Origin: Gammaproteobacteria bacterium
Lineage (GTDB): Bacteria; Pseudomonadota; Gammaproteobacteria; Steroidobacterales; Rariloculaceae
Direction: 5' to 3'
DNA length: 64,000 nucleotides
Assembly: GCA_022820625.1 (NCBI GenBank)
Contig: JAJEFE010000062.1
Location: 1-64,000, forward strand
Within the stretch, counting starts at the first letter, position 1. Each line of letters begins with the position of its first letter. The notes beneath the pieces were generated by a model, which ran no database searches, was not told the DNA's origin, and saw nothing but the letters and a program-made list of their open reading frames with translations. This document shows, piece after piece, positions 1 to 64,000 of the stretch. The translations under genes and the position numbers were made by a program.

Positions 1-237
1 ACCGCCTGACCCCACTCGCGGGCCTCTCGCCCACCAACACCACAGGACCCATAACAGGATTGCATTACATGAAGCAAAAGCCCTGGGCCAGGGCTTGTAT
101 CCAGACCGTCGGCGCCCCAGGATAGGGGTTCTTTCAATACCAATCCCGACTCCGCCTTAACCTCAAGTCAACCTCTCCGCTCAGGCTCATGTCGGTATTG
201 GATTAGACTCGCAAGTGTCTGTACAAATTCGCTACTC
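1..237. other. Gap without a recognisable gene
   Basis: I see no convincing coding region here. The one structured element is an inverted repeat at 78-96 (arms AAGCCCT and AGGGCTT), which could form a short hairpin. It has no T-run on its 3' side, so I do not call it a terminator. The gene it would serve lies beyond the left edge. Confidence 0.4.
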
Positions 238-382
238 TCGGGACTTGAGGGGAAGGATATCGAATTGAGTAAGGCGGACAGGGACAAGTGGAACGCCCGC
301 TACCTCGCCGGCGGCTACGAGATGCGCACACACCCGAGCGCTCTGCTGGAGCACTGGTCCGGTCGCCTGCAAGCGACCGGCC
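238..382 (+). pseudogene. Duplicated 5' fragment of the methyltransferase gene at 6631
   Basis: This 145-bp stretch aligns without gaps to 6604-6748, with about 17 differences counted by eye. It keeps the purine-rich ribosome-binding site (GAGGGGAAGG), the TTG start at 265 and about 39 codons, beginning MSKADRDKWNARYLAG. Similarity stops abruptly at ACCGGCC (376-382), just before the SAM-binding glycine motif of the full gene. The fragment therefore cannot bind SAM and is a broken copy. The reading frame continues into unrelated sequence. The copies have the same orientation and bracket about 6.2 kb. Confidence 0.85.
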
Positions 383-610
383 CGGCAAAACGGGGTTCGA
401 TCTCAAGTCGTTGCCGCCAACCCACCAAGCTCTGTTCGCGCAACCGTTCGGCATCGAGTCTCTGGACCAATTCTCCGATGATGCCGAACCCATGCGATTA
501 TGGCTCATCTCACTTGCGACAAGACACACGGCGACGGCCTGGTCTTTGGCATCACGCTACAATTCGATACCATGCATTCCCGCAACCGGGCTCAAATGAT
601 TGGAGATTCC
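383..610. other. Spacer after the broken methyltransferase copy
   Basis: Several short frames are open here but none has recognisable similarity or a convincing start. The last 15 bases contain the GGAG ribosome-binding site for the lipoprotein gene at 611. The junction at 382/383 is where homology to the intact methyltransferase ends. Confidence 0.4.
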
Positions 611-3559
611 ATGCGCGTCCATTTGCTGCTCTGCCTATCCATCGTACTGTGTGGATGCGAAGGTGGCGGAAGCGATCCACCGACACCACCCCGGATTGCC
701 AGCGTGATGGTATCGCCGGACGGCTTAGCGCTTGACGCGCTTGGTGCGTCAGCGCGATTGGACGCCAGCGCCCGGGACACCAACGGTAACCAAGTGTCGG
801 CCGTGTTCGCATGGTCCTCCTCGGATACAACAGTCGTAACAGTGGATGCGAACGGGCTGGTCACGGCGCGGGGTAACGGGCAGGCCACCATAACCGCCTC
901 CACTGGAGGAATGTCCAGCTCCGTTATCGTCACGGTGGTTACCGTCGCCAGCGTCACCGTATCGCCGGACGGTCTGGTTTTCGAAGCGCTGACGGATGAC
1001 GCCCCACTGACTGCCGTCGCGAGGGATTCCGATGGCGGAATAGTGTCGGTTGAATTTGGCTGGGTCTCCTCGGATCCGTCAATCGCCACGGTGGATGACT
1101 TCGGGCGGGTGACCGCGCGGGGCAACGGCACGGCTACGATTACGGTCAGTGCCGGAGGTCTGTCCGCATCTGCGATGGTCGAGATTGCGCAGAGGACTTA
1201 TAGGCTTGAGATTGGTCCGACCAATAATTTGACGATTTTCGAAAGCATTGGCCAGAGGATTCAGTTTACCGGGGAGGCGTGGGATTCCAACGGGCATCAA
1301 ATTGCGCACCCGGTGATCACTGCTGAAGCATTTGATGACGACATTGCAGTTATCGACGAAAACCTCGTAGCGACGGCGAAACACAACGGAAGCACCTTTA
1401 TCCAGTTTTTTTTAGACGGCGAGAGGAACAGGTACAGGACGGTTGATGTTGAGGTGCATCAAATTGCCGCCCGCATGGAACTCAACCCCTCCGGGAAAAC
1501 GTTCCGGCAGCTGCGCGAAACACACCGGTTTGAGGCGGACGCCTGGGACGCCAACGGACATCCGCTGCCGGATGAGTTCCTCTACTGGGAATCAGTCGAC
1601 CCGCGGGTTGCGGTGGTCGACGATACCGGATTGGTCACGATCACCGGGAACGGGGAAACCGGGATCGTGCTTCGGGCTGATCGATCATCGTTTTCCGCCT
1701 CCGCCGCCGTCTCGGGCGAACTGCAAGCTACCTGTGCGGGCGCGCCGATGACGCCCTCCATCATGAGGGTCGAACCCGAATCGCTGGTGGAGGGGGCGTC
1801 GGTGATCATTGAGGGAACCGGGTTCTGTCCCGAGGCTCCCGGCAATCTTGTCACGATCGACGGGCTGGCGAGCGAGGTGTCTGCGGCGAGCGAGACCATG
1901 TTGCGCGTTACAGTGCCCCACTACTGCCAGCCAGCGCGAGACGTTGAGGTTACAGTCGCAGTGGGTGCCAATTCGGCTTCCCGGCTCATGGAACTTCGTC
2001 CGGATGAGGCCGACCTTTCACTCCCTGTGGGTCAGCAACTCATTATCGGCGCCGGGACGGACAGGTGCCTTCAATTCACGGAGACCAACGCATCCGAGTC
2101 GTATCTGATCGGAGTGCAGTCGACCTTACTGGGATTAACCGATGCCCTTACACTGGTACGCCTTATCGCGGCGACCAATGCGCCGGTAACCGAAACGCCT
2201 GTTGCGATGGGCACTCAATGGCAAGGTTGGTCTGGCTTTCCCGATCGAGCGCCGGTACCCGTGACAACCAACGGATCCGAGTCGGAACAGTGGGAGAGGC
2301 AATCGGGCGATGTCCTGTTGTACGGCCCTGATGAGGTGCAGTCGCGAGCCTCTTTCAGTGCGTTGAGTGCGGTCACGTTTCCGAGCGTCGGCGATGTGGA
2401 TGAACTGCCGGAAGTCGGCGACATTGTCACGCTTGTCTTTCCCGGTCCGGGCTCTGAGTATCTCGTTTACGCGATCGGTTCTCACGCGATATGGCTAGTG
2501 GCACCGGAGTTGGTGGAGCTGGTTGAAGCGCAGTATGTGGATCGACTTGAGTATCTTTCCGACAGCTTCGACAACCAGATTTATCCTGTCATTACCAACT
2601 ATTTCGGGATTCCCGAACTTGGCAATACCGGCCGGATAGTCATCACGATCAGAGAAGAGTATGGCGGGGCGTTTGTCGAGGTCGGTCCGGCTGGTCGCAA
2701 GTGGAAACGAGTCCAGATCCCGCTCCGTGATTTCTTCCCGCGCTATACCCTGGCGCACGAGCTGGTGCATGTGATTCAACCTGCGGTTCTAGATGGAGAT
2801 TGGAACTACGAGCCCTGGTTCGATGAGGGGCAGGCCGAGCTGGGAGGGGAGGTTTTTGGTTTCGCCCTATTTGGATTGAGTCCGGGACAGAACTACGGGA
2901 TGGTTAACAATTTTGAGCCTTCGGATATTAGATGGATCGCAGACGATCATTGGACATATTTGTCGTCTTTCTTTGGCGGCACTCATTCAAGGAAGCCCCA
3001 AGAATGCAGTTGGCTGGTGTTCGACAACGCACCATGCAATACGCCGCCGTTGCCCTACCATGTCGGATGGTCGCTTTTGAGGTGGATGACGGACCAGTAC
3101 GCGCGACTGTACCCCGGCGGCGGCGCGTATTTTCATCAGCAGCTGCTGCGGTCGGACATCGGGCCGCCGATCAAAACCATTGAAGACTTGCTGGGTGAGA
3201 CCATGGAGACGCTGCTGGCCCGTTGGGCGGCGGCGCTCTACGTGGACGGCCGTATTTCAGCCGATCCCTGGCTTGAGTTTACGAGCTACGACGTGTGGAG
3301 GAATCACGGGCACGATGGACTGTACGGGAACATCGCCACCCGGCCCCGTAGGGTACAGGATCCCAATCCCCGCAGGGGCCTGTATCCAGCGCAGTTGAAG
3401 TTCGATCGCGCGCAGCATCAGGCCCGGATTCGAGACGGTTCCATTTGGTACCTGAACGTATCGGGCGAGACGCGTCCTGCGACCGCCATCCGGGTTCTGG
3501 ACCGGGAATATGGACCGCCACCGGACGACATTCAGATCTGGGCGGTTCGGCTGGAGTAA
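611..3559 (+). CDS. Lipoprotein with Ig-like (BIG2) repeats, IPT/TIG domain and HExxH metalloprotease-like region
   Basis: This is a predicted surface or periplasmic lipoprotein of 982 residues. I chose the ATG at 611 over upstream in-frame ATGs because GGAG lies just before it and the product then begins with a lipoprotein signal (MRVHLLLCLSIVLCGC, lipidated Cys16). Residues 28-190 hold two clear BIG2-type repeats (SPDG...WSSSD...TARGNG), and two more divergent ones extend to about 373. An IPT/TIG-like domain follows (about 380-465). The C-terminal half contains HELVH at 716-720, followed by WFDEGQAELGGE, a gluzincin-like arrangement resembling peptidase M30 proteins. Protease activity is inferred from this motif only. 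No operon partner is apparent. Confidence 0.8.
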   Translation: MRVHLLLCLSIVLCGCEGGGSDPPTPPRIASVMVSPDGLALDALGASARLDASARDTNGNQVSAVFAWSSSDTTVVTVDANGLVTARGNGQATITASTGGMSSSVIVTVVTVASVTVSPDGLVFEALTDDAPLTAVARDSDGGIVSVEFGWVSSDPSIATVDDFGRVTARGNGTATITVSAGGLSASAMVEIAQRTYRLEIGPTNNLTIFESIGQRIQFTGEAWDSNGHQIAHPVITAEAFDDDIAVIDENLVATAKHNGSTFIQFFLDGERNRYRTVDVEVHQIAARMELNPSGKTFRQLRETHRFEADAWDANGHPLPDEFLYWESVDPRVAVVDDTGLVTITGNGETGIVLRADRSSFSASAAVSGELQATCAGAPMTPSIMRVEPESLVEGASVIIEGTGFCPEAPGNLVTIDGLASEVSAASETMLRVTVPHYCQPARDVEVTVAVGANSASRLMELRPDEADLSLPVGQQLIIGAGTDRCLQFTETNASESYLIGVQSTLLGLTDALTLVRLIAATNAPVTETPVAMGTQWQGWSGFPDRAPVPVTTNGSESEQWERQSGDVLLYGPDEVQSRASFSALSAVTFPSVGDVDELPEVGDIVTLVFPGPGSEYLVYAIGSHAIWLVAPELVELVEAQYVDRLEYLSDSFDNQIYPVITNYFGIPELGNTGRIVITIREEYGGAFVEVGPAGRKWKRVQIPLRDFFPRYTLAHELVHVIQPAVLDGDWNYEPWFDEGQAELGGEVFGFALFGLSPGQNYGMVNNFEPSDIRWIADDHWTYLSSFFGGTHSRKPQECSWLVFDNAPCNTPPLPYHVGWSLLRWMTDQYARLYPGGGAYFHQQLLRSDIGPPIKTIEDLLGETMETLLARWAAALYVDGRISADPWLEFTSYDVWRNHGHDGLYGNIATRPRRVQDPNPRRGLYPAQLKFDRAQHQARIRDGSIWYLNVSGETRPATAIRVLDREYGPPPDDIQIWAVRLE

Positions 3560-3752
3560 GACGCAAGAATCCACGCCGTTGCCATTCCTGTCGGGGAATT
3601 CCTCTGCCTGAACGTGCAACTCCGACGCGCCGACGTCGACGTCGCGACCAACCAGGCGGCAGCTTTCTTGTGCACGAACAGGTCATCCTGCTGGACGTTC
3701 AGTTGTAAGACGGGCAAACGAGGCCATTCTGGACTTTCGCCGCCTATTGAAG
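3560..3752. other. Non-coding flank between lipoprotein gene and transposase remnant
   Basis: I see no supported gene here. The sequence lies downstream of the transposase remnant on the minus strand, where the end of the original element would be expected. I could not identify a terminal inverted repeat or a target-site duplication. Confidence 0.3.
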
Positions 3753-3941
3753 TTACGAATCTCGGGTTCGGTCGAAGTCGGATCGTAACGACCGATCCGC
3801 GAACAGCGTCTTCCAACCCCGCAGCGTCAATTCTACGACTTGTTTCGCGGGGTGTTGGCCGACGCGCTGCAGAACATCGACCAGGTAGATGTACGGATCG
3901 ACGCCCTCCAGCTTGCAGGTGAAGAGCAGACTCTGGATCAC
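3753..3941 (-). mobile_element. IS66-type transposase, C-terminal remnant
   Basis: The minus strand encodes about 60 residues resembling the extreme C terminus of IS66-family TnpC: CKLEGVDPYIYLVDVLQRVG, then QHPAKQVVELT, a WKTLFAD segment and LRSD. In that family this tail reads 'CK..GV.PY.YL.DVL.R' followed by 'HP....EL.P..WK.LFA..PLRSD'. Four codons upstream of the apparent GTG start there is an in-frame stop, and no catalytic region or accessory orf is nearby. It is a decayed fragment of a transposon, not a functional gene. Confidence 0.75.
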
Positions 3942-4060
3942 GCCGACTCGCTAAGCGCACAGGTCGGTCCACGCGAATAACGCTGCAGCACGTTCGGCGA
4001 CGCTGGCGGCGTGACCACCTGGCTCGGCACGAATGATCAGCACGACCGCGCGCCGCGCGA

Positions 4061-4966
4061 ATGACGTCATTCGTCATTTCAGCGGATCGGCCGTCTTCAG
4101 GCTACGCGCGCATGATCGCGCCCTACATCGCCCGGCACTCCGGCGCCCGTGACGTCCGCGTGCGCATAATGACCGGAGGCGGCGGAATCCGTGGCGCCAA
4201 CGCGCTCTGGTTCGCCGAACCCGACGGCAGGATCATTGCCTTTACCAGCGTCACCACGCTGATCCTGTCCCAGCTTGCCGGAAGCGAGGCGGTAAGATTC
4301 GATGCCACGCGCTTCGTCTACCTCGGGCGTGCTGCCACGGAGCCCCGGGTTCTCACCGTCGGCGCAACGTCGAACATCGCGAACGTCGAGGATGCGCGGA
4401 CACTCGGCCGGCCGTTCGTATTCCCCTCCCAGGGCACCGACGAGGACTTCTATTCGATGGCCGTACTCGCGGACGTGCTTGGGATCCCGTTGAAGGTGAT
4501 CAGCGGATACGACGGCAACGCCGACACCGCGCTCGCCGTCATCAGGGGCGACGGCGACGGCCATATCACCGGGTGGTCGGCGTCCCGGGCAGTCATCGAA
4601 GCCGGCGACGAAATGCCGATCCTCACCCTGGGCCAGGACCGCTACGCGCCCTGGCCCGATATCCCGTCGGCCCTGGAACTGGTGGACGGCGCCTCAAGAG
4701 AGGCCGTTCAGGCGATCGTCAACATGCTGGACATGCGCCGCGGGTTCTTCGGCCCCCCGGAGCTGGATTCAGAGGCAACCGCGGAGCTCAGAGCGGCAAT
4801 CGGCGCCGCCCTGGCCGATCCGCAGCTCGTGGCCGAGTCGGTCGCCCAGGGACTGCCGCTGCAGCCCTCCCCCGGCGAGGCCGAGCAAATCAAGATTGAG
4901 CAGATTACCGAAGCCAGTCAGCATCTTGTGCCCATGCTGCGGGCAGCGCTGGAAGCCATTCGCTAG
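4061..4966 (+). CDS. Bug/TctC-type solute-binding protein lacking a signal peptide
   Basis: The 301-residue product resembles the tripartite tricarboxylate transporter receptor family, periplasmic proteins that bind carboxylates. The family's second segment is visible near the N terminus (GYARMIAPYIARHSG, then a glycine-rich MTGGGGIRGAN), as is the hinge region (FPSQGTDEDFYSMAV). Normal members start with a signal peptide and a segment ending 'IVPFPPGG'; both are missing. An in-frame TGA at 4034 blocks any longer N terminus, and no good ribosome-binding site precedes the ATG. No tctA or tctB gene is nearby. It is probably a 5'-truncated, non-exported remnant next to transposon debris. Confidence 0.6.
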   Translation: MTSFVISADRPSSGYARMIAPYIARHSGARDVRVRIMTGGGGIRGANALWFAEPDGRIIAFTSVTTLILSQLAGSEAVRFDATRFVYLGRAATEPRVLTVGATSNIANVEDARTLGRPFVFPSQGTDEDFYSMAVLADVLGIPLKVISGYDGNADTALAVIRGDGDGHITGWSASRAVIEAGDEMPILTLGQDRYAPWPDIPSALELVDGASREAVQAIVNMLDMRRGFFGPPELDSEATAELRAAIGAALADPQLVAESVAQGLPLQPSPGEAEQIKIEQITEASQHLVPMLRAALEAIR

Positions 4967-5021
4967 CAATACTCGCCTCGTGTTCGAGGCATCGGTAAAT
5001 TATCCGGACGCCATCCGCAGT

Positions 5022-5735
5022 TCATTGCCCGGTTGATCGGTTCCGGGCCAATCTTGAAGGGCTCCGCCCGGGCACGTTCGTGGCTCCCGTCCGGAAAAGC
5101 GTCGTACCGGATCGCGCCAGTTCGTCGAAAACTCTCACAAGCCTGCCGGTGAAGTGGGCATCGCCGAATCTTGCGGCCGCGTCGGCGCAATTGCCATCGA
5201 ACTCGATTCGCACCGCCTCGCTGTCCATGATCATGAAATGGTACGGGAAATCCTTCCATTCGCTGGGGTCCCCACGCGCCACTCGTACGGTTCCCCTGAT
5301 CCCCTCGGCTTCCGCAATGGCCGCCAACAGCGGATGCGAATCGATGGGTTGCCCGGGATCCACATCGGGTTCGCCCAGGATGACGATCGAAAGACGAGAA
5401 TGTTCCCTGCGCAGGAATTCGATCGCCGATCCGATGATTTCGGGGTCGGCATAGGCGCGCAGGGCCCCGATCGACCGTGAGAGACAGCCGGTATAGATCC
5501 TTACGTCTCGACGGGCGCACGAAAAGAACTTGTTCAGGATATAGACGGCATGGGCCGGTTTGCAGTTCCTGATTTTCCTGTTGGCCTTGTACTTGAGGGC
5601 GTGGTCGATGAGTCTGAAGTAAGCCCGGTCTTCTGCTGCCGCAGTTTCCTTCGATAATGGGCCACGAGCGGTAAACCGACTCAACGCCATCGCCGCTTCG
5701 GTACGCACCGAGTTCAGGAAAATCACAAAAAACAT
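5022..5735 (-). CDS. Unrecognised protein, possibly PLD-like fold
   Basis: I do not recognise a named family. From the ATG at 5735, preceded by a GAGGG motif, the product has about 237 residues. Its centre alternates predicted beta strands and helices in a pattern like phospholipase-D-like nuclease domains (RRDVRIYTGCLSR, LSIVILGEPDVD, YHFMIMDSEAVRIEFDG), but no HxK catalytic motif is present, so a degenerate member is possible. Alternative starts are 5828 and 5690. The N terminus before about residue 15 is doubtful. It is transcribed in the same direction as the pterin dehydratase gene upstream, about 170 bp away. Confidence 0.5.
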   Translation of the reverse strand: MFFVIFLNSVRTEAAMALSRFTARGPLSKETAAAEDRAYFRLIDHALKYKANRKIRNCKPAHAVYILNKFFSCARRDVRIYTGCLSRSIGALRAYADPEIIGSAIEFLRREHSRLSIVILGEPDVDPGQPIDSHPLLAAIAEAEGIRGTVRVARGDPSEWKDFPYHFMIMDSEAVRIEFDGNCADAAARFGDAHFTGRLVRVFDELARSGTTLFRTGATNVPGRSPSRLARNRSTGQ

Positions 5736-5903
5736 GGCTTTGCGCACCCTCACCGTGAATGAAGCTCCCCACAACAGGAAGCACCGGCACGCAGAATCGC
5801 CTGCATGGGTCCCGCGGTCCAGCGTCAAACCTGCCCGAAACGGCCAGATTCGGTCTGGACCGCAGTCGCCGAATTGGGACGGCAGTCGCAGGTTTGGGCG
5901 ACT

Positions 5904-6251
5904 CTACGGCCTTGCAGGACCGTCCCTGTAGGCGCGGTCGGCCTTCGCTGCGAAGAAGAAATCGCTCTCGGTGAGGCCCTGGATCTTGTGGGTCCAGATT
6001 TCCACCACACAACGGGCCCAGGCAATGTGCAGGTCCGGGTGGTGATTTTCTTCCTCGGCAATCTCCGTCACCCGGTTGGCGAAGTCCATCGCCTCGACGA
6101 AGTTGCCGAAGCCGTACTGGCGTTCCAGGTGACCCGCCTCGTTCAACCACCATCCCTTGTCCAGCTCGGCCAGAAGTTCCCTGGCGCGATCAAGCTCCAT
6201 CGGCAGTACGCCGCCCCGGCAGGGAACGCACTTTCTGTCAGCAAGTTCCAT
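5904..6251 (-). CDS. phhB: Pterin-4a-carbinolamine dehydratase
   Basis: This 115-residue cytoplasmic enzyme dehydrates 4a-hydroxytetrahydropterin, recycling the cofactor of aromatic amino acid hydroxylases. The family active-site motif is clear: AEEENHHPDLHIAW. The upstream 'GWWLNEAGHLERQYGFGNF' and later 'VVEIWTHKIQGLTESDFFFA' also match the family. I start at the ATG at 6251 (MELADRKCVP); a TTG at 6269 would add six residues. No phenylalanine hydroxylase gene is in the window, so its partner must be elsewhere or the protein works in a general pterin role. Confidence 0.88.
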   Translation of the reverse strand: MELADRKCVPCRGGVLPMELDRARELLAELDKGWWLNEAGHLERQYGFGNFVEAMDFANRVTEIAEEENHHPDLHIAWARCVVEIWTHKIQGLTESDFFFAAKADRAYRDGPARP

Positions 6252-6314
6252 CGCGAATCCGCAAGTCAAATCGAGTTTTTTGCAACGCCCTTGGCCAACC
6301 GTCCTGCAGAGTAC

Positions 6315-6530
6315 CTAATCGAAGTGCATCAGAGCCCCGAAGAGTAGACTCGCGATGCCGATGTTGGCGAGGATGATTTGGTACTTGGCCGTCGCGAGAG
6401 CAGCTTCCATCGTTCCCTTCGTGACGAGTTCCGCGTCGGTTCGCGCTATGGCCGAAGCAATGGCCACCGCCTGCTCGTGGCCAATTCCGGCCTGTTCGAG
6501 ACGGCTGGTAACCTCCAACGTGTCTATCAT
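6315..6530 (-). CDS. Small protein with a C-terminal membrane segment
   Basis: The 71-residue product from the ATG at 6530 has an amphipathic helical N terminus (MIDTLEVTSRLEQAGIGHEQ), a helix with charged residues, and one hydrophobic segment near the C terminus (IILANIGIASLLFGALM). The layout recalls short relatives of the DUF1640/coiled-coil membrane family, in which a truncated coiled coil precedes a C-terminal anchor. I cannot confirm that by eye. It diverges from the methyltransferase gene at 6631, about 100 bp away. Confidence 0.55.
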   Translation of the reverse strand: MIDTLEVTSRLEQAGIGHEQAVAIASAIARTDAELVTKGTMEAALATAKYQIILANIGIASLLFGALMHFD

Positions 6531-6630
6531 GTACGCCATGCAGCCACAGTAGCACCGGGGCCGTACCCCCGTAAATGCAGGTTTCTGTGCGATTTAGCCA
6601 TATTCGGGACTTGAGGGGAAGGAGATTGAA

Positions 6631-7248
6631 TTGAGTCAGGCGGACAGGGACAAGTGGAACGCCCGCTACCTCGCCGGCGCTTACGAGGAGCGCACTCATC
6701 CAAGTGCACTGCTGGAGCACTGGGCCGGCCGCTTGCAAGTAACCGGCCTCGTGCCCAAGGCAATCGACCTCGCCTGCGGCAGCGGCCGAAACGCGCTCTT
6801 CCTGGCCCGGCGCGGTTGGCGTGTGGATGCCGTCGACATATCCCCGGTTGCACTCGCACGCCTGCGGGCTGCCGCGGAAGCGGAGAACCTGCCGGTCAAC
6901 TGCGTGGAACGCGACCTGGAACCGGCTTCGAGCGCACTGGACGGATTCGCAAATCGCAACTACGACCTGGCCCTGTCGATGCGCTACACCGACGTACCGC
7001 TCGTCGGAGCACTGCCGCGCGTAATTACCCCCGGCGGCCATCTCATCGCCGAAATGCACTTGATAACCGAAAAAACGGTCGCCGGGCCGCGTAATCCCCG
7101 GTTTCGGGTAACGCCTGGCGAACTGCGGAAAGCCGGAGCCGCCCTCGAACTGCTCTACTACCACGAGGGTCTCGTGACCGATCCGGACGGACGGACCGTG
7201 GCCCTGGCGCAACTGGTGGGGCGGCAGCCCCGCACACCCACCGGATAG
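6631..7248 (+). CDS. Class I SAM-dependent methyltransferase (TehB-like)
   Basis: The 205-residue cytoplasmic protein has a complete SAM-binding fold: motif I AIDLACGSGRNALFLARRG, the acidic strand end VDAVDISPVAL, and later NYDLALSMRY and VITPGGHLIAEMH. Small proteins of this type are often annotated as tellurite-resistance TehB-like, but the substrate is not predictable. The start is TTG, supported by the strong GAGGGGAAGGAG site eight bases upstream and by the broken copy at 238-382, which keeps the same start. The gene's first 118 bases plus its leader are the part that was duplicated. Confidence 0.8.
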   Translation: MSQADRDKWNARYLAGAYEERTHPSALLEHWAGRLQVTGLVPKAIDLACGSGRNALFLARRGWRVDAVDISPVALARLRAAAEAENLPVNCVERDLEPASSALDGFANRNYDLALSMRYTDVPLVGALPRVITPGGHLIAEMHLITEKTVAGPRNPRFRVTPGELRKAGAALELLYYHEGLVTDPDGRTVALAQLVGRQPRTPTG

Positions 7249-7302
7249 GCCCGCGGTTCCGGCGCAGCAGCGAATCCGCGCCCGCTCGAAGTCGCGCGCG
7301 GC

Positions 7303-8355
7303 CTACGGGAAATAGCGCCGCTGCCAGCGCGGTCCGAGCCCGGTCAGGATGTCGTAGCCGATGGTGCCGGCGGCGCGGGCGAGATCGTCGAGGAGCACGT
7401 TCCGGCCGAGCAGTTCCACGGTGTCCCCGGGCCGGATGTCCGCCGGTGCGACGCCGCTCACATCGAGCGTGATCATGTCCATGGAAACACGGCCTACCAC
7501 CGGGACCTCGGTCCCCGCAACACAGGCGACACCGCGATTTCCGAGCGTTCGCGGATAACCGTCCGCGTAACCGACGCCCACGGTTGCGAGCCGCCCGCCT
7601 GAACGTACCGTATGAGTTGCACCGTAGCCGACCGTCTGCTGCCGCGTAACCGTCCTCAATTGCAGCACGATACCCTGAAGTGTAACTACCGGCTCCATCG
7701 GGCTTTCGCCGTCGATGAACGGGTTACCGCCGTACAGTGCGATGCCGGCACGTACAAGATCCCCCTGGAATTCAGGCCCGAGCAATATGCCGGCCGATCC
7801 TCCGATCGAGGTCCTGACCCCCAGGAACAAATCGAGTAAACGGGCAAAGTCCCGGACCTGCTGCGCATTCAACGGGTGGGTCGGTTCGTCTGCGCATGCC
7901 AGGTGCGTGAGCACGTACTTTGTATCAAGCCCTTCGAGCAATCCCGTCCGGCCGGCTTCGTGAACCTCCTCGTCCGTCATTCCGAGCCGCAACATGCCCG
8001 TATCCAGATGAATCGCGGCAGGGCGCCCGGCGCCCGACGCTTGCCAGTGCCCGATCTGTTCGATGGAGTTCAGAACAGGGATCAGTTCCGCTTCGATCAG
8101 GCTGACGGCGCCACCCTCCAGCACGCCCTCGAACACAAAGATTTGCGCCTCCGGCAGTAGCGAGCGCAACTCGGTTCCTTCCTGCATCGAGGCCACGAAG
8201 AAGTGCCGGCATTCTTCGTCCCACAAGCGCCTCGCGACCGGCCCGATACCCAGGCCGTAGGCGTTGGCCTTGACCACGGCGCCACAGGCCGATTGCGCCG
8301 CGGCCTCACGCAGGGCGCGGTAGTTTCTCGCCAGGGCATCCAGATCGATTGACAT
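7303..8355 (-). CDS. alr: Alanine racemase
   Basis: This PLP enzyme interconverts L- and D-alanine for peptidoglycan. The PLP lysine motif is near the N terminus (AVVKANAYGLG, Lys29 from this start), and the tyrosine loop appears as VGYGATHTV, with VGVGYADGYPR and VSMDMITLDVSG also typical. From the ATG at 8355 the product has 350 residues, slightly short. The GTG about eight codons upstream would give a more usual N terminus, and neither start has an ideal ribosome-binding site. The gene diverges from acuI across a short shared leader. Confidence 0.92.
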   Translation of the reverse strand: MSIDLDALARNYRALREAAAQSACGAVVKANAYGLGIGPVARRLWDEECRHFFVASMQEGTELRSLLPEAQIFVFEGVLEGGAVSLIEAELIPVLNSIEQIGHWQASGAGRPAAIHLDTGMLRLGMTDEEVHEAGRTGLLEGLDTKYVLTHLACADEPTHPLNAQQVRDFARLLDLFLGVRTSIGGSAGILLGPEFQGDLVRAGIALYGGNPFIDGESPMEPVVTLQGIVLQLRTVTRQQTVGYGATHTVRSGGRLATVGVGYADGYPRTLGNRGVACVAGTEVPVVGRVSMDMITLDVSGVAPADIRPGDTVELLGRNVLLDDLARAAGTIGYDILTGLGPRWQRRYFP

Positions 8356-8452
8356 GACCCCCGACGACAGCGCATGGGTGTTGGCGACCACGAAATTTAG
8401 GCTACCATACGCCACCCCAACCCACGGCCAGTCACGGTCGGAATTGCAAACC

Positions 8453-9442
8453 ATGGCAGAACGATTCAGGGCACTGCGCATACACCGAAACGATGGCGTC
8501 GTGCGGAGCGAACTGGAAGAGCTCTCCCTCGACGATCTTTCGCCCGGAAACGTACTGATACGGGTCGAATACAGCAGCATCAACTACAAGGACGCGCTTG
8601 CCGCAACCGGCGCCGCGCCCATCATGCGGCACTTTCCCCTGGTGGGCGGCATCGATCTCGCCGGCGAGGTGCTGGAGTGTTCCGATGAGAGTTGCCGTCC
8701 GGGCGACAAGGTAGTCGTGCTTGGCGGTGGCCTGGGGGAAAACCGGGATGGCGGTTATGCCCGATTTGCCCGGGTCGACAGCGACCGAGTGGTGCCACTG
8801 CCCGAAGGAATCGACACCCGACAGGCCATGGCGATCGGGACAGCCGGCTTTACCGCAGCGCTCGCTGTACACCGCCTTGAAGCAAATGGTCAACGGCCCG
8901 AATCGGGTCCCATGATCGTGACCGGGGCCACCGGCGGCGTCGGCACCATCGCCATCGACCTGCTGGCCGGACGCGGTTATGACGTGACCGCGCTGACCGG
9001 CAAGACCGGCGAGAGCGACTACCTGCAAACGCTTGGCGCCGCGGAGATAGTCGACCGCCGTAGTATAGAACCGGTAACCAGACCCCTCGGACGCGGCCTC
9101 TGGGGCGGAGCCGTGGACAATCTGGGCGGCGATATTCTCGCCTGGCTGACGCGCACGGTCCGCCCCTGGGGCAATATCGCCAGCATCGGCCTGGCGGCCG
9201 GCGCCGGACTCTCCACAACGGTCATGCCCTTCATCCTGCGCAGCGTCAGCCTGATCGGGGTCAACATGGAAGTGGAGCCGCGGCTGCGTCAGCGCATCTG
9301 GGAGCGGTTGGCTGCGGATCTGTGCCCGCAACACCTGGAACTCATCGCGACGCGGGAGGTGACGCTTTCCGAACTTGCGGACTGTTTCGACGGGTTCATG
9401 GCGGGCACGGTCACCGGCCGCACCCTGGTCAGGATTGACTGA
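8453..9442 (+). CDS. acuI: Acrylyl-CoA reductase-type quinone oxidoreductase (AcuI/YhdH)
   Basis: The 329-residue MDR-superfamily protein matches YhdH/AcuI, which reduces acryloyl-CoA to propionyl-CoA with NADPH. Family landmarks include EYSSINYKDALAATG, the FPLVGGIDLAGEV substrate-domain start, the AIGTAGFTAALAVHRLE helix, and the nucleotide-binding VTGATGGVGTIA. I start at the ATG at 8453 (MAERFRALR), which aligns with E. coli YhdH; an upstream in-frame ATG at 8354 would overlap alr. No DMSP lyase or propionyl-CoA genes adjoin it, so the role may simply be detoxification of acryloyl-CoA or related enoyl-CoAs. Confidence 0.88.
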   Translation: MAERFRALRIHRNDGVVRSELEELSLDDLSPGNVLIRVEYSSINYKDALAATGAAPIMRHFPLVGGIDLAGEVLECSDESCRPGDKVVVLGGGLGENRDGGYARFARVDSDRVVPLPEGIDTRQAMAIGTAGFTAALAVHRLEANGQRPESGPMIVTGATGGVGTIAIDLLAGRGYDVTALTGKTGESDYLQTLGAAEIVDRRSIEPVTRPLGRGLWGGAVDNLGGDILAWLTRTVRPWGNIASIGLAAGAGLSTTVMPFILRSVSLIGVNMEVEPRLRQRIWERLAADLCPQHLELIATREVTLSELADCFDGFMAGTVTGRTLVRID

Positions 9443-9565
9443 CAACGAACTTGGCTGCGCCCGATGCATTCGTACTGTTGTCGGGTAATGCCGAGTCCGG
9501 CAAGATGGCAACTTGCCGGACAGTCGAATAAACGCCTTCGTCAACCAGATCCAAGAGAGTTTATC

Positions 9566-10306
9566 ATGACAAAATACATTAGATATTTTTGTTTACTATT
9601 TGTTTTTTCAATATCACTCCCCGCATTTTCTCAGGTCAGCGTGGAAGAGGCGCTTGCCGCGGAAGCGCGCTCCGATGAAGACCGGGCCAGGGACCCCGGG
9701 CGGATGCCGGCACAGGTGCTGGAATTCTTCGGAATCGGCGCAGGGTCCCGCGTGGCCGACCTGCTGTCGGGCGGCGGCTACTACACGCGAATCCTTGCGC
9801 CGGTGGTCGGTCCGGACGGCGCCGTCTACGCCGGAAACAATCCTTTCTTCGATCGCTTTGGCGCCGAGGCGCTGACGGCATTGCTGAGCGAACCCGGTTT
9901 CGAAAACGTGATGCGGATCGACGCCCCGGTGGACGAGATACCGCTCCCTGACGACGCCTCGCTGGATGCCGTGATGATCGTCCTCGCCTATCACGACCTC
10001 TGGCTGACCGATGAGGATCGCGGCGAACTGAACCGGCGCGTGCTGGCAGCCCTCAGGCCGGGCGGCGTCTACGGAATCATCGACCACCACGCCGCCGAGG
10101 GCGCCGGCACCAGCGCGATCGAATCGCTGCACAGGATCGAGGAGAGCGTGATCGTCGATGAAATCACCGGGGCGGGCTTCCTGCTCGCGGCCACCGGGGA
10201 CTTCCTGTCGAATACCGAAGACGATCGTTCGCTCATCGTCTTCAATCCGGACATACGCGGCCGGACAGACCGGTTCGTGCTCAGGTTCGAGAAGCCTCAG
10301 GAGTAA
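9566..10306 (+). CDS. Exported SAM-methyltransferase-like protein
   Basis: The 246-residue product has a clear signal peptide (MTKYIRYFCLLFVFSISLPA, cleavage near AFSQ) followed by a methyltransferase-like Rossmann domain. Motif I is altered (VADLLSGGGYYTRILAPVVG), and ALRPGGVYGIIDHHA resembles motif III. The ribosome-binding site AGAGAG precedes the ATG. The signal-peptide codons are markedly AT-rich compared with the rest. Exported SAM methyltransferases are odd because SAM is cytoplasmic, so the domain may have another function. It converges with the equally exported oxidoreductase-like gene at 10392. Confidence 0.72.
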   Translation: MTKYIRYFCLLFVFSISLPAFSQVSVEEALAAEARSDEDRARDPGRMPAQVLEFFGIGAGSRVADLLSGGGYYTRILAPVVGPDGAVYAGNNPFFDRFGAEALTALLSEPGFENVMRIDAPVDEIPLPDDASLDAVMIVLAYHDLWLTDEDRGELNRRVLAALRPGGVYGIIDHHAAEGAGTSAIESLHRIEESVIVDEITGAGFLLAATGDFLSNTEDDRSLIVFNPDIRGRTDRFVLRFEKPQE

Positions 10307-10325
10307 GCGGCCGGAGTCAGCGAGA

Positions 10326-10352
10326 CTGCCGGCGCCCGCAATGCGCCGGCAG
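10326..10352. terminator. Hairpin between convergent genes
   Basis: A perfect 10-bp inverted repeat (CTGCCGGCGC / GCGCCGGCAG) with a 7-base loop lies between two converging genes. There is no T-run on either side, so intrinsic termination is plausible but not assured. Confidence 0.5.
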
Positions 10353-10391
10353 CCCTGGACCCCGGGAGGAACTGGCTAGGGACGAGTGTCG

Positions 10392-11096
10392 TCAGTTCGT
10401 GCCTGTACGGCGGAAGTGGTAATCGTACGGCGTTCCCGCGGTACGGGCATTGATCCAGATCGCCAGCATGCCTTCCAGAACGTGGGCGCCGCTCAGCGGC
10501 CCGACGTCCATGGGCTCCAGTCCCATACCCGCCACCAGATCGGCGACGCGGGCCTTGGCCTCGGCATCATCGCCCACCAGCGGGATGGTCACCGGCCCAC
10601 CCGGCTCGATCATCGTCCGGAAGTTCAGCGTATTGAACGCCTTGACCACGGTGGCCCCGGGCGCCGCGGCCTGAACCAACTCGGCGTTGGACGTCTCCAT
10701 GGTATAGCGCGTGAAACCGTCATCCCCCCGCGTCACACGATTCGTGGGATCGATGATGATCTTTCCTGACAGGTCCCCAAGGCTGCCCGCGACTTCCTCG
10801 GCGACAGTGCCAGGAACGGCCAACACGACCATATCGGCTCCGGCAACCGCCTCGGTCTGGGTCATGGCCGAAGCGTTGCCCCCGGTGCGTTCGACCAACG
10901 CGGCGACGTCCTCCCGGTCCGGCTCCCGGGAACCGTAGACGATGTCATGACCCTGGGCGGCGAACTCGGGTCCCAGCGCGCCCGCAACGTTGCCCGTGCC
11001 GATGATCGCGATGGTGTCGGCCACGGCAAGGCCCTGAAGGACCCACCCCATGACCAGGATTGCGAACCCTGCTGAAATTCTCTTGATCGACGCCAT
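10392..11096 (-). CDS. Exported NADP-binding oxidoreductase, F420-dependent reductase-like
   Basis: The 234-residue protein opens with a signal peptide (MASIKRISAGFAILVMGWVL, cleaved near AVAD) and goes straight into a Rossmann fold: TIAIIGTGNVAGALG, then VYGSREPDRED, whose Ser-Arg pair suits NADP(H). ADMVVLAVPGTVAEEV and VVKAFNTLNFRTM are typical of the NADP oxidoreductase coenzyme-F420-dependent family (NpdG-like). Family members are normally cytoplasmic; export to the periplasm, where NADPH is absent, is unusual. Substrate unknown. It is transcribed away from iorAB. Confidence 0.75.
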   Translation of the reverse strand: MASIKRISAGFAILVMGWVLQGLAVADTIAIIGTGNVAGALGPEFAAQGHDIVYGSREPDREDVAALVERTGGNASAMTQTEAVAGADMVVLAVPGTVAEEVAGSLGDLSGKIIIDPTNRVTRGDDGFTRYTMETSNAELVQAAAPGATVVKAFNTLNFRTMIEPGGPVTIPLVGDDAEAKARVADLVAGMGLEPMDVGPLSGAHVLEGMLAIWINARTAGTPYDYHFRRTGTN

Positions 11097-11218
11097 GCCT
11101 GCTTCTCCCTGCTGCCCGCAATTTGCGGCTTCAATTCCGATTCAATGGTAGCCCAATTCCGTGAATCTTTTGAACACGGGTGGGAATAACGAACCGAGTA
11201 GTTGCCGGCCGTGAACCG

Positions 11219-11262
11219 AATGGCCGGGGAGTGTGGACCGAATGGCCGGGGAGTGTGGACCG
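11219..11262. repeat. Tandem 22-bp direct repeat
   Basis: Two perfect copies of AATGGCCGGGGAGTGTGGAC plus CG lie head to tail at 11219-11240 and 11241-11262, preceded by a partial unit (GAACCG). They sit in the 259-bp gap between the exported oxidoreductase and iorA. Repeats of this style occur at the ends of some IS21-like elements, but no transposase is nearby, so origin is unknown. Confidence 0.7.
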
Positions 11263-11355
11263 ACTTGTTCGAATCCAGCATGACCCGCTGGTATCCGCAT
11301 ACCAACAGGCGTATGTTTGGGCTCTGCACAGCGACGTTCCAGGGGGCAAACTAAC

Positions 11356-11820
11356 ATGGCAACCTTCACCCTCAACGGTGACAGCGTAACGGTCGAGGCT
11401 GAGCCCGACGCACCCCTGCTCTGGGTCGTGCGTGAGCATCTGGGACTCACCGGAACCAAGTTCGGCTGCGGCATCGGACAGTGCGGCGCGTGCACGGTGC
11501 ATGTGGATGGCGCGTCCACCTACGCCTGTCTGACACCCGTATCGGTTGTGGAAGGCCGGCAGGTCACCACCATCGAAGGCCTGTCCGAGGATGGCGCCCA
11601 CCCGCTCCAGCAAGCCTGGATCGCCGAAGAAGTGCCCCAGTGCGGATACTGCCAGCCCGGGCAGATCATGCGCGCCGCTGATCTTCTGGCCAACAATCCG
11701 CAGCCGAGCCGCGACGAGATCGTGGCCCACATGAGCACGAATATCTGCCGATGCGGGACGTATACCCGCATCGTCAGCGCCATTGAGCGCGCTGCGCAGG
11801 AGGCCGGTAATGAAGCGTAG
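11356..11820 (+). CDS. iorA: Molybdenum hydroxylase small subunit, 2Fe-2S (IorA-type)
   Basis: The 154-residue subunit carries two [2Fe-2S] clusters that pass electrons from the molybdenum subunit. The plant-ferredoxin-type cluster is bound by cysteines in [18 protein letters not shown] and a later ACLT; the second by CGYCQPGQ and NICRCGTY. These are the signatures of the isoquinoline 1-oxidoreductase alpha / aldehyde dehydrogenase small-subunit family. No FAD subunit is encoded nearby, consistent with the two-subunit type. The stop overlaps the start of the large-subunit gene, indicating translational coupling. The actual substrate (aldehyde or N-heterocycle) is not predictable. Confidence 0.88.
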
Positions 11821-14161
11821 CGACAACCTGACTGGCGCCGAAGCGATGAGCCGCGATGTCATCGCCTCTTCGGGCGGACTGTCGGCACGCGGCAATCTCG
11901 ATGCTCCGTCCGGCGGTCTGGCGTCGCGCCGTGAGTTCATGCAGGGGGTGGGAGTCACCTTGACCGTGGGCGCCACGGGGGTCATCGGCGCCTGCAGCAT
12001 GCCGTCCGGGGACTCGGGCGACACCGGCGCACCGGAGCCCGGCATGGCCGCCAACGACGCCGTCACTCCCAACGCCTGGGTCAGCATCGGCGCCGATGAC
12101 GTGATCACCATCCAGTTCGGCGCCACCGAAATGGGCCAGGGTTCCATGACATCCGTTCCCCTGGTGCTGGCCGAGGAAATGGATGCCGACTGGGAACGCG
12201 TGCGAGTCGAAACCGTGAGTCGCCACGATTCCACCTACGGCAACCCGATGGCGTTCGGATACTACGGTTTCCCCATCATGTACACCGCCGGCAGCGCTGC
12301 GCTCCGGGGCTATTTCAACGCCATGCGGCAGGCCGGCGCACAGGCGCGCAAGTTCCTGCTCGATGCCGCGGCGGAGCAGTTGGGCGTCCCGGTGGAAGAA
12401 TTGTCAACCGAGCCCAGCCGGGTCGTTCACGCCGCCAGCGGGGAAAGCCTCAGCTACGGCCAGATTGCCGCCGCTGCAGCGATCCCCGAAAACCTGCCGG
12501 AAGTGCCGGAAAGCGAGTACAAGCCCAGGAGCGAATACCGATACCTTGGCACGGACGTACCGCGAATTGACGTGCCCGCCAAGGTCGATGGTTCCGCCGA
12601 GTTCGGAATCGACGTTCAGATTCCCGACATGGTCTACGCCTCGGTGCTGCGCACGCCCGTCGAGGGCGAAGAACCCGTTGAGGTCAACGACAGCGCCGCG
12701 CGCGCGATCCCCGGAGTCACCGACGTCATCACCCTGCCCTACGGCGTCGCCGTCGTGGGCGAGACCGTCGAAGGCACCATATGGGGCAAGAACGCGCTGC
12801 AGGTCACATGGAGCGAGAGTTCCCGGTTCCGGGACGTCGACCAGGCCCGCGATCTGGACGAATACGAGGCACGCGCTCTCGACCTGAGCTTCAGCACCGG
12901 CAATCCGCTATGGCAGGAGGTGGGCGATATCGAGCCGGCATTCGAATCGGCGGATCGGACCATTGAGGCCGTGTACCGCTCCGACCCGGCCTACCACGCG
13001 CAGATGGAGCCCATGAACGCGACGGCAAGCGTATCGGCCGACGGCCGGTCGGCGGAGATCTGGGTGAGCACCCAGACCCAGAGCCTGACGGCCATGGCCG
13101 CGGCCGACCTGCTGGGAACGGACGTCGACCGCATCACCGTGCATGCGAAGTACATCGGCGGCGGATACGGCCGCCGCGCCGAGTACCGGCAGAAGGACGT
13201 CGAGGACGCCCTCAATCTGTCGCGGGCGCTCGGCCGCCCGGTCAAGGTCATCTGGAGCCGGGAGGATGACGTGCGAGACGGCGTCTTTCGGCCGCTGGCC
13301 GCGCAATACCTCCGGGCCGCGCTGGACGCCGACGGTAGCATCACTGCGTTGCAGCAGCGCGTGGCGACACCCAGCGTCCTGAGCTACATGAACGAGCCGC
13401 GCTGGGCGCTTTCACGCAACCGAGACGGCATCTCCATGAACGGCGCCCAGGTCACCCGCTACGCAATCCCCAACATACGCGCCGAACACGTCATGGTGGA
13501 CCGCTGTTCCCGGCTGGCCGCGTGGCGGGGCGTGGCGACGAGCTATACCCGGTTCGCCAACGAGTCCTTCATCGACGAAATCGCGCACACCCTCGGTGCG
13601 AACCCGCTGGAACTTCGTCTCGATCTGACTCGGGACAATCCCCCAGGCCGCTCGGTTCTGGAAGAAGTGGCGCGGATGGCCGAGTGGTCGCGCCCGCGGG
13701 AAGGCACCTCCCTGGGCGTGGCGCTGTCCGACTATGGCGGCGCTTCCGTGGCCGCGGGCATCGCCGAGGTCTCGGTGAACGAAGACACGGGCGTCATCAC
13801 CGTTCACCGATACTGGATGGCCATCGATGCCGGCTTCATCGTCTCGCCCCGCAATACCGAAGCGCAGATGGAAGGCAACATCGTCTACGGCATCAGCAGC
13901 GCCCTGAAGGAGCGCATCAGCGTCAACGCGGGCTCCGTGGACCAGTCGAACTTTCACGACTATCCCGTGATGCGCATGAACGAGATGCCGGAACTCCATG
14001 TGAGGGCGTTACCAAGCGACGGGCCGCCCAGCGGCGTCGGCGAACTGGGTCTCGCAACCACGGGACCCGCCATCGCCAACGCCGTGTTCGCGGCTACGGG
14101 CGTGCGGTTACGGGAGTTGCCGATGACGCCAGAGCGGGTGTTGGCCGCCATGCGCGTCTGA
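11810..14161 (+). CDS. iorB: Molybdenum hydroxylase large subunit, Tat-exported (IorB-type)
   Basis: The 783-residue catalytic subunit binds the molybdopterin cofactor and belongs to the xanthine dehydrogenase/aldehyde oxidase superfamily, isoquinoline 1-oxidoreductase beta type. A twin-arginine signal appears around residue 40 ([19 protein letters not shown]), unusually far from the N terminus, followed by GACS, so periplasmic location is likely, with the small subunit carried along. Cofactor-loop signatures include [18 protein letters not shown] and the C-terminal [17 protein letters not shown], which contains the conserved catalytic-type Glu. The ATG at 11810 overlaps iorA by 11 bases. Confidence 0.88.
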
Positions 14162-14364
14162 GCGGAAGAACTCTCGAAAGTCAAATCCGCGTTAACGGTT
14201 TCGTAACCGTAATTTACTTGCTCCGGGTACACGCCTAACCGCTAGATTGGCGCGTCCGCGACCAGTTTTCCGATTTAGCGCCCGCTCATTGAGGCGCTCG
14301 CCCCCGAAGGGCGTGGTCCCGGAAATGAATTTCCAGCGAACGGTACTTGACGGGGGACATTCCG

Positions 14365-16419
<2,055 letters not shown>

Positions 16420-16429
16420 TTCGACAGGA

Positions 16430-17695
16430 TCAGTCCTGGGCTGCGCTCAGTTCCGCGCCCCAGATCGACCGGTAGTCCAGGCGGGAGTTGTACACCAGCA
16501 TCGCGTCGAGGTTCATCCGGTCGAATCCGGTCACGCGGTAGAGCGCCTCAAAAGCCACAGCTGAATCTGCGACGGATTCGGCCGCCAGTGCCGCCTCGAG
16601 AGATTCGACATCCTCACGGGTGGAGATTGCGTGCGCCGCGTGCATCAAACCGGAATCCCTGGTACCGGCGACGATCAGGAACTGGTTGCCGTCGGGGCCG
16701 GGAAACGACGATAGCAGCCCGTAGTCCGCATAGTTCGTAGTGCCGGGAATGCCCGCGCCGCTCAGGAAATACTCTCCGGTTCGCACGTTTTGCAGTTCGT
16801 CGAAACTGGCCCCGACTCGCAACCCCGACGACGCAAAGACAAAGTCACTCAGCGTTCCCAAGGCGCTGATGTAGCCCACGTAGACAATGTGGTGGGTCTT
16901 CAGATCGGCCACTCGCAACTCGGTCATGGTAGAAATCTGCACGGACTTGTCCGCAGAATGGACGACGCGCAACACGTCGCTCAACGCAGCCGCGCTGCCC
17001 TGCGGCAGATACGTCAGGTCGAGGTCCATGTACCTCGCAAGCAGGTCCGGATCCGACATGAACAAGGCGTCAAGATCGCCGCTCGAATTCACGTCGAATT
17101 CCCGCACCAGGCGGTTCACTCTTCCAAAATCGTCCAATTCGGCGAAGATGAAGTAGTCGCCGACCACGGCCAGGATGGGCAGATCGTCATTCAGCAACTC
17201 CGCCCAGAGCGGGGATTGAGCCAGTACCTGGGCGTCGCCGGAACCCGTAGATCCGCCTCGAAGGAGGAACAGGACCGTGAGATTGAGCGCCAGCAACACC
17301 GCAACCCCGATGCCTATGCCGATACCCCAGCGACGCAAGGAAGACCCCACGTGTGGCGCCTGCGCCGCCGCTGCCATGGGAATGACCGTCAGCCGATACT
17401 CGCCCTTCGGAATTGAAAGCCGCATGCCTTCGCCGGGTGGCTGCGCCGCGTAGTATTTCTCGAGCTTCTGGCGCAGGTTATGAACGTAAACCCGCACAAA
17501 GGCGTCCTGATTGGGATCGAATTCGCGCCCCTTCTCGAATACGTCGGCGGCGATCTCCACCTCCTTGGGCCGCGCGCCCCGCTCCGAACTCTCGACGAGA
17601 TACTCCAGCAACCGCACATAGGATCGAGAACGGCCCAGGGCTCCGCTTTCGATAATTCTTCGAGCCTGCTCGACGATGATTTTGGCGTCCGACAT
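16430..17695 (-). CDS. Membrane-anchored winged-helix protein
   Basis: The 421-residue protein starts at the ATG at 17695 (MSDAKIIVEQARRIIESG). Residues 5-105 look like a winged-helix DNA-binding domain of the type with KEVEIAADVFEKG and VRVYVHNLRQKLEKYY. One membrane helix follows (about 119-142, GIGIGVAVLLALNLTVLFLL), then a periplasmic region of about 280 residues with no motif I know. The topology is that of a transmembrane transcription regulator in the ToxR/CadC style. It ends 10 bp from the converging receptor gene and diverges from the PepSY gene, so it may regulate either. Confidence 0.72.
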   Translation of the reverse strand: MSDAKIIVEQARRIIESGALGRSRSYVRLLEYLVESSERGARPKEVEIAADVFEKGREFDPNQDAFVRVYVHNLRQKLEKYYAAQPPGEGMRLSIPKGEYRLTVIPMAAAAQAPHVGSSLRRWGIGIGIGVAVLLALNLTVLFLLRGGSTGSGDAQVLAQSPLWAELLNDDLPILAVVGDYFIFAELDDFGRVNRLVREFDVNSSGDLDALFMSDPDLLARYMDLDLTYLPQGSAAALSDVLRVVHSADKSVQISTMTELRVADLKTHHIVYVGYISALGTLSDFVFASSGLRVGASFDELQNVRTGEYFLSGAGIPGTTNYADYGLLSSFPGPDGNQFLIVAGTRDSGLMHAAHAISTREDVESLEAALAAESVADSAVAFEALYRVTGFDRMNLDAMLVYNSRLDYRSIWGAELSAAQD

Positions 17696-17970
17696 TGCTT
17701 TGCCTGTCCGGAATTTGCGACGCAGAAGGCGTTTGTCGTCTGAGCCCAATTTTAACTGTTAATAAACCGTTTGTAACTCTTTGTTTTGGAAAAGAAACCT
17801 TAAGATGTCAATTCACTGGGCAAAGGGCGTTGCGCCTTGCGGCTGTTGCGTCGGCGAAATTTGGCGGATGCTACGGCAGCGGGCGCCTCGTGAGCGGTCT
17901 GGATAGACGGATGGAAATGAACGATGATGGAGTTTCGTTCCTCCGGCTGCTTTTCGCCGGGTGAAGGTAC

Positions 17971-19473
17971 ATGGTCAGATTACTGTTCCTGATACACAGA
18001 TACCTGGGCATCGCGCTCGGGTTGGTGATATCGCTGTGGTGCCTGTCGGGCTTCGTGATGATGTACGAGCAGTATCCGGAGTTCGACGACACCGAACGGC
18101 TTGCCGGCCTGGAACCGCTGAATCTGACGGCATGCTGCCGAATGCCCACCGACTTCAGCAACATCGAGGTCGATCGATTCCGGCTGGAGATGATGGCGGG
18201 CATTCCCGTGCTTCGCCTGATGAACGGCCGCTTTCAATACGTGATCGATCTTCGAACGGGCGAATATCTGCCTGAATTTTACGACGCCGATGCGCGGTTC
18301 ATCGCGGCCAAGGCGGCCGCAGAGTACGGCCTGCAGGGCGACCCAAGACTGGTCGACCTTATTGAACGCGACCAGTGGACGGTCTACGCGAGCTATGAGG
18401 TCCACCGCCCACTCTTCCACTTCGCCATGGACGATCCTGCGGGAACCGAATTCTATGTGTCCAGTGCCACCGGAGAGGTTGTCCAGATGACGACCTTTCG
18501 GCAGCGGTTCCTGAACTGGATCGGCGCCGTCGTCCACTGGCTGTACCCGACAGTGCTGCGCCAGCATACGGGCGTGTGGCTGCAGGTCGTCATATGGCTG
18601 ACCATTGTGAGCCTGTTTCTGACCGTGATCGGCATCTACATCGGGTTGCGCCAGTTCAAGATCAGACGCAATGGCCACCGTTCGCCCTACCACGGATGGT
18701 GGCTGTGGCACCACTATGCGGGTCTCGTCTTCGGTCTCTTCACCCTGACATGGCTGGTCAGCGGCTTGTTTTCCGTCAATGCGTTCGGGGCTCTGGAAGG
18801 CCGTGGATTCTTTTTCGAGCACCAGCGACTGAGGGGCGCCGCCGTGAACTTCGAACATGCAAGTGCTTTCGTGAGCGCGCTGCCCGCAGACGCAATCCCG
18901 GGTTCCGCCGTGCGTCTGGACGTATCGGTTATCGGGGCTCAGCTCTATGCGGTCGCTTCGGACAAGGAGGGGCAGCGGATGCGTCTCAATGCCAGTTCGC
19001 TGAAACCGGAGACGCTATCGGAAGACTTCTTCACACGGGCGGCGAACATCATGCGGCCGGATGTGCCCGTCGCGGAAGCAAGCTGGCTGACCGAGGACGA
19101 TGCCTATTATTTCAGCCACCACGACAAGAGACGTTTCCCGGTGTTCCGGATTCGGTACATGGACGGAGAACGGTTCTATCTCGACAGCACGACCGGTGAA
19201 CTTTCCTACGCGGTCGACCGCGAGCGACAATGGCTGCGTTGGGTCTTTCACGCCCTCCACAGAGGCGATTTCTCCGCCTTCGCACGAAGCCGGCCGATCT
19301 GGGACCTGATGATGTGGCCCCTGATGCTGGGCGTGACCGTTGGCGCCGTCACCGGCACGTGGATAGGGTTCCAGCGCGTGATCAGAGCCGTGAGGAGGTC
19401 GTTCACGCGCGCGAAAGCGCCGCGACCGGCGTCACGGTCGGTCCGGGCGCAACACTCGGTCGGCGCCAACTAG
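17971..19473 (+). CDS. PepSY-associated membrane protein
   Basis: The 500-residue inner-membrane protein has the PepSY/PiuB layout: an N-terminal helix (LLFLIHRYLGIALGLVISLW), a periplasmic region, central helices (VVIWLTIVSLFLTVIGIYIG; HHYAGLVFGLFTLTWLVSGL), a second periplasmic domain and a last helix (LMMWPLMLGVTVGAVTGTWI). Conserved histidines in HRYLG, WLWHHYAG and FHALHRG could bind heme. Relatives are found beside siderophore receptors and are thought to reduce imported ferric complexes. Neighbouring a TonB receptor fits that role. Confidence 0.85.
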   Translation: MVRLLFLIHRYLGIALGLVISLWCLSGFVMMYEQYPEFDDTERLAGLEPLNLTACCRMPTDFSNIEVDRFRLEMMAGIPVLRLMNGRFQYVIDLRTGEYLPEFYDADARFIAAKAAAEYGLQGDPRLVDLIERDQWTVYASYEVHRPLFHFAMDDPAGTEFYVSSATGEVVQMTTFRQRFLNWIGAVVHWLYPTVLRQHTGVWLQVVIWLTIVSLFLTVIGIYIGLRQFKIRRNGHRSPYHGWWLWHHYAGLVFGLFTLTWLVSGLFSVNAFGALEGRGFFFEHQRLRGAAVNFEHASAFVSALPADAIPGSAVRLDVSVIGAQLYAVASDKEGQRMRLNASSLKPETLSEDFFTRAANIMRPDVPVAEASWLTEDDAYYFSHHDKRRFPVFRIRYMDGERFYLDSTTGELSYAVDRERQWLRWVFHALHRGDFSAFARSRPIWDLMMWPLMLGVTVGAVTGTWIGFQRVIRAVRRSFTRAKAPRPASRSVRAQHSVGAN

Positions 19474-19511
19474 CTCGATACGAATCGAGGCGAACCGTCC
19501 AGATACGGCGG

Positions 19512-19541
19512 TTGCCGCGCAAAGGAACCGCACGCTAGACT
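19512..19541 (+). promoter_or_regulatory. Candidate promoter for the Uma2-family gene
   Basis: TTGCCG (19512-19517) and TAGACT (19536-19541) are 18 bp apart. A start of transcription six to seven bases after the -10 would fall at or next to the ATG at 19549, and no ribosome-binding site is visible. The mRNA may therefore be leaderless. Confidence 0.4.
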
Positions 19542-19548
19542 GCGCGGC

Positions 19549-20541
19549 ATGGTTGCAACTCTCTCCACGGTGCTTTCGGATTCCGGCGAGCCGGGCCGCG
19601 GGCCAAGGCGCCTGGAATTCCCGGGTTGCCGCCAGGTGCGCATGTCACGCGCCGATCTGGAGCGATATGAAGGTCGCCTCGAATTCTGGGACGCCCGCAC
19701 CGAGTTGGCCGTGGTGTGCGAACCGCCGGCCCCCGCCCTCGCCCACGAATTCCCGGCGCAGCGCCTTTCGAAGCTGGCCACGCTGATCGCCGCCGCAAGG
19801 GGATCGCCCATCGAAATGTTCGGCGCCGCGTGCCTCCTGCAGCGTGCGGGCAATGGCGAGTGGCGGCGCATCATGCAGGCGGACCAGACCGTATACCTGA
19901 ATCCGGCGGCCCATGTGCCGGCACATGGAAATCAGATCAGCGTCGGCGAAGACAGGCTGCCGGATGTCGTGCTGGAAGTGGACAACACCACCGACGTCCG
20001 TCGCGGCAAGCTTTATCTTTACGAGTCATGGGGTTTTCCGGAAGTGTGGGTGGAAGTGCCGGACAAGCCCGCGCGGAGCCGTCCGAAGTCGCTCCGGCCC
20101 GGTTTGACGATCCATGGGATGGAGCGGGGGCGGTTTGTCGAGGCGCCGGTGAGCCGCGCGTTCCCGGGCTGGACCGCCGGTAAAATTCACCGGGCGATGA
20201 ACGAGCCGGCGCTGTCGGAGGAAACCGTGGCGGCACTGCGCCGGGTCGGCCGGCGGATGGGCGCTGCTGAGGGAACCGGGCCGGACGACGATCCGTTTCT
20301 GGATGCCGAGCGGAGCGAGAGCCGCTCTGAAGGCCGCGCGGAGGGCCAAGCGGAAGTCCGCGCCGAGGTGCTGCACGGAGCGCTGCAGCAGATTTTCGCC
20401 ACGCGGGCTATTTCCGTTTCCTGGACTTCGCCTGACATATGGCCGATAGAGTTTGAGCGCGCATCGGTCGAGCGGCTCATGCAAGCGGCGCTCGAGTGCC
20501 GGAACGAGGACGATTTTCTGAAACGGCTCCGCGCCGAGTGA
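19549..20541 (+). CDS. Uma2-family (PD-(D/E)XK-fold) protein
   Basis: The 330-residue protein belongs to the Uma2 family (DUF820), which has a restriction-endonuclease-like fold. The core motif is visible: RLPDVVLEVDNTTDVRRGKL, with the acidic pair of PDVVLEVD, then KLYLYESWGFPEVWVEV. The C-terminal third contains short alternating charged repeats (SRSEGRAEGQAEVRAEV) often seen in such proteins. Nuclease activity has not generally been established for the family, and no partner methylase is present. It stands alone between a PepSY gene and a converging E2 gene. Confidence 0.82.
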   Translation: MVATLSTVLSDSGEPGRGPRRLEFPGCRQVRMSRADLERYEGRLEFWDARTELAVVCEPPAPALAHEFPAQRLSKLATLIAAARGSPIEMFGAACLLQRAGNGEWRRIMQADQTVYLNPAAHVPAHGNQISVGEDRLPDVVLEVDNTTDVRRGKLYLYESWGFPEVWVEVPDKPARSRPKSLRPGLTIHGMERGRFVEAPVSRAFPGWTAGKIHRAMNEPALSEETVAALRRVGRRMGAAEGTGPDDDPFLDAERSESRSEGRAEGQAEVRAEVLHGALQQIFATRAISVSWTSPDIWPIEFERASVERLMQAALECRNEDDFLKRLRAE

Positions 20542-20590
20542 GCCGGAACCGGCGCAACGAGCACCGGAGTCTTGCCGCGAGAACCGGACG

Positions 20591-21892
20591 CTATATCTCG
20601 TCAGACCAGTCCTTCCGCTCCAGCAGAGCTCTGACCTTCTGCAGAAAGGCCGCCGAATAGGCGCCGTCTACGGCCCGGTGGTCGAAGGATTGCGCGAGAA
20701 TCCCCACGGGGCGAATGGCGATCGAATCGCCCTCCGGCGACTCTACCACCACCGGCCGCTTGCCGATGGCATCCACGGAAAGAATGGCCACCTGGGGCTG
20801 GTTGATGATGGCCCCGGTCATCAGCGTGCCGTAGGAACCGTTGTTGGACAGGGTGTAGGTTCCACCGGAGTATTCGTTCGGGTCGAGTTTGCCCTTGCGC
20901 GCCCGGTCGCCGATGTCGTGGATGGCATGAGCCAGGCCCGCGACCGTCAGCGAATCGGCGTTGCGGATCACCGGCGCCACCAGGCCTTCGAAATTCAGGT
21001 TCACCGCGATGCAGAGGTGGACTGCCGGATGAAGCACCAGCGCATCCCCGTCGACGCTTGAGTTGATATTCGGATAGTCGCGTAGCGCAAGACACGTGGC
21101 GCGGGCGATGAACGGCAGATAGGTCAGCGAATAGCCCTGTCTGGACCGCCAATCCTGTCGTTTCGGCAACCTGACCCGGTCGACGCCGGAAAAGTCCACT
21201 TCCACCGCCTGCATGACGTGGGCGCTGGTGGCCTTTGAATGAACCATGTGCTCGGCGGTCACACGGCGTATCCGGTCGAAGGGTATGCGCGCAGCCGCGC
21301 CAGTAGGCGCCGCAGGCGGCTTGACGGCTGCGGTCTCCGTTACGGGCTCGGGCACCGAAGGCTTCGTCTCCGCCGTTGTGCGCTGATCCACGAAGGCCAG
21401 AACATCCTTGCGGGTAATCCGGCCGTCCCTGCCCGATCCGGTGATGTCATTTGCGTCAACCCCGTGTTCCGCCAGCAACCGGCGCACCACAGGCGACAGG
21501 CGCAGCCGCCCGCTCTTGCCACCCCGGCCTCGCGCCTTTGCGGCCTTGGCGGTTTTGCGTGCAGCGCGTTTGGCGGAGGCTCGCTTGCCGGATGATCCGG
21601 CCGTATCTTCTGTTGCCCCCTTCTCCGAAACTTGCGAGGCTGCTGCCGCTTCTGCGGCCTCTTCCGATTCGATGACGGCCAGAACCGTGCCCACGTCCAC
21701 TGTCTTGCCTTCGGGGACCAGGACCGACGCAATCACTCCGGCCACGGGCGCGGGCACTTCCGTCGCCGCCTTGTCGGTCTCAACGTCCAGCAGAACCTCG
21801 TTCTTTTCGACCGTGTCACCCTGTTTCTTGTGCCATGCGGCCACCGTGCCTTCGGCGACGGTCTCTCCGAGTTGGGGCATCAGGACATTCAT
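20591..21892 (-). CDS. 2-oxo acid dehydrogenase E2 (dihydrolipoamide acyltransferase)
   Basis: The 433-residue E2 core transfers an acyl group from its lipoyl arm to CoA. Residues 1-76 are a single lipoyl domain with Lys41 in DVETDKAATEV. A linker rich in Ala and Lys leads to a peripheral-subunit-binding domain (LSPVVRRLLAEHGVD...GSGRDGRITRKDVL). The catalytic domain ends with FDHRAVDGAYSAAF, containing His405 and Asp409. It is the third gene of an E1 alpha, E1 beta, E2 operon. Substrate could be pyruvate, acetoin or branched-chain 2-oxo acids. Confidence 0.88.
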   Translation of the reverse strand: MNVLMPQLGETVAEGTVAAWHKKQGDTVEKNEVLLDVETDKAATEVPAPVAGVIASVLVPEGKTVDVGTVLAVIESEEAAEAAAASQVSEKGATEDTAGSSGKRASAKRAARKTAKAAKARGRGGKSGRLRLSPVVRRLLAEHGVDANDITGSGRDGRITRKDVLAFVDQRTTAETKPSVPEPVTETAAVKPPAAPTGAAARIPFDRIRRVTAEHMVHSKATSAHVMQAVEVDFSGVDRVRLPKRQDWRSRQGYSLTYLPFIARATCLALRDYPNINSSVDGDALVLHPAVHLCIAVNLNFEGLVAPVIRNADSLTVAGLAHAIHDIGDRARKGKLDPNEYSGGTYTLSNNGSYGTLMTGAIINQPQVAILSVDAIGKRPVVVESPEGDSIAIRPVGILAQSFDHRAVDGAYSAAFLQKVRALLERKDWSDEI

Positions 21893-21917
21893 GGTTCCAG
21901 TCTCGAGTTCGTTGACG

Positions 21918-22895
21918 TCAGTCCACCAGCCGAATCACGTTTTCGACGATTCTCTCGGCGCTGGGCAGGACCGCATCCTCCAGCGCATCCGCCGACGGCA
22001 GGGGAATGTGCGGCGTGGTGACCCGCACGATCGGTCCTTCCAGGTCCCAGAACAGTTCTTCCGCGACGATCGACGAGAGTTCCGCACCCCAACCGCAGAG
22101 TCGCGGATTTTCTTCCACCGTGACCAGCCGGCCCGTACGGGATACCGAGTCGAACAGCGTCTTCGTGTCCAGCGGTACCAGGCTGCGCACGTCGATCACC
22201 TCGACCGAAACTCCGTGCTCGTCTGCGAGCGTGTCCGCAGCCTTCAGCGAGCGGGGTACCATGGCGGCCAGCGCGGCGATGGTGACATCGTCGCCAGCGC
22301 GCACGACCTTTGCCACACCCAGCGGCTCCACGTGCTCGCCGTCCGGCACGTCTCCCTTCAGGGCATAGAGCGATTTCTGCTCGAAGAACATCACCGGATC
22401 GGGGTCGCGTACCGATGCGGCCAACAGACCCTTGACGTCAGCCGGCGTGGATGGGGCCACGACTTTCAGGCCCGGGACCGCCATGGCCCAGTTCTCCACG
22501 CTCTGGGAGTGTTGGGCGCCGAACCGGCTGCCGCCGCCGTTGGCGCTGCGCAGCACCAGGGGGAACGAGCACTGCCCGTCGGTCATGTATCTTGTCTTGG
22601 CGATCTGATTAGCCACGAGATCCCAACAGACCGCGAAGAAATCGGAGAACATGATTTCCGCGATGGGCTTGAGGCCGGTCATCGAGGCGCCCATGGCCGC
22701 GCCGATAATGGCCTGTTCCGAAATCGGCGTATCCCTGACCCGGTCCGGCCCGAATTCCTCGAGCAGCCCGACGGTCGTCTTGAATACGCCGCCGGCAGCG
22801 GCCACGTCTTCGCCGAGGAATACGACGTCCTCGTCGCGGCGCATCTCCTGGGCGATGCCGTCGCGGACGGCCTCCCGATAGGTCAATTGCGCCAT
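21918..22895 (-). CDS. 2-oxo acid dehydrogenase E1 component, beta subunit
   Basis: The 325-residue subunit forms the alpha2-beta2 thiamine-diphosphate E1 enzyme. It begins MAQLTYREAVRDGIAQEMRR and shows family segments DEDVVFLGEDVAAAGGVFKT, RVRDTPISEQAIIGAAMGAS and FGAQHSQSVENW. Its start overlaps the end of the alpha-subunit gene by 13 bases, which suggests coupled translation, and E2 begins 25 bases after its stop. The sequence resembles acetoin dehydrogenase and PDH-type beta subunits about equally to my eye. Confidence 0.9.
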   Translation of the reverse strand: MAQLTYREAVRDGIAQEMRRDEDVVFLGEDVAAAGGVFKTTVGLLEEFGPDRVRDTPISEQAIIGAAMGASMTGLKPIAEIMFSDFFAVCWDLVANQIAKTRYMTDGQCSFPLVLRSANGGGSRFGAQHSQSVENWAMAVPGLKVVAPSTPADVKGLLAASVRDPDPVMFFEQKSLYALKGDVPDGEHVEPLGVAKVVRAGDDVTIAALAAMVPRSLKAADTLADEHGVSVEVIDVRSLVPLDTKTLFDSVSRTGRLVTVEENPRLCGWGAELSSIVAEELFWDLEGPIVRVTTPHIPLPSADALEDAVLPSAERIVENVIRLVD

Positions 22896-23929
22896 GACGC
22901 GCTCCCGTCGGCCCAGACGTCGATGTGGGCGATGTCCACCGGCGGCGGTGGGCTGTTGCGGGCCTCTTCCGTCGCCTCATCGATGGCCGCGTCGGTCTCG
23001 GATTCGATCGCTTCCAGGTCCTTCTCGGGAATCTCCAGCTCAAGCAACCGCTTCCGGTACATCGGTATGGGGTCCCTGGCCAGCCAGGCCTGCAATTCAT
23101 CGTCGGGACGGTACTTGCCGGGGTCGGCGCGGGAGTGACCGCCATGACGGTAGGTCTGCGCCTCGATCAGGCTGGGTCCGTCACCCCGCCGCGCCTTCTC
23201 CAGGGCGGCGCAGGCGGCCTCGTAGACCACATCGACATCGTTGCCGTCGATGACGATGGACTCCAACCCGTAGGCGCCGGCCCGATCCGCGGCAGGATTC
23301 TTGACCGCCGTGACCTCGTCGATGGGCGTGTATTCCATGTAGAGATTGTTCTCGCAGACGAATACCACCGGCAACTCCCAGATCACCGCAAAATTCAATG
23401 CCTCGTGAAACGCGCCGATGTTGGTCGTTCCGTCGCCGAAGAAACAGACCGATACCTGTCCGGTACCCTTGTACTGGGCCGACCAGGCCGCGCCGGCAGC
23501 CACCGGCAGGTGCGCCCCGATGATCGCGTAGGAACCCATGGCGCCGTGCTCCACGCTGGTCAGGTGCATGGAACCGCCCTTGCCGCGCAACAGGCCGCAC
23601 TCCCGGCCCATGAGTTCACCGAGGATGGACGTCATGGTGACGCCGCGCACGTAGGTGTGGTTATGGCCGCGATAGGTGCAAAAGGTGTAATCGTCCTTCC
23701 GCATGGCCGTTCCGAATCCCGCGGCGACGGCTTCCTGCCCCAGGGCCAGGTGGCTGGTCCCCTTGACCAGGTTCTGCATGAACAGGTCGTATGCGCGCTG
23801 CTCCAGCACACGGCACTCGTACATGGTGCGATAGAGCTTCAGCCGGGTTTCAGTATCGATTGAAGGTGCCTCATCGGAACCGTCCGGTGACCTTGCGGAA
23901 GTAATATCAATCGCTGGTTCGTTGCTCAC
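22883..23929 (-). CDS. 2-oxo acid dehydrogenase E1 component, alpha subunit
   Basis: The 348-residue alpha subunit binds thiamine diphosphate through GDGTTNIGAFHEALNFAV...CENN. LLRGKGGSMHLTSVEHGAMG and SHLALGQEAVAAGFGTAM recall acetoin dehydrogenase AcoA and PDH E1 alpha. The apparent start is GTG (23929) with no clear ribosome-binding site. The region upstream, 23930-24000, is AT-rich and probably carries the operon promoter. No dihydrolipoamide dehydrogenase gene follows E2, so E3 must be shared with another complex. Confidence 0.9.
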   Translation of the reverse strand: MSNEPAIDITSARSPDGSDEAPSIDTETRLKLYRTMYECRVLEQRAYDLFMQNLVKGTSHLALGQEAVAAGFGTAMRKDDYTFCTYRGHNHTYVRGVTMTSILGELMGRECGLLRGKGGSMHLTSVEHGAMGSYAIIGAHLPVAAGAAWSAQYKGTGQVSVCFFGDGTTNIGAFHEALNFAVIWELPVVFVCENNLYMEYTPIDEVTAVKNPAADRAGAYGLESIVIDGNDVDVVYEAACAALEKARRGDGPSLIEAQTYRHGGHSRADPGKYRPDDELQAWLARDPIPMYRKRLLELEIPEKDLEAIESETDAAIDEATEEARNSPPPPVDIAHIDVWADGSASWRN

Positions 23930-24001
23930 TGTATTTTAATTCAATTGGTTACATCAACTATTTTAAGCCATATAGAAGGAATCTAAACCTTCGTCCGCTT
24001 A

Positions 24002-24036
24002 CAAAAAGTCGCCCTCACCGGTCGTGGTGAGGGCGA
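24002..24036 (-). terminator. Rho-independent terminator of the TonB receptor gene
   Basis: Read on the minus strand, a perfect 11-bp stem (TCGCCCTCACC / GGTGAGGGCGA) with a 6-base loop is followed by CTTTTTG. It lies just after the stop of the receptor gene at 24069 and before the E1 alpha promoter region, separating the two units. Confidence 0.85.
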
Positions 24037-24068
24037 CGGGAGAGCTTAACAGCTTATGTCGGCAACGA

Positions 24069-26534
24069 CTAGAAGCTGTAATTCAATGACACACCGAACT
24101 CCCTCGGATCCCTCGGCAGAACATGGAAGTTCTGGTTAGCGGGACTCTGGTTATAGTCCGAACCCGCCGACTGTACGATTCGCGGTGTGTTGTTGTCGGT
24201 GAGGTTGCGGCTCCAGAACCGCAGATCCAGATTGTCGTTGCGGAAGTTCAGACTCGCGTTCAGCGTCTGGGTTTCCGGCAGAGCCATGAGGTTGACGTTG
24301 TCAAGCCATTGCTCGCCGACAACACGCCAGTCCAGACGGCCTACCCAGTCCCAACCGCTGTTGCCGACGGAGCCGCGATAGGTTGCAGATGCATTGTAGG
24401 CAATACTCGGTTGCCGGATGAATTCGTTGCCGACGGCGTCCACGCAGTTGAACAACACGCCCGGATCGTTGGCCACCGTGTGCGTGGGCGTCAGCCCGAT
24501 CTGCTGGACCGCGTCGGGATCGCAGAAAGTCTCGTACTCGGTGTGCTGCCAGGTGAAGCTGCCGCGAACCTCCCAGTTGTCATCGACGAACCAGGCAACC
24601 TCGGATTCCAGGCCCTGGACATTTGCCGCACCCAGATCCAGCTGCGCCCTCAACCTGTAGTCACCCGGACCGAGCCCCGGGAGAATGCCGGGACTCATCT
24701 CGCCTCGCTGTCTCGCCAGCGTGTCCACGTTCCAGTTCAGCGTATAGGCCTGGTTGTAGTGCTCCCAGTCCATGGCGTAGATTGCCGAGGAAAGCTGCAC
24801 CCGGTTGTCCGCCAGGCTCGCCTTCAGGCCCGCTTCGACGTTGACGATCTCCTCCTGGGCATAGAAGAGAACGCTGTCCAGGTCCCACTCGATCCAGCCC
24901 AGGCCGAATACCTGCTCGTGGGCACGTTCCACGCGCGGACTGCGGGCGGCGGGGATGACGCCCGCAGGGTTGATGCCCCTGGATACCTGAGCATACATGG
25001 TCACGCCGTTGTCCAGGCTGTGATTGATCGCCAGGCGGGGCACGAACGAAGTGGTCGTATTGGTGAACGCCTCGCCCGTGACCTGATTGACATTGGTCAT
25101 GTCCTCGCTCTGGTAACGGCCTTCCAGCGAAAGCGTGGTCCGCTCTGTGAGGTCATACGAGAGGTTGGCGAATACCGCGGAATTTTCGGACATCTCCGAA
25201 ATGATCACCAACGGTTGCGGCTGCTGCGCCGGCGGAAACTGATCCACGATCCCGTCGACGATGGCGCCGTACTGGGCCCATACCAGCGTCAGGAAGTCGT
25301 AGTCGTAGAAGGAAGCGCCCACGGTCCAGCGCAACCGCTCCTCGTCCGGAGACAGCCAGCGCACCTCGACCATCTTTTCCTCGATGTCGGTGGGATCGGC
25401 CATGTGGTTGACCGACATCCCCATGACCATGCCCATGACGATGTTCAGCGGCGCATCGCTGCGGTCACCGTCCGCCCACCGCAGGTAGGTCTCCTCCGAG
25501 AAGAAGGTCAGAACCTGCAGGTCTCCGGCATCGTGCCGGAAATTGAACTCGCCCTGAATGCGGTCGCGGGTATTCGCCACCGTGGGATCGATTCTGTACG
25601 TGGATGCCAACAGCTCATCCGGCGTACCCCGGAACGGTGCGGCCGTATCGATGTTGGTGGGAATGCCTCCCGGCGGCGGGGACGGATCGCAGTCGAACGT
25701 ACCGTCAATCCAGCGTACGCCCATGGCGTTCGGACTCGGCAGGTTTGTACAGCGCGCCCACTCTTCCGGGTCGATAAAGTAACGCAGTGTCATGTCGTCG
25801 TCGGTGCGCATGCTCATGAGCCGAACTTCGCCGTCGAAGCGATCGGTTGGAGCGAAGCTGAGCTTGCCGCTGATGTACTCGGTGCTGGTGCCGCCGACGT
25901 CGAAACCCTCCGTGGAAACCCACTCGTCAGGTCCGTCGTACTCGTCCACGTTCACGTCCAGCGTATAGCCGAACGTGTCGTTGATCGGGCCGCCCAGTTC
26001 GAGCTGCAAAGCGTTGCGCCCCAGATCCGAAGTACTCAACCGCAGATCACCGACGAACTCTTCGCCGGGGTCCCGGGTGACGTAATTGATGGCGCCGGCG
26101 AACGTCGAGCGGCCGAATGCGGCGCTCTGAGGCCCGCGGAACACCTCGACACGTTCTATTCCCGTGAATTGCATCGTGCCCTGGGCCCCCACCAGCGGCA
26201 GTCCGTCGATGAACGACATGACCTTCTGGCGTGTCGTGGCAGTGGCCTTGGCCTGGATGCCGCGCACGGCGGGGGTAGCGTTATTGCGGTCGCCATTGGT
26301 GTCGAAATCGACGCCGGGCGTCATTTCGAAGAAGTCGCGTGGCTCCACGATGCCGGCCTCGTCGATCAGCGAGTCCGAAATGACGGAAATGGAAACCGGC
26401 ACCTCCTGCAGGTTTTCCTCACGTTTCCGCGCGGTGACCACGATTTCTTCCAGTGCGGTCACCTGGCTGAAAACGGGCGGAGCGATCAATGCTGCCGACA
26501 GTGAGGCAAAAGCCAATTGTAGTAATGGGCGCAT
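24069..26534 (-). CDS. TonB-dependent outer-membrane receptor
   Basis: The 821-residue receptor has a signal peptide (MRPLLQLAFASLSAALIAPP), a TonB box (ALEEIVVTARKREENLQEVP), and a plug with VSISVISDSLIDEAGI, MTPGVDF and VEVFRGPQSAAFGRSTFAGA. The barrel ends LNYSF. The 'TARKREE.LQ.VP.S' beginning is typical of receptors expanded in marine gammaproteobacteria and sphingomonads, often for organic substrates as well as siderophores. A GGGG ribosome-binding site precedes the ATG. The sodium symporter gene lies upstream on the same strand, 176 bp away, so it may supply the inner-membrane step for the same nutrient. Confidence 0.9.
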   Translation of the reverse strand: MRPLLQLAFASLSAALIAPPVFSQVTALEEIVVTARKREENLQEVPVSISVISDSLIDEAGIVEPRDFFEMTPGVDFDTNGDRNNATPAVRGIQAKATATTRQKVMSFIDGLPLVGAQGTMQFTGIERVEVFRGPQSAAFGRSTFAGAINYVTRDPGEEFVGDLRLSTSDLGRNALQLELGGPINDTFGYTLDVNVDEYDGPDEWVSTEGFDVGGTSTEYISGKLSFAPTDRFDGEVRLMSMRTDDDMTLRYFIDPEEWARCTNLPSPNAMGVRWIDGTFDCDPSPPPGGIPTNIDTAAPFRGTPDELLASTYRIDPTVANTRDRIQGEFNFRHDAGDLQVLTFFSEETYLRWADGDRSDAPLNIVMGMVMGMSVNHMADPTDIEEKMVEVRWLSPDEERLRWTVGASFYDYDFLTLVWAQYGAIVDGIVDQFPPAQQPQPLVIISEMSENSAVFANLSYDLTERTTLSLEGRYQSEDMTNVNQVTGEAFTNTTTSFVPRLAINHSLDNGVTMYAQVSRGINPAGVIPAARSPRVERAHEQVFGLGWIEWDLDSVLFYAQEEIVNVEAGLKASLADNRVQLSSAIYAMDWEHYNQAYTLNWNVDTLARQRGEMSPGILPGLGPGDYRLRAQLDLGAANVQGLESEVAWFVDDNWEVRGSFTWQHTEYETFCDPDAVQQIGLTPTHTVANDPGVLFNCVDAVGNEFIRQPSIAYNASATYRGSVGNSGWDWVGRLDWRVVGEQWLDNVNLMALPETQTLNASLNFRNDNLDLRFWSRNLTDNNTPRIVQSAGSDYNQSPANQNFHVLPRDPREFGVSLNYSF

Positions 26535-26710
26535 TTTGGTGTTTCCCCTTTATATTTCGAATGGTTCCAGACACGCGTCCGCTTTGCGACAGCCTGGTCG
26601 TCGACGAATCTGCGGTCATGCGTGTGAATCACGATAATAGGGGACATGGGTTACTACTGTCGAGCAATTTAACAAATTGTTGCAAAACTGCTACGACAAC
26701 GACGGATGAG

Positions 26711-28282
26711 TCACTCCGATCCCTCCGCAGCCTGACCGACTGCAGCGAGATGATCCGAGGGCAACCGCTCGGTTACGAGCGAAACCAGAACCGTAACCAA
26801 AGCAGCCGTGAGTCCGGCCAGTGTCGCTGCGGAATAGGGACTCGTGGCATAAAAGTCGAACCAGCGCCCGAATGCTTCCAGCGTGCCTACCGGTGGCCAG
26901 TGACCGGAAAGAGCCTCGCTGTGTATCAGCACGAACAGGGTCGCGCCGGTCCAGAATCCCCACAGCGCGCCTGCCCGGGTGACACCGTTCCACAACGAGC
27001 CCAGCACCAGAGGCCCCGCCAGCGATGCGGTGAAGCCGCCGACTCCAACCCAGACGAGCAATACGATGTTCATATCCATCACCAGCCACGCCAGACCCGC
27101 CGAACCCAGCAAGACCAGCACGGTGACCACCCGGCTGATCAACAGGACGTTACGATCGAGCGTCGCAGCCTCCTGACGGCCACCCCACCTTGGCGCAATG
27201 CTCCGCCGGTAGATGTCGTTTGCGAACACCTGGGAAGTTGAAATGACCAGGCCGTCGGCGGTGGACATCACCGCGGCCAGAATCCCGACTCCCAGCAACG
27301 CCGCCAACCAGACGGGAAAGATATCGAGAAACAAAGCCGGCAGCGCGGTGTTGGCGCCGCCGGCGCCGCCCGCAAGCAAACTGTCTCCCAAGGCACTCCG
27401 GGCGAGTGCGCCGCCCAGTGTGATGGCGGGCAATATCAGGCCGAATGTGAATGTCATGACCAGAAAACGTGTTCGCGCCCGTTCGTCACTGAGTGCCCAG
27501 AGTTTGTTGCCGATATGGGGAAGCAAGCCCAGAGGTATGTGCGCGATCACCAGGCTGACGAACGACCAGACCGATGCGGTGATGGCGGCGCCGGGATGCA
27601 ACGGCTGCATCAACAGCGGATCCTGCGACCCGAGGCTGTTCAACATCGACCCAAGACCGCCGCTGCCGGCGCCCAGGAAAAACAGCACCACGATGACGAT
27701 CGCGAGAATTACCATCAACAGTCCCTGGGCGCCGTCCGTGAGAATGTCCGCGTGGGCGCCGCCCAGCGTGACGTATCCCAACAGTACGGCCGTGGTGATG
27801 GCCAGCGCCCAGCCCTTGGACAGCCCAAGCATCATCTCGAACATCACCAGCCCGGCAACCAGCTGTCCCGCCAGGTAGAACAGAAGGATCAAGGAAAACA
27901 CGGCGACGGAAATACGCAACGCCTCGGACCGGTAGCGCTCCCCCAGGTACTCGGGAATCGAACGGGCGCCGGTCAGATTTCCGTAACGGCCGATGGTGCG
28001 CTGGCAGATCAGAATTCCGAGGTACACGCCCACCGGATAGAGAAAGGCAATCCACAGGGTGGACATGCCGTAGGTATACGTGAGTCCCGGCAAGCCGAGA
28101 AAAGTGGCGCCGCTGGCGGCGGTGGATGCAAACGCAAGAGCGAGCACGGCCGGTCCGTAGCCGGCGCGCGCCACGGCGTAGTCGTCCGCGCCGCTCACTC
28201 TGCGGTTGCCCAGCACGCCGAATCCCACCATCAGCAGGATGTAGCCGAACAGGAAAAGCCAGGACCAAGTGTGCAGTGTCAT
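26711..28282 (-). CDS. Sodium:solute symporter (SSS family)
   Basis: The 523-residue protein has about 13 hydrophobic helices and belongs to the SSS/SSF family, which uses a sodium gradient to import sugars, amino acids or organic acids. Early helices include SWLFLFGYILLMVGFGVLGN and the conserved unwound region ASTAASGATFLGLPGLTYTYG. LAAVMSTADGLVISTSQVFA is the sodium-site helix. The substrate cannot be assigned. It diverges from the Gfo/Idh/MocA oxidoreductase gene across a 138-bp region containing a palindromic operator, which suggests joint control. Confidence 0.88.
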   Translation of the reverse strand: MTLHTWSWLFLFGYILLMVGFGVLGNRRVSGADDYAVARAGYGPAVLALAFASTAASGATFLGLPGLTYTYGMSTLWIAFLYPVGVYLGILICQRTIGRYGNLTGARSIPEYLGERYRSEALRISVAVFSLILLFYLAGQLVAGLVMFEMMLGLSKGWALAITTAVLLGYVTLGGAHADILTDGAQGLLMVILAIVIVVLFFLGAGSGGLGSMLNSLGSQDPLLMQPLHPGAAITASVWSFVSLVIAHIPLGLLPHIGNKLWALSDERARTRFLVMTFTFGLILPAITLGGALARSALGDSLLAGGAGGANTALPALFLDIFPVWLAALLGVGILAAVMSTADGLVISTSQVFANDIYRRSIAPRWGGRQEAATLDRNVLLISRVVTVLVLLGSAGLAWLVMDMNIVLLVWVGVGGFTASLAGPLVLGSLWNGVTRAGALWGFWTGATLFVLIHSEALSGHWPPVGTLEAFGRWFDFYATSPYSAATLAGLTAALVTVLVSLVTERLPSDHLAAVGQAAEGSE

Positions 28283-28335
28283 GGAGAATTCCGGATAATA
28301 TCGTGCCGCGCGGCAACAGGCTGCGGGAAGGTTTT

Positions 28336-28378
28336 CTTATCGAAATAAGTTGAAATAACACTATTATTTCGAAATAAT
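28336..28378 (+). promoter_or_regulatory. Palindromic operator and promoter between symporter and oxidoreductase
   Basis: The core is a perfect 16-bp palindrome ATTATTTCGAAATAAT (28363-28378). An imperfect related site, CTTAT-CGAA-ATAAG, lies at 28336-28349, and GAAATAA occurs three times in the region. For the plus strand, TTGAAA (28350-28355) and AATAAT (28373-28378) are 17 bp apart, so the palindrome covers the probable -10 box. This is the layout expected of a repressor site. No regulator gene is adjacent. Confidence 0.65.
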
Positions 28379-28420
28379 CCGCGCGCACCAAACGACGCAG
28401 CGACATCTCTGGAGTACACG

Positions 28421-29446
28421 ATGATCAATGCCGCCATTGTGGGCATGGGCTGGTGGGGACAAACCCTGGTGGAGTCCGTCTCCGGCAACAGCAACAAGAT
28501 TCGATTTGTAACAGGTGTTGCGAGAAAAGCAACCGAGCAACTGGAAGCGTTTACCGGCGAGCATGGACTGGCGTTCGTTCATGACTACGAAGAGGTACTC
28601 GCCGACCCGAATATCGACGCCGTGGTCCTGGCCACTCCCCACTCGGTGCACGCGGATCAGGTCGTGGCGGCCGCCGCGGCCGGCAAACACGTGTTCTGCG
28701 AGAAACCCTTCGCTCTGCGCAAGGCGTCCGCCGAGCGCGCCGTGGCGGCCACCGAAAAGGCCAGCGTGACCCTGGGCCTGGGCTACAACCGCCGCCTGCA
28801 CCCGGAAATGACGAAGCTGCGCGAGCAGATCGGGTCCGGAGAGCTTGGCGAGATCCTGCACTGCGAAGCCAACATGACGTTTCCCAACGCGCTGTATCTG
28901 TCGCCGGATGCCTGGAGGGCGAGCCGGGATGAGACGCCATGCGGTGGGCTGACCCCCATGGGGGTGCATGCGGTCGACGGCATGATCGATCTGTGCGGCG
29001 AGATCGACGAGGTGTATTGCCAGAGCTTCAGGCGCGCCGTCGCCGTGGACGCCGACGACACCACGTCGATGCTGTTTCGCATGAAGGCCGGAATGTCCGG
29101 TTATCTGGCCACGATGACGGCCACGGGCGGAGGATTCAGCTTCCAGGTGTTCGGCTCGAAGGGATTCGTCAGGCTGGAGGGCATGACCCACATCGCCGGT
29201 GCGCCCTCGGAGGAACGGCGCAAGCGGTGCTTCGGCACCTGCTACTTCAAGCCGGTCAAGGGTCCGCTGCAGTCGTGGGAGGCCGACCAGGTCGATATCG
29301 TGCAAGCCGTCCTGGAACGGTTCGCGGATGCCGTGGACGGCACCCGACCTTTCCTGATTTCCACCCAGGAGATGATTCATGGCGCCGCGGTGACGGAAAC
29401 CATAGTAAAGTCCGCGGCATCCCATCAAATCGAGAAGGTGGTTTGA
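28421..29446 (+). CDS. Gfo/Idh/MocA-family NAD(P)-dependent oxidoreductase
   Basis: The 341-residue protein starts with a Rossmann fold (INAAIVGMGWWGQTLVESV), then DAVVLATPHSVHADQVV and the family hallmark GKHVFCEKPFAL, where Glu-Lys-Pro supplies the catalytic lysine. The C-terminal beta-sheet domain binds the substrate, usually a sugar, inositol or hydroxy acid. The ATG follows TGGAG. It is the first gene rightward from the palindromic operator and is followed on the same strand by the M24 and dehydrogenase genes. Confidence 0.88.
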   Translation: MINAAIVGMGWWGQTLVESVSGNSNKIRFVTGVARKATEQLEAFTGEHGLAFVHDYEEVLADPNIDAVVLATPHSVHADQVVAAAAAGKHVFCEKPFALRKASAERAVAATEKASVTLGLGYNRRLHPEMTKLREQIGSGELGEILHCEANMTFPNALYLSPDAWRASRDETPCGGLTPMGVHAVDGMIDLCGEIDEVYCQSFRRAVAVDADDTTSMLFRMKAGMSGYLATMTATGGGFSFQVFGSKGFVRLEGMTHIAGAPSEERRKRCFGTCYFKPVKGPLQSWEADQVDIVQAVLERFADAVDGTRPFLISTQEMIHGAAVTETIVKSAASHQIEKVV

Positions 29447-29548
29447 TCGACTGCCGGGGACGTTGACGACTGAAACACGGCCAGCGGACCTTTCACACAG
29501 ATCACGAACTCAGACACTCAGACAACGGATTTACCAAGGAGACTCGCG

Positions 29549-30781
29549 GTGAGAGAAGGCACAGTTGGAATGATGCAGGTGGACTATGAGCAGCGGATGG
29601 ACATGGACCGCATGCGGGAACACCGCGTATCGCGCATCAAGAAATACATGGACGAGTTCGACGTGGAATGCCTGCTGCTGTTCGACACCAGCAACAAGCG
29701 CTACGCCACCTCCACCGCCGTGGCCTCGCCGGAAGTGGACAACATGGGACGTTACGCCATCGTGCCGCGCGACGGGTATCCCCATATATTCGGTTTCGGC
29801 TCCGAGGTCGCCGCCGAAAAGCTCTATTGCCCCTGGGTCGCCGAGACCACATTTCCGGCCCACGGCACCATGCACGGCGCCCTGCCCATGGCCTGGAAAT
29901 GCTACGAGGGTTTCCTCAAGGACCTCGACATGGTCCTGGACAACCACGGCATGGACAAGAAGAAGGTCCGTATCGGCGTGGACATCGTCGAGTCCCAGAT
30001 CATCCTGGCGCTGCTGGAGAACGGCTACAACATCACCGACGGCCAGGGCGTGATGCAGTATGCCCGGGCCATCAAGAACGAAGACGAGATCATGTGCCTG
30101 AAGCACGGCGCGGCGATCGTCGATGCGGCCTTCCACAAGATCGCGCAGACAATTGCGCCGGGGGTCAAGGAAAACGACCTGCAGGCGGTGGCCTCCTACG
30201 AAATGCACCGCTTGGGCGCCCAGTGGGTCCACAACGTGCAGGTCACAACCGGCAATCGGACCCATCCCCACCCTCACCTGAGTTCGGACCGCCTGATTCA
30301 GCCGGGGGACATGATCTTCATGGACATCGTCTGCATGTTCAACGGCTACCACACCTGCGTGTACCGCTGTTTCTGCTGCGGCAAGCCCAACCAGAAGCAA
30401 CTGGACATTCACAAGCGTTGCCTTGAGTACCAGCTTGCCGGAATCGAGGCCGTCAAGCCGGGTGTGACCAGCGCGGACGTTGCCGCCGTGTGGCCGGACC
30501 ACAAGGCCATGGGCGCCCGCAGCGAGCACGAGGTCTTCGGGCTGCAGTACGGACACGGACTCGGCGTCGGGCTGTGGGAGTTCCCCATCATCTCCCGCGC
30601 CTACAGCTTCGATCATCCGGTTGAGATCGAGCCGGGCATGTGCTTCGCGCTGGAGACTTACGCGGGCATCGGCTACGACGGCGTGCGGCTGGAAGACGAG
30701 GTCGTGGTTACGGAAACCGGCATTGAAGTCATCACCAAGTTCCCGACCGATGAACTTTTCGGTTGCGGAATGAACTACTAG
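29549..30781 (+). CDS. M24-fold (creatinase/aminopeptidase) protein with altered metal site
   Basis: The 410-residue protein has the two-domain creatinase/prolidase architecture. Four of the five metal ligands are recognisable: Asp259 (FMDIV), His336 (YGHGLG), Glu369 (CFALETYAG) and Glu382 (VRLEDEVV). At the fifth, eleven residues after the first Asp where M24 enzymes keep Asp, it has Cys270 (NGYHTCVYRCFCCG). The family also includes non-peptidase enzymes such as creatinase and the DMSP lyase DddP, so peptide cleavage should not be assumed. The start is GTG with AAGGAG upstream. The next gene begins nine bases after the stop. Confidence 0.75.
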   Translation: MREGTVGMMQVDYEQRMDMDRMREHRVSRIKKYMDEFDVECLLLFDTSNKRYATSTAVASPEVDNMGRYAIVPRDGYPHIFGFGSEVAAEKLYCPWVAETTFPAHGTMHGALPMAWKCYEGFLKDLDMVLDNHGMDKKKVRIGVDIVESQIILALLENGYNITDGQGVMQYARAIKNEDEIMCLKHGAAIVDAAFHKIAQTIAPGVKENDLQAVASYEMHRLGAQWVHNVQVTTGNRTHPHPHLSSDRLIQPGDMIFMDIVCMFNGYHTCVYRCFCCGKPNQKQLDIHKRCLEYQLAGIEAVKPGVTSADVAAVWPDHKAMGARSEHEVFGLQYGHGLGVGLWEFPIISRAYSFDHPVEIEPGMCFALETYAGIGYDGVRLEDEVVVTETGIEVITKFPTDELFGCGMNY

Positions 30782-30790
30782 CCGAAGCCC

Positions 30791-31849
30791 ATGAGCACGC
30801 TGAAGATCGCCCTGATCCCGGGTGACGGGATCGGCAAGGAAGTCATGCCCGAGGGTGTGCGGGTCCTGGAAGCCGCGGCGGCCGGCCATGGCATCGACTT
30901 CCAGTGGCAGGAGTTCGACTGGTCGTGCGAGCGGTACCTGAAAACCGGCGCAATGATGCCGGCGGACGGCATCGAGACGCTCAGCGCCTTCGACGCCATC
31001 TATCTCGGCGCGGTCGGCTTTCCCACGGTGGCCGACCACGTCTCCCTCTGGGGCCTTCTGATCCCGATCCGGCGCGAGTTCGACCAGTACATCAACCTGC
31101 GTCCCGTGAGGCTGTTCGACGGCGTGCCCTGCCCGCTGGCCGGCAAGAAGGCCGGCGACATCGATTTCTACGTGGTGCGGGAGAATGTCGAGGGCGAGTA
31201 TTCGGCCATCGGCGGGGTTCAGTACCAGGGAACCGAGAACGAGATCGTCGTACAGCAGAGCGTCTTCACCCGGCACGGAGTCGACCGCGTCGTCAAATAC
31301 GCCTACGAACTGGCCAACTCACGTTCGGCGAAGCACCTGACCTCGGCAACGAAGTCCAATGGGATCATTCATTCGATGCCCTACTGGGATGCGCGGGTCA
31401 AGGCGATGGGCGAGCACTATCCGGACGTGAACGTGGACCAGTTCCACATCGACATTCTCACCGCAAACTTCGTGCGCATGCCGGAGCACTTCGATGTCGT
31501 GGTCGGCAGCAACCTGTTCGGCGACATCCTTTCCGACCTGGGACCCGCATGCACCGGGACAATCGCCATCGCTCCCTCGGCGAACATGAACCCCGAGAAG
31601 GTGCATCCGTCCATGTTCGAGCCGGTCCACGGCTCGGCGCCGGATATCGTCGGCCAGGGCATCGCCAATCCCATCGGCACCATCTGGGCCGGGGCGATGA
31701 TGCTCCAGCACCTGGGACATCCGGCCGTTCACGACGCCATCCTCGGGGCCATCGAACGCGTATTGCGGGACGGCAAACGGCTGACACCGGATATGGGCGG
31801 CAAGGCCACGACGCAATCGCTGGGCAAGGCCATCGCAGCCTCGGTCTAG
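30791..31849 (+). CDS. Tartrate/D-malate/isopropylmalate-type dehydrogenase
   Basis: The 352-residue NAD-dependent beta-decarboxylating dehydrogenase starts KIALIPGDGIGKEVMPEGVR. The substrate loop VSLWGLLIPIRREFDQYINL resembles tartrate and D-malate dehydrogenases (TtuC/DmlA) more than LeuB, and DFYVVRENVEGEYS, VVGSNLFGDILSDLG and FEPVHGSAPDI are family signatures. It probably oxidises and decarboxylates a 2,3-hydroxy acid. It sits nine bases after the M24 gene with a weak ribosome-binding site, so it is likely co-translated with it. No leuC or leuD is present, which argues against leucine synthesis. Confidence 0.85.
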   Translation: MSTLKIALIPGDGIGKEVMPEGVRVLEAAAAGHGIDFQWQEFDWSCERYLKTGAMMPADGIETLSAFDAIYLGAVGFPTVADHVSLWGLLIPIRREFDQYINLRPVRLFDGVPCPLAGKKAGDIDFYVVRENVEGEYSAIGGVQYQGTENEIVVQQSVFTRHGVDRVVKYAYELANSRSAKHLTSATKSNGIIHSMPYWDARVKAMGEHYPDVNVDQFHIDILTANFVRMPEHFDVVVGSNLFGDILSDLGPACTGTIAIAPSANMNPEKVHPSMFEPVHGSAPDIVGQGIANPIGTIWAGAMMLQHLGHPAVHDAILGAIERVLRDGKRLTPDMGGKATTQSLGKAIAASV

Positions 31850-31982
31850 GTATTTTCGCAGCGGGCCCGCTGCGCTGACGCGCAGGGACCCGGAGGGCAA
31901 TTCCTGGCAAGCCTGCGTCGGCAACCCGGGGGCCGCGTGCCGCGGTGCGGTACAGTGGCGACGGAGGGCAAATTGATTCCGG

Positions 31983-32399
31983 ATGGCCAGAATGCAGATC
32001 CAACGCCGCCAACTCTGGCTGGTGCTCCTGGTGGAGACGGTGTTTCTGGGCGTCCTTGCGGTTTGGGTACTGATTCGCCTGGACCGCATCTTCGAGCCCG
32101 TCAGCGTGCTCGTCGCGCTCGCGATCATCGTCATCGGCGATGTGATCGCGGTAGTCCTGATGCAGGCGTTCGCGCCTACCCGGATCACTTTCTCGGCGGG
32201 CGAAGGCGAGTCGACCGGACACGCCGTGGACGGATTCGGCTCGAGCGACCGTGGGCATGTCGTGATTGCGGGTGAAAAGTGGTCTGCGCGACGCCAGGGG
32301 GCGCGTCAAGTAGTGCCTGGCGACACTGTTCGGGTCGTTTCGCGCCGGGGATTGATTCTGATCGTGGAACAGGCGCCGGCCGACACTCGAGAATCGTGA
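31983..32399 (+). CDS. NfeD-like membrane protein
   Basis: The 138-residue protein has two hydrophobic helices (LWLVLLVETVFLGVLAVWVL; VSVLVALAIIVIGDVIAVVL) and a C-terminal OB-fold resembling NfeD: GHVVIAGEKWSARRQGARQ, VVPGDTVRVVSRRGLILIVE. NfeD proteins associate with stomatin-like partners in membrane quality control, but no stomatin/SlpA gene is nearby. A candidate -10 (TACAGT) lies about 30 bp upstream. An ATG three codons later is an alternative start. Confidence 0.65.
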   Translation: MARMQIQRRQLWLVLLVETVFLGVLAVWVLIRLDRIFEPVSVLVALAIIVIGDVIAVVLMQAFAPTRITFSAGEGESTGHAVDGFGSSDRGHVVIAGEKWSARRQGARQVVPGDTVRVVSRRGLILIVEQAPADTRES

Positions 32400-32533
32400 C
32401 CGTGCAATCAGGCACAACCGTCACATCACGTTCAACAACGGAACCGCCGCCCCCAGGCATTTGATATGCTGCAATACGGCTGCCGAATGGCAACGGCGGC
32501 GACTCCAAATGGCTTGAACGGAGATTCGCGACT

Positions 32534-33373
32534 ATGGCTGGTTCCGACCGGATTGCAGATACAGTGCCGATGCGGTTAACGGCATGCGCCCTGCTTGCAG
32601 TTGCGGCGTCTCTTGCGGCTCCCATTCCCTTGCCGGCGCAGGACGCTGAAGGCGCCGCCCTTCCCGACTGGAGCGGTGTCTGGCAGATGACCAGCAACAC
32701 GGTCTTCGACCAGGCGACCGTGGATCCCCCCGGAGGCAGCTCCAATGCCCCGGGTACGCGCGAGTATCCGCCCTACAACGACGAATGGGAAGCGAAATAC
32801 GCCGCCAACCGCGAACGGGTCCGGCGTGGCGAGTTCCCCGATCCCATCACGACCTGCGGCACGCCGGCCGGATTCCCCAGGATGATGAACCTGCCCGCCG
32901 GTATCGAGTTCATCGTCAAGCCGGAACAGGTCTGGATCATCACGGAGGACGGTCCGAACATCCTGCGGATCTACACCGACGGCCGCAGCCACCCCGCCCC
33001 CGAAGACAGATGGCCGACCTACAGCGGTGAATCCGTCGGCCACTGGGAGGGCGACACGCTGGTTTTCGAAACCATCAGTCTCAAGGGCGATGGCGATACC
33101 ATTCTGGACCGAACGGGACTCGTCCTGAGCACGCAAGCCAGGATTGTCACCCGCCTGAACAGGATCGGGGACGGTCTCATGGAAGCGCAGTTCACCATCG
33201 AGGATCCCGAAGCGCTGACGGCGCCCTGGCGCGTCGCAAAGCAATACCGCAAGCTGGAGCCCGGCACGCGAATGATCGAATTCGCCTGCGCGGAGAACAA
33301 TCGCAACCCGGTCGATACCGCGGGCAGAACGCTTACCCTCGACCGGGAGGGCAACATACTGGACGATCTTTGA
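32534..33373 (+). CDS. Secreted protein of unknown function, paralogue of 38213 and 39393
   Basis: The 279-residue product has a signal peptide (MRLTACALLAVAASLAAPIP, from an internal Met at codon 13, ending LPAQ). I chose the ATG at 32534 because GGAG precedes it. The mature protein begins LPDWSGVWQM and contains SVGHWEGDTLVFETISLKG, a motif shared with two other proteins of the window. No catalytic motif is obvious. A DUF6152-like gene follows after 40 bp, and the same pairing recurs at 39 kb. Confidence 0.72.
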   Translation: MAGSDRIADTVPMRLTACALLAVAASLAAPIPLPAQDAEGAALPDWSGVWQMTSNTVFDQATVDPPGGSSNAPGTREYPPYNDEWEAKYAANRERVRRGEFPDPITTCGTPAGFPRMMNLPAGIEFIVKPEQVWIITEDGPNILRIYTDGRSHPAPEDRWPTYSGESVGHWEGDTLVFETISLKGDGDTILDRTGLVLSTQARIVTRLNRIGDGLMEAQFTIEDPEALTAPWRVAKQYRKLEPGTRMIEFACAENNRNPVDTAGRTLTLDREGNILDDL

Positions 33374-33413
33374 ACGTGTCTGCGAACTCGCAATACCACC
33401 TGGAGCGACTGAC

Positions 33414-33794
33414 ATGAATGCAAGTAAAGCGCTGCCAATCTCGATCGGATGCATCCTCGCGGGATTCGCACTCGCGAGTTCCGCCCATCACGCCGCAACC
33501 ATGTTCGATCGCGGGCAAACCGTCGAATTGTCCGGCGAAATCGTCGAGTTTCAGTGGACCTCACCCCACGTCTGGATCCAGATCAACGTCGAGAACGAGT
33601 CCGGCGAGGTCGTGGAGTGGAGCGTGGAAGGCAGCGTACCCAACCGGCTCTACCGCGCGGGCTGGCGTCCGACCACCTTCAGGCCCGGCGACCGAGTCAC
33701 GATTCGCGGGGCGCCCATGCGCAACGGAGCGCCGGCCGCCCTGTTCATCGGCGCCAGGCTGGCCGACGGCTCGACGCTCGGCCGATTCGAATAA
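33414..33794 (+). CDS. DUF6152-like small secreted protein
   Basis: The 126-residue protein has a signal peptide (ending ALASSAHH) and starts its mature part with a His-His pair. Core segments are VELSGEIVEFQWTSPHVWIQ, VEWSVEGSVPNRLYRAGW and FRPGDRVTIRGAPMRNG, which read as a small beta-barrel. The paralogue at 39004 shows the same pattern (HHSIALQYD, RIVEMEWRNPHSWL, LYRRGWRRDDL). I recall the family as DUF6152; function is unknown. GGAG lies upstream of the ATG. It follows the secreted partner gene after 40 bp. Confidence 0.72.
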   Translation: MNASKALPISIGCILAGFALASSAHHAATMFDRGQTVELSGEIVEFQWTSPHVWIQINVENESGEVVEWSVEGSVPNRLYRAGWRPTTFRPGDRVTIRGAPMRNGAPAALFIGARLADGSTLGRFE

Positions 33795-33868
33795 CCTGCA
33801 GGAAATCGATTCAAATCCGTTAGCGCCACCGGCAGCAAGCACAGTTCGTTGACTGCCGCACAGGCAAA

Positions 33869-33897
33869 CGGCCGGTCAGCTCAGCGCTGGCCGGCCG
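33869..33897. terminator. Hairpin between converging genes
   Basis: A 12-bp stem with one G-T wobble (CGGCCGGTCAGC / GCTGGCCGGCCG) and a 5-base loop lies between the ends of the DUF6152-like gene and the TonB receptor gene, which converge. It probably terminates transcription from both sides although it lacks a T-run. Confidence 0.5.
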
Positions 33898-33921
33898 CCG
33901 CATTTCGCGCCAATGACGCGA

Positions 33922-36870
33922 TCAGGGATCGAACGACTGCCTGTACTGTAAACCGTACTCCCTGAGCCGCCGGAAGAATCGGGCGCCCTGGGTCTCCGGT
34001 GGCTCGGTGGCAAACAGGTTCCGCACGGAGAAGTTCAGACTGGCACCGTTGTTGAAGCGATGGATGTAGTTCGCGGAGATGATCCACTGTCCTTCTTCAT
34101 GATTGAAGATCGACTTGTCCTCCTCCGAGAGGTCCTCGTACTGCGCGTTCAGGCCGTCGCGATAGTTGGCGTTCAACCGCAGCGTATGGTCGCCCCGGAT
34201 GGTCAGCAACAGCGGCATATTGCCCTGCCAGTGCGGCATGGAGGTCACGCCGTTGAATCCGCCGCCCATCCCGACGGTGGCATTGATATTGCGTCCGATG
34301 GCGTCACAGACGAACTCTTCACACAGAACTTCCACTCCGGCGCCCATCAGCGCATTCGGGAATTCATACTTCAGGGTGAAGGATGCCTGCGGCGTGAACC
34401 TCAGCGCTCCCCAGGCAGTGTCGAAATTCAACGCGGCGCGGACGTCGAGAAACTCGGCATCGAGGTAGCCCAAGTTGTCGACAAAGCCGACGATTCGAGC
34501 GACATTATCGATGGTTATCGGCGCGTTCGGATCGCGGGGCACCGCGCAACCTCCGTTTTCGACCGACACGTACTGGATCAATCCCCGGCTCAGTTGCGGA
34601 ATGCCGTTGGCGTTTGTGTTCAGACAAGCCGCCGCGTTCATGACCGTGGGCGCCGTCGGGGTCACGATCCGGTCCTGGAAATCAAAGGCCACCCAGGTCG
34701 CGCCGACGCTGTGGTTGTCCGTGATGTCGTAATCGAAACCGATGGAAAGATTGTCCGCCGTCTGCGGCTTGACGTCCGGGTTGGACGCAATCTCGTAGAT
34801 GAAGGAAATCCCGCCCATCGCGCCGTAACTCATGCCTCCCACGGTCACGTTGGCCATGTTCATGCCCTGAATGATCTGGCTGGCGGAGGAGTGGACGATC
34901 GACGGCCCGCGGAACGACGTGCCGTAGGACGCGCGCAGCGTGAGATCGTCTGTCGCCGTCCAGTTCAGGGCGACCTTCGGCGTGGTCTGCGACAAACCGT
35001 TATCGTACTCCTCGTTGCGGACCGCCAACTGTACGTTCACGCTGTCCGTCAACGGCAGCGCCGCCTCGGCGAACACCGAGTTGACGCTCTGCTTGCCGCT
35101 CCAGTCGTTGAACGTGCCGACGGTGGCAAGCTGGCCCTGGTTCGCAAGCACGTCGGAATCACGTTCCATGCTCTCCCGGCGCGTGGCGACGCCCGCGGCA
35201 AGTCCGATGGGACCGCCGGCGAGTTCGCCGACCTCACCCGTGACGAGGAAATCCCCGCTGGTGAAGTTGTTCTGGAAGACGTCCAGGCGATTCGGGCTCA
35301 GCCATTCCACCATATCCCGGTCGTTGGCAAGTCCCAGAGATTCCGCATTGGGCAATCCCGCGCTCATGAACGGATTGTAGTAGTGACAGAAGCCGGCACC
35401 GGGCATCACGTCGGTATTGAACGGATCGCTAACGCCGCAGTCGGGTCCGCCGTAGCCGTTGAGCGCCAGGGGCAGGTTGGCTTTCAGCATGTCCCGGACG
35501 CCCTGGTAGGACTGGAAGTAGGCCGTCTGCACATCGAAACTCCACTCCCAGCTCCCCGTCAGCTGCCCGTCGAGGGAAAACACGGCCCGCAAGTGGTCGG
35601 CCCGCGTGAAGGCGTCGAATTCCTCGCCGTAGGGCAACGTCTCGGCTTCCATGTAGACAGGCACGCTCATGCCCATGGCGGTACCGAACGAGCGAATCAT
35701 GCTCTTTGCACGAACGTAGCCGGGGTTGTGGGTGGGAATGGCGTAATCGGTCCCCAGACGAATGGGCGGCACGGCCCAGGTTCTTGCGATATTGTCGCCC
35801 CAGAGGTCCGTTTCGGCGATACGCTCGCGCCCGAAATTGAGTTCGATCCCGGCCCGCAGTGCGTCGCTGAAATTGTGCTCCGCCGAGGTGTAGAGCGTCA
35901 GCAGCTTCTTGTCGTGCTGGATCACGTTTCCCGGATTGTAGCCGGAAGGCTGCGCGCAGACGGTGGCATCCGACGGGCTTGCGACCTCACGGGTGAAATC
36001 CGCGTCGACCGCCGGGTACCTGGCCAACAGCGGCGGCCCCAGTTCCGGGTTGCCGCAGTCGGGGTCCACCCATGTGCCCATGGCCGGCGCGTCAAAAGCG
36101 CCGCCCTGTATCACGGTCAGGCCTGTCCCCGTCTCGGGCGTGACGTCGGGGTCCGGGTCGTCGGCAAACTCGATATCGCCGATACCGATCCTGTCGGTCT
36201 CGGTGAACTCGATGGCAAAGATGCCGCTGGTCGTCTCGTTGCCGGCCCCCCAGATCGCGCCGAACGTATAGTCGTTGGCGTCGGTGACCGCTTCGTTGAT
36301 CCGCGTGTCGATCGAGACATCGAATCCCCTGAAGGCGTCGCGGGTGATGAAGTTCACCACGCCCGCCACCGGGTCGGAACCGAACAGCGCCGAACCGCCG
36401 TCCAGAAGGATTTCCGTGCGCCCGATGGCGATGCGGGGCACCATGGCGTTCAGGTCCGGCGACGGCCAGCCCTGCCCGTCAATGACCGAGTTGATGGAAC
36501 GGCGGCCGTTGATGACGGTGAGCGTGTTCTCGTCGCCGATGCCGCGCAGATTGACCTGGGCCGATCGCCCACCGCCCCGTACCCGCGGCTGGCCGTTGGC
36601 GCCGGTCTGCTGACCGGTATCGCCCGAGTAGTTCTGCGGCACGCTGGTCACGAAGTACTGCATCAGATCCTGGGGCGCCTCCAGCCGGATATCCTCGCCG
36701 TCGATGACGGATACCGGAGAGGGCGAATCGACCCCCGTGTAGAGATACGATCCGGTAACGACGATTTCCTCCAGCTCCTCGCCTTCCTGACCGTACGCGG
36801 TGGCGAACACCATGGCGGTCCCCAACAGGCCCGCCGTCACGCTGCGCAAGATTCTCTCTGGCTTGTCCAT
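33922..36870 (-). CDS. Large TonB-dependent outer-membrane receptor
   Basis: The 982-residue receptor has a signal peptide (ending ATAYGQ), a TonB box (LEEIVVTGSYLYTGVDSPSP) and a plug with QVNLRGIGDENTLTVINGRR and RTEILLDGGSALFGSDPVAG. The large barrel with long loops is typical of receptors for bulky organic substrates such as oligosaccharides or peptides. It ends YRQSFDP, two residues past the usual terminal aromatic. AAGGGA precedes the ATG. The amidohydrolase operon lies upstream on the same strand, 281 bp away, so it may be functionally linked to it. Confidence 0.9.
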   Translation of the reverse strand: MDKPERILRSVTAGLLGTAMVFATAYGQEGEELEEIVVTGSYLYTGVDSPSPVSVIDGEDIRLEAPQDLMQYFVTSVPQNYSGDTGQQTGANGQPRVRGGGRSAQVNLRGIGDENTLTVINGRRSINSVIDGQGWPSPDLNAMVPRIAIGRTEILLDGGSALFGSDPVAGVVNFITRDAFRGFDVSIDTRINEAVTDANDYTFGAIWGAGNETTSGIFAIEFTETDRIGIGDIEFADDPDPDVTPETGTGLTVIQGGAFDAPAMGTWVDPDCGNPELGPPLLARYPAVDADFTREVASPSDATVCAQPSGYNPGNVIQHDKKLLTLYTSAEHNFSDALRAGIELNFGRERIAETDLWGDNIARTWAVPPIRLGTDYAIPTHNPGYVRAKSMIRSFGTAMGMSVPVYMEAETLPYGEEFDAFTRADHLRAVFSLDGQLTGSWEWSFDVQTAYFQSYQGVRDMLKANLPLALNGYGGPDCGVSDPFNTDVMPGAGFCHYYNPFMSAGLPNAESLGLANDRDMVEWLSPNRLDVFQNNFTSGDFLVTGEVGELAGGPIGLAAGVATRRESMERDSDVLANQGQLATVGTFNDWSGKQSVNSVFAEAALPLTDSVNVQLAVRNEEYDNGLSQTTPKVALNWTATDDLTLRASYGTSFRGPSIVHSSASQIIQGMNMANVTVGGMSYGAMGGISFIYEIASNPDVKPQTADNLSIGFDYDITDNHSVGATWVAFDFQDRIVTPTAPTVMNAAACLNTNANGIPQLSRGLIQYVSVENGGCAVPRDPNAPITIDNVARIVGFVDNLGYLDAEFLDVRAALNFDTAWGALRFTPQASFTLKYEFPNALMGAGVEVLCEEFVCDAIGRNINATVGMGGGFNGVTSMPHWQGNMPLLLTIRGDHTLRLNANYRDGLNAQYEDLSEEDKSIFNHEEGQWIISANYIHRFNNGASLNFSVRNLFATEPPETQGARFFRRLREYGLQYRQSFDP

Positions 36871-37151
36871 TTCATCTGTTCCCTTTTTTGCCTGAAACCC
36901 CTGATACGGCTATCTCATGCCGCAACCATTACAACATGTTCATGTTCGGCGCGCATAGGATAGTACGAGTTGCGGGAAAAAGGCGATACGCAGAGGCACG
37001 GACCCCAAGTCTTTTTCATGCATTTTCGCGCTTTTTTCATGCCATCGTCGCGCACACGCAACAATGACATGACGACAAACCGAATTTCGCTGCGCAATCG
37101 ACTCGAACCGAATGCGTGGCCGCACCGATGCGGCAAACGGTTGTTCTGCTG
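36871..37151. other. Gap between receptor and amidohydrolase genes
   Basis: No gene is visible. The half next to the receptor must hold its promoter; it contains ACATGTTCATGT-like palindromic sequence near 36930 and two copies of a TTTTTCATGC motif (about 37012 and 37033). I could not identify convincing -35 and -10 boxes. Confidence 0.3.
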
Positions 37152-38216
37152 CTAGACGTCCAGCCGCAATAGCTCGATCAGGTTGCCGCCCAGAATCGCG
37201 ACCTTTTCCTCGTCGCTCAGCGACGGTGAGTCGACGACAAGATCGATGGTATCCGGCCACGCAAACGGCATGTCGGATCCGTAGACGACCTGACTGGCAC
37301 CGGCAACAGCCACCAGGTGCCGCAGCCCCTCCTCGTTGAACACCATGGTGTCCACGAGAATCTGGGTCCGCAGGTACTCGCTGGGATTCTTCGTGTTGAC
37401 GCAATTGGCATTGTTGCGGGCGCACGCGACCTCGGACCTGCCCAGGTACGACGGCAAGTACCCGCCGCCGTGGGCAGCCACCACTTTGAGATTGGGGAAA
37501 CGGTCGAACGCGCCGTCGAAAATCATCCGGGACAGGAAGAGCGTCGTTTCCAGGGGGTTGCCGATCACGTTGCCGAGACCGCCGGTGCCGTCCAGGGCGC
37601 CCGGCTGGATGATGTTCCTCGAGCCGTCCGGATGCATGAACACCGGAACGCCCAGCTCTTCCGCCTTGGCCCAGAACGGATCGTACTTCTCGGTGGACGG
37701 CGCCTCTCCCCGTGCGTGCCCGAGGATCGAAGCGCCGCGGTGCCCGAGTTCCGTCACCGCGTATTCCAGTTGCTCGGCGGCCATCTCCGGGAATTGGAGC
37801 GCAGGCGAGGACAGCGGCACGAACCGGTCGGAATGGGTCGCGCACCACTCGGCCAGTCCTTCGTCGTTGATCCTGACGATCGCCTCGGCCTGCTCCTCGG
37901 TTGCATCGTACCACCAGAAACGGTTCACGCTCAGAGCCGCGATGTCGATGCCCCGCTCGTCCAGGTTATCGATACGGTGCTGGCCGAGCACCAGCATGTC
38001 CTGGAGCGGCGCGTTTTCCAGCGGGGTCCCCTCGATGATTGGCCTCACTTCCTGAAACAGGCAATGAGCGTGGATGTCGACGACGACGACTTCGTTGCCG
38101 CCCACCATCACCTGTTTGCCCCGGGATTGCGCCATGGCCCGCATGACCGGACTCATTACCAGGGCGCCGGCCGCGGCACTGCCTGTGGCCGTCAGGAATG
38201 CTCTTCTGTCGATCAT
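37152..38216 (-). CDS. Tat-exported amidohydrolase, ACMSD-like
   Basis: The 354-residue protein begins with a twin-arginine signal (MIDRRAFLTATGSAAAGALV) and continues into an amidohydrolase_2 fold. Metal-binding segments are visible: DIHAHCLFQE near the N terminus, VFMHPDGS, VVAAHGGGYLP and VVYGSDMPFAWPD, matching the HxH...H...H...D pattern of aminocarboxymuconate-semialdehyde decarboxylase relatives. These decarboxylate or hydrolyse aromatic-derived acids. Export makes it unusual among relatives. Its ATG overlaps the previous gene's TGA, the end of a four-gene coupled operon. AGGAGA lies upstream. Confidence 0.85.
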   Translation of the reverse strand: MIDRRAFLTATGSAAAGALVMSPVMRAMAQSRGKQVMVGGNEVVVVDIHAHCLFQEVRPIIEGTPLENAPLQDMLVLGQHRIDNLDERGIDIAALSVNRFWWYDATEEQAEAIVRINDEGLAEWCATHSDRFVPLSSPALQFPEMAAEQLEYAVTELGHRGASILGHARGEAPSTEKYDPFWAKAEELGVPVFMHPDGSRNIIQPGALDGTGGLGNVIGNPLETTLFLSRMIFDGAFDRFPNLKVVAAHGGGYLPSYLGRSEVACARNNANCVNTKNPSEYLRTQILVDTMVFNEEGLRHLVAVAGASQVVYGSDMPFAWPDTIDLVVDSPSLSDEEKVAILGGNLIELLRLDV

Positions 38217-39007
38217 TGACTTTCTCCTGTTTGTTCTTGATTTAAGTCCTCTGCCAGCGCGTAGCATTCGTATTCGAGTATACGGATGTCTTCTTCCTGG
38301 CGGCGGTACAGCGGCATGCGCATTTGCCAGGGCTCCGTGAAGACCTCGGGATCGGTGACGGTGACCTCGTACATCAGATGATCCGGTCCGACCGGCGTAT
38401 AGCGCTCGACCACGTGCAACGCGTCGCTGTGGAAATTGCCGGACCGGTCGAACCAGGTCTCGTCCGTGAAGTGAACGACGTCCACGACCAGCGTATCCCC
38501 CTCCCAGTGCCCCCGGGAATCGCCCATGTACCACTGGATCGGCCCCTCCAGGCGCTCCCCGCCGAGGAAGATGTTGCGAATCGTATGGACCCACTCATAG
38601 ATCATCACGATCTGGTCCGCCGACTGAATGATCTGGAAGGGATACGGCATGTAGGTGATGCGCGGCACGCCCACCATCTTGCAGTTGGCCTCGGTATCCA
38701 GGGTATGGCGGTTCTCGTAATTCTGCTGCCGCTGCTCCAGCGCCCAGGGTTGATAGGGCAGATGATTGCCGACAACCACGCCCTGCCCCGCCGGAACGCC
38801 GTACTCCGCCGCGTGGTCCTGAACATTCCACACCGCCGTGTTGACCGCCTGCCAGATGCCCTGCAGATCAGGCTGGCCGTCCGCCGTGCGGGGCACGACA
38901 TAGTCCTGGGCTGCCGCCGCTCCGGGGAACGCGAGGGCAATTGCCGCGAACACCGGCAGACAGACGAGGCGATACCCAACGCCGAGCCGGGAAACGGCCC
39001 CGCTCAT
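38213..39007 (-). CDS. Secreted protein of unknown function (paralogue family)
   Basis: The 264-residue product starts at the ATG at 39007, which overlaps the stop of the DUF6152-like gene, and carries a signal peptide ending AAAAQ. The mature protein begins VVPRTADGQPDLQGIWQ and contains MGDSRGHWEGDTLVVDVVHF and DALHVVERYTPVG, both shared with the proteins at 39393 and, less closely, 32534. I know no biochemical function for the family. Its stop overlaps the amidohydrolase start by four bases. Confidence 0.75.
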   Translation of the reverse strand: MSGAVSRLGVGYRLVCLPVFAAIALAFPGAAAAQDYVVPRTADGQPDLQGIWQAVNTAVWNVQDHAAEYGVPAGQGVVVGNHLPYQPWALEQRQQNYENRHTLDTEANCKMVGVPRITYMPYPFQIIQSADQIVMIYEWVHTIRNIFLGGERLEGPIQWYMGDSRGHWEGDTLVVDVVHFTDETWFDRSGNFHSDALHVVERYTPVGPDHLMYEVTVTDPEVFTEPWQMRMPLYRRQEEDIRILEYECYALAEDLNQEQTGESQ

Positions 39008-39405
39008 TGATTCGGCCCGCTGCCGGAGAACAGGGATCGCCCGTCGGCCAACGTCACTTCGTCGCCCTCGATCTGCCGGGATCCGTCGCGGGAAGGAAGC
39101 CCGTGAATTGTGACTTCCGCGCCCAACGGCAGGTCGTCCCGCCGCCAGCCTCGCCGGTACAGCGAATTCGCACCTCCGAATTCCACGCGCCACATTTCCG
39201 GCCTGCCCGCTTCGCCCTCGACCTCGACACTCAACCAGGAGTGCGGATTACGCCATTCCATCTCGACGATTCGGCCGGAGATCGTGATCTCCCGCGTCAT
39301 GTCGTATTGCAGCGCGATGGAATGATGCCCGAGTACCGGCATCGCCATCAGTATCGCAGCGAGAGCAGCACCAGGCGCTGCACAAAATTTGTTCATGGTT
39401 GCCAT
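39004..39405 (-). CDS. DUF6152-like small secreted protein
   Basis: The 133-residue protein has a signal peptide (MNKFCAAPGAALAAILMAMP, from the Met at codon 4) and a mature N terminus at about HHSIALQYD. RIVEMEWRNPHSWLSVEV and NSLYRRGWRRDDLPLG match the paralogue at 33414. It overlaps the upstream secreted-protein gene by 13 bases and the downstream one by four, so all are translated together. No function is known. Confidence 0.75.
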   Translation of the reverse strand: MATMNKFCAAPGAALAAILMAMPVLGHHSIALQYDMTREITISGRIVEMEWRNPHSWLSVEVEGEAGRPEMWRVEFGGANSLYRRGWRRDDLPLGAEVTIHGLPSRDGSRQIEGDEVTLADGRSLFSGSGPNQ

Positions 39406-40331
39406 TGCAGTTCCCTTTCCTCCAGTTCCCAGGCCGCCCGCAAGCGCCTGGCCTCGTCACCCGAAATACCCGGGTAGATCTTGTAGCCGACGTTGCGATA
39501 CGTCTGTGAAGCAAATTCGTTGTCCTCGTAGCAGGCCTCTTCCCATATCTCGAAAGACGGGTCGGGAAGCCGCCTGAACGCCACGGCGATGGTGAAGGGG
39601 CGAGTGTAGACATTGGGATCGTCCAGCGTCGCCTGCCAGTGAAGCGTGTCGGCGTCGATCAGGGTGAATCGCTCGACCACGCGGGCTTCGTCAGTGAAGA
39701 ACCGCCCCCGCTGGTCAAGCCACGCGCGGGCATTCTGGTTGCGGGTCTCCACGACCAGCGAATTGCCCTCCCAATGCCCGTGGGAGTCCCCGTTCCAGAG
39801 CAGAATGTCTTCACCCAGAGGCGCACGGTCCCTCAATTCGATTGTGCGGAAGGCGTGTGCCTCTTCGCCCTGAATCAGAAACGTGTCCGCCGTCTGCACG
39901 AACTGGAGGATGCCCGTCATGTACATGGTCAGCGGGATCCCATCCATGCGGCAAATCGCGTTGTGGTGAACGTAGGCGACGCGGTTGTAGCGGCGTTGCG
40001 CCTCCGCCCAGGGTTGTATGGGGACGAAGCCGTCGGGAGGATCCACCACCACGCTTGGCGCCTCGCCGTCATCCAGCGTCTGCGGATGGGCGTGCAGGCT
40101 TTCGTGCGCGCGCGCCCGGCGGTTCCAGATACCGCTCAGGTCCGGAAATCCGTCCGGCGTGCGAGGTGGATCGAATCGCTCTGCCGCCTCCAGGGCGCAG
40201 GCATGAAACGCGGCGTGATTGTCGTCGGGACAGACCGAATCCGCCCACTGCTGGGCGAAAATCGGAGCCGGCAAGATCACGAGGGCGCATAGCGCGCCCC
40301 ACCCGGAATACAGGATATTCTGCTTGTTCAG
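39393..40331 (-). CDS. Secreted protein of unknown function, probable CTG start
   Basis: It is the first gene of the operon ending in the amidohydrolase. The mature part (FPDLSGIWNRRARAHES; NGDSHGHWEGNSLVVETRNQ; DEARVVERFTLID) is paralogous to 38213. I placed the start at a CTG (40331) because GGAGG lies exactly eight bases upstream and translation then yields an ordinary signal peptide (MNKQNILYSGWGALCALVIL...IFAQ). The conventional alternative is an ATG at 40373 without a ribosome-binding site, which would add 14 partly acidic residues before the signal sequence. Confidence 0.7.
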   Translation of the reverse strand: MNKQNILYSGWGALCALVILPAPIFAQQWADSVCPDDNHAAFHACALEAAERFDPPRTPDGFPDLSGIWNRRARAHESLHAHPQTLDDGEAPSVVVDPPDGFVPIQPWAEAQRRYNRVAYVHHNAICRMDGIPLTMYMTGILQFVQTADTFLIQGEEAHAFRTIELRDRAPLGEDILLWNGDSHGHWEGNSLVVETRNQNARAWLDQRGRFFTDEARVVERFTLIDADTLHWQATLDDPNVYTRPFTIAVAFRRLPDPSFEIWEEACYEDNEFASQTYRNVGYKIYPGISGDEARRLRAAWELEERELQWQP

Positions 40332-40339
40332 GTTCAACT

Positions 40340-40344
40340 CCTCC
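40340..40344 (-). promoter_or_regulatory. Ribosome-binding site pointing to a CTG start
   Basis: GGAGG on the minus strand is eight bases from the CTG at 40331 but only two from an in-frame TTG, and is downstream of the ATG at 40373. The spacing fits only the CTG. Confidence 0.5.
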
Positions 40345-40522
40345 GGTTCACGGGCCGAGCGCCAAATATCCATGGGTAGAATCGAACTGTCAACACCGCG
40401 ATTTCTGCTAGTATCGTGTCCTGCCCCCTAAAATCGGGCCGGGATGGAGCAACATCTGCCGGCGCGATTCCATGAACTTCGGGGGCGGCCGACAAACAGA
40501 AATAACAACGGGAAGGCCGGGT

Positions 40523-40855
40523 ATGAAACTACGGCGCCGCGCCAGACGCACACTCATCGGACTATCCATCGCCCTGCCCGTCATCGCGGTGATCGGCGTG
40601 TTCGTCATGTTGCTCTGGAACGCGCTGGTTCCCGATCTGTTCGGCGGCCCGACGCTTTCCTATCTCCAGGCTGTCGGCGTCCTGCTGTTGTCGCATCTTC
40701 TGTTCAGGGGATCGCCGCTTCACGGCCTGCGGGTCTGGCGCCGGGCGCGGCGGCGCCAGCGCTGGAAGCAGCGGCTGGCGTCGATGACGCCGGAGGAATT
40801 CGCCGCTTTCCGCGGCGAACTCGGTATCCACGGCTCCGACGACCGCCAACTTTAG
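40523..40855 (+). CDS. Small membrane protein, two helices and basic C terminus
   Basis: The 110-residue protein from the ATG at 40523 (GGAAGG upstream) has a basic N terminus (MKLRRRARRTL), two hydrophobic segments (IGLSIALPVIAVIGVFVMLL; LSYLQAVGVLLLSHLLF) separated by WNALVPDLFGGPT, and a highly basic tail (RRARRRQRWKQR). The 'WN.L.P..FG...L...QA.G.LLLS.LLF' pattern occurs in conserved bacterial membrane proteins of unknown role. A candidate -10 (TAGTAT) lies near 40411. It does not look co-transcribed with its neighbours. Confidence 0.65.
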   Translation: MKLRRRARRTLIGLSIALPVIAVIGVFVMLLWNALVPDLFGGPTLSYLQAVGVLLLSHLLFRGSPLHGLRVWRRARRRQRWKQRLASMTPEEFAAFRGELGIHGSDDRQL

Positions 40856-40885
40856 GCGCCCTTCATGAGTTGAAACGGTCCTCAT

Positions 40886-41593
40886 TCAGTCTCCGTCCAC
40901 CTCGGTAGGGTCATCCACGTACACGAGTCCGGCGCATGCCAATGGTTCCCGCATGCCGTAAATATCCAGCGACAGTTCGCCCGCAGCCAGGCGCTCCCGC
41001 TTGTCGACTTCGTTTGCTTCCCGCGACTGCGCCGCTGCGTGCACCCGTTCGACATCGTTACGCGGCACGACAACGACACCGTCATCGTCCGCGACGATGA
41101 CATCGCCGGGATTGACCTGTTCGCCCCCGCAGACGATCGGCAGATTGACGGCGCCTGGAGTCGCCTTGACGGTACCCTTGGCGGATACGGCACGGCTCCA
41201 CACCGGAAACCGCATCTCGGTCAACGTGGACACATCGCGACAACCGGCATCGATTATCAGCCCCTGGATTCCCTGTGCGCGGTAGCTGGTTGCCAACAGG
41301 TCGCCGAACATGCCGTCGGTGTTGACCGCGCTGAGCCCGACCACGACGATATCGCCTTCCTGTGCCAACTCCGGGGCAACATGGAGCATCCAGTTGTCAC
41401 CAGGATGCGCCAGCACGGTGATGGCGCTGCCCGCGATGCGCGCACCGGCGTAGATCGGCCGCATGTAGGGCTGCATCAGCCCGCTGCGCCCCTGCGCTTC
41501 GTGCACCGTGGCGGTACCCATTTCGGCCAGGCCCTCGGTCAGGGCACGATCCGCACGCGCGATATTTCTTACAGCCAGGTTCTTCAACGCCAT
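40886..41593 (-). CDS. RraA-family aldolase (HMG/CHA aldolase-like)
   Basis: The 235-residue protein belongs to the RraA / 4-hydroxy-4-methyl-2-oxoglutarate aldolase family, which splits 4-carboxy-4-hydroxy-2-oxoadipate or HMG to pyruvate plus oxaloacetate or pyruvate and can decarboxylate oxaloacetate. Visible signatures are [20 protein letters not shown], the catalytic [17 protein letters not shown] (Arg-Asp) and [14 protein letters not shown]. The length fits the aldolase branch rather than the shorter RNase E inhibitor RraA. It diverges from a CoA-transferase gene. Confidence 0.82.
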
Positions 41594-41752
41594 TCTCCAG
41601 GGGCATCCGCCAACGGGTCGGGGCGCAAAGCTTAATGGAACGGCGCTGGACTGTCATCGTGGTGCGGCACCACGCTTCGACACGATTCGGATGCGGCAGG
41701 CGTTGCGCTGCGGCGGCTGTGGCATTAGCGTACGCCTCTCGCCCGCAAGCCC

Positions 41753-41758
41753 GGAGGT
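41753..41758 (+). promoter_or_regulatory. Strong ribosome-binding site setting a TTG start
   Basis: GGAGGT is four bases before the TTG at 41763. No ATG or GTG near this point gives the family's normal N terminus, so this site decides the start of the CoA-transferase gene. Confidence 0.7.
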
Positions 41759-41762
41759 ACCG

Positions 41763-42950
41763 TTGAGTTCCAATGCCGCACCGCTGCGACACCTGCGTGT
41801 CGTTGAAATGACCGAAGCCCTGGCGGGGCCCTACTGCAGCATGCTCCTGGGAGACCTGGGCGCCGACGTCATCAAGATCGAACGTCCGGAGCGCGGCGAC
41901 CAGGCACGCGGCTGGGGGCCGCCCTTCGTCCAGGGGGAAAGCGCGTATTTCCTGTCCGTCAACCGCAACAAGCGCAGCGTGGAACTGAACTTCAAGGATC
42001 CGCAGGAGCGCGAATTCCTGCTTCGCCTGTTGGAGACGGCCGACGTCTTCATCACCAACGTGCCTCGCATGTCGTCCCTTGAGCGCGCCGGCATCGATCC
42101 GGATTCCCTGCGCCGCCTGAATCCCCGCCTGGTCTACGCAGCCATCAGCGGTTACGGGCACACGGGACCCAAGGCCGGGCGCGGCGGCTACGACATCATC
42201 GCCCAGGGGGAAGCCGGACTCATGGCCATCACCGGGGACGAACGCTCCGCTCCGATCCGGTTTCCCACACCCATGGCGGACATTACGGCCGGTATCTACA
42301 CCCTGATCGGTATTCTGACCGCGCTTTACGCTCGCGATGACCGCGTAAGCGGGACCGGCCGCGGTCAATTCGTGGATGTCTCGCTGGTGGACTCGCAGAC
42401 CACGTGGCTCGCCAACCTCGCGGGCAGTTTCTTCGCGGCCGGCGAGCACCCGCGGCCGCTCGGCAACACGCACCCCACGGTGACGCCCTATCAGCCGGTG
42501 CGGGCGCGGGACAAGATGCTGATTATCGCCGTGGGTACTGAAAAGCTCTGGGCTCAGTTCTGCGAAGCAACAGGTTTGGACAGCACGGTCGTGGCGGATC
42601 CCAGGTTCGCGACCAATGCAGACCGCAACCGGAATCGGGAAGCGCTGATCCGGATCATCGAGTCGAGGCTCGCTCGCGCGGACGCCGCCGATTGGGTGGA
42701 AAAACTGGTTGAACGCGGCGTTCCTGCCGGACCCATCAATCTTCCGGACGAAACGCTCCGCGACGAGCAGCTTCGCGCCAGGGGCATGATCGTCGAACTG
42801 GAACATCCGCTGCTGGGTATGGTGAAATCACTCGGCAATCCTGTTCACATGTCCGGCAACGGTCCCAGCTACAGGCGCTATCCGCCCCGGTTGGGGGAGC
42901 ATAATGAGGAGGTTCTCGCTGAACTCAAGGCGAGGGAGGCAACGCAATGA
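41763..42950 (+). CDS. Class III CoA transferase (CaiB/BaiF, Frc family)
   Basis: The 395-residue enzyme moves CoA between carboxylic acids. Family signatures are VVEMTEALAGPYCSMLLGDL, GADVIKIERPERGDQARGWG, the catalytic-Asp region and YDIIAQGEAGLMAITGD. The C-terminal half has QFVDVSLVDSQTTWLAN. Its preferred acids cannot be told from sequence; formyl/oxalyl, citramalate, itaconate and carnitine enzymes all belong here. The TTG start follows GGAGGT. Its stop overlaps the start of the hydroxy-acid oxidase gene, so the two are coupled. Confidence 0.88.
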   Translation: MSSNAAPLRHLRVVEMTEALAGPYCSMLLGDLGADVIKIERPERGDQARGWGPPFVQGESAYFLSVNRNKRSVELNFKDPQEREFLLRLLETADVFITNVPRMSSLERAGIDPDSLRRLNPRLVYAAISGYGHTGPKAGRGGYDIIAQGEAGLMAITGDERSAPIRFPTPMADITAGIYTLIGILTALYARDDRVSGTGRGQFVDVSLVDSQTTWLANLAGSFFAAGEHPRPLGNTHPTVTPYQPVRARDKMLIIAVGTEKLWAQFCEATGLDSTVVADPRFATNADRNRNREALIRIIESRLARADAADWVEKLVERGVPAGPINLPDETLRDEQLRARGMIVELEHPLLGMVKSLGNPVHMSGNGPSYRRYPPRLGEHNEEVLAELKAREATQ

Positions 42951-44149
42951 CTGCGAAGGGGAATTCACGCCGCGGCTTTCTTCGGTACCTTGCCGCCAGT
43001 CCGTTGCTGGGTGCGGCTCCTCGCGCGCTGGGCCAGTTCGATTTCACGCTGGCCGACACGCCGATCGCCTCGCCCGATGAAGCGGTCAACGTCTTCGATT
43101 TCGAGGCGGTGGCGCGGAACAACCTGACACTGGCCCACTACGTCTACATGGCATCCGGCGTCGATGACGGCGCCACTGTCGCAGCCAACCGGAGCGGGTT
43201 CGAGAAGTTTCAGTTGCGGGTGCGCCGCCTGATGGACGTTCGCGCGGTGGACACGGAAATCGAACTGTTCGGGACCCGGCATGCGTTTCCGATCGTGCTG
43301 GCCCCCTGCGGGACACAACTCGCGTTTCATCCCGAGGGCGAACTCGCCACGGCACGAGCCTCCGGCTCCCGGGACTGCCTGCAGATCATGTCGACCGTGA
43401 GCAGCTTCGGTGTCGAAGACGTGAACGCCAGTCGCGGCGCTCCGGTCTGGTACCAGCTCTATCCCACAGAGAAATGGGAAGTCACCCAGGGACTGGTCCG
43501 CCGCGCCGAGGCCGCCGGTTGCCCGGCCATCGCCGTGACCGTCGACGTGCCGGTAGTCAATCGCGAAGCCATCGCACGCTTCAGACGCGATACCAACGCG
43601 GAGTGCCTCCCCTGCCATCAACCGGGGCTTGAGTACTCCACCAGCAAACGACCCATGTTCGACGGACTGGACATCAGCGGGCTGAGCAGTACCAGCAGAG
43701 CCCGGAACCTGACCTGGGACTTTGTCGACCGTCTTCGCGACTTCACGACAGCAAGACTTCTGCTCAAGGGTATCGTCACCCACGAGGACGCCAGTCTGGC
43801 CGTGGAGCATGGAGTGGACGGGATCATCGTCTCGAACCACGGCGGCCGGGCGGAAAACAGCGGCCGCGGTACCATTGAATCGCTGCCCGAGGTGGTCGAT
43901 GCCGTGGCCGGAAGGATTCCCGTGCTGGTGGACGGCGGCTTTCGCAGGGGCGTGGACGTCTTCAAGGCGCTTGCCATCGGCGCCGATGCGGTCTGCATCG
44001 GCCGTCCCTACCTCTGGGGCCTGAGCGCTTTCGGTCAGGAAGGGGTGGAAACGGTATTGGACCTGCTACGGCGCGAACTGGTGGTCATGATGCAACAGGC
44101 CGGCACGACCGGCCTCGATGCGATCGACCGGAATTACCTGGTCGGCTGA
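42947..44149 (+). CDS. FMN-dependent alpha-hydroxy-acid oxidase, Tat-exported
   Basis: The 400-residue protein has an N-terminal twin-arginine signal ([19 protein letters not shown]) before a TIM-barrel of the lactate/glycolate oxidase family. Signatures include [30 protein letters not shown], and the active-site [17 protein letters not shown] with the catalytic histidine, then [19 protein letters not shown]. It should oxidise a 2-hydroxy acid to the 2-oxo acid, probably in the periplasm. It overlaps the CoA-transferase gene by four bases, and its 3' end overlaps the converging galU by 16. Confidence 0.87.
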
Positions 44150-45015
44150 ATCTGCTCGAGCAGGTAGTTGTCGAAAACCTGGCCGACCTGCGCGTCCCGC
44201 AACCCGTATTCCACCAGCGCCTGCAGGTATCCGAGCTTGGTCCCGCAGTCGTAACGCACCCCCTCGAAGGCCAGGGCAAGCACGGTTTCCTCTTTCATGA
44301 GGCTCGCGATTCCATCGGTTAACTGAATCTCGTTGCCGGCGCCGCGTTGGGTCGTCTCCAACTTGTCGAAAATCCTGGGAGTCAGCAGATACCTCCCCAC
44401 CACGGCCAGGTTGGAAGGGGCGTCTTCCGGCTTCGGCTTCTCGACGATGCCCTTGATACTGCGCGCGCCGGATGGTTGCTCCTCCACCGCGACGATGCCG
44501 TAACTGGCGGTGCGTTCCCCGGGCACGGTCTGCACTGCGAGCACGCTGCCTCCATGACGTTCGTGGTGCTCCCGCATCTGCTTGAGGCAAGGCGTGGCGC
44601 TGTAGATGAGATCGTCGGGCAGGTGGACGTAGAACGGCTCGTCGCCGACTGCTGCGCGGGCGCATAGCACCGCGTGGCCCAATCCCAGCGGTACCCCCTG
44701 GCGCAGGAAAATGCAGCTCGCCGAGGGGGGCAGAATTGCGCGTACCGAGGCCAGCAATTCGGCCTTTCCGGACTCCTCCAACGCCCGCTCCAACTCGGCA
44801 TCGACATCGAAGTGGTCTTCGATGCTCCCCTTGCCGGCAGCCGTGACGAAGATCAGCTTCTCCGCACCCGCCGCGACCGCTTCCTCCACCGCGTACTGGA
44901 TCAGCGGTTTGTCGACGATGGGAAACATTTCCTTGGGCGTCGCCTTTGTCGCAGGCAGGAAACGGCTGCCGCGGCCGGCGACCGGAAAAACGGCGGTGCG
45001 TACGATCGAACTCAG
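44134..45015 (-). CDS. galU: UTP-glucose-1-phosphate uridylyltransferase, apparent CTG start
   Basis: This enzyme makes UDP-glucose for polysaccharide and LPS synthesis. The protein matches GalU throughout: [69 protein letters not shown] and [17 protein letters not shown]. The first ATG in frame (44928) would cut off the nucleotide-binding loop. Between the in-frame TGA at 45049-45051 and that ATG there is no ATG, GTG or TTG. A CTG at 45015 lies eight bases after GGAGG and gives 293 residues, the usual length. A sequencing error hiding a normal start remains possible. Confidence 0.9.
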
Positions 45016-45023
45016 CGGGGTGT

Positions 45024-45028
45024 CCTCC
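45024..45028 (-). promoter_or_regulatory. Ribosome-binding site pointing to the galU CTG start
   Basis: GGAGG (minus strand) is eight bases before the CTG at 45015. The next near-cognate codon in frame, ATC at 45006, would be 17 bases away, and the first ATG about 95. Confidence 0.65.
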
Positions 45029-45107
45029 CTGACAGATCCGAGGGGGCATCATACCGGAGATTTGAGACAAATCGCGCGGCCAGACTGGCCGGCCCGACCT
45101 GACCCGG

Positions 45108-45147
45108 GTCGCCCTGCCGCCGATTCGAAAACCGGCGGCAAGGCGAC
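45108..45147 (-). terminator. Large hairpin between comEA-like gene and galU
   Basis: Two stem segments (GTCGCC / GGCGAC and GCCGCCG / CGGCGGC) pair across a small internal mismatch and a loop of about ten bases. There is no T-run, so it may end comEA transcription or act as a galU leader structure. Confidence 0.4.
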
Positions 45148-45196
45148 CGACATCTCGCAGACAGCCGGCCAGCCGGCCACGCAAGCGATGCGGGAC

Positions 45197-45487
45197 TTAC
45201 CCGCTCTCTTCCGCCTCCGGAGCCGAAACCAGGATATTGCCTTCGTTGGCTTCCAGAACGTGGTTTCCGATTCCCCTGACACGCGCGAGCGCCTCGGGGG
45301 AAGGAAATTCACCATTGGCTTCGCGGTCGGCTACGATGGCTGCCGCCAGTGCAGGGCCGACGCCGGTCAGTTCCATCGCCAGCGTCTCGGCGTTGGCCGT
45401 GTTGATATTCACCGGACCGGCCAGCACCAGACTCGGCGCCAGGCTCACCAGCAGCACGCAAGCAAGTTTCTTGCAAATACCTCTCAT
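45197..45487 (-). CDS. Helix-hairpin-helix protein, ComEA-like
   Basis: The 96-residue protein has a signal peptide (MRGICKKLACVLLVSLAPSL, ending VLAG) followed by a single ComEA-type helix-hairpin-helix domain: VNINTANAETLAMELTGVGP, AIVADREANGEF, LARVRGIG. Such small exported proteins bind DNA non-specifically and are linked to DNA uptake in competent gammaproteobacteria. I start at the ATG at 45487 because AAAGGAGAG precedes it. It stands between lapB and galU. Confidence 0.82.
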   Translation of the reverse strand: MRGICKKLACVLLVSLAPSLVLAGPVNINTANAETLAMELTGVGPALAAAIVADREANGEFPSPEALARVRGIGNHVLEANEGNILVSAPEAEESG

Positions 45488-45600
45488 CAATCTCTCCTTT
45501 GTCAATGGTTTGTCACGGACAAGGGAATCCTAGGGTCCCTGAAACCGGACGGCAGCTTCCCAATCCGGTGAGATTGACGACATTTGCAGGCTGGAGCCCG

Positions 45601-45626
45601 TTAAAAAATGGCCTAAGCCACCATTT
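45601..45626 (-). terminator. Weak terminator at the end of lapB
   Basis: On the minus strand a 6-bp stem (AAATGG / CCATTT) is followed by TTTTTT. It overlaps the lapB stop codon. The stem is short and half AT, so termination may be partial. Confidence 0.45.
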
Positions 45627-46797
45627 CTGCAAATTGAAACACCTGCAACGGACGAATGGATTCCCATGACTTGCAGCTTGGGCAGCGCCAGAGCAATCCT
45701 TTCGTACTGTAGCCGCAATTGGTGCAACGATAGCGGGACCCCGACATGGCCAGGCGCCGCAGACCGCCGCAAATCCTGTGTATCGATGCGCGGCGCTTGT
45801 CCGGCGGCAGCGCCTTCAGGTGCTCGATATCGATCAGAGGAGCGAGCGTGTCGTTGTGCAGAAGAAACTCCTCGACGCAGTCACGCAGCAACGGCGCCTG
45901 TTCAAGCCCGCTGACAATCGCCGCATAGGCGATGTCGCGCTTTACGGATTCATCCTTTCCGATAAGCCCTTCGAGGTAACGCTCAATCTCCCCGTCCCGC
46001 CCGGTTTCCCGGCAGGCCGCTTCGAGCAGCGGCAGGATTTCCGCCATCAGGCGGCGATCCGCCGTCAGCAGTTGCCTGTACAGCGTAACCGCCCGCGAGT
46101 GCTCGCCCTCCTCGCTGGCGATCGCAGCACGGATCAAGGCGCCCCGCAAGGTACCGGACGCAGTTCGGCGGGCGTTCCTCAGATGCCGCCGCGCCGATGT
46201 CATGTCGCCGTCCCGACGCGCGCTCTCGGCGAGTTCGCAGTGGTAGTGAGCGACCTCCACCGACTTTTCGCCGGTTCGCGAATCGAGCTTGCGACGGGCT
46301 TCGATGGCCCTTTCCCAGTCGTGCTGCCGTTCGTAGATGTCTACCAGGTTTCGCAGCGCCGCCTCGGCCATCGTCGGGCTCGACCTCAGTTCCGTGAAGA
46401 GTTTCTCGGCCCGATCGAACAGTCCGGCGCCGAGATAGTCGCTTGCCAGTGAAAACAGCGCCTGGTGACGCTGTGTCTCGCTCAGGTTGGGCCGGGCCAG
46501 CAGGTTCTGGTGCACGCGGATCGCGCGGTCCACCTCGCCCCGGCGGCGGAAGAGGTGCCCGAGTGCGAAATGCGTTTCCAGGGTTTCGTCGTCGACCCTG
46601 GCCATTTGGACGAAGAGCTCCAGGGCCTCGTCCGTCTGCCGATTGAGAACAAGATTCAAGCCGCGAAGATAGTCCGCGCCAATCGATGACTCCGACGGCT
46701 CATCGCGCCGGAAGTCCGGCAGCCGGGCAAAGAGCCAGCCGACCGCCGCCGCGACGACCAGCAGACCGGCCAACAGGAATGTCGATTCAGTCGGCAT
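45613..46797 (-). CDS. lapB: Lipopolysaccharide assembly protein LapB (YciM)
   Basis: The 394-residue inner-membrane-anchored protein controls LPS synthesis by guiding FtsH-dependent turnover of LpxC. An N-terminal helix (LLAGLLVVAAAVGWLFA) is followed by tetratricopeptide repeats (for example DYLRGLNLVLNRQTDEALEL, HFALGHLFRRRGEVDRAI) and a C-terminal rubredoxin-like metal site, YRCTNCGY...WRCPSCKSW, with four cysteines. It overlaps lapA by 11 bases, the usual lapAB arrangement. Confidence 0.93.
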   Translation of the reverse strand: MPTESTFLLAGLLVVAAAVGWLFARLPDFRRDEPSESSIGADYLRGLNLVLNRQTDEALELFVQMARVDDETLETHFALGHLFRRRGEVDRAIRVHQNLLARPNLSETQRHQALFSLASDYLGAGLFDRAEKLFTELRSSPTMAEAALRNLVDIYERQHDWERAIEARRKLDSRTGEKSVEVAHYHCELAESARRDGDMTSARRHLRNARRTASGTLRGALIRAAIASEEGEHSRAVTLYRQLLTADRRLMAEILPLLEAACRETGRDGEIERYLEGLIGKDESVKRDIAYAAIVSGLEQAPLLRDCVEEFLLHNDTLAPLIDIEHLKALPPDKRRASIHRICGGLRRLAMSGSRYRCTNCGYSTKGLLWRCPSCKSWESIRPLQVFQFAEMVA

Positions 46798-47083
46798 CCT
46801 GCAGCGGGAGACTGCGCAGGCTGCTCACCTCTGCCTCCGCCAGCCTGAGCTTCCTGCGCAGCCGCCGCCGCTCACCGGCCATCCGAACGACAGCCACTCC
46901 CGCCGAAAGCAGGCCGGCCAGCCATCCGAGCGCAAAAGCCACGGCGAAAGCCAGAGGCACCGAAACGTTCTCGAAGCGAGTAAAGGCGATGTCGACGTCG
47001 AGTGTGCCCGGATTGTTCCAGGCGAACACGGCCGCGATCAGTACAACCAGGAGTAATGCGAAAAACAACCCGATCTTGCGCAA
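46787..47083 (-). CDS. lapA: Lipopolysaccharide assembly protein LapA
   Basis: The 98-residue membrane protein (DUF1049) has two helices (IGLFFALLLVVLIAAVFAWN; VPLAFAVAFALGWLAGLLSA) and a basic C-terminal coiled coil (RRRLRRKLRLAEAEVSSL). FAWNNPGTLDVDIAFT is the family's inter-helix segment. It works with LapB, whose gene it overlaps, and lies downstream of ihfB as in many gammaproteobacteria. Confidence 0.92.
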   Translation of the reverse strand: MRKIGLFFALLLVVLIAAVFAWNNPGTLDVDIAFTRFENVSVPLAFAVAFALGWLAGLLSAGVAVVRMAGERRRLRRKLRLAEAEVSSLRSLPLQDAD

Positions 47084-47159
47084 GACAGCCGCCCCCCGAT
47101 CGTCAGCCCGAAATTTGCATCAGCACTGCGGAAAATGGCGCCGGCCAGGCGAGTACGGG

Positions 47160-47462
47160 TCAACTGCGCACAGGCAAATGGCGTCCTCCGTTGACGCGCT
47201 CCCGCAGATCCTTGCCCGGTTTGAAATGGGGAACGTACTTGCCTGCAAGGGCAACCGGTTCGCCGGTCTTCGGATTTCGGCCGGTCCGCGGAGGACGGTA
47301 GTGCAGGGAAAAGCTGCCGAATCCGCGAATCTCGATCCGCTGCCCGTCTGCAAGAGTTTCGCTCATCAGCTCCAGGAGGTGCTTTATCGCCAGTTCCACG
47401 TCCTTTGCGGGCAGATGTTTCTGCTTGCTGGCGACAGATTCGATCAACTCAGACTTTGTCAT
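47160..47462 (-). CDS. ihfB: Integration host factor beta subunit
   Basis: The 100-residue DNA-bending protein belongs to the HU/IHF family. It begins [20 protein letters not shown] and contains [20 protein letters not shown], with the DNA-intercalating arm [20 protein letters not shown]. Its position directly after rpsA and before lapA is the standard ihfB context, which distinguishes it from HU. GAGGTGG precedes the ATG. Confidence 0.93.
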
Positions 47463-47478
47463 GGCCTTGCACCACCTC

Positions 47479-47503
47479 CGTCGGGTGTCACGGATACCCG
47501 ACG
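47479..47503 (-). terminator. Hairpin between rpsA and ihfB
   Basis: An 8-bp stem (CGTCGGGT / ACCCGACG) with a 9-base loop lies between the rpsA stop and the ihfB ribosome-binding site. No T-run follows; it may attenuate read-through or stabilise a processed ihfB mRNA rather than terminate. Confidence 0.4.
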
Positions 47504-47519
47504 TAATTTCAAGTTTCGG

Positions 47520-49199
47520 TTACTGATCCGAGGTCATCTGCTCCTTGAGCAAATCGCCCAGAGTGGTACCGGCTGCGGGCCTGCCGGCCTCGGACTTGTA
47601 GTTATAAATGGCCTGCGCCTCTTCGCTGACCTCCTTCTCCTTGACGGAAAGCGTCACGCTTCGGTGCCTGCGGTCCACGCCGGTGAGCTTGGCCTCCACC
47701 TCCTCGCCCGGCTTGAGCACCATTCTGGCGTCGTCAACCCGGTCGCGCGATATCTCCGTTGCGCGAAGCCGGCCGGTGACCCCGTCCGCCAGGGCGATGG
47801 TGGCGCCTCTGGCGTCCACCTCCTCGACGATGCCGCGGACGATGGACCCTGTAGTGTTTTCGGCGATGAATTGCGACAGCGGATCCTTGTCCAACTGCTT
47901 CACGCCCAGCGAGATTCGCTCCCGATCCGGGTCGATGGCAAGCACCGTCGTCTCCAGTTCCTCGCCCTTGCGGTAGTTGCGCACGGCCACGTCGCCCGGC
48001 AGGTCCCAGGAGAGATCGGACAGATGCGCCAGGCCGTCTATGCCCCCCGGCAAACCGATGAAGACACCGAAATCGGTGATCGACTTGATTTGCCCCTCGA
48101 CCCGGTCGCCCTTGCGGAAGTTCTGACTGAACTCCACCCACGGGTTGGCCTTGCACTGTTTCAGACCCAGTGAAATGCGGCGCCGGTCCTCGTCGATATC
48201 CAGCACCATGACCTCCACCTCGTCCCCGATCTGGACAACCTTGTGGGGGCTCACGTTCTTGTTGGTCCAGTCCATCTCCGAAACGTGCACAAGACCTTCC
48301 ACGCCTTCCTCGATCTCCACGAAGCAGCCGTAGTCGGCGATGTTGGTCACTCTGCCGAAGATTCTCGAGTTCTGAGGATGCCGGCGCGAGAGGTCGGTCC
48401 ACGGATCGGCGCCAAGCTGCTTGAGTCCGAGGGATACGCGGCTGCGTTCCCGGTCGAACTTGAGCACCTTGACTTCCAGTTCGTCGCCGACGTTGACCAC
48501 TTCCGAGGGGTGCTTCACCCGCTTCCAGGCCATGTCGGTGATGTGCAGCAGGCCGTCGATGCCGCCCAGGTCCACGAAGGCGCCGTAGTCGGTGAGGTTC
48601 TTGACCACGCCCTTGAGCGTTATGCCCTCCTGGAGATTCTTGAGCAGTGCCTCGCGTTCCGCGCTGTACTCCTCCTCCACGACCGCGCGCCTGGAGACGA
48701 CGACGTTGTTGCGCCTCTGGTCCAGCTTGATGACCTTGAACTCGAGGGTGTTGCCCTCAAGGTAGGCCGGATCTCGCACTGGCCGCACATCCACCAGCGA
48801 ACCGGGCAGGAAGGCCCTGACCAGGTCGAGATCTACCGTGAAGCCGCCGCGCACGCGTCCGCTGATGGTTCCCTTGACGATCTTGCCGTCCGCGAAAGCC
48901 TCTTCGAGACGACTCCACGTGCGGGTACGCTTGGCTTTTTCCCTGGACAACCGAGTCTCGCCGAAGCCGTCCTCCACGGCATCGAGCGCGACTTCCACTT
49001 CGTCGCCGACGTCGACCTCCAGATCCCCCTTGTCGTCGAGGAACTGGTTGGCCGGGATGACGGCCTCCGACTTGAGACCGGCGTTGACGATGACCACGTC
49101 CTGATTTACGTCAACCACGGTCGCCTGAAGGATGGCGCCCTGTTTCATCTGCCGATTGGCGAGACTCTCCTCCAGCAATTCGGCAAAGGATTCACTCAT
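47520..49199 (-). CDS. rpsA: 30S ribosomal protein S1
   Basis: The 559-residue protein helps mRNAs dock on the 30S subunit. It starts at the ATG at 49199 ([20 protein letters not shown]), as in known S1 proteins, and contains six S1 OB-fold repeats. Typical repeat cores are [40 protein letters not shown] and [20 protein letters not shown]. It sits between cmk and ihfB, the classic order. Confidence 0.96.
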
Positions 49200-49270
49200 G
49201 CATGTTCTTCCGCTTGCGCGGGCCTCCAATTCTACGCCGCCCCATCCCGGACCGGCGGTCATCTTACTCC

Positions 49271-49291
49271 GCGCCGGCATCCTGCCGGCGC
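49271..49291 (-). promoter_or_regulatory. Hairpin in the cmk-rpsA intergenic region
   Basis: A perfect 9-bp stem (GCGCCGGCA / TGCCGGCGC) with a 3-base loop lies between the cmk stop (49300) and the rpsA start. It has no T-run. It could be a weak terminator for cmk or part of the rpsA leader; S1 is known to control its own translation through leader structure in enterobacteria. Confidence 0.4.
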
Positions 49292-49299
49292 CCTTGAAA

Positions 49300-49989
49300 T
49301 CAATTCGAAAACAACCCCGTTTCTCCGAGCCATGCCTTGATGCGCGCGATCACTTCCTCCGGAGACAATTCGGTGGAGTCCAGAACGCGAGCATCCTCGG
49401 CGGGCTTGAGAGGCGCAACCATGCGGTTGGCATCTCGCTCATCCCGCCGGGCAATGTCCTCCGAAAGGTCCGGCAGGCTAACATCAATACCCTTTTGGAT
49501 CAACTGCTTATAACGCCTCCGGGCGCGTTCCTCAAGGCTGGCGGTGAGATAGACCTTCAATTCGGCTTCGGGGAAAACCACCGTGCCCATGTCACGCCCG
49601 TCGGCGATGAGTCCGGGCGGCCTGGCGAAGGCCCGCTGCCGTTCCCAGAGAGCCTTGCGAACCTCCGGAATTGCAGCGATTCGGGAAGCCATGGCGCCGC
49701 ACTCCTCCGTCCGCAGCAGCGCGGTGACGTCTTCCCCGTCCAGGAACGCCGCTTCCAGGTCCAGGGCGGATGAAAACTCGACCTGCATGCGCGACGCGGC
49801 CGCGGCCAATGCCTTCGGTTCTTTCACACCAAGCCCTTCGCGCCCTGCCTTGAGCGCCACCGAACGGTACAGCGCACCACTGTCCAGCAAGCGCCAGCCG
49901 AGCCCGGCCGCCAGAGATCGGCTGATCGCCCCCTTTCCCGATCCCGTCGGGCCATCGATGGCAACGACCGGGACACCGTTGACCGTCAT
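49300..49989 (-). CDS. cmk: Cytidylate kinase
   Basis: The 229-residue kinase phosphorylates CMP and dCMP. The P-loop is [20 protein letters not shown], followed by [36 protein letters not shown] and [18 protein letters not shown] are also characteristic. Its ATG overlaps the TGA of aroA by four bases, so the two are translationally coupled. Confidence 0.94.
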
Positions 49990-51329
49990 ACGGATTCCCC
50001 GACGGTCGTGGTTTCAATCCCGAGACCGCAACTGGCCGCGATGCGCTCGAAGTCGGGAAACGAGGTGGAAACCTGGTCGGTACCCAGAATCTCGATGGGT
50101 TCCCGGGCCGCGGCGCCGGCTATCGCAAAGGCCATCGCAATTCGGTGATCGCCCTGGGCGTCCAGCCGGCCACCGTGCAATTCACCGCCTTCGATGACCA
50201 GTCCGTCCGTGTTTTCGATAACACCGATACCCAATCTCCGAAGCCCCTCGGCCATGACACCGAGGCGGTCGCTTTCCTTGTAGCGCAATTCCTCTGCGCC
50301 GCGTATCACGGTGGTGCCCCTGGCACAGGCAGCGGCGACGAACAGAACGGGAAACTCGTCGATGGCGAGCGGCACCAGTTCAGGCGGAACTTCGATGCCG
50401 CGCAGTTCGCTTCTGGATACAAGAATATCGGCTACTGGTTCGCCCTCGATGATTCTCCGCGCCCGGGTCTCAACGCGCCCGCCCATGGCTTCGACGATGT
50501 TGAGAAGCCCGCTACGCGTGGGGTTTACGCCCACGTTCCGGATCAAGAGCTCCCTGGATGCGGCGAGCAGGCCGGCAACCAGAAAAAAAGCAGCCGATGA
50601 GAAGTCCCCCGGAATTTCCGTTTTTATCGGATCGAGACGTTTCGGTGCGCTCACGGACACTTCTTCGCCGAGCCCGGATTCCACGGTCACGCCCATGGAC
50701 CTGAGCAGGCGTTCGGTATGGTCGCGGCTTCTGCCGGGCGAGCGAACAATGGTCCGGCCGCGGGCGCGCAAACCTGCCAGCAACAAGGCGGACTTGAGCT
50801 GCGCGCTGGCTACGGGCAACGTGTAGTCAAGCCCTTGCAACGGGTATCGGCCGTGGATGCGAATCGGGGCCGTTCCGGATCGGGTCACAACTTCGGCCCC
50901 CATGGCGCGGAGCGGTTTGGCGACGCGTTCCATGGGACGCCGCCGCAATGATTCATCACCCGTAAGTACGCTGGCGAACGGTTGCGAAGCCAGGAGTCCG
51001 GCCAGCAAGCGCATCCCCGTTCCGGAGTTTTCAAGGTCCAACGGTCCTTCGGGCGCCTGTAGCCCATCGAGACCGACGCCCTGCACCTGCAGATCGCCTC
51101 CGTCCACGGTGAGTTCCACGCCCAGCGCGCGCACCGCCGCCGCGGTTGCGAGGCAATCGTCTCCGAGAAGGAATCCCTTGACCGTACTGGTTCCCTCCGC
51201 CACTGCGCCAAGCAACGCGGCACGGTGAGAGATCGACTTGTCGCCCGGCACTCGCAGTTCGCCGCCCACCTCGCGAGTCGGGTGCACGACGAATGCCTGC
51301 CGTACGGCACTCAGGGAATCAGCTTGCAT
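49986..51329 (-). CDS. aroA: 3-phosphoshikimate 1-carboxyvinyltransferase (EPSP synthase)
   Basis: The 447-residue enzyme makes EPSP in aromatic amino acid synthesis. Signatures are LRVPGDKSISHRAALLGAVA, DLENSGTGMRLLAGLLASQP and LRYKESDRLGVMAEGLRRLG. LKSALLLAGLRARG and the C-terminal QGDHRIAMAFAIAG also match. It follows pheA in the aromatic gene block and overlaps cmk. Confidence 0.95.
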   Translation of the reverse strand: MQADSLSAVRQAFVVHPTREVGGELRVPGDKSISHRAALLGAVAEGTSTVKGFLLGDDCLATAAAVRALGVELTVDGGDLQVQGVGLDGLQAPEGPLDLENSGTGMRLLAGLLASQPFASVLTGDESLRRRPMERVAKPLRAMGAEVVTRSGTAPIRIHGRYPLQGLDYTLPVASAQLKSALLLAGLRARGRTIVRSPGRSRDHTERLLRSMGVTVESGLGEEVSVSAPKRLDPIKTEIPGDFSSAAFFLVAGLLAASRELLIRNVGVNPTRSGLLNIVEAMGGRVETRARRIIEGEPVADILVSRSELRGIEVPPELVPLAIDEFPVLFVAAACARGTTVIRGAEELRYKESDRLGVMAEGLRRLGIGVIENTDGLVIEGGELHGGRLDAQGDHRIAMAFAIAGAAAREPIEILGTDQVSTSFPDFERIAASCGLGIETTTVGESV

Positions 51330-51367
51330 ATTTGACCAACGAGCGTCTTGAGAATCCGGAATCCCGA

Positions 51368-51407
51368 CGAGGATACCCCTGGAGAAACGAGGATACCCCT
51401 AGAGAAT
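51368..51407. repeat. Tandem 20-bp repeat spanning the pheA stop
   Basis: CGAGGATACCCCTGGAGAAA (51368-51387) is followed directly by CGAGGATACCCCTAGAGAAT (51388-51407), three differences apart. The second unit contains the pheA stop codon (TAG, minus strand). The last codons of pheA have thus been copied into the pheA-aroA gap. Confidence 0.8.
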
Positions 51408-52505
51408 GGCCTTGGGATAGGAGCCGAGCACGCGGAACAGGTTTGCGTGGGACTCGACCTGCGCAAGTGCCTTGCGCACGCCTTCGTCCTCGGCGTGGCC
51501 CTCGATATCCACGAAGAAAACGTAGTCCCACCTGCGCCGCCTCGACGGACGCGACTCGATGCGCGTCATGCTGATGCCTCCCTGGGCAAGGGGGTCCAGC
51601 AGATTGTGGAGCACGCCCGCGCCCCGGGTTCCGGCGGAGGAAATGAGCAACGAGGTCTTGTCGTGACCGCTTGGCGGGAAGAGCCTGGGGCCGATGACCA
51701 GGAACCGCGTCGTGTTGTCCGCGTGGTCCTCGATATCGGGGATGACGACGTTCAGGCCATAAACCTCCGCCGCGACCTCCCCGGCGATGGCGGCCGTTCC
51801 GTCTTCGTCCCGGGCGCGCCGGGCGGCCGCCGCGTTGCTCGACACCGGAATCGTTTCCACGTTCGGCAGCGATTGCGCGAGCCATGCACGGCACTGGGCC
51901 AGGGACTGAGGATGCGAGCAGATGCGCTCGATCCTGCGTATGTCGTCCATTCGCCCCATCAGGTGCTGGTGAATCCGCAGTTCGATCTCGCCACAGATCT
52001 TCAGCGGCGAACTCAGAAACATGTCCAGGGTATGGGTCACCGTACCCTCGGAGGAATTCTCCACCGGCACCACGCCGAAATCGGCGGTCCCGCCCTCGAC
52101 CTCCCGGAATACTTCGTCGATCGTCGGCAAGGACAGCGCCCGCACCGAGTGGCCGAACTGCTTGAGCACCGCCGATTGCGTAAATGTACCCTCCGGGCCC
52201 AGAAAGGCGACCTTCAGGGGCTCTTCCTGGGCGAGGCACGCAGACATGATCTCGCGGAATACGCGAACCATTTCCTCATTTCCGAGCGGACCTTCGTTTC
52301 GCCTCACCACCTCGCGCAGGACATGGGCCTCACGCTCCGGCCGATAGTATTCCGACGAACGCGAGAATCCCTTGGCCTCGCCAACCTCGCGTGCAATGGT
52401 CGCCCGTTCCGAGATCAGCGACTGGACCCGGGCATCGATCTCGTCGATCCGGTTACGCAGTTTTGCAAGCGCTGCGTCGCCGTCGGCAGCGGGCTGATCA
52501 TTCAT
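51399..52505 (-). CDS. pheA: Bifunctional chorismate mutase / prephenate dehydratase
   Basis: The 368-residue enzyme converts chorismate via prephenate to phenylpyruvate. Residues 10-95 form an AroQ-type chorismate mutase (LRNRIDEIDARVQSLISERA). The dehydratase domain follows (VAFLGPEGTFTQSAVLKQFG, VPVENSSEGTVTHTLDMFL, and NTTRFLVIG with the catalytic Thr-Arg-Phe). A C-terminal ACT domain (MTRIESRPSRRRRWDYVFFV) should bind phenylalanine for feedback inhibition. It lies 54 bases after serA. Confidence 0.95.
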   Translation of the reverse strand: MNDQPAADGDAALAKLRNRIDEIDARVQSLISERATIAREVGEAKGFSRSSEYYRPEREAHVLREVVRRNEGPLGNEEMVRVFREIMSACLAQEEPLKVAFLGPEGTFTQSAVLKQFGHSVRALSLPTIDEVFREVEGGTADFGVVPVENSSEGTVTHTLDMFLSSPLKICGEIELRIHQHLMGRMDDIRRIERICSHPQSLAQCRAWLAQSLPNVETIPVSSNAAAARRARDEDGTAAIAGEVAAEVYGLNVVIPDIEDHADNTTRFLVIGPRLFPPSGHDKTSLLISSAGTRGAGVLHNLLDPLAQGGISMTRIESRPSRRRRWDYVFFVDIEGHAEDEGVRKALAQVESHANLFRVLGSYPKAIL

Positions 52506-52559
52506 GTCGCATCTCTGTCATATGCGTTGAACGCGGAACAGGGCAAACTCCGTCGGTTG

Positions 52560-53738
52560 CTAGTCCTCCACCAGCAACCGGGCGCAGAGTATGCCATCGA
52601 TGGAAGCGATACGCTCCATTGTCGCCTTGCTCACGGGCTCGTCCACATCGATGAGGGTGTAGGCCAGCTCGCCCCGCGAGACGTTCAGAAGATCGGCAAT
52701 ATTGATGCTCGCTTCCGCCAGCGCGATGGAGATCTGCCCAACCATGGCCGGCACATTCGCATTGGCGATGGCCAGACGGTGGGGGCGTCGCCTGGGCAGA
52801 AGCGCATCCGGAAAATTCACGGACGCTCGAATTTCGCCATGCTCAAGATACAACTTGAGGTTTTCCGCCACCATGACGGCGCAATTGGCCTCCGCCTCGG
52901 TCGTGGACGCACCCAGGTGGGGCAGGCATACGATACCAGACTGTCCCTTGAGTGCCGCGGTCGGAAAGTCGGTGACGTAGGCTCCGATGCGCCCTGCCTG
53001 AACCAACTCCAGCACGGCGGCGTCATCCACCACACCCTGGCGGGAAAAATTCAGCACGATGGCGCCAGGCGGGAGCAGTTCAAGACGGGCGCGATTCACC
53101 AGTGCCCGGGTATCGCCGTTCAGCGGCACATGGGGACTGATCACGTCCGCGCGCTCGAAGATTTCGTCCAGTTTGTTGGCTTGCTGGACTCCGGAAGAGA
53201 GTTGCCACGCCCGGCGAACCGTCACCTTGGGGTCGTAACCCACGACCCGCATGCCCAGAGCCAACCCGGCATTGGCGACTTCCACTCCGATGGCGCCCAG
53301 GCCGATGACACCCAGCGTACGGCTCGGCAGTTCGAATCCGGTGAATTGCTTCTTGCCGGCTTCCACCGCTGCGTTGATCCGCACGTCGTCGCCGGTGAGG
53401 CCGCGCACGTAGTCCCTGGCGGCAGGCAGGTTCCGGGCGACCATGAGCAGCGCGCCCACCACCAGTTCCTTCACCGCGTTGGCATTGGCGCCCGGGGCGT
53501 TGAAGACCGGGATTCCGCGTCGGCTCAGGGATTCCACCGGGATATTGTTGACGCCGGCGCCCGCACGCGCTACGGCGAAGAGGGAATCAGGCAGCGCCAG
53601 GTCATGAAGATTGTGCGAGCGCAGCATGACCGCATTGGGTTCGGACACGTCGGGACCCACCTCGTAGCGCTCCGCGGGCAGCCGGCGCAGCCCTTCTTCG
53701 GCAAGCTTGTTGAACGTCAATACCTTGAATCTGCTCAT
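52560..53738 (-). CDS. serA: D-3-phosphoglycerate dehydrogenase
   Basis: The 392-residue enzyme takes the first step of serine synthesis. The Rossmann motif is TLGVIGLGAIGVEVANAGLA; the catalytic Arg and His regions appear as NFSRQGVVDDAAVLELV and VCLPHLGASTTEAEANCA. A C-terminal ACT domain (MVGQISIALAEASINIADLL) suggests serine feedback. It lies between serC and pheA, so two consecutive serine-pathway enzymes are adjacent. Pseudomonas-type clusters do not carry serA at this place. Confidence 0.93.
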   Translation of the reverse strand: MSRFKVLTFNKLAEEGLRRLPAERYEVGPDVSEPNAVMLRSHNLHDLALPDSLFAVARAGAGVNNIPVESLSRRGIPVFNAPGANANAVKELVVGALLMVARNLPAARDYVRGLTGDDVRINAAVEAGKKQFTGFELPSRTLGVIGLGAIGVEVANAGLALGMRVVGYDPKVTVRRAWQLSSGVQQANKLDEIFERADVISPHVPLNGDTRALVNRARLELLPPGAIVLNFSRQGVVDDAAVLELVQAGRIGAYVTDFPTAALKGQSGIVCLPHLGASTTEAEANCAVMVAENLKLYLEHGEIRASVNFPDALLPRRRPHRLAIANANVPAMVGQISIALAEASINIADLLNVSRGELAYTLIDVDEPVSKATMERIASIDGILCARLLVED

Positions 53739-53769
53739 TGACTCTTCCGTGTCTCCGGCGATAGCGCCT

Positions 53770-54852
53770 CTAGCCGTGCCGGGCTTCGAAGTCCGACATG
53801 AACTCGATCAGCGTATCCACGCCCACTTCGGGCAGAGCGTTGTAAATGCTGGCCCGCATACCACCCACCAGCCGGTGCCCCTTCAGATTGGCGAGGCCCG
53901 CCTCGACCGACTCCTTCAGGAACAAGGCGTCCAGACTCGTATCGGCCAGGGTGAACGGGATGTTCATCCAAGATCTGCAGGCGGGGTCCACGGGGTTGTC
54001 GAAGAAGTCGCTACCGTCGATGGCCGCATAGAGCTTGCCCGCCTTGCGGCGATTGCGCTCCGCCATGGCGTCGAGGCCGCCCTGCTCACCGATCCATTCC
54101 AATACCAGTCCGGCCACGTACCAGGTAAACGTCGGCGGCGTGTTCGACATGGAATCCGTATCCGCCATGGCCCGATAGTTGACGACCGTCGGAGTTTCCG
54201 GCCGCGCCCGGCCGAGCAGGTCGTCGCGAACGATGACCACGGTGACGCCCGGCGGACCGATATTTTTCTGGGCGCCAGCGTAGATTACCCCGTAGCGGCC
54301 CACGTCCACCGGACGGGAGAGCAGTGTCGAGGACATGTCGGCAACGATCGGAGCGTCGGAGACGTCGGGAGTCTCGTGGAACTCCACACCGACCACGGTC
54401 TCGTTGGCGACCAGGTGAAGATACCGGGCATCGTCAGACAGGCGCCACGTCGCCGGATCGGGAATACTCGTGAAGTTGCCGTCGCGCCCGGTGGCGGCCT
54501 CGTTGGCATGCAGGTACCGCCGCGCCTCGCCGAATGCCTTGACGCCCCAGTTCCCTGTGGTCACGTAGTCTGCGGCATCATCCTGCCCGGCAAGGTTCAA
54601 CGGAACGGCGGCAAATTGCATCGTGGCGCCGCCCTGCAGGAACAAGACCCTGTAGTCGTTCGGAATCCCGAGCAATTCGCGAAGTGCGGCTACGGACCGT
54701 TCGGCAAGCTCCATGAATTCCTTGCCGCGGTGACTGACTTCCATCACCGACATGCCCGTTCCGCGCCAGTTGAGCAGTTCGTCCCGGGCGCGTTCGAGAA
54801 CGCTTGTCGGGAGCGTCGCCGGACCCGGGGAGAAGTTGTAGATGCGTTCCAT
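53770..54852 (-). CDS. serC: Phosphoserine aminotransferase
   Basis: The 360-residue PLP enzyme converts 3-phosphohydroxypyruvate to phosphoserine and also serves pyridoxine synthesis. It begins MERIYNFSPGPATLPTSVLE and contains YRVLFLQGGATMQFAAVPLN and the PLP-lysine segment GVIYAGAQKNIGPPGVTVVI. I start at 54852 to match the family N terminus; the ATG at 54885 overlaps the gyrA stop and would add 11 residues. Confidence 0.94.
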   Translation of the reverse strand: MERIYNFSPGPATLPTSVLERARDELLNWRGTGMSVMEVSHRGKEFMELAERSVAALRELLGIPNDYRVLFLQGGATMQFAAVPLNLAGQDDAADYVTTGNWGVKAFGEARRYLHANEAATGRDGNFTSIPDPATWRLSDDARYLHLVANETVVGVEFHETPDVSDAPIVADMSSTLLSRPVDVGRYGVIYAGAQKNIGPPGVTVVIVRDDLLGRARPETPTVVNYRAMADTDSMSNTPPTFTWYVAGLVLEWIGEQGGLDAMAERNRRKAGKLYAAIDGSDFFDNPVDPACRSWMNIPFTLADTSLDALFLKESVEAGLANLKGHRLVGGMRASIYNALPEVGVDTLIEFMSDFEARHG

Positions 54853-54881
54853 GACCTGCACTTGCCCTGTGCGACCGCGCT

Positions 54882-57452
54882 TCATTCCGCCGGAAGTGAC
54901 TCCTGCAAGCTCTCGATGCGTTCCATTCCGACCAGGCGGGCGCCTTCATCCAGCCGGATCAGGCGCACTCCCTGGGCGATTCGGCCGAGAACCGAAATCT
55001 CCGAGACCATCGTGCGCACGAGCGTGCCGCCGGAACTGATGAACATGATTTCGTCTTCCTCGCCCACCCGGAGCGCGCCAACCGCAGGACCGTTACGTTC
55101 CGTGGTCTGGATGGCGATGGTGCCCTGGCCGCCCCGTTTATGAACCGGAAAAGCGTCGACGGCGGTGCGCTTCCCGTATCCATTTTCCGTGGCCACGAGC
55201 ACGTCATCCTGATCCGGGATGCAAAGATCGATCACCGCATCGTTGGCGCCCTTCAGCTTCAGGCCGCGAACGCCTGCCGCGGTGCGCCCCATCGGACGAA
55301 CACCCGACTCCTGGAACCGAATTGCTTTTCCGGAACGCGAGAAAAGCATGATGTCCTTGTCTCCGTCGGTGATTCCCACACCGATCAGATGGTCGTTCCC
55401 GCGAAGCCCCACAGCGATGATTCCCGGAGCAAGCGGCCGCGAAAAAGCGCTCAGGGGTGTCTTTTTCACCCGGCCCCGGCTGGTGGCGAAAAACACGTAA
55501 CGGTCATCCTCGAACTCGCTGATGGGCAGGACTGCGTTGATCCGTTCGTCCTGTTCCAGCGGCAGCAGGTTCACGATGGGCCGGCCCCGGGCGCCCGGAC
55601 TCGCCTGGGGGACCCGGTAGACCTTGAGCCAATAAACCTTTCCGCGGCTTGAGAAACACAACAATGTGTCGTGGGAATTGGCGACGAACAACTGGTCGAC
55701 GAAATCCTCTTCCTTGACGCGGGTCGCTGCCCGGCCCCTTCCGCCCCGGCGCTGTGCCTGGTACGTCGTCAGGGGTTGCGCCTTGGCATATCCACCGTGG
55801 GACAGCGTCACCACCAGGTCTTCCTGCGGAATCAGATCCTCGATGGTCAGATCCGCGTAGTCCTCGACGATTTCCGTGCGGCGTTCGTCCGCGTACCGAT
55901 CCCTGACCTCCGTCAACTCCTCGCGAATAACGCCAAGCAAGCGGTCCGGGTTGGCCAGTATTTCAATTAACTCATTAATTTTATCTACTATCTTGATGTA
56001 TTCATTGCTAATCTTGTCTTGTTCAAGCGCCGTCAAACGATGCAGACGGAGATCGAGGATTGCCTGGGCCTGGGTCCTCGACAGGCGGTATCCGACTCCA
56101 TCGATACCGCTTTCAAGCCCGAAATCTTCCGTCTGGCCCTCGGGCCTTGTGGCGTCGGCGCCCGCCCGCTCCAGCAGCGCCACGACCTGACCCGGCGGCC
56201 AGACGCGCCCCATCAACCCTTCCCGCGCTTCAGCGGGCGACGATGACCCCCTGATCAGCGCGATCACTTCATCGATGTTGGCCAGGGCAACCGTCTGCCC
56301 TTCCAGCACGTGGGCCCGTTCCCTGGCCTTGCGAAGCTGGTAGAGAGTACGCCGCGTGATGACCTCCCGGCGGTGACGGAGAAACGCCTCGAGCAGGCTC
56401 TTGAGATTCAACAGCCGCGGTTGGCCGTCCAGCAGGGCGACCATGTTGATGCCGAAGACGCTTTCAAGCTGCGTGTGCTTGAAGAGATTGTTCAGCACCA
56501 CGTCGGAAATCTCACCCCGCCTCAGCTCGATTACCACGCGCAATCCGTCCTTGTCGGACTCGTCGCGCAGTTCGGTGATGCCCTCCAGGCGTTTCTCGCG
56601 CACCAGTTCGGCAATCTTCTCGATCAGCCGCGCCTTGTTGACCTGGAAGGGCAGTTCGGTGATGACAATGGCTTCACGGCCCTTCTTGTCCAGCGGTTCG
56701 ATATGGGTGCGCGCGCGAATGTAGACCTTGCCCCGGCCGGTCTTGTAGGCGTTGAACACGCCCTGAACGCCGTATACCAGTCCTGCGGTGGGAAAATCGG
56801 GGCCCGGAACCAGCTCGATCAGTTCGGCGATACTCAATTCCGGGTTATCCAGCAGCGCCAGGCAAGCGTCGATGATTTCACCCAGGTTGTGGGGCGGGAT
56901 ATTGGTGGCCATGCCGACCGCGATGCCCGACGAACCGTTGACCAGCAACTGCGGCAGGCGCGTCGGCAGGACCGACGGTTCATGTTCGGTTTCGTCGTAA
57001 TTGGCGACGAAATCGACCGTCTCCATGTCGATGTCGGCCAACAACTCCTGGGCGATCCGCGCCATGCGCACTTCGGTGTAGCGCATCGCCGCGGGGGCAT
57101 CGCCGTCGACGGAACCGAAATTGCCCTGCCCGTCCACCAGGATGTAGCGCATGGAGAACTCCTGGGCCATGCGCACGATGGTGTCGTAGACCGCGCTGTC
57201 GCCGTGGGGATGGTATTTTCCGATCACATCGCCCACCAGGCGCGCCGACTTCTTGTAGGGGCGGTTGTACTCGTTGCCCAGTTCGCGCATGGCGTAGAGC
57301 ACGCGCCTGTGTACGGGCTTGAGGCCGTCGCGAGCGTCGGGCAGCGCCCGGCCCACGATCACGCTCATGGCGTAATCCAGGTAGGACTGCCGCATCTCGT
57401 CTTCGAGATTGACAGGCAGGATCTCTTTCGCCGCCTCCACCATAGAATCCAC
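54882..57452 (-). CDS. gyrA: DNA gyrase subunit A
   Basis: The 856-residue subunit breaks and reseals DNA. The quinolone-determining region reads [20 protein letters not shown], with Ser86 and Asp90 at the positions equivalent to E. coli 83 and 87, the susceptible-type residues. The catalytic tyrosine is Tyr125 (AMRYTEVRM). The GyrA box (QRRGGRG) and C-terminal pinwheel repeats are present. Codons for about residues 473-499 are strikingly AT-rich compared with the rest. It diverges from mtaD. Confidence 0.97.
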
Positions 57453-57630
57453 TACCGTCTCGCGGTCTTCGCGACGGGCTCAGTTTTCCCCGGAAAAACC
57501 CCTGTTAATGCAGGCAAAGCGGGCTACCGCAGAATCTGTGCGACCTGCGGTTCACGCTGCCGAAATGCACTTGAAGAAACCGTAATCCAAGCGTTCAGGA
57601 TGACCGCGTAATTCTACCATAAGCGAGGGC

Positions 57631-57661
57631 TTGGCCCGCGGTCGCCGGACCCCGCTATACT
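57631..57661 (+). promoter_or_regulatory. Candidate promoter of the mtaD operon
   Basis: TTGGCC (57631-57636) and TATACT (57656-57661) are 19 bp apart, about 40 bp before the GTG of mtaD. The -10 is good and the -35 and spacing are weak. The rest of the 249-bp gap must also hold the gyrA promoter, which I could not pinpoint. Confidence 0.4.
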
Positions 57662-57701
57662 TCGCGCCTGTACCCGACTTCGCCATGGTGCGCCGTCTGC
57701 C

Positions 57702-59021
57702 GTGAGCCAACCCATCGATGCTCTGATTTGCCCGCGCTGGACCATCGCAGTGGAACCCGATACCGCTGTACGGGAGGCGCTTTGTCTCGCGGTCCAGGGC
57801 GGCAAGATCCTGGAATTGTTACCGAGAGAGCAGGCATTGCAGCGCTACGCTCCCGCAGAGGTATACGAGCGCCCGGACCACGTGCTGATGCCGGGGTTGG
57901 TGAACGCCCACACCCACGCCGCCATGTCGCTGATGCGCGGCTTCGCGGACGACATGCCCCTGAAGCAGTGGCTCACCGAGAAAGTCTGGCCCACCGAAAT
58001 GAGATTCGCGGCGCCGGAGTACGTTGCGGATGGCGCCCGGCTGGCCGTTGCGGAGATGCTGCGGGGAGGGATCACCTGCTTTGCCGACATGTACTTCTAC
58101 CCGCTGTCGACAGCCCAGGTGGCCGCGGAGAGCGGGATCAGGCTGGTGGCGGGCATGATCGCGCTGGAATTTCCCACTCCGTGGGCGGCCGATGCCGCCG
58201 AGTACATACGCAAGGGACTTGCCGTTCACGACTCGGTTCGCTCCGAGCCGCTGGTGAGCACGATGTTCGCGCCCCACGCCCCCTACACCGTCGCGGACGG
58301 CACACTGAAACGCATTCGCCAGCTCGCCGACCAGCTCGACGTGCCAGTGCAGACGCATCTCCACGAGACCGCCGGGGAGATCGACGACTCCATCTCGGAG
58401 ACGGGGCGGCGACCGATTCGGCGCCTCGACGATCTGGGGCTGATCAATCCGGGCCTGATGGCCGTGCACGCCACTCAACTGAGCGCCGGAGAAATAGATC
58501 TTCTGGCGCTGAACGGATGCAGCGTGATCCATTGCCCGCGCTCCAACCTCAAGCTGGCGAGCGGCGCTTGTCCCGTGGCCGACTTGCTGGCGGCGGGCGT
58601 TAACGTGGCGCTGGGAACCGACGGGGCGGCCAGCAACAACCGGCTGGATCTCTGGGCCGAAATGGACACCGCGGCGCTGCTCGGCAAGTGGGTCGCCGGC
58701 GACGCCGCTGCCCTGCCCGCTCCGGAGTTGTTGAAGATGGCCACCATCAACGGCGCCCGGGCGCTGGGACTCGAAGACGCCATCGGCTCGCTGGAGCCGG
58801 GCAAAAACGCGGATGTGATCTGCGTGCGCCTGGGCGCGGCGGAGACGCGTCCGGTGCACGACCCGGTATCTCAACTGGTTTATGCAGCCGGGCGGGAACA
58901 CGTCACCGATGTCTGGGTAGCCGGACAGCACCTGTTGGACGACGGCACGCTCACACGGATGGAAACGGCTGCCGTATGCGACAGGGCCGACCGATGGGCG
59001 AACAGGATGCACGTCTCGTGA
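57702..59021 (+). CDS. mtaD: 5-methylthioadenosine/S-adenosylhomocysteine deaminase
   Basis: The 439-residue amidohydrolase-superfamily enzyme (TRZ/ATZ type) probably deaminates methylthioadenosine for purine salvage, as its orthologue beside gyrA does in Pseudomonas. Metal ligands are visible in NAHTHAAMSLMRG, QTHLHETAGE and LGTDGAASNNRLDLWAEMD. GLEDAIGSLEPGKNADVICV is the conserved C-terminal turn. The start is GTG. Its end overlaps ubiG by 28 bases. Confidence 0.88.
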   Translation: MSQPIDALICPRWTIAVEPDTAVREALCLAVQGGKILELLPREQALQRYAPAEVYERPDHVLMPGLVNAHTHAAMSLMRGFADDMPLKQWLTEKVWPTEMRFAAPEYVADGARLAVAEMLRGGITCFADMYFYPLSTAQVAAESGIRLVAGMIALEFPTPWAADAAEYIRKGLAVHDSVRSEPLVSTMFAPHAPYTVADGTLKRIRQLADQLDVPVQTHLHETAGEIDDSISETGRRPIRRLDDLGLINPGLMAVHATQLSAGEIDLLALNGCSVIHCPRSNLKLASGACPVADLLAAGVNVALGTDGAASNNRLDLWAEMDTAALLGKWVAGDAAALPAPELLKMATINGARALGLEDAIGSLEPGKNADVICVRLGAAETRPVHDPVSQLVYAAGREHVTDVWVAGQHLLDDGTLTRMETAAVCDRADRWANRMHVS

Positions 59022-59734
59022 GCCGGACCGAGCGCAACGCGGACCCCGAGGAACTGGCCAGATTCGAAGCGCTGGCCGGCCGTTGGTGGAACCCCGACGG
59101 CCCAATGAAAGCGCTGCACGAAATCAATCCGTTGCGTCTGGATTACATCGACAGACGCGCTCCCCTGAAGGGCGCGCGCGTACTGGATGTGGGCTGCGGT
59201 GCGGGCCTGTTGAGCGAGGGAATGGCCCGGCGCGGCGCACGTGTCCTGGGCATCGACCTTGCCCGCGCCAGCCTCGACGTGGCCGCCGATCACGCCCGGG
59301 AGCACGATATCGAGGTGGAATACCGGTGCCAGGGCGCCGAGGAGCTGGCCGCCGAGCAGCCCGGAGCATTTGAAGTCGTGACCTGCATGGAAATGCTGGA
59401 GCATGTTCCGGACCCCTCTCTGGTCGTCGCAGCGTGTGCCCGCGCAGTACAACCGGGCGGAACGGTGTTCTTTTCCACGATCAATCGCAACCTGAAGAGT
59501 TTTCTGCTGGCCATCGTCGGCGCGGAGCATGTGCTGGGGATGCTGCCGAGAGGCACCCACGAGTACGAAAAGCTGATACGCCCGTCAGAGCTGGCCGCCT
59601 GGTGCCGGGAAGCCGGACTGCAGGTACTGGATATCACCGGTTTGCATTACAACCCCCTGACCCGGAGCTTCCGGCTCGGGGGCAATGTCGATGTCAACTA
59701 CTTTGTCGAGACGCAGCCAGAAATTGCGGAATGA
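58994..59734 (+). CDS. ubiG: Ubiquinone biosynthesis O-methyltransferase
   Basis: The 246-residue SAM methyltransferase performs both O-methylations of ubiquinone. LAGRWWNPDGPMKALHEINP is the family's substrate and membrane segment, VLDVGCGAGLLSEGMARRGA is SAM motif I, and FSTINRNLKSFLLAIVGAEH follows. I start at the ATG at 58994, inside the end of mtaD. Its TGA overlaps the next gene's ATG, so ubiG, mupP and yciK are coupled. Confidence 0.94.
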   Translation: MGEQDARLVSRTERNADPEELARFEALAGRWWNPDGPMKALHEINPLRLDYIDRRAPLKGARVLDVGCGAGLLSEGMARRGARVLGIDLARASLDVAADHAREHDIEVEYRCQGAEELAAEQPGAFEVVTCMEMLEHVPDPSLVVAACARAVQPGGTVFFSTINRNLKSFLLAIVGAEHVLGMLPRGTHEYEKLIRPSELAAWCREAGLQVLDITGLHYNPLTRSFRLGGNVDVNYFVETQPEIAE

Positions 59735-60393
59735 ACGTTAAGGCCGTTCTCATGGACCTGGACGGAACGCTGGTGGATACCGCTCCGGACCTGGTCGGCG
59801 TGCTGAACACGCTTCTGGTTGACCGCAGTCGTCCGCCCGTACCCTTTGCCATCGCCCGCAACGAGGTTTCCAACGGCGCCCTGGGACTTTTGCGGCTGGG
59901 TTTTCCCGAGCACGGCAGCGACGAAGAGCTTGAACCGTTGCGCCTGGAATTTCTTGAAATCTACACACGTAACGTATGCGTATATTCCCGTTTATTTAAC
60001 GGGTTAGATTATATTCTTTCAAAATTACATAAAGAATCGGTCTCGTGGGGTATAGTCACGAACAAACCTCACTCCATGACGGCTCCGTTACTTGAAGCAC
60101 TCGACCTGCCCCATCTGCCAGGTTGCGTCGTCAGCGGAGACCGGCTCCCGCAGCGCAAACCCCACCCTGCCCCGCTGTTGCTTGGCGCCGAGGAACTGGG
60201 CATCGGCGCGGAGCGCTGCATCTACGTCGGTGACGCACGCCGCGACATCGACGCCGGAAGGGCCGCGGGCATGGCCACCGTCGCCGCCGCCTACGGCTAC
60301 ATCCGCGCTTCCGACGATCCCGCGCAATGGGGCGCCTCTGCGGTCGTCCGGCGCCCCGGGGAACTGCTCGATGCAGTGAACGGCCTGGCATGA
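59731..60393 (+). CDS. mupP: HAD-family phosphatase, MupP/Gph type
   Basis: The 220-residue HAD phosphatase has motif I MDLDGTLVDTAPDL, motif II VTNKPH, the lysine in QRKPHPAPLLL and motif IV VGDARRDIDAGRAAG. Such proteins are often called phosphoglycolate phosphatase (Gph). In Pseudomonas the gene at this exact place, between ubiG and yciK, encodes the N-acetylmuramic acid 6-phosphate phosphatase MupP of cell-wall recycling, so I prefer that name; context rather than sequence decides it. Residues 79-110 are encoded by a very AT-rich patch. Confidence 0.8.
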   Translation: MNVKAVLMDLDGTLVDTAPDLVGVLNTLLVDRSRPPVPFAIARNEVSNGALGLLRLGFPEHGSDEELEPLRLEFLEIYTRNVCVYSRLFNGLDYILSKLHKESVSWGIVTNKPHSMTAPLLEALDLPHLPGCVVSGDRLPQRKPHPAPLLLGAEELGIGAERCIYVGDARRDIDAGRAAGMATVAAAYGYIRASDDPAQWGASAVVRRPGELLDAVNGLA

Positions 60394-61145
60394 ACCGCCC
60401 CATGTCATTGCGCACCTACAAGCCGCGCATCGATCTGCTGGAGGGCCGGGTGATCCTCGTCACGGGGGCCAATCGAGGGATCGGCCTGGCGGTGGCCCGG
60501 GATTTCGCGCGCCATGGCGCCACCGTCATCCTGCACGGGCGGGACGAGAAGGCACTGGATGGCCTGTATCGCGAGTTGAGTGAACTTGGTCCCGAACCCG
60601 CCGTCGCGGCACTGGACCTCGAATTCGCCCAGGGCAAGGACTACCATGACCTGACCACCCAACTGGAGACCCGATTCGGCAAACTGGATGGGCTGCTCCA
60701 CAACGCCAGCATTCTCGGCGACCGCAGTCCCGTCGAGCACTACGATATCGGCCTGTGGCAGAAGGTGATGCACGTCAACTTCAACGCGGCCTTCATTCTC
60801 ACGCGGTGCCTGCTGCCCCTCATGCGCCGCTCCGAAGACGCCTCCGTGGTATTCACGACCAGCGGAGTAGGCAACCAGGGGCGAGCCTACTGGGGCGCCT
60901 ACTGTTGTTCCAAATTCGCCACGGAGGGTCTGACGCAGACTCTGGCTGATGAACTGGAAAACACGAACATCAGGGTGAACTGTATCGACCCAGGGGCCGT
61001 TCGCACTGCCATGCGGCAGGCAGCTTACCCGGCTGAAGATCCCCGGACCCTGCCAACGCCCGAGAGCCTGACCGGCGCCTACCTGTACCTCCTGGGGCCT
61101 GACAGCCGGCGGGTGAACGGAGAACGCATAAGGGCACAGCCCTGA
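60390..61145 (+). CDS. yciK: Short-chain dehydrogenase YciK
   Basis: The 251-residue SDR has the NAD(P) motif ILVTGANRGIGLAVARDFA, the NAS motif LLHNASILGDRSPVEHYD and a catalytic region ending YWGAYCCSKFATEGL. The Tyr and Lys of YxxxK are present (Y-CCS-K). It overlaps mupP by four bases. YciK accompanies ubiG and mupP across gammaproteobacteria, but its substrate is unknown. Confidence 0.88.
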   Translation: MNRPMSLRTYKPRIDLLEGRVILVTGANRGIGLAVARDFARHGATVILHGRDEKALDGLYRELSELGPEPAVAALDLEFAQGKDYHDLTTQLETRFGKLDGLLHNASILGDRSPVEHYDIGLWQKVMHVNFNAAFILTRCLLPLMRRSEDASVVFTTSGVGNQGRAYWGAYCCSKFATEGLTQTLADELENTNIRVNCIDPGAVRTAMRQAAYPAEDPRTLPTPESLTGAYLYLLGPDSRRVNGERIRAQP

Positions 61146-61173
61146 GCGCTTGCACACGGTCTGTTGCAAGCGC
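61146..61173 (+). terminator. Terminator between yciK and rluB
   Basis: A perfect 9-bp stem (GCGCTTGCA / TGCAAGCGC) with a 10-base loop begins right after the yciK stop and is followed by AGACCCTTTT. It lies between converging genes and may work in both directions. Confidence 0.65.
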
Positions 61174-61188
61174 AGACCCTTTTGCGGC

Positions 61189-61935
61189 TCAGCCGCCGGA
61201 TTCGGATCGCAGTCCGACTGCGCCGTACAGGGCCTCAAGCTCCGGTACGGTCAGTTGTCTTGTCATGCCACGATGCATGTCGCCAAGCGCTACCGGACCG
61301 TATTCGGTTCGCAGCAGCCGGTTGACCGGGATGTCCAGCGCCGCGAACAGGCGCCGAATCTCCCGGTTACGGCCTCCGTGGAGCGAAACACGGTACCAGG
61401 CGTTGGCGCCCGAGCCGCCGTGCATCGCTATGCTATCGAATTTCGCGACTCCGTCCTCCAGTTCAATTCCGTCTCGCAGTTGCTTCAACTGCCTGGTCGA
61501 AAGCCGCCCGAGTATACGCACGGCGTATTGCCTGGGAATCTCGTAGCTCGGGTGCATCAGGCGATGCGCGAGTTGACCGTCGGTGGTGAGGAGCAGCAGA
61601 CCGGCGGTGTTGATATCCAGGCGGCCCACCGCGATCCAGCGGCCCCGTCGCGGCGGTCTGACCTGCTGAAAAACGGTCGGCCGCCCCTCAGGGTCCCGGC
61701 GGGTGGTGACTTCGCCCACGCGCTTGTAGTAGGCGATGCACTGCGCGGGGCCGGCCGCGGTGGGCAGGTGCAACAAGCGTCCGTCGAGGTAGACGCGTTC
61801 GTTGCCCGAGAGCTGATCGCCCAACCTGGCCGGGACATCCTCGACGACCAGGCGCCCCTGCCTGATCCAACGCTCCACCTGCCTGCGCGAAGCCACGCCG
61901 GCGTTCGCCAGCACCTTCTGAATGCGCTCAGCCAC
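61189..61935 (-). CDS. rluB: 23S rRNA pseudouridine synthase RluB
   Basis: The 248-residue RsuA-type enzyme modifies U2605 of 23S rRNA in E. coli numbering. An S4 domain opens the protein (ERIQKVLANAGVASRRQVER), followed by the catalytic GRLDINTAGLLLLTTDGQLA with its Asp. YRVSLHGGRNREIRRLFAAL is also typical. It starts at GTG and overlaps scpB by eight bases, the usual scpA-scpB-rluB order. Confidence 0.92.
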   Translation of the reverse strand: MAERIQKVLANAGVASRRQVERWIRQGRLVVEDVPARLGDQLSGNERVYLDGRLLHLPTAAGPAQCIAYYKRVGEVTTRRDPEGRPTVFQQVRPPRRGRWIAVGRLDINTAGLLLLTTDGQLAHRLMHPSYEIPRQYAVRILGRLSTRQLKQLRDGIELEDGVAKFDSIAMHGGSGANAWYRVSLHGGRNREIRRLFAALDIPVNRLLRTEYGPVALGDMHRGMTRQLTVPELEALYGAVGLRSESGG

Positions 61936-62560
61936 CGGTGTCGGTCGAATCCGGATCCTCCAGCGCTGCCTGGTCCGGCAGTTCAGCCGGCAGACCGGGT
62001 TCGGGAAGCTCCAGCGCCACGTTGAGATCGTCCAGGTCCCGGATCTCCGACAGCGGCGGCAGATCGTCTAGCTTCTTCAACCCGAAGTAGTCCAGAAATT
62101 CCTTCGTCGTGGCGTAGAGAGCAGGCTTGCCGGGCACATCCCTGCGGCCGACCACGCGAATCCAGCCGCGCTCCAGCAAGGTCCTGACCATGTTGGTGCT
62201 GACCGAAACACCGCGAACCTGTTCGATATCACCCCGGGTCACGGGCTGCCGATAGGCGATCAGGGCCAGCGTCTCCAGCATTGCCCTGGAGTACCGGGGA
62301 GCGCGCTGCTCCCAGAGCGGGGCGAGCCGCGAGGTCATGGATTGGCGGATCTGGATCCGGTAGCCGCTGGCAACCTCCCTGAGTTCGATGCCACGGCCCT
62401 TGTAGTCGTTGCCGAGTTCCTGGAGAGCGGCCCTTATCGTTCTGCGCTCCACGTCCCCGGAGCCGGCCGCGAACAGCTCGTCGAGCTGGTCCAGGCTCAA
62501 CGGTCGCCCGGCCCCAAGGAGGGCGGCCTCGACAACATGCTTGATCTCCGCGATTTCCAT
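61928..62560 (-). CDS. scpB: Segregation and condensation protein B
   Basis: The 210-residue kleisin partner forms the SMC-ScpAB condensin. It has the double winged-helix layout with MLETLALIAYRQPVTRGDIE, QVRGVSVSTNMVRTLLERGW and VGRRDVPGKPALYATTKEFL, all family signatures. It begins nine bases after scpA. Presence of ScpAB implies SMC rather than MukBEF-type condensation, at least in part. Confidence 0.93.
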   Translation of the reverse strand: MEIAEIKHVVEAALLGAGRPLSLDQLDELFAAGSGDVERRTIRAALQELGNDYKGRGIELREVASGYRIQIRQSMTSRLAPLWEQRAPRYSRAMLETLALIAYRQPVTRGDIEQVRGVSVSTNMVRTLLERGWIRVVGRRDVPGKPALYATTKEFLDYFGLKKLDDLPPLSEIRDLDDLNVALELPEPGLPAELPDQAALEDPDSTDTGG

Positions 62561-62569
62561 CGCTGCCGC

Positions 62570-63493
62570 TCAGGCGCGCTGTTCTTCCGGGCCTGCGCTG
62601 TCCGGGCCTGCGCTGTCCGGGCCCGGTGCGTCCGCAGCGGCCCGCAGATAGATGGGCCCGTAGAGTTCGTTCTGCACGACATCCACCGTGGCTTCCTTGA
62701 TCAACTCCAGGATGGCGAGAAACGTCACCGTCAGGCCGGGCCGGCCCTCAGCAGGGTCGAAAAGCCGTCTGAACTCGGTGAACCCGGTGTCTTTGAGCGC
62801 GTCCAGGATCTGTGACATGCGCTCCCTGACGGACAGGCGCTCCCGCTGGACGTGATGGTGAGAGTACAGATCAGCCCGCCGGACGGCATCGTGGAACGCC
62901 AGCAGCAGTTCCCTCAGGTCGACCTCCGGAGGCTTGGTGACCAATCGCTTTCCCTCGACCTCCGCGGCCGCCTGAGCGATATCCCGTTCCATGCGCTGCA
63001 GCGCGTCCATGTCCTCGGCGGCCGTCTTGAATCGCTCGTATTCCTGAAGGCGGCGGACCAGTTCGGCGCGGGGGTCCTCCTCCTCCTCGCTGTCTCCCGG
63101 TGGCCGCGGCAATAGCATCCTCGACTTGATCTCGGCCAGGGTGGCCGCCATGACCAGATATTCGCCCGCCAATTCAAACTGCATGTCCTGCATGAGTTCG
63201 ATATAGCGCGTGTACTGCTCGGTGACATCGGCGATGGGGATGTCGAGAATGTCCAGGTTCTGCCGCCTTATGAGGTACAGCAGCAGGTCGAGCGGCCCTT
63301 CAAAGGCCTGGAGAAAGACCTTGAGGGCGTGCGGTGGGATATAGAGGTCCCGTGGCAGCTCCGTAACCGGTTCTCCCTCAACCACTGCGAAGGGCATCTC
63401 ACGTTGCCGGGGATCGCCCGCCTCGCCGGAGATGGGTGGCGCCGTGGGAACCAGCTTGAGCCTGGGTTTTGATGAACTCCGGGTTTCAGTCAT
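62570..63493 (-). CDS. scpA: Segregation and condensation protein A
   Basis: The 307-residue kleisin bridges SMC heads. Its N-terminal domain is clear: VFLQAFEGPLDLLLYLIRRQ, LDILDIPIADVTEQYTRYIE, and LAGEYLVMAATLAEIKSRML. The C-terminal winged helix is FLAILELIKEATVDVVQNEL. The last residues contain a short tandem repeat (PGPDSAGPDSAGPEEQ) from a 15-bp DNA repeat. The gene starts directly after the stop of the M50 protease gene. Confidence 0.93.
   Translation of the reverse strand: MTETRSSSKPRLKLVPTAPPISGEAGDPRQREMPFAVVEGEPVTELPRDLYIPPHALKVFLQAFEGPLDLLLYLIRRQNLDILDIPIADVTEQYTRYIELMQDMQFELAGEYLVMAATLAEIKSRMLLPRPPGDSEEEEDPRAELVRRLQEYERFKTAAEDMDALQRMERDIAQAAAEVEGKRLVTKPPEVDLRELLLAFHDAVRRADLYSHHHVQRERLSVRERMSQILDALKDTGFTEFRRLFDPAEGRPGLTVTFLAILELIKEATVDVVQNELYGPIYLRAAADAPGPDSAGPDSAGPEEQRA
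62589..62633. repeat. 15-bp tandem repeat in the 3' end of scpA
   Basis: GGGCCTGCGCTGTCC occurs at 62589-62603 and 62604-62618, with a degenerate third unit to 62633. It is a multiple of three and lies in a non-conserved tail, so copy number could vary without breaking the gene. Confidence 0.75.
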
Positions 63494-64000
63494 TCATGCG
63501 AGTCCTGCTACCGTTCGCAGGAAGAATCTCAACAGAGGCAATCGCAGGGGATCCACCAGCGTCCAGAGAACGCCGGTGAACATCAACGCAATCAGGATCA
63601 GAAACCCGAACGGCTCCACGTATTGCAAGGCGCGCGCAAATTGCGGCGGCAGCAGGCCCGCCAGCACACGCCCACCGTCAAGGGGCGGAATCGGCAACAT
63701 GTTGAATACAGCCAGGAGGACGTTGATGACGACCCCGAACAAGCTCATTTGCACTATCCAGTCGCTTCCCAGGTCCAGGCCCAGATCGAATGCGATCCGT
63801 TGCGACAGCAACAGCGCCCAGCCAAGCGCCATCGCCAAATTGACTGCCGGACCGGCGGCGGCCACGAGGATCATGTCGCGCCGCGGGTTACGGAGGTTGT
63901 GAAACGCCACCGGCACCGGCTTGGCCCAACCAAAGGCCCACATGCCGGAACTTGCTACCACCATGACAAAGGGCACGATGATCGTGCCGAGAGGATCGAC
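63494..64000 (-). CDS. Site-2 protease family (M50) protein, 5' end beyond the window
   Basis: The visible 168 residues are the C-terminal part of a polytopic membrane protein. DPLGTIIVPF, FGWAKPVPVAFHNLRNPRRD, LVAAAGPAVNLAMALGWALL and FNMLPIPPLDGGRVLAGLLP are signatures of the small M50 branch related to sporulation protease SpoIVFB; the HExxH helix would be beyond the right edge. The frame is open to base 64000. It is immediately upstream of scpA, a neighbourhood common in proteobacteria. Confidence 0.88.
   Translation of the reverse strand, partial: VDPLGTIIVPFVMVVASSGMWAFGWAKPVPVAFHNLRNPRRDMILVAAAGPAVNLAMALGWALLLSQRIAFDLGLDLGSDWIVQMSLFGVVINVLLAVFNMLPIPPLDGGRVLAGLLPPQFARALQYVEPFGFLILIALMFTGVLWTLVDPLRLPLLRFFLRTVAGLA

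Follow-up and report, generated by a model that had tools for sequence, protein, structure and literature searches.

Neighbouring genes for two proteins with predicted export signals, an FNO-family protein with a predicted NADP site and a methyltransferase-fold protein, in a gammaproteobacterial genome

In the window, by which we mean the whole 64,000-nucleotide stretch of DNA analysed, a class I methyltransferase-fold protein (MT) and an FNO-family protein (FNO) are encoded by adjacent genes and each begins with a Sec-type signal peptide. The reading that we find somewhat probable is that they are two unrelated exported proteins, which became neighbours by chance in one genus, FNO being a periplasmic NADP(H)-binding oxidoreductase and MT a member of a separate family with the methyltransferase fold. 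Textbooks place the coenzyme NADPH in the cytoplasm. With a large Sec-exported clade whose NADP site is better kept than in cytoplasmic relatives, and with some ten apparently exported NAD(P)-fold proteins in one genome, the question of an NADP(H) pool in the periplasm can be put to a direct test; the MT family raises the same question for SAM, or else represents a repurposed fold. The source genome is a draft, 95% complete and with about 5% contamination.

Gene boundaries, export signals and start codons

The convergent arrangement described in the earlier note at 9566-11096 was confirmed, with 85 bp separating the MT and FNO genes (Table 1). The hairpin between them is possibly a terminator shared by both genes; the intergenic region as a whole folded no better than its own shuffles (z -0.5). 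A conserved RNA element in the window was considered and rejected, no Rfam family reaching its gathering score. The [2Fe-2S] gene next to FNO, which is oriented divergently from it, probably has its real start downstream of 11329. The molybdenum hydroxylase that follows it is matched by PaoC, XdhA and other models, every score being below its cut-off.

Table 1. Coordinates of the MT and FNO genes and of neighbouring features in the window
Feature	Position	Strand	Details
Exported class I methyltransferase-fold protein (MT)	9566..10306	+	ATG 9566, stop 10306, 246 aa
MT Sec-type signal peptide, residues 1-22	9566..9631	+	MTKYIRYFCLLFVFSISLPAFS|Q, cleavage point read by eye
Shine-Dalgarno-like AAGAGAG	9553..9559	+	6 nt upstream of MT ATG 9566
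Hairpin, 10-bp stem and 7-nt loop	10326..10352	.	between the converging MT and FNO genes
Exported FNO-family (PF03807) NADP-binding protein (FNO)	10392..11096	-	ATG 11096, stop 10392, 234 aa
FNO Sec-type signal peptide, residues 1-26	11019..11096	-	MASIKRISAGFAILVMGWVLQGLAVA|D, cleavage point read by eye
Shine-Dalgarno-like AGGGAG	11105..11110	-	8 nt upstream of FNO ATG 11096
22-bp unit, twice, head-to-tail	11220..11263		ATGGCCGGGGAGTGTGGACCGA; in the gap that separates FNO from the [2Fe-2S] gene
[2Fe-2S] subunit (context)	11329..11820	+	PF01799, PF00111; head to head with the FNO gene
Molybdenum hydroxylase large subunit (context)	11783..14161	+	Tat-type signal SRREFMQG

Both N-termini run from a basic stretch through a hydrophobic core to an AxA-like site, and in FNO the signal peptide is fused directly to Rossmann strand beta-1. 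The signal peptides that the earlier note had reported on both proteins recur across the two families and are not a feature of this genome alone. At E 1e-10, MT was matched in 56 and FNO in 35 of the 58 genomes searched, all of which share the window's genus, family or order, and removal of duplicates left 57 MT rows and 60 FNO rows for the order. A home-made signal-peptide rule was satisfied by 58/60 FNO and 53/57 MT rows, and a count of exported FNO by eye likewise gave 58/60, taking L093 as a false positive of the rule and L061, which has no charge, as apparently exported (L078 is frameshifted). Since the rule is loose and called 6/27 E. coli K-12 proteins, with rfaH and mobB among them as evident errors, the case for export is built on conservation and not on the rule. 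The MT rows that failed it were L009, whose ORF runs off its contig, and L020, L024 and L030. These last three MT homologues, without signal peptide, come from three genomes of 1.3-1.4 Mb belonging to one family. Among the best 32 phylum-wide MT members, 31 were judged by eye to carry a signal peptide or a lipobox, the exception being L245. A lipobox-like signal followed by a linker was seen in L010, L012, L013, L014, L015, L026, L029, L116 and other MT homologues, which are probably lipoproteins. Judged from its sequences, the MT family is widespread and nearly always of the exported or lipidated type.

A different view of these N-termini is that the helices are membrane anchors holding cytoplasmic domains, or that the true starts lie downstream of them; of the readings weighed here it is the one to which we give least credence. 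The codon for residue 25 of the window FNO is GTG, two codons ahead of the mature start, so that a downstream start is conceivable in this protein, and the three small-genome MTs do without a signal. However, with exported and cytoplasmic labels assigned by eye and with the order and named-genome sets overlapping in some contigs, ATG, GTG and TTG were all absent around the joint in 32/51 exported FNO relatives of the order and in 25/33 of those among the named-genome matches listed (8/33 have one), against a start codon at the joint in 44/44 cytoplasmic relatives among the matches listed. The named-genome scan comprised at least 79 loci, 33 with a signal peptide fused to strand 1 by eye, 44 without it and two truncated. 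Downstream starts that would remove the signals in relatives, the outcome that the earlier note had named as fatal to its proposal, are thus unlikely, and so is export as a start-codon artefact. Positive residues precede the hydrophobic stretch; by the positive-inside rule, under which such residues place the domain outside, the domains should therefore lie beyond the inner membrane. The cleavage-like AxA sites of both proteins and the lipobox cysteines of some MT homologues also speak against anchors.

Concerning the export route, the window FNO has KR and the window MT no pair, and a crude twin-arginine pattern detected an RR-type motif in 5/51 order FNOs of the main clade, 4/7 of a second clade and 0/53 MTs. 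A Sec-exported protein should cross the membrane unfolded and empty of cofactor. The suggestion that bound cofactor is brought along would suit the Tat pathway, whereas the signals of both window proteins are Sec-type.

The NADP site and history of exported FNO

PF03807 matches FNO with 74.2 bits against a cut-off of 21.6 (E 1.3e-20), and its AlphaFold model (mean pLDDT 93.1) consists of one alpha/beta domain past residue 26. The NADP motifs of the window protein are GTGNVA and, after strand 2, GSR. In the 73-row exported clade, counting the rows that have a letter at each position, these residues are nearly invariant (G33 73/73, G35 73/73, G55 72/72, S56 70/72 and R57 72/72), whereas the cytoplasmic relatives among the matches listed keep R57 in 41/45 and S56 in 28/45. 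By these counts the predicted site for the NADP 2'-phosphate is more highly conserved in exported FNO than in its cytoplasmic relatives.

The best PDB matches to the model were the FNO-type structures 5n2i (Thermobifida, NADP+) and 3dtt, and STEAP4; in sequence searches 1jax and STEAP4 ranked first. FNO/NpdG proteins (1jax, 5n2i) share with the window protein the PF03807 domain, the fold and the GTG..GSR NADP motif. Yet the window FNO is exported, its npdG (TIGR01915) score of 76.9 bits is about half of the cut-off of 149.8, and CofD (PF01933), the sole F420 gene sought and one detected in 10/14 controls, was not found in its own genome, which is 95% complete. Because CofD was not found, an F420 partner is unlikely, and FNO as an F420 enzyme was rejected on this result and on the missed npdG cut-off. 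In the earlier description of an "NADP(H)-binding F420-reductase-like" protein, the first half agrees with the conserved NADP residues and the second half suits the protein poorly. STEAP proteins (2vns, 2yjz, 6hcy) provide the next best match in sequence and fold, and the NADP site is common to both. In STEAP the FNO-like domain sits in the cytoplasm, joined to a heme membrane domain, whereas the window FNO is a lone exported domain of 234 aa with no heme membrane domain. A further comparison is offered by glucose-fructose oxidoreductase (GFOR), whose NADP is tightly bound and exported along with the enzyme. GFOR has the Gfo/Idh/MocA fold and a Tat signal, in contrast to the different fold and Sec-type signal of the window FNO. 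According to PMC4628093, the GFOR of Zymomonas mobilis, an enzyme with an NADP fold, is active in the periplasm.

A tree of 125 FNO rows from the named-genome matches as listed and the order set (80 exported and 45 cytoplasmic, with row L165 covering 12% of the kept columns) required two label changes, against a mean of 36.9 for shuffled labels, and 0/500 shuffles came as low. The window FNO falls in one group of 73 exported rows with a support of 100/100, and a separate second exported group contains seven rows. Comparison of the mature parts with two genus mates gave dN/dS values of 0.14 for FNO and 0.05-0.08 for MT, indicating purifying selection. On this tree and the conservation seen, the predicted export of FNO is an old and selected trait with one main origin. 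In a proteobacterial ancestor, an FNO-family protein of the cytoplasm would have acquired a Sec signal peptide in place of its initiator Met, and the NADP site would have been kept ever since. The second group consists of L088, L089, L090, L091, L092, L094 and L095, four of them with twin-arginine-like signals; in all seven, position 152 holds R in place of K and the motif is of the SSR or SSQ type.

The methyltransferase-fold protein

No Pfam family matched MT at E 0.001, and its best NCBIfam match, UbiE, was far below threshold (22.6 bits against a cut-off of 378). The AlphaFold model (mean pLDDT 93.8) shows a class I methyltransferase fold, with 3dh0 as the best PDB match (Z 20.7, rmsd 2.8, 176 residues aligned). 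The structure libraries offered no one close match in function, and 1000/1000 realigned chains had Z of at least 8, which makes the fold a poor guide to what MT does. Ten residues are invariant in the 57 order rows: R35, D43, G85, D134, H143, G166, H174, G204, F205 and D219. In the best 32 loci of a phylum sample, one of which is the window's own locus, H143 and D219 recur in 32/32 and H174 in 31/32. These invariant polar residues suggest that MT is probably an enzyme. Its profile matched 135/249 genomes; numerous weak UbiE-like matches contribute to this figure, which should not be taken as the size of the family.

UbiE and MT have the motif I region in common; E. coli UbiE differs in having neither a signal peptide nor an equivalent of H143 or H174. 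CysG and BelI, metal-dependent O-methyltransferases, have the same fold as MT and a His that aligns with H143 after strand 4. The metal ligands of CysG are His122, His123 and Asp191 (PMC11408123, in its available text), and in a weak alignment that stops short of Asp191, His122 falls on H143 and His123 on D144. The His-His-Asp set of CysG is thus matched at its second place by D144 in MT (D in 42/57, N in 13/57); CysG also keeps the ribose Asp that MT usually lacks, and the text of PMC11408123 available to us gives no account of export of CysG or BelI.

These residues bear on the possibility, which we hold to be doubtful, that both proteins are repurposed folds, no longer users of SAM and NADP, in which the Rossmann pocket serves some other ligand or binding alone. 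At the end of strand 2, which is the SAM-ribose position, the window MT has N91 in place of an acid; the acid is absent from 50/57 order rows (D in seven) and from 32/32 of the wider set, and Asp stands there in UbiE, 3dh0 and CysG. RebM (3bus), however, also has no acid at the aligned place, so a missing acid does not by itself exclude SAM and is not a strict criterion. Motif I cuts both ways. D65, G69 and G71 are present in the window and in most order rows (D or E65 57/57, G69 39/57, G71 50/57), which argues against repurposing, whereas the bulky residues at 67 (L in the window) and the invariant H143, H174 and D219, the first two replaced by R and F in UbiE, would fit it, as does the presence of SpnF, a [4+2]-cyclase with the class I methyltransferase fold, among the structure matches. 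Some exported aldo-keto reductase-type proteins (AKRs) of the same genome also look catalytically broken, as described below. The NADP residues of FNO, on the other hand, are better kept than those of its cytoplasmic relatives. When the contact residues were compared as the earlier note had proposed, those for NADP proved conserved and those for SAM gave a mixed result, motif I being partly kept and the ribose acid usually absent. In our reading of an NADP(H)-binding FNO and a separate MT family, MT, with its conserved His/Asp site and changed SAM-ribose position, would probably act on a small molecule of the periplasm, whether it uses SAM or not.

By their titles, the reports on secreted methyltransferases among the matches listed concern mainly parasites and mycobacteria. 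The literature searched, which had most subscription journals outside it, yielded no mention of periplasmic NADPH or of COG4798. Neighbours resembling a type III pantothenate kinase and a biotin ligase, named by eye, are common to the MT paralogues L031, L032, L033, L085 and L099, and the same kinase-like and ligase-like neighbours accompany L101, L109, L110, L111 and L119.

Gene neighbourhoods and possible partners of FNO

MT and FNO are adjacent in 3/34 genomes that hold both, a count made on draft contigs in which a few adjacencies could be hidden. A joint function of the two in a single periplasmic pathway, the paired system of the earlier note, is accordingly very unlikely in our view. 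The three genomes (G000, G001 and G005), where the genes converge as in the window, belong to one genus, and in G003 of the same genus FNO has the same surroundings (alanine racemase, YhdH-type dehydrogenase and [2Fe-2S]/Mo enzyme) without MT between (L144). Both families also have further paralogues elsewhere in the same genomes. What can be said for a pair, apart from these three cases, is that an alphaproteobacterial contig (L165) carries two MT genes within about 3-5 kb of exported FNO genes, so that a looser link may exist. The homologues have thus kept their signal peptides and, with 3/34 genomes, not the pairing, and a general MT-FNO pair was ruled out.

A conserved neighbourhood of FNO overall was likewise rejected, as its neighbours vary widely among the loci listed. 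A census took 83 distinct FNO genes at loci classed as exported (one, L165:6228, appears cytoplasmic), and the genes within 3 kb of them included YhdH-type dehydrogenases (9), [2Fe-2S] subunits (6), SDRs (6), AKRs (4) and MTs (4, three of them from the window's genus); these are minorities, counted without a matched random control and with many flanks of only about 1.5 kb. AKR and SDR neighbours, called at E 1e-10, together were found on six contigs, and most of the 83 genes had no AKR or SDR homologue in the available flank. In G022, G050 and G037, from one genus, an exported FNO is followed by an AKR gene, with a Tat-type signal where its start is covered, and in G022 and G050 an SDR gene with a Tat-type signal also lies downstream. 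An AKR gene with a Tat-type signal precedes the exported FNO in G021, and in L165 and L169 an FNO gene whose product has a Sec signal faces a convergent SDR gene, whose product carries a lipobox as well as a Tat-type signal.

Judging from predicted N-termini, about ten NAD(P)-fold proteins appear to be exported in the window's own genome. Export signals were assigned by eye to 3/8 AKRs (Tat type), to 3/3 close FNO homologues, to three SDRs (two Sec, one Tat) of the 30 loci inspected, out of 32 matches, and to 1/14 Gfo/Idh/MocA proteins (Tat type). The Tat-type AKRs are L260, L261 and L262. Judged by eye, L261 and L262 appear to be missing catalytic-tetrad residues that are kept in L260, so an exported NADP fold can drift from catalysis. 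The SDRs L286 and L290 carry Sec-type signals, that of L290 fused straight to Rossmann strand 1 as in FNO.

A more far-reaching proposal, which we consider unlikely, is a periplasmic NADP(H) redox network in which Tat-exported AKRs and SDRs bring the cofactor, Sec-exported FNO binds it and shuttles hydride, and Tat-exported Mo hydroxylases possibly feed the system. If true, extracytoplasmic NADP(H) metabolism would not be limited to isolated, self-contained enzymes of the GFOR kind. In the reading that we favour, of two unrelated exported proteins, we infer that FNO most likely binds NADP(H) after folding beyond the inner membrane and most likely passes hydride between NADP(H) and a periplasmic partner other than F420; exported AKRs, SDRs and Tat-exported molybdenum enzymes would be candidate partners. 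We know of no periplasmic source of NADP(H). Counting against this reading are the cofactor-free Sec crossing, the possible GTG start, the apparent loss of catalytic residues in two of the three exported AKRs, the small share of FNO genes with AKR or SDR neighbours, and the by-eye export labels together with the loose rule.

Two further loci resemble the surroundings of the window FNO. In L085, from another genus, homologues of the [2Fe-2S] protein and the Mo enzyme adjoin a distinct paralogue of exported FNO with 47% identity, and in L208, a cyanobacterial contig, a cytoplasmic FNO-like gene is found about 1-6 kb from Mo enzyme-, [2Fe-2S]- and YhdH-like genes.

Follow-up and report, generated by a model that had tools for sequence, protein, structure and literature searches.

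Pairing and expansion of exported DUF6152 and GHWEGD proteins in Rariloculaceae, and a predicted metal site at the mature DUF6152 N-terminus

The finding that DUF6152 (PF19649) proteins and a family of larger proteins with a GHWEGD motif constitute one exported system is supported by their adjacency and fusion throughout the genome and by the co-divergence of the separate partners. The genome encodes at least 148 DUF6152 domains and at least 134 GHWEGD domains. Pairing of the two is non-random: 120 of the 148 DUF6152 domains have a GHWEGD domain no more than 600 bp away, against about 5% expected under uniform placement, and in 117 cases this neighbour is on the same strand. In 72 cases the DUF6152 domain is fused to GHWEGD in a single open frame and comes first, an order found in 58 of 58 fusion genes. 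Where the partners are separate (unfused) genes, neighbours show correlated divergence across the genome (Mantel r 0.25, P 0.0025). These results, with the recurrence of the cassettes in Acidobacteriota and methanotrophs, bear out a sequence-only reading of the window (a 64,000-nt stretch of this genome), which had proposed that the two families belong to a single exported system; members of the two occur mostly together, not apart.

The two loci of the window and the distribution of the module

As shown in Table 1, both loci described in that reading are present in the window, and every reported gene was confirmed. Locus 1 (32.6–33.8 kb, plus strand) has the gene order GHWEGD, DUF6152, while locus 2 (37.2–40.3 kb, minus strand) has the order GHWEGD, DUF6152, GHWEGD, amidohydrolase, with consecutive frames overlapping by 13, 4 and 4 bases. 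The small proteins are full members of DUF6152 by score (103–105 bits), far above the curated Pfam cut-off of 27 bits. The three larger proteins are paralogues of one another, with 29–35% identity over about 215 aa, and no match to the GHWEGD partner was found in Pfam, NCBIfam, PADLOC or PDB sequences. The pairing of DUF6152-like proteins with proteins bearing a GHWEGDTLVV-type motif is thus real and repeated, but the two occurrences first noticed are too low a count, as the genome holds well over a hundred. A scan for promoters and terminators gave signals no commoner than in shuffled sequences. A role in phage defence was considered and rejected for lack of a PADLOC match.

Table 1. Features of the two DUF6152/GHWEGD loci and their neighbours in the window.
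Feature	Position	Strand	Remarks
GHWEGD protein 1, 267 aa, exported, predicted calycin/FABP-like barrel	32570..33373	+	No Pfam family
DUF6152 protein 1, 126 aa	33414..33794	+	Pfam DUF6152 match 1e-29, 102.9 bits
DUF6152 protein 1, predicted mature N-terminus at His-His codons	33486-33491	+	
TonB-dependent receptor	33922..36870	-	Neighbour, no special association found
Tat-signal amidohydrolase, relative of ACMSD / 5-carboxyvanillate decarboxylase	37152..38216	-	Co-transcribed neighbour, non-core
GHWEGD protein 2, 264 aa	38213..39007	-	Start overlaps DUF6152 stop by 4 bases
DUF6152 protein 2, 133 aa, OB-fold model	39004..39405	-	Pfam 1.7e-30, 105.4 bits; pLDDT 91
DUF6152 protein 2, predicted mature His-His codons	39327-39322	-	
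GHWEGD protein 3, first gene of locus 2 operon, predicted calycin/FABP-like barrel	39393..40331	-	
GHWEGD protein 3, alternative in-frame ATG	40373	-	

The module was found in all 22 Rariloculaceae genomes examined, in 4 to over 100 copies, and was not found in the sampled sister families; its expansion marks the whole taxonomic family. The same cassettes occur in smaller numbers in Acidobacteriota, where neighbours at one locus are 54% and 53% identical to GHWEGD protein 1 and its DUF6152 partner, and as single cassettes in methanotrophs, among them Methylomonas. Among 369 genomes of the class, besides the genome studied here, GHWEGD was detected in 3 and DUF6152 in 7. Only one of the 369 has both families, adjacent and with strong scores; the DUF6152 matches in the other six have E-values of 4e-11 to 2e-7 and may be other OB proteins.

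No paper on DUF6152, PF19649, DUF6644 or the GHWEGD motif was found, and Pfam assigns DUF6152 no function. The system therefore appears to be undescribed, as the earlier reading had suggested. No match was found that would assign the motif to an already characterised enzyme. No description was found of the N-terminal His-His, of the GHWEGD partner or of the family-wide expansion.

The mature N-terminus and the predicted folds

In all 104 paralogues of this genome that were examined, the His-His of DUF6152 directly follows A, G, S or T at position −1 of a predicted signal-peptidase site, and a hydrophobic segment lies upstream in 70 of 70 of the checked subset. A third His, in a PH motif about 27 residues after His-His, is present in 103 of the 104, and the lone paralogue without PH retains the His as AAH. 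Median pairwise identity among these paralogues is about 29%. In a 183-sequence DUF6152 alignment, column H29 has a conservation of 1.0; W46 and E49 are conserved as well, and the His-His start with the PH pattern also occurs in 81 of 81 genuine DUF6152 matches from Acidobacteriota and Gammaproteobacteria loci. Because the predicted cleavage falls directly before an invariant His-His and a third invariant His follows, these patterns suggest that the mature chain carries a metal site at its N-terminus.

The DUF6152 model (pLDDT 91) is a five-stranded OB barrel of the order beta1-2-3-helix-4-5, with strands at 14–24, 31–37 and 43–49, a helix at 53–58 and strands at 71–79 and 85–93. It matches PriB with Z 9.3 and rmsd 2.8 over 81 residues. 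The first ten residues have an average pLDDT of 78. CusF is an OB-fold periplasmic copper chaperone which uses internal His, Met and Trp residues as ligands and leaves its N-terminus unused. DUF6152 resembles it as a small periplasmic five-stranded OB-type barrel with conserved Trp and His, but differs in that its predicted site is at the N-terminus, and no CusF-, CopC- or LPMO-like structure was among the matches listed for the model. Mean-field couplings from the 183 sequences recover the pairs of the OB hairpins. The His columns are invariant, so that their couplings are artefacts and uninformative on His placement; among the variable N-terminal residues, D9-L77 and Q7-W31 rank 17 and 56 of all pairs.

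An N-terminal His follows signal peptides at a background frequency of 2.6%, and families in which it is 65–79% conserved proved to be metal-binding (PMC12537917). DUF6152, which is absent from the main text of that paper, resembles these N-terminal-His metalloproteins (DUF4198, DUF6702, Ang-1/Ang-2) in having a His right after the signal peptide and a further conserved His, but it starts with two histidines that are about 100% conserved. At the level of sequence, its N-terminal His and conserved chain His also recall histidine-brace proteins (LPMO, CopC, pMMO-type; PMC10952591). Unlike either group, which are built on a beta-sandwich, DUF6152 has a predicted OB-fold, comes with a partner of its own and is present in about 150 copies.

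The GHWEGD model is an antiparallel meander barrel of calycin/FABP-like type (Foldseek E 3.5e-4 to CRBP1), matching NanoLuc with Z 9.5 and rmsd 3.0 over 116 residues and FABP5 with Z 9.3. The predicted fold is shared with FABP, cellular retinoid-binding proteins and NanoLuc. Unlike FABP and NanoLuc, the GHWEGD protein is exported, is paired with or fused to DUF6152, has two conserved cysteines (100% and 97%) and lacks sequence similarity to solved structures, among which no convincing sequence match was found for DUF6152 either. A predicted FABP-like fold is by itself no proof of ligand binding by GHWEGD. The model of a DUF6152-GHWEGD fusion has a pTM of 0.65 with linker pLDDT below 50, and the packing of its domains is uncertain.

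Possible function of the module and alternative explanations

We tentatively favour, at somewhat less than even confidence, the explanation that the exported modules combine an N-terminal His metal site with a ligand barrel for metal-dependent processing. Signal peptidase would cut exactly before the His-His of DUF6152, and since the leader is cut there the mature protein would start with His. The N-terminal His-His and the (N)PH His about 27 residues on would most likely chelate a transition metal in a histidine-brace-like manner, copper being the best guess. The GHWEGD protein would be a disulfide-tied barrel, most likely holding a small hydrophobic organic ligand. Made from one operon or as one chain, the two would act together in the periplasm, most likely in metal-dependent and probably oxidative processing of the ligand, and the paralogues would have diversified towards many ligands for catabolism.

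Neighbouring genes were tallied in this genome from about 0.79 Mb of stretches, covering module-rich parts only. Ten VOC-GHWEGD fusions are located in DUF6152/GHWEGD cassettes, and the genome has one GHWEGD-metallo-beta-lactamase fusion and one DUF6152-GHWEGD-hydratase-like fusion, in which the hydratase-like resemblance is weak. Because GHWEGD is joined to such domains, these fusions point to periplasmic small-molecule chemistry; the VOC and weakly hydratase-like fusions are compatible with an aromatic or polyketide substrate. Sulfatases are enriched near modules (16 of 50 within 1 kb against 11% expected, P 5e-5, the best of three distances; 10/130 near modules against at most 2/136 far from them). 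Sulfatase and metallo-beta-lactamase neighbours are hydrolases and not redox partners, which counts against an oxidative role. Consistent with such a role, the redox neighbours noted in foreign cassettes include cytochrome c', cbb3-type cytochrome domains, PQQ domains and DUF6644, in a tally that has no control set.

The module might instead serve metal trafficking or metal-ligand capture of the CopC, CusF or 'anglerase' type, in which DUF6152 takes the metal through its N-terminal His, GHWEGD binds an organic ligand that carries metal, and the complex hands the metal on without chemistry. We consider this rather unlikely. The invariant His-His agrees with it, and known N-terminal-His families have for the most part been given roles in transport or sequestration (PMC12537917, PMC10952591). 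Two DUF6644 membrane proteins stand behind the core cassette in methanotrophs, but in the genome studied here they do so beside one copy only. About 150 divergent copies per genome far exceed the needs of metal homeostasis, TonB receptors are not enriched near modules, and the fusions to VOC, metallo-beta-lactamase and hydratase-like domains also argue against handing on without chemistry.

It is likewise unlikely that the modules bind ligands in the periplasm without any metal chemistry and have expanded in the manner of the Bug/TctC solute receptors, with the His-His serving folding, export or docking. Bug/TctC and SusC/SusD expansions comprise tens to hundreds of exported paralogues per genome that sort small-molecule substrates, and the scale seen here is similar; the GHWEGD barrel is of a ligand-binding type and hydrolases lie near modules. 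The folds of the module differ from those of both expansions, and most modules have no attached transporter: no transporter family is consistently adjacent, the commonest being MFS (6/130). Such a role would also leave unexplained three invariant histidines and a fixed cleavage position in such divergent chains.

The sequence-only reading had further placed the amidohydrolase at the end of the locus 2 operon, next to the TonB receptor, and suggested that the system perhaps handles an aromatic or polyketide-like substrate. Taken as a pathway in the periplasm, this would make the amidohydrolase its enzyme and the TonB receptor its importer. The four overlapping frames of locus 2 fit such a pathway, as do the resemblance of the amidohydrolase to aromatic decarboxylases, its position kept in the nearest relative (G005) and a 40% identical Tat amidohydrolase near a cassette in locus L070. 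Relatives of GHWEGD protein 2 with 60–92% identity occur in ten further Rariloculaceae genomes (91% in G005). Among the family genomes compared, the amidohydrolase lies beside the cassette here and in G005 alone; elsewhere in Rariloculaceae its best match sits on another contig. Neither Amidohydro_2 genes (5/18 near modules, P 0.12) nor TonB receptors (5/130 near modules against 5/136 far from them) are significantly enriched, and most DUF6152-GHWEGD pairs have neither gene beside them. Both genes were therefore rejected as core parts, and the pathway is improbable.

The favoured explanation, an exported metal site paired with a ligand barrel, makes key claims that are testable on one small protein with standard metal assays. 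Should the metal site prove real, the N-terminal-His metalloproteins, which include LPMOs and pMMO, would gain an OB-fold scaffold and a very large set of sequences. The analysis also provides function hypotheses for DUF6152, DUF6644 and the unnamed GHWEGD family in Acidobacteriota, methanotrophs and Gammaproteobacteria. An estimated 210 or so genes (148 + 134 domains less 72 fusions), about 5% of the 4.6 Mb genome, serve one module. A bolder proposal, which we regard as doubtful, is that the modules would be a new class of exported metalloenzymes, with an OB-fold His-His metal site and a calycin substrate domain. Their approximately 150 substrate-specific variants, taking up about 5% of the gene content in genomes of one bacterial family, would then be the main attack of this lineage on dissolved organic molecules.

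Paired DUF6152 and GHWEGD proteins in the window and the genome

All the genes reported at the two loci by the sequence-only reading are present at the coordinates that it claimed. Both small proteins are DUF6152 (D; PF19649) with clear profile scores, and the three larger proteins sharing the GHWEGD motif (G) are indeed mutual paralogues (29-35% identity), for which no Pfam, NCBIfam or PDB-sequence match was found. The frames of the second locus overlap as described (four ORFs, overlaps of 13, 4 and 4 bases); the two genes of the first locus are separated by 40 bases. Elsewhere in the window (41808-44146), a CaiB-like CoA-transferase gene overlaps that of a predicted Tat-exported, FMN-dependent alpha-hydroxy-acid oxidase-like protein, both identified by reading the sequence.

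A genome-wide DUF6152 profile search gave at least 148 matches, a lower bound (162 candidates, 150 scored), and a profile built from the window's three GHWEGD proteins gave 134. As many as 120 of the DUF6152 matches lay within 600 bp of a GHWEGD match, against ~5% expected under uniform placement; 117 of these 120 neighbours were on the same strand and 72 shared one open frame, DUF6152 first. Gene calls on ~0.79 Mb of the genome placed D in 107 genes and G in 105; 58 genes carried both, always with D ahead of G. The arrangements seen were F (fusion), GD, DG, GDG, GGD and FF.

Distribution and age of the module

The module was found in 22/22 genomes examined of the same taxonomic family (this one included), with 4 copies in a 1.2 Mb genome and at least 95 in many. 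A 1.6 Mb family genome of 98% completeness and 1% contamination held 47 copies. Because such low-contamination relatives give the same numbers, neither misassembly nor contamination accounts for the expansion. All 17 genomes sampled from the order's other families lacked the module, and of 369 genomes sampled across the class, seven besides this one had one to five matches. It also occurs in other Gammaproteobacteria, in two methanotrophs with one copy per genome, and in 22/199 sampled Acidobacteriota genomes, where copy numbers run from 1 to over 20.

P0005, the second G protein of the window's GDG locus, is 91-92% identical to the corresponding protein of two congeners, and 68-77% to that of three other genera. 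Its nearest paralogue in the genome, by contrast, reaches no more than 67%. The median identity among D domains within the genome is 29%. The paralogues thus diversified long ago and have been kept, rather than arising in a recent burst.

The GDG trio has same-order relatives in Acidobacteriota (L066; 56, 53 and 63% identical), and the window's GD pair has neighbouring relatives in another Acidobacteriota locus (L084; 54 and 53%). In the methanotrophs the order is D-G-G-DUF6644-DUF6644-cytochrome c', by Pfam in L137 and assigned by resemblance in L139. In the genome under study a DUF6644 pair of this kind occurs once, immediately behind a G-G-D cluster; this whole arrangement is possibly the ancestral form of the cassette. 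Genes for PQQ, cbb3-type cytochrome and DUF6644 proteins are frequent neighbours of foreign cassettes, in a tally made without a control set.

Cassette variants and multidomain proteins carrying GHWEGD
Feature	Location	Strand	Context
G-G-D, then two DUF6644 membrane proteins (methanotroph-like)	C130:23704-27189		Own genome; sole own copy keeping this form
VOC (glyoxalase/extradiol dioxygenase superfamily)-GHWEGD, GHWEGD C-terminal	L079:10755-12506, L086:10806-12569, L098:10812-12548 and seven more		DUF6152 cassettes, Acidobacteriota and Gammaproteobacteria
GHWEGD and metallo-beta-lactamase-fold domain, one protein	L021:4541-6379	+	Own genome, C127
DUF6152, GHWEGD and C-terminal hydratase-like region	L030:4551-6374	-	Own genome, C166
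Tandem double-GHWEGD proteins, 509-536 aa	L110:9992-11554, L115:9962-11509, L124:9968-11575, L138:10037-11563		

Conserved histidines and predicted folds

In 104/104 D proteins examined from the genome, His-His immediately follows an allowed -1 residue (A 86, G 13, T 3, S 2), and ~27 residues later comes a PH motif in 103/104, the exception having AAH. The same start was seen in 81/81 genuine D matches of foreign loci; of three entries first flagged as lacking HH, two have it just beyond the stretch scanned and the other is not DUF6152. Over 183 sequences, column conservation was 1.0 for H1, H2 and H29 (mature numbering), 0.99 for P28, 0.98 for G69 and 0.95 for W46. N-terminal His occurs in 2.6% of signal-peptide proteins, and such positions, conserved at 65-79%, led to families binding Ni and other metals (Franco Cairo et al. 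2025, PMC12537917). By that standard the sequences make DUF6152 a strong metalloprotein candidate.

Mature P0004, the D protein of the GDG locus, was modelled by AlphaFold2 with OB topology (75 sequences; pLDDT 91, pTM 0.84); its best solved matches were PriB and SSB proteins (Z 9.3, rmsd 2.8, 81 residues). In the model of a natural D-G fusion (L063; 118 rows, pLDDT 81.6, pTM 0.65) the G part matched NanoLuc, FABP5 and retinol-binding proteins (Z 9.5, rmsd 3.0, 116 residues); the linker is unstructured and the D-G arrangement unreliable. Two near-invariant cysteines of G (C109 and C248 in P0005) could form a disulfide; R144, D219 and the GHWEGD strand are also conserved.

Fusions, neighbours and proposed function

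VOC domains stand in front of G in ten proteins from nine loci, apparently two per protein, with a leader sequence visible in most. The C-terminal region of the L030 protein shows weak similarity (E 6e-4) to an enzyme of aromatic pathways, 2-oxo-hept-3-ene-1,7-dioate hydratase. Beside the genome's modules, sulfatases made up 10/130 genes and metallo-beta-lactamase-fold enzymes 7/130, each against at most 2/136 among genes three or more places off. Genome-wide, 16/50 sulfatases lay within 1 kb of a module, where 11% would be expected (P 5e-5, the best value among three distances tried). The ~50 sulfatase-superfamily genes are clustered on few contigs (e.g. C19, C119, C120, C122, C3). Amidohydro_2 and TonB genes, the neighbours seen at the GDG locus, showed no enrichment near modules in this genome.

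These findings fit a model in which D and G are exported as a pair: D would provide a metal bound at the N-terminus, and G would hold a small hydrophobic ligand. Metal trafficking by the modules is a live rival, as is plain solute binding; chemistry is favoured over mere binding because VOC, a known metal-dependent domain, takes the position of D in the VOC-G fusions. The scale of copying argues for substrate diversification.

That the system is undescribed agrees with the open-licence literature, where we found no paper on DUF6152, PF19649, DUF6644 or the motif, although this does not prove absence. N-terminal-His metalloproteins are already known as a kind. If the metal site is real, they would gain a new variant that is built on an OB-fold, works with a calycin partner and is present in ~150 copies; if catalytic, the D-G system would be something altogether new.
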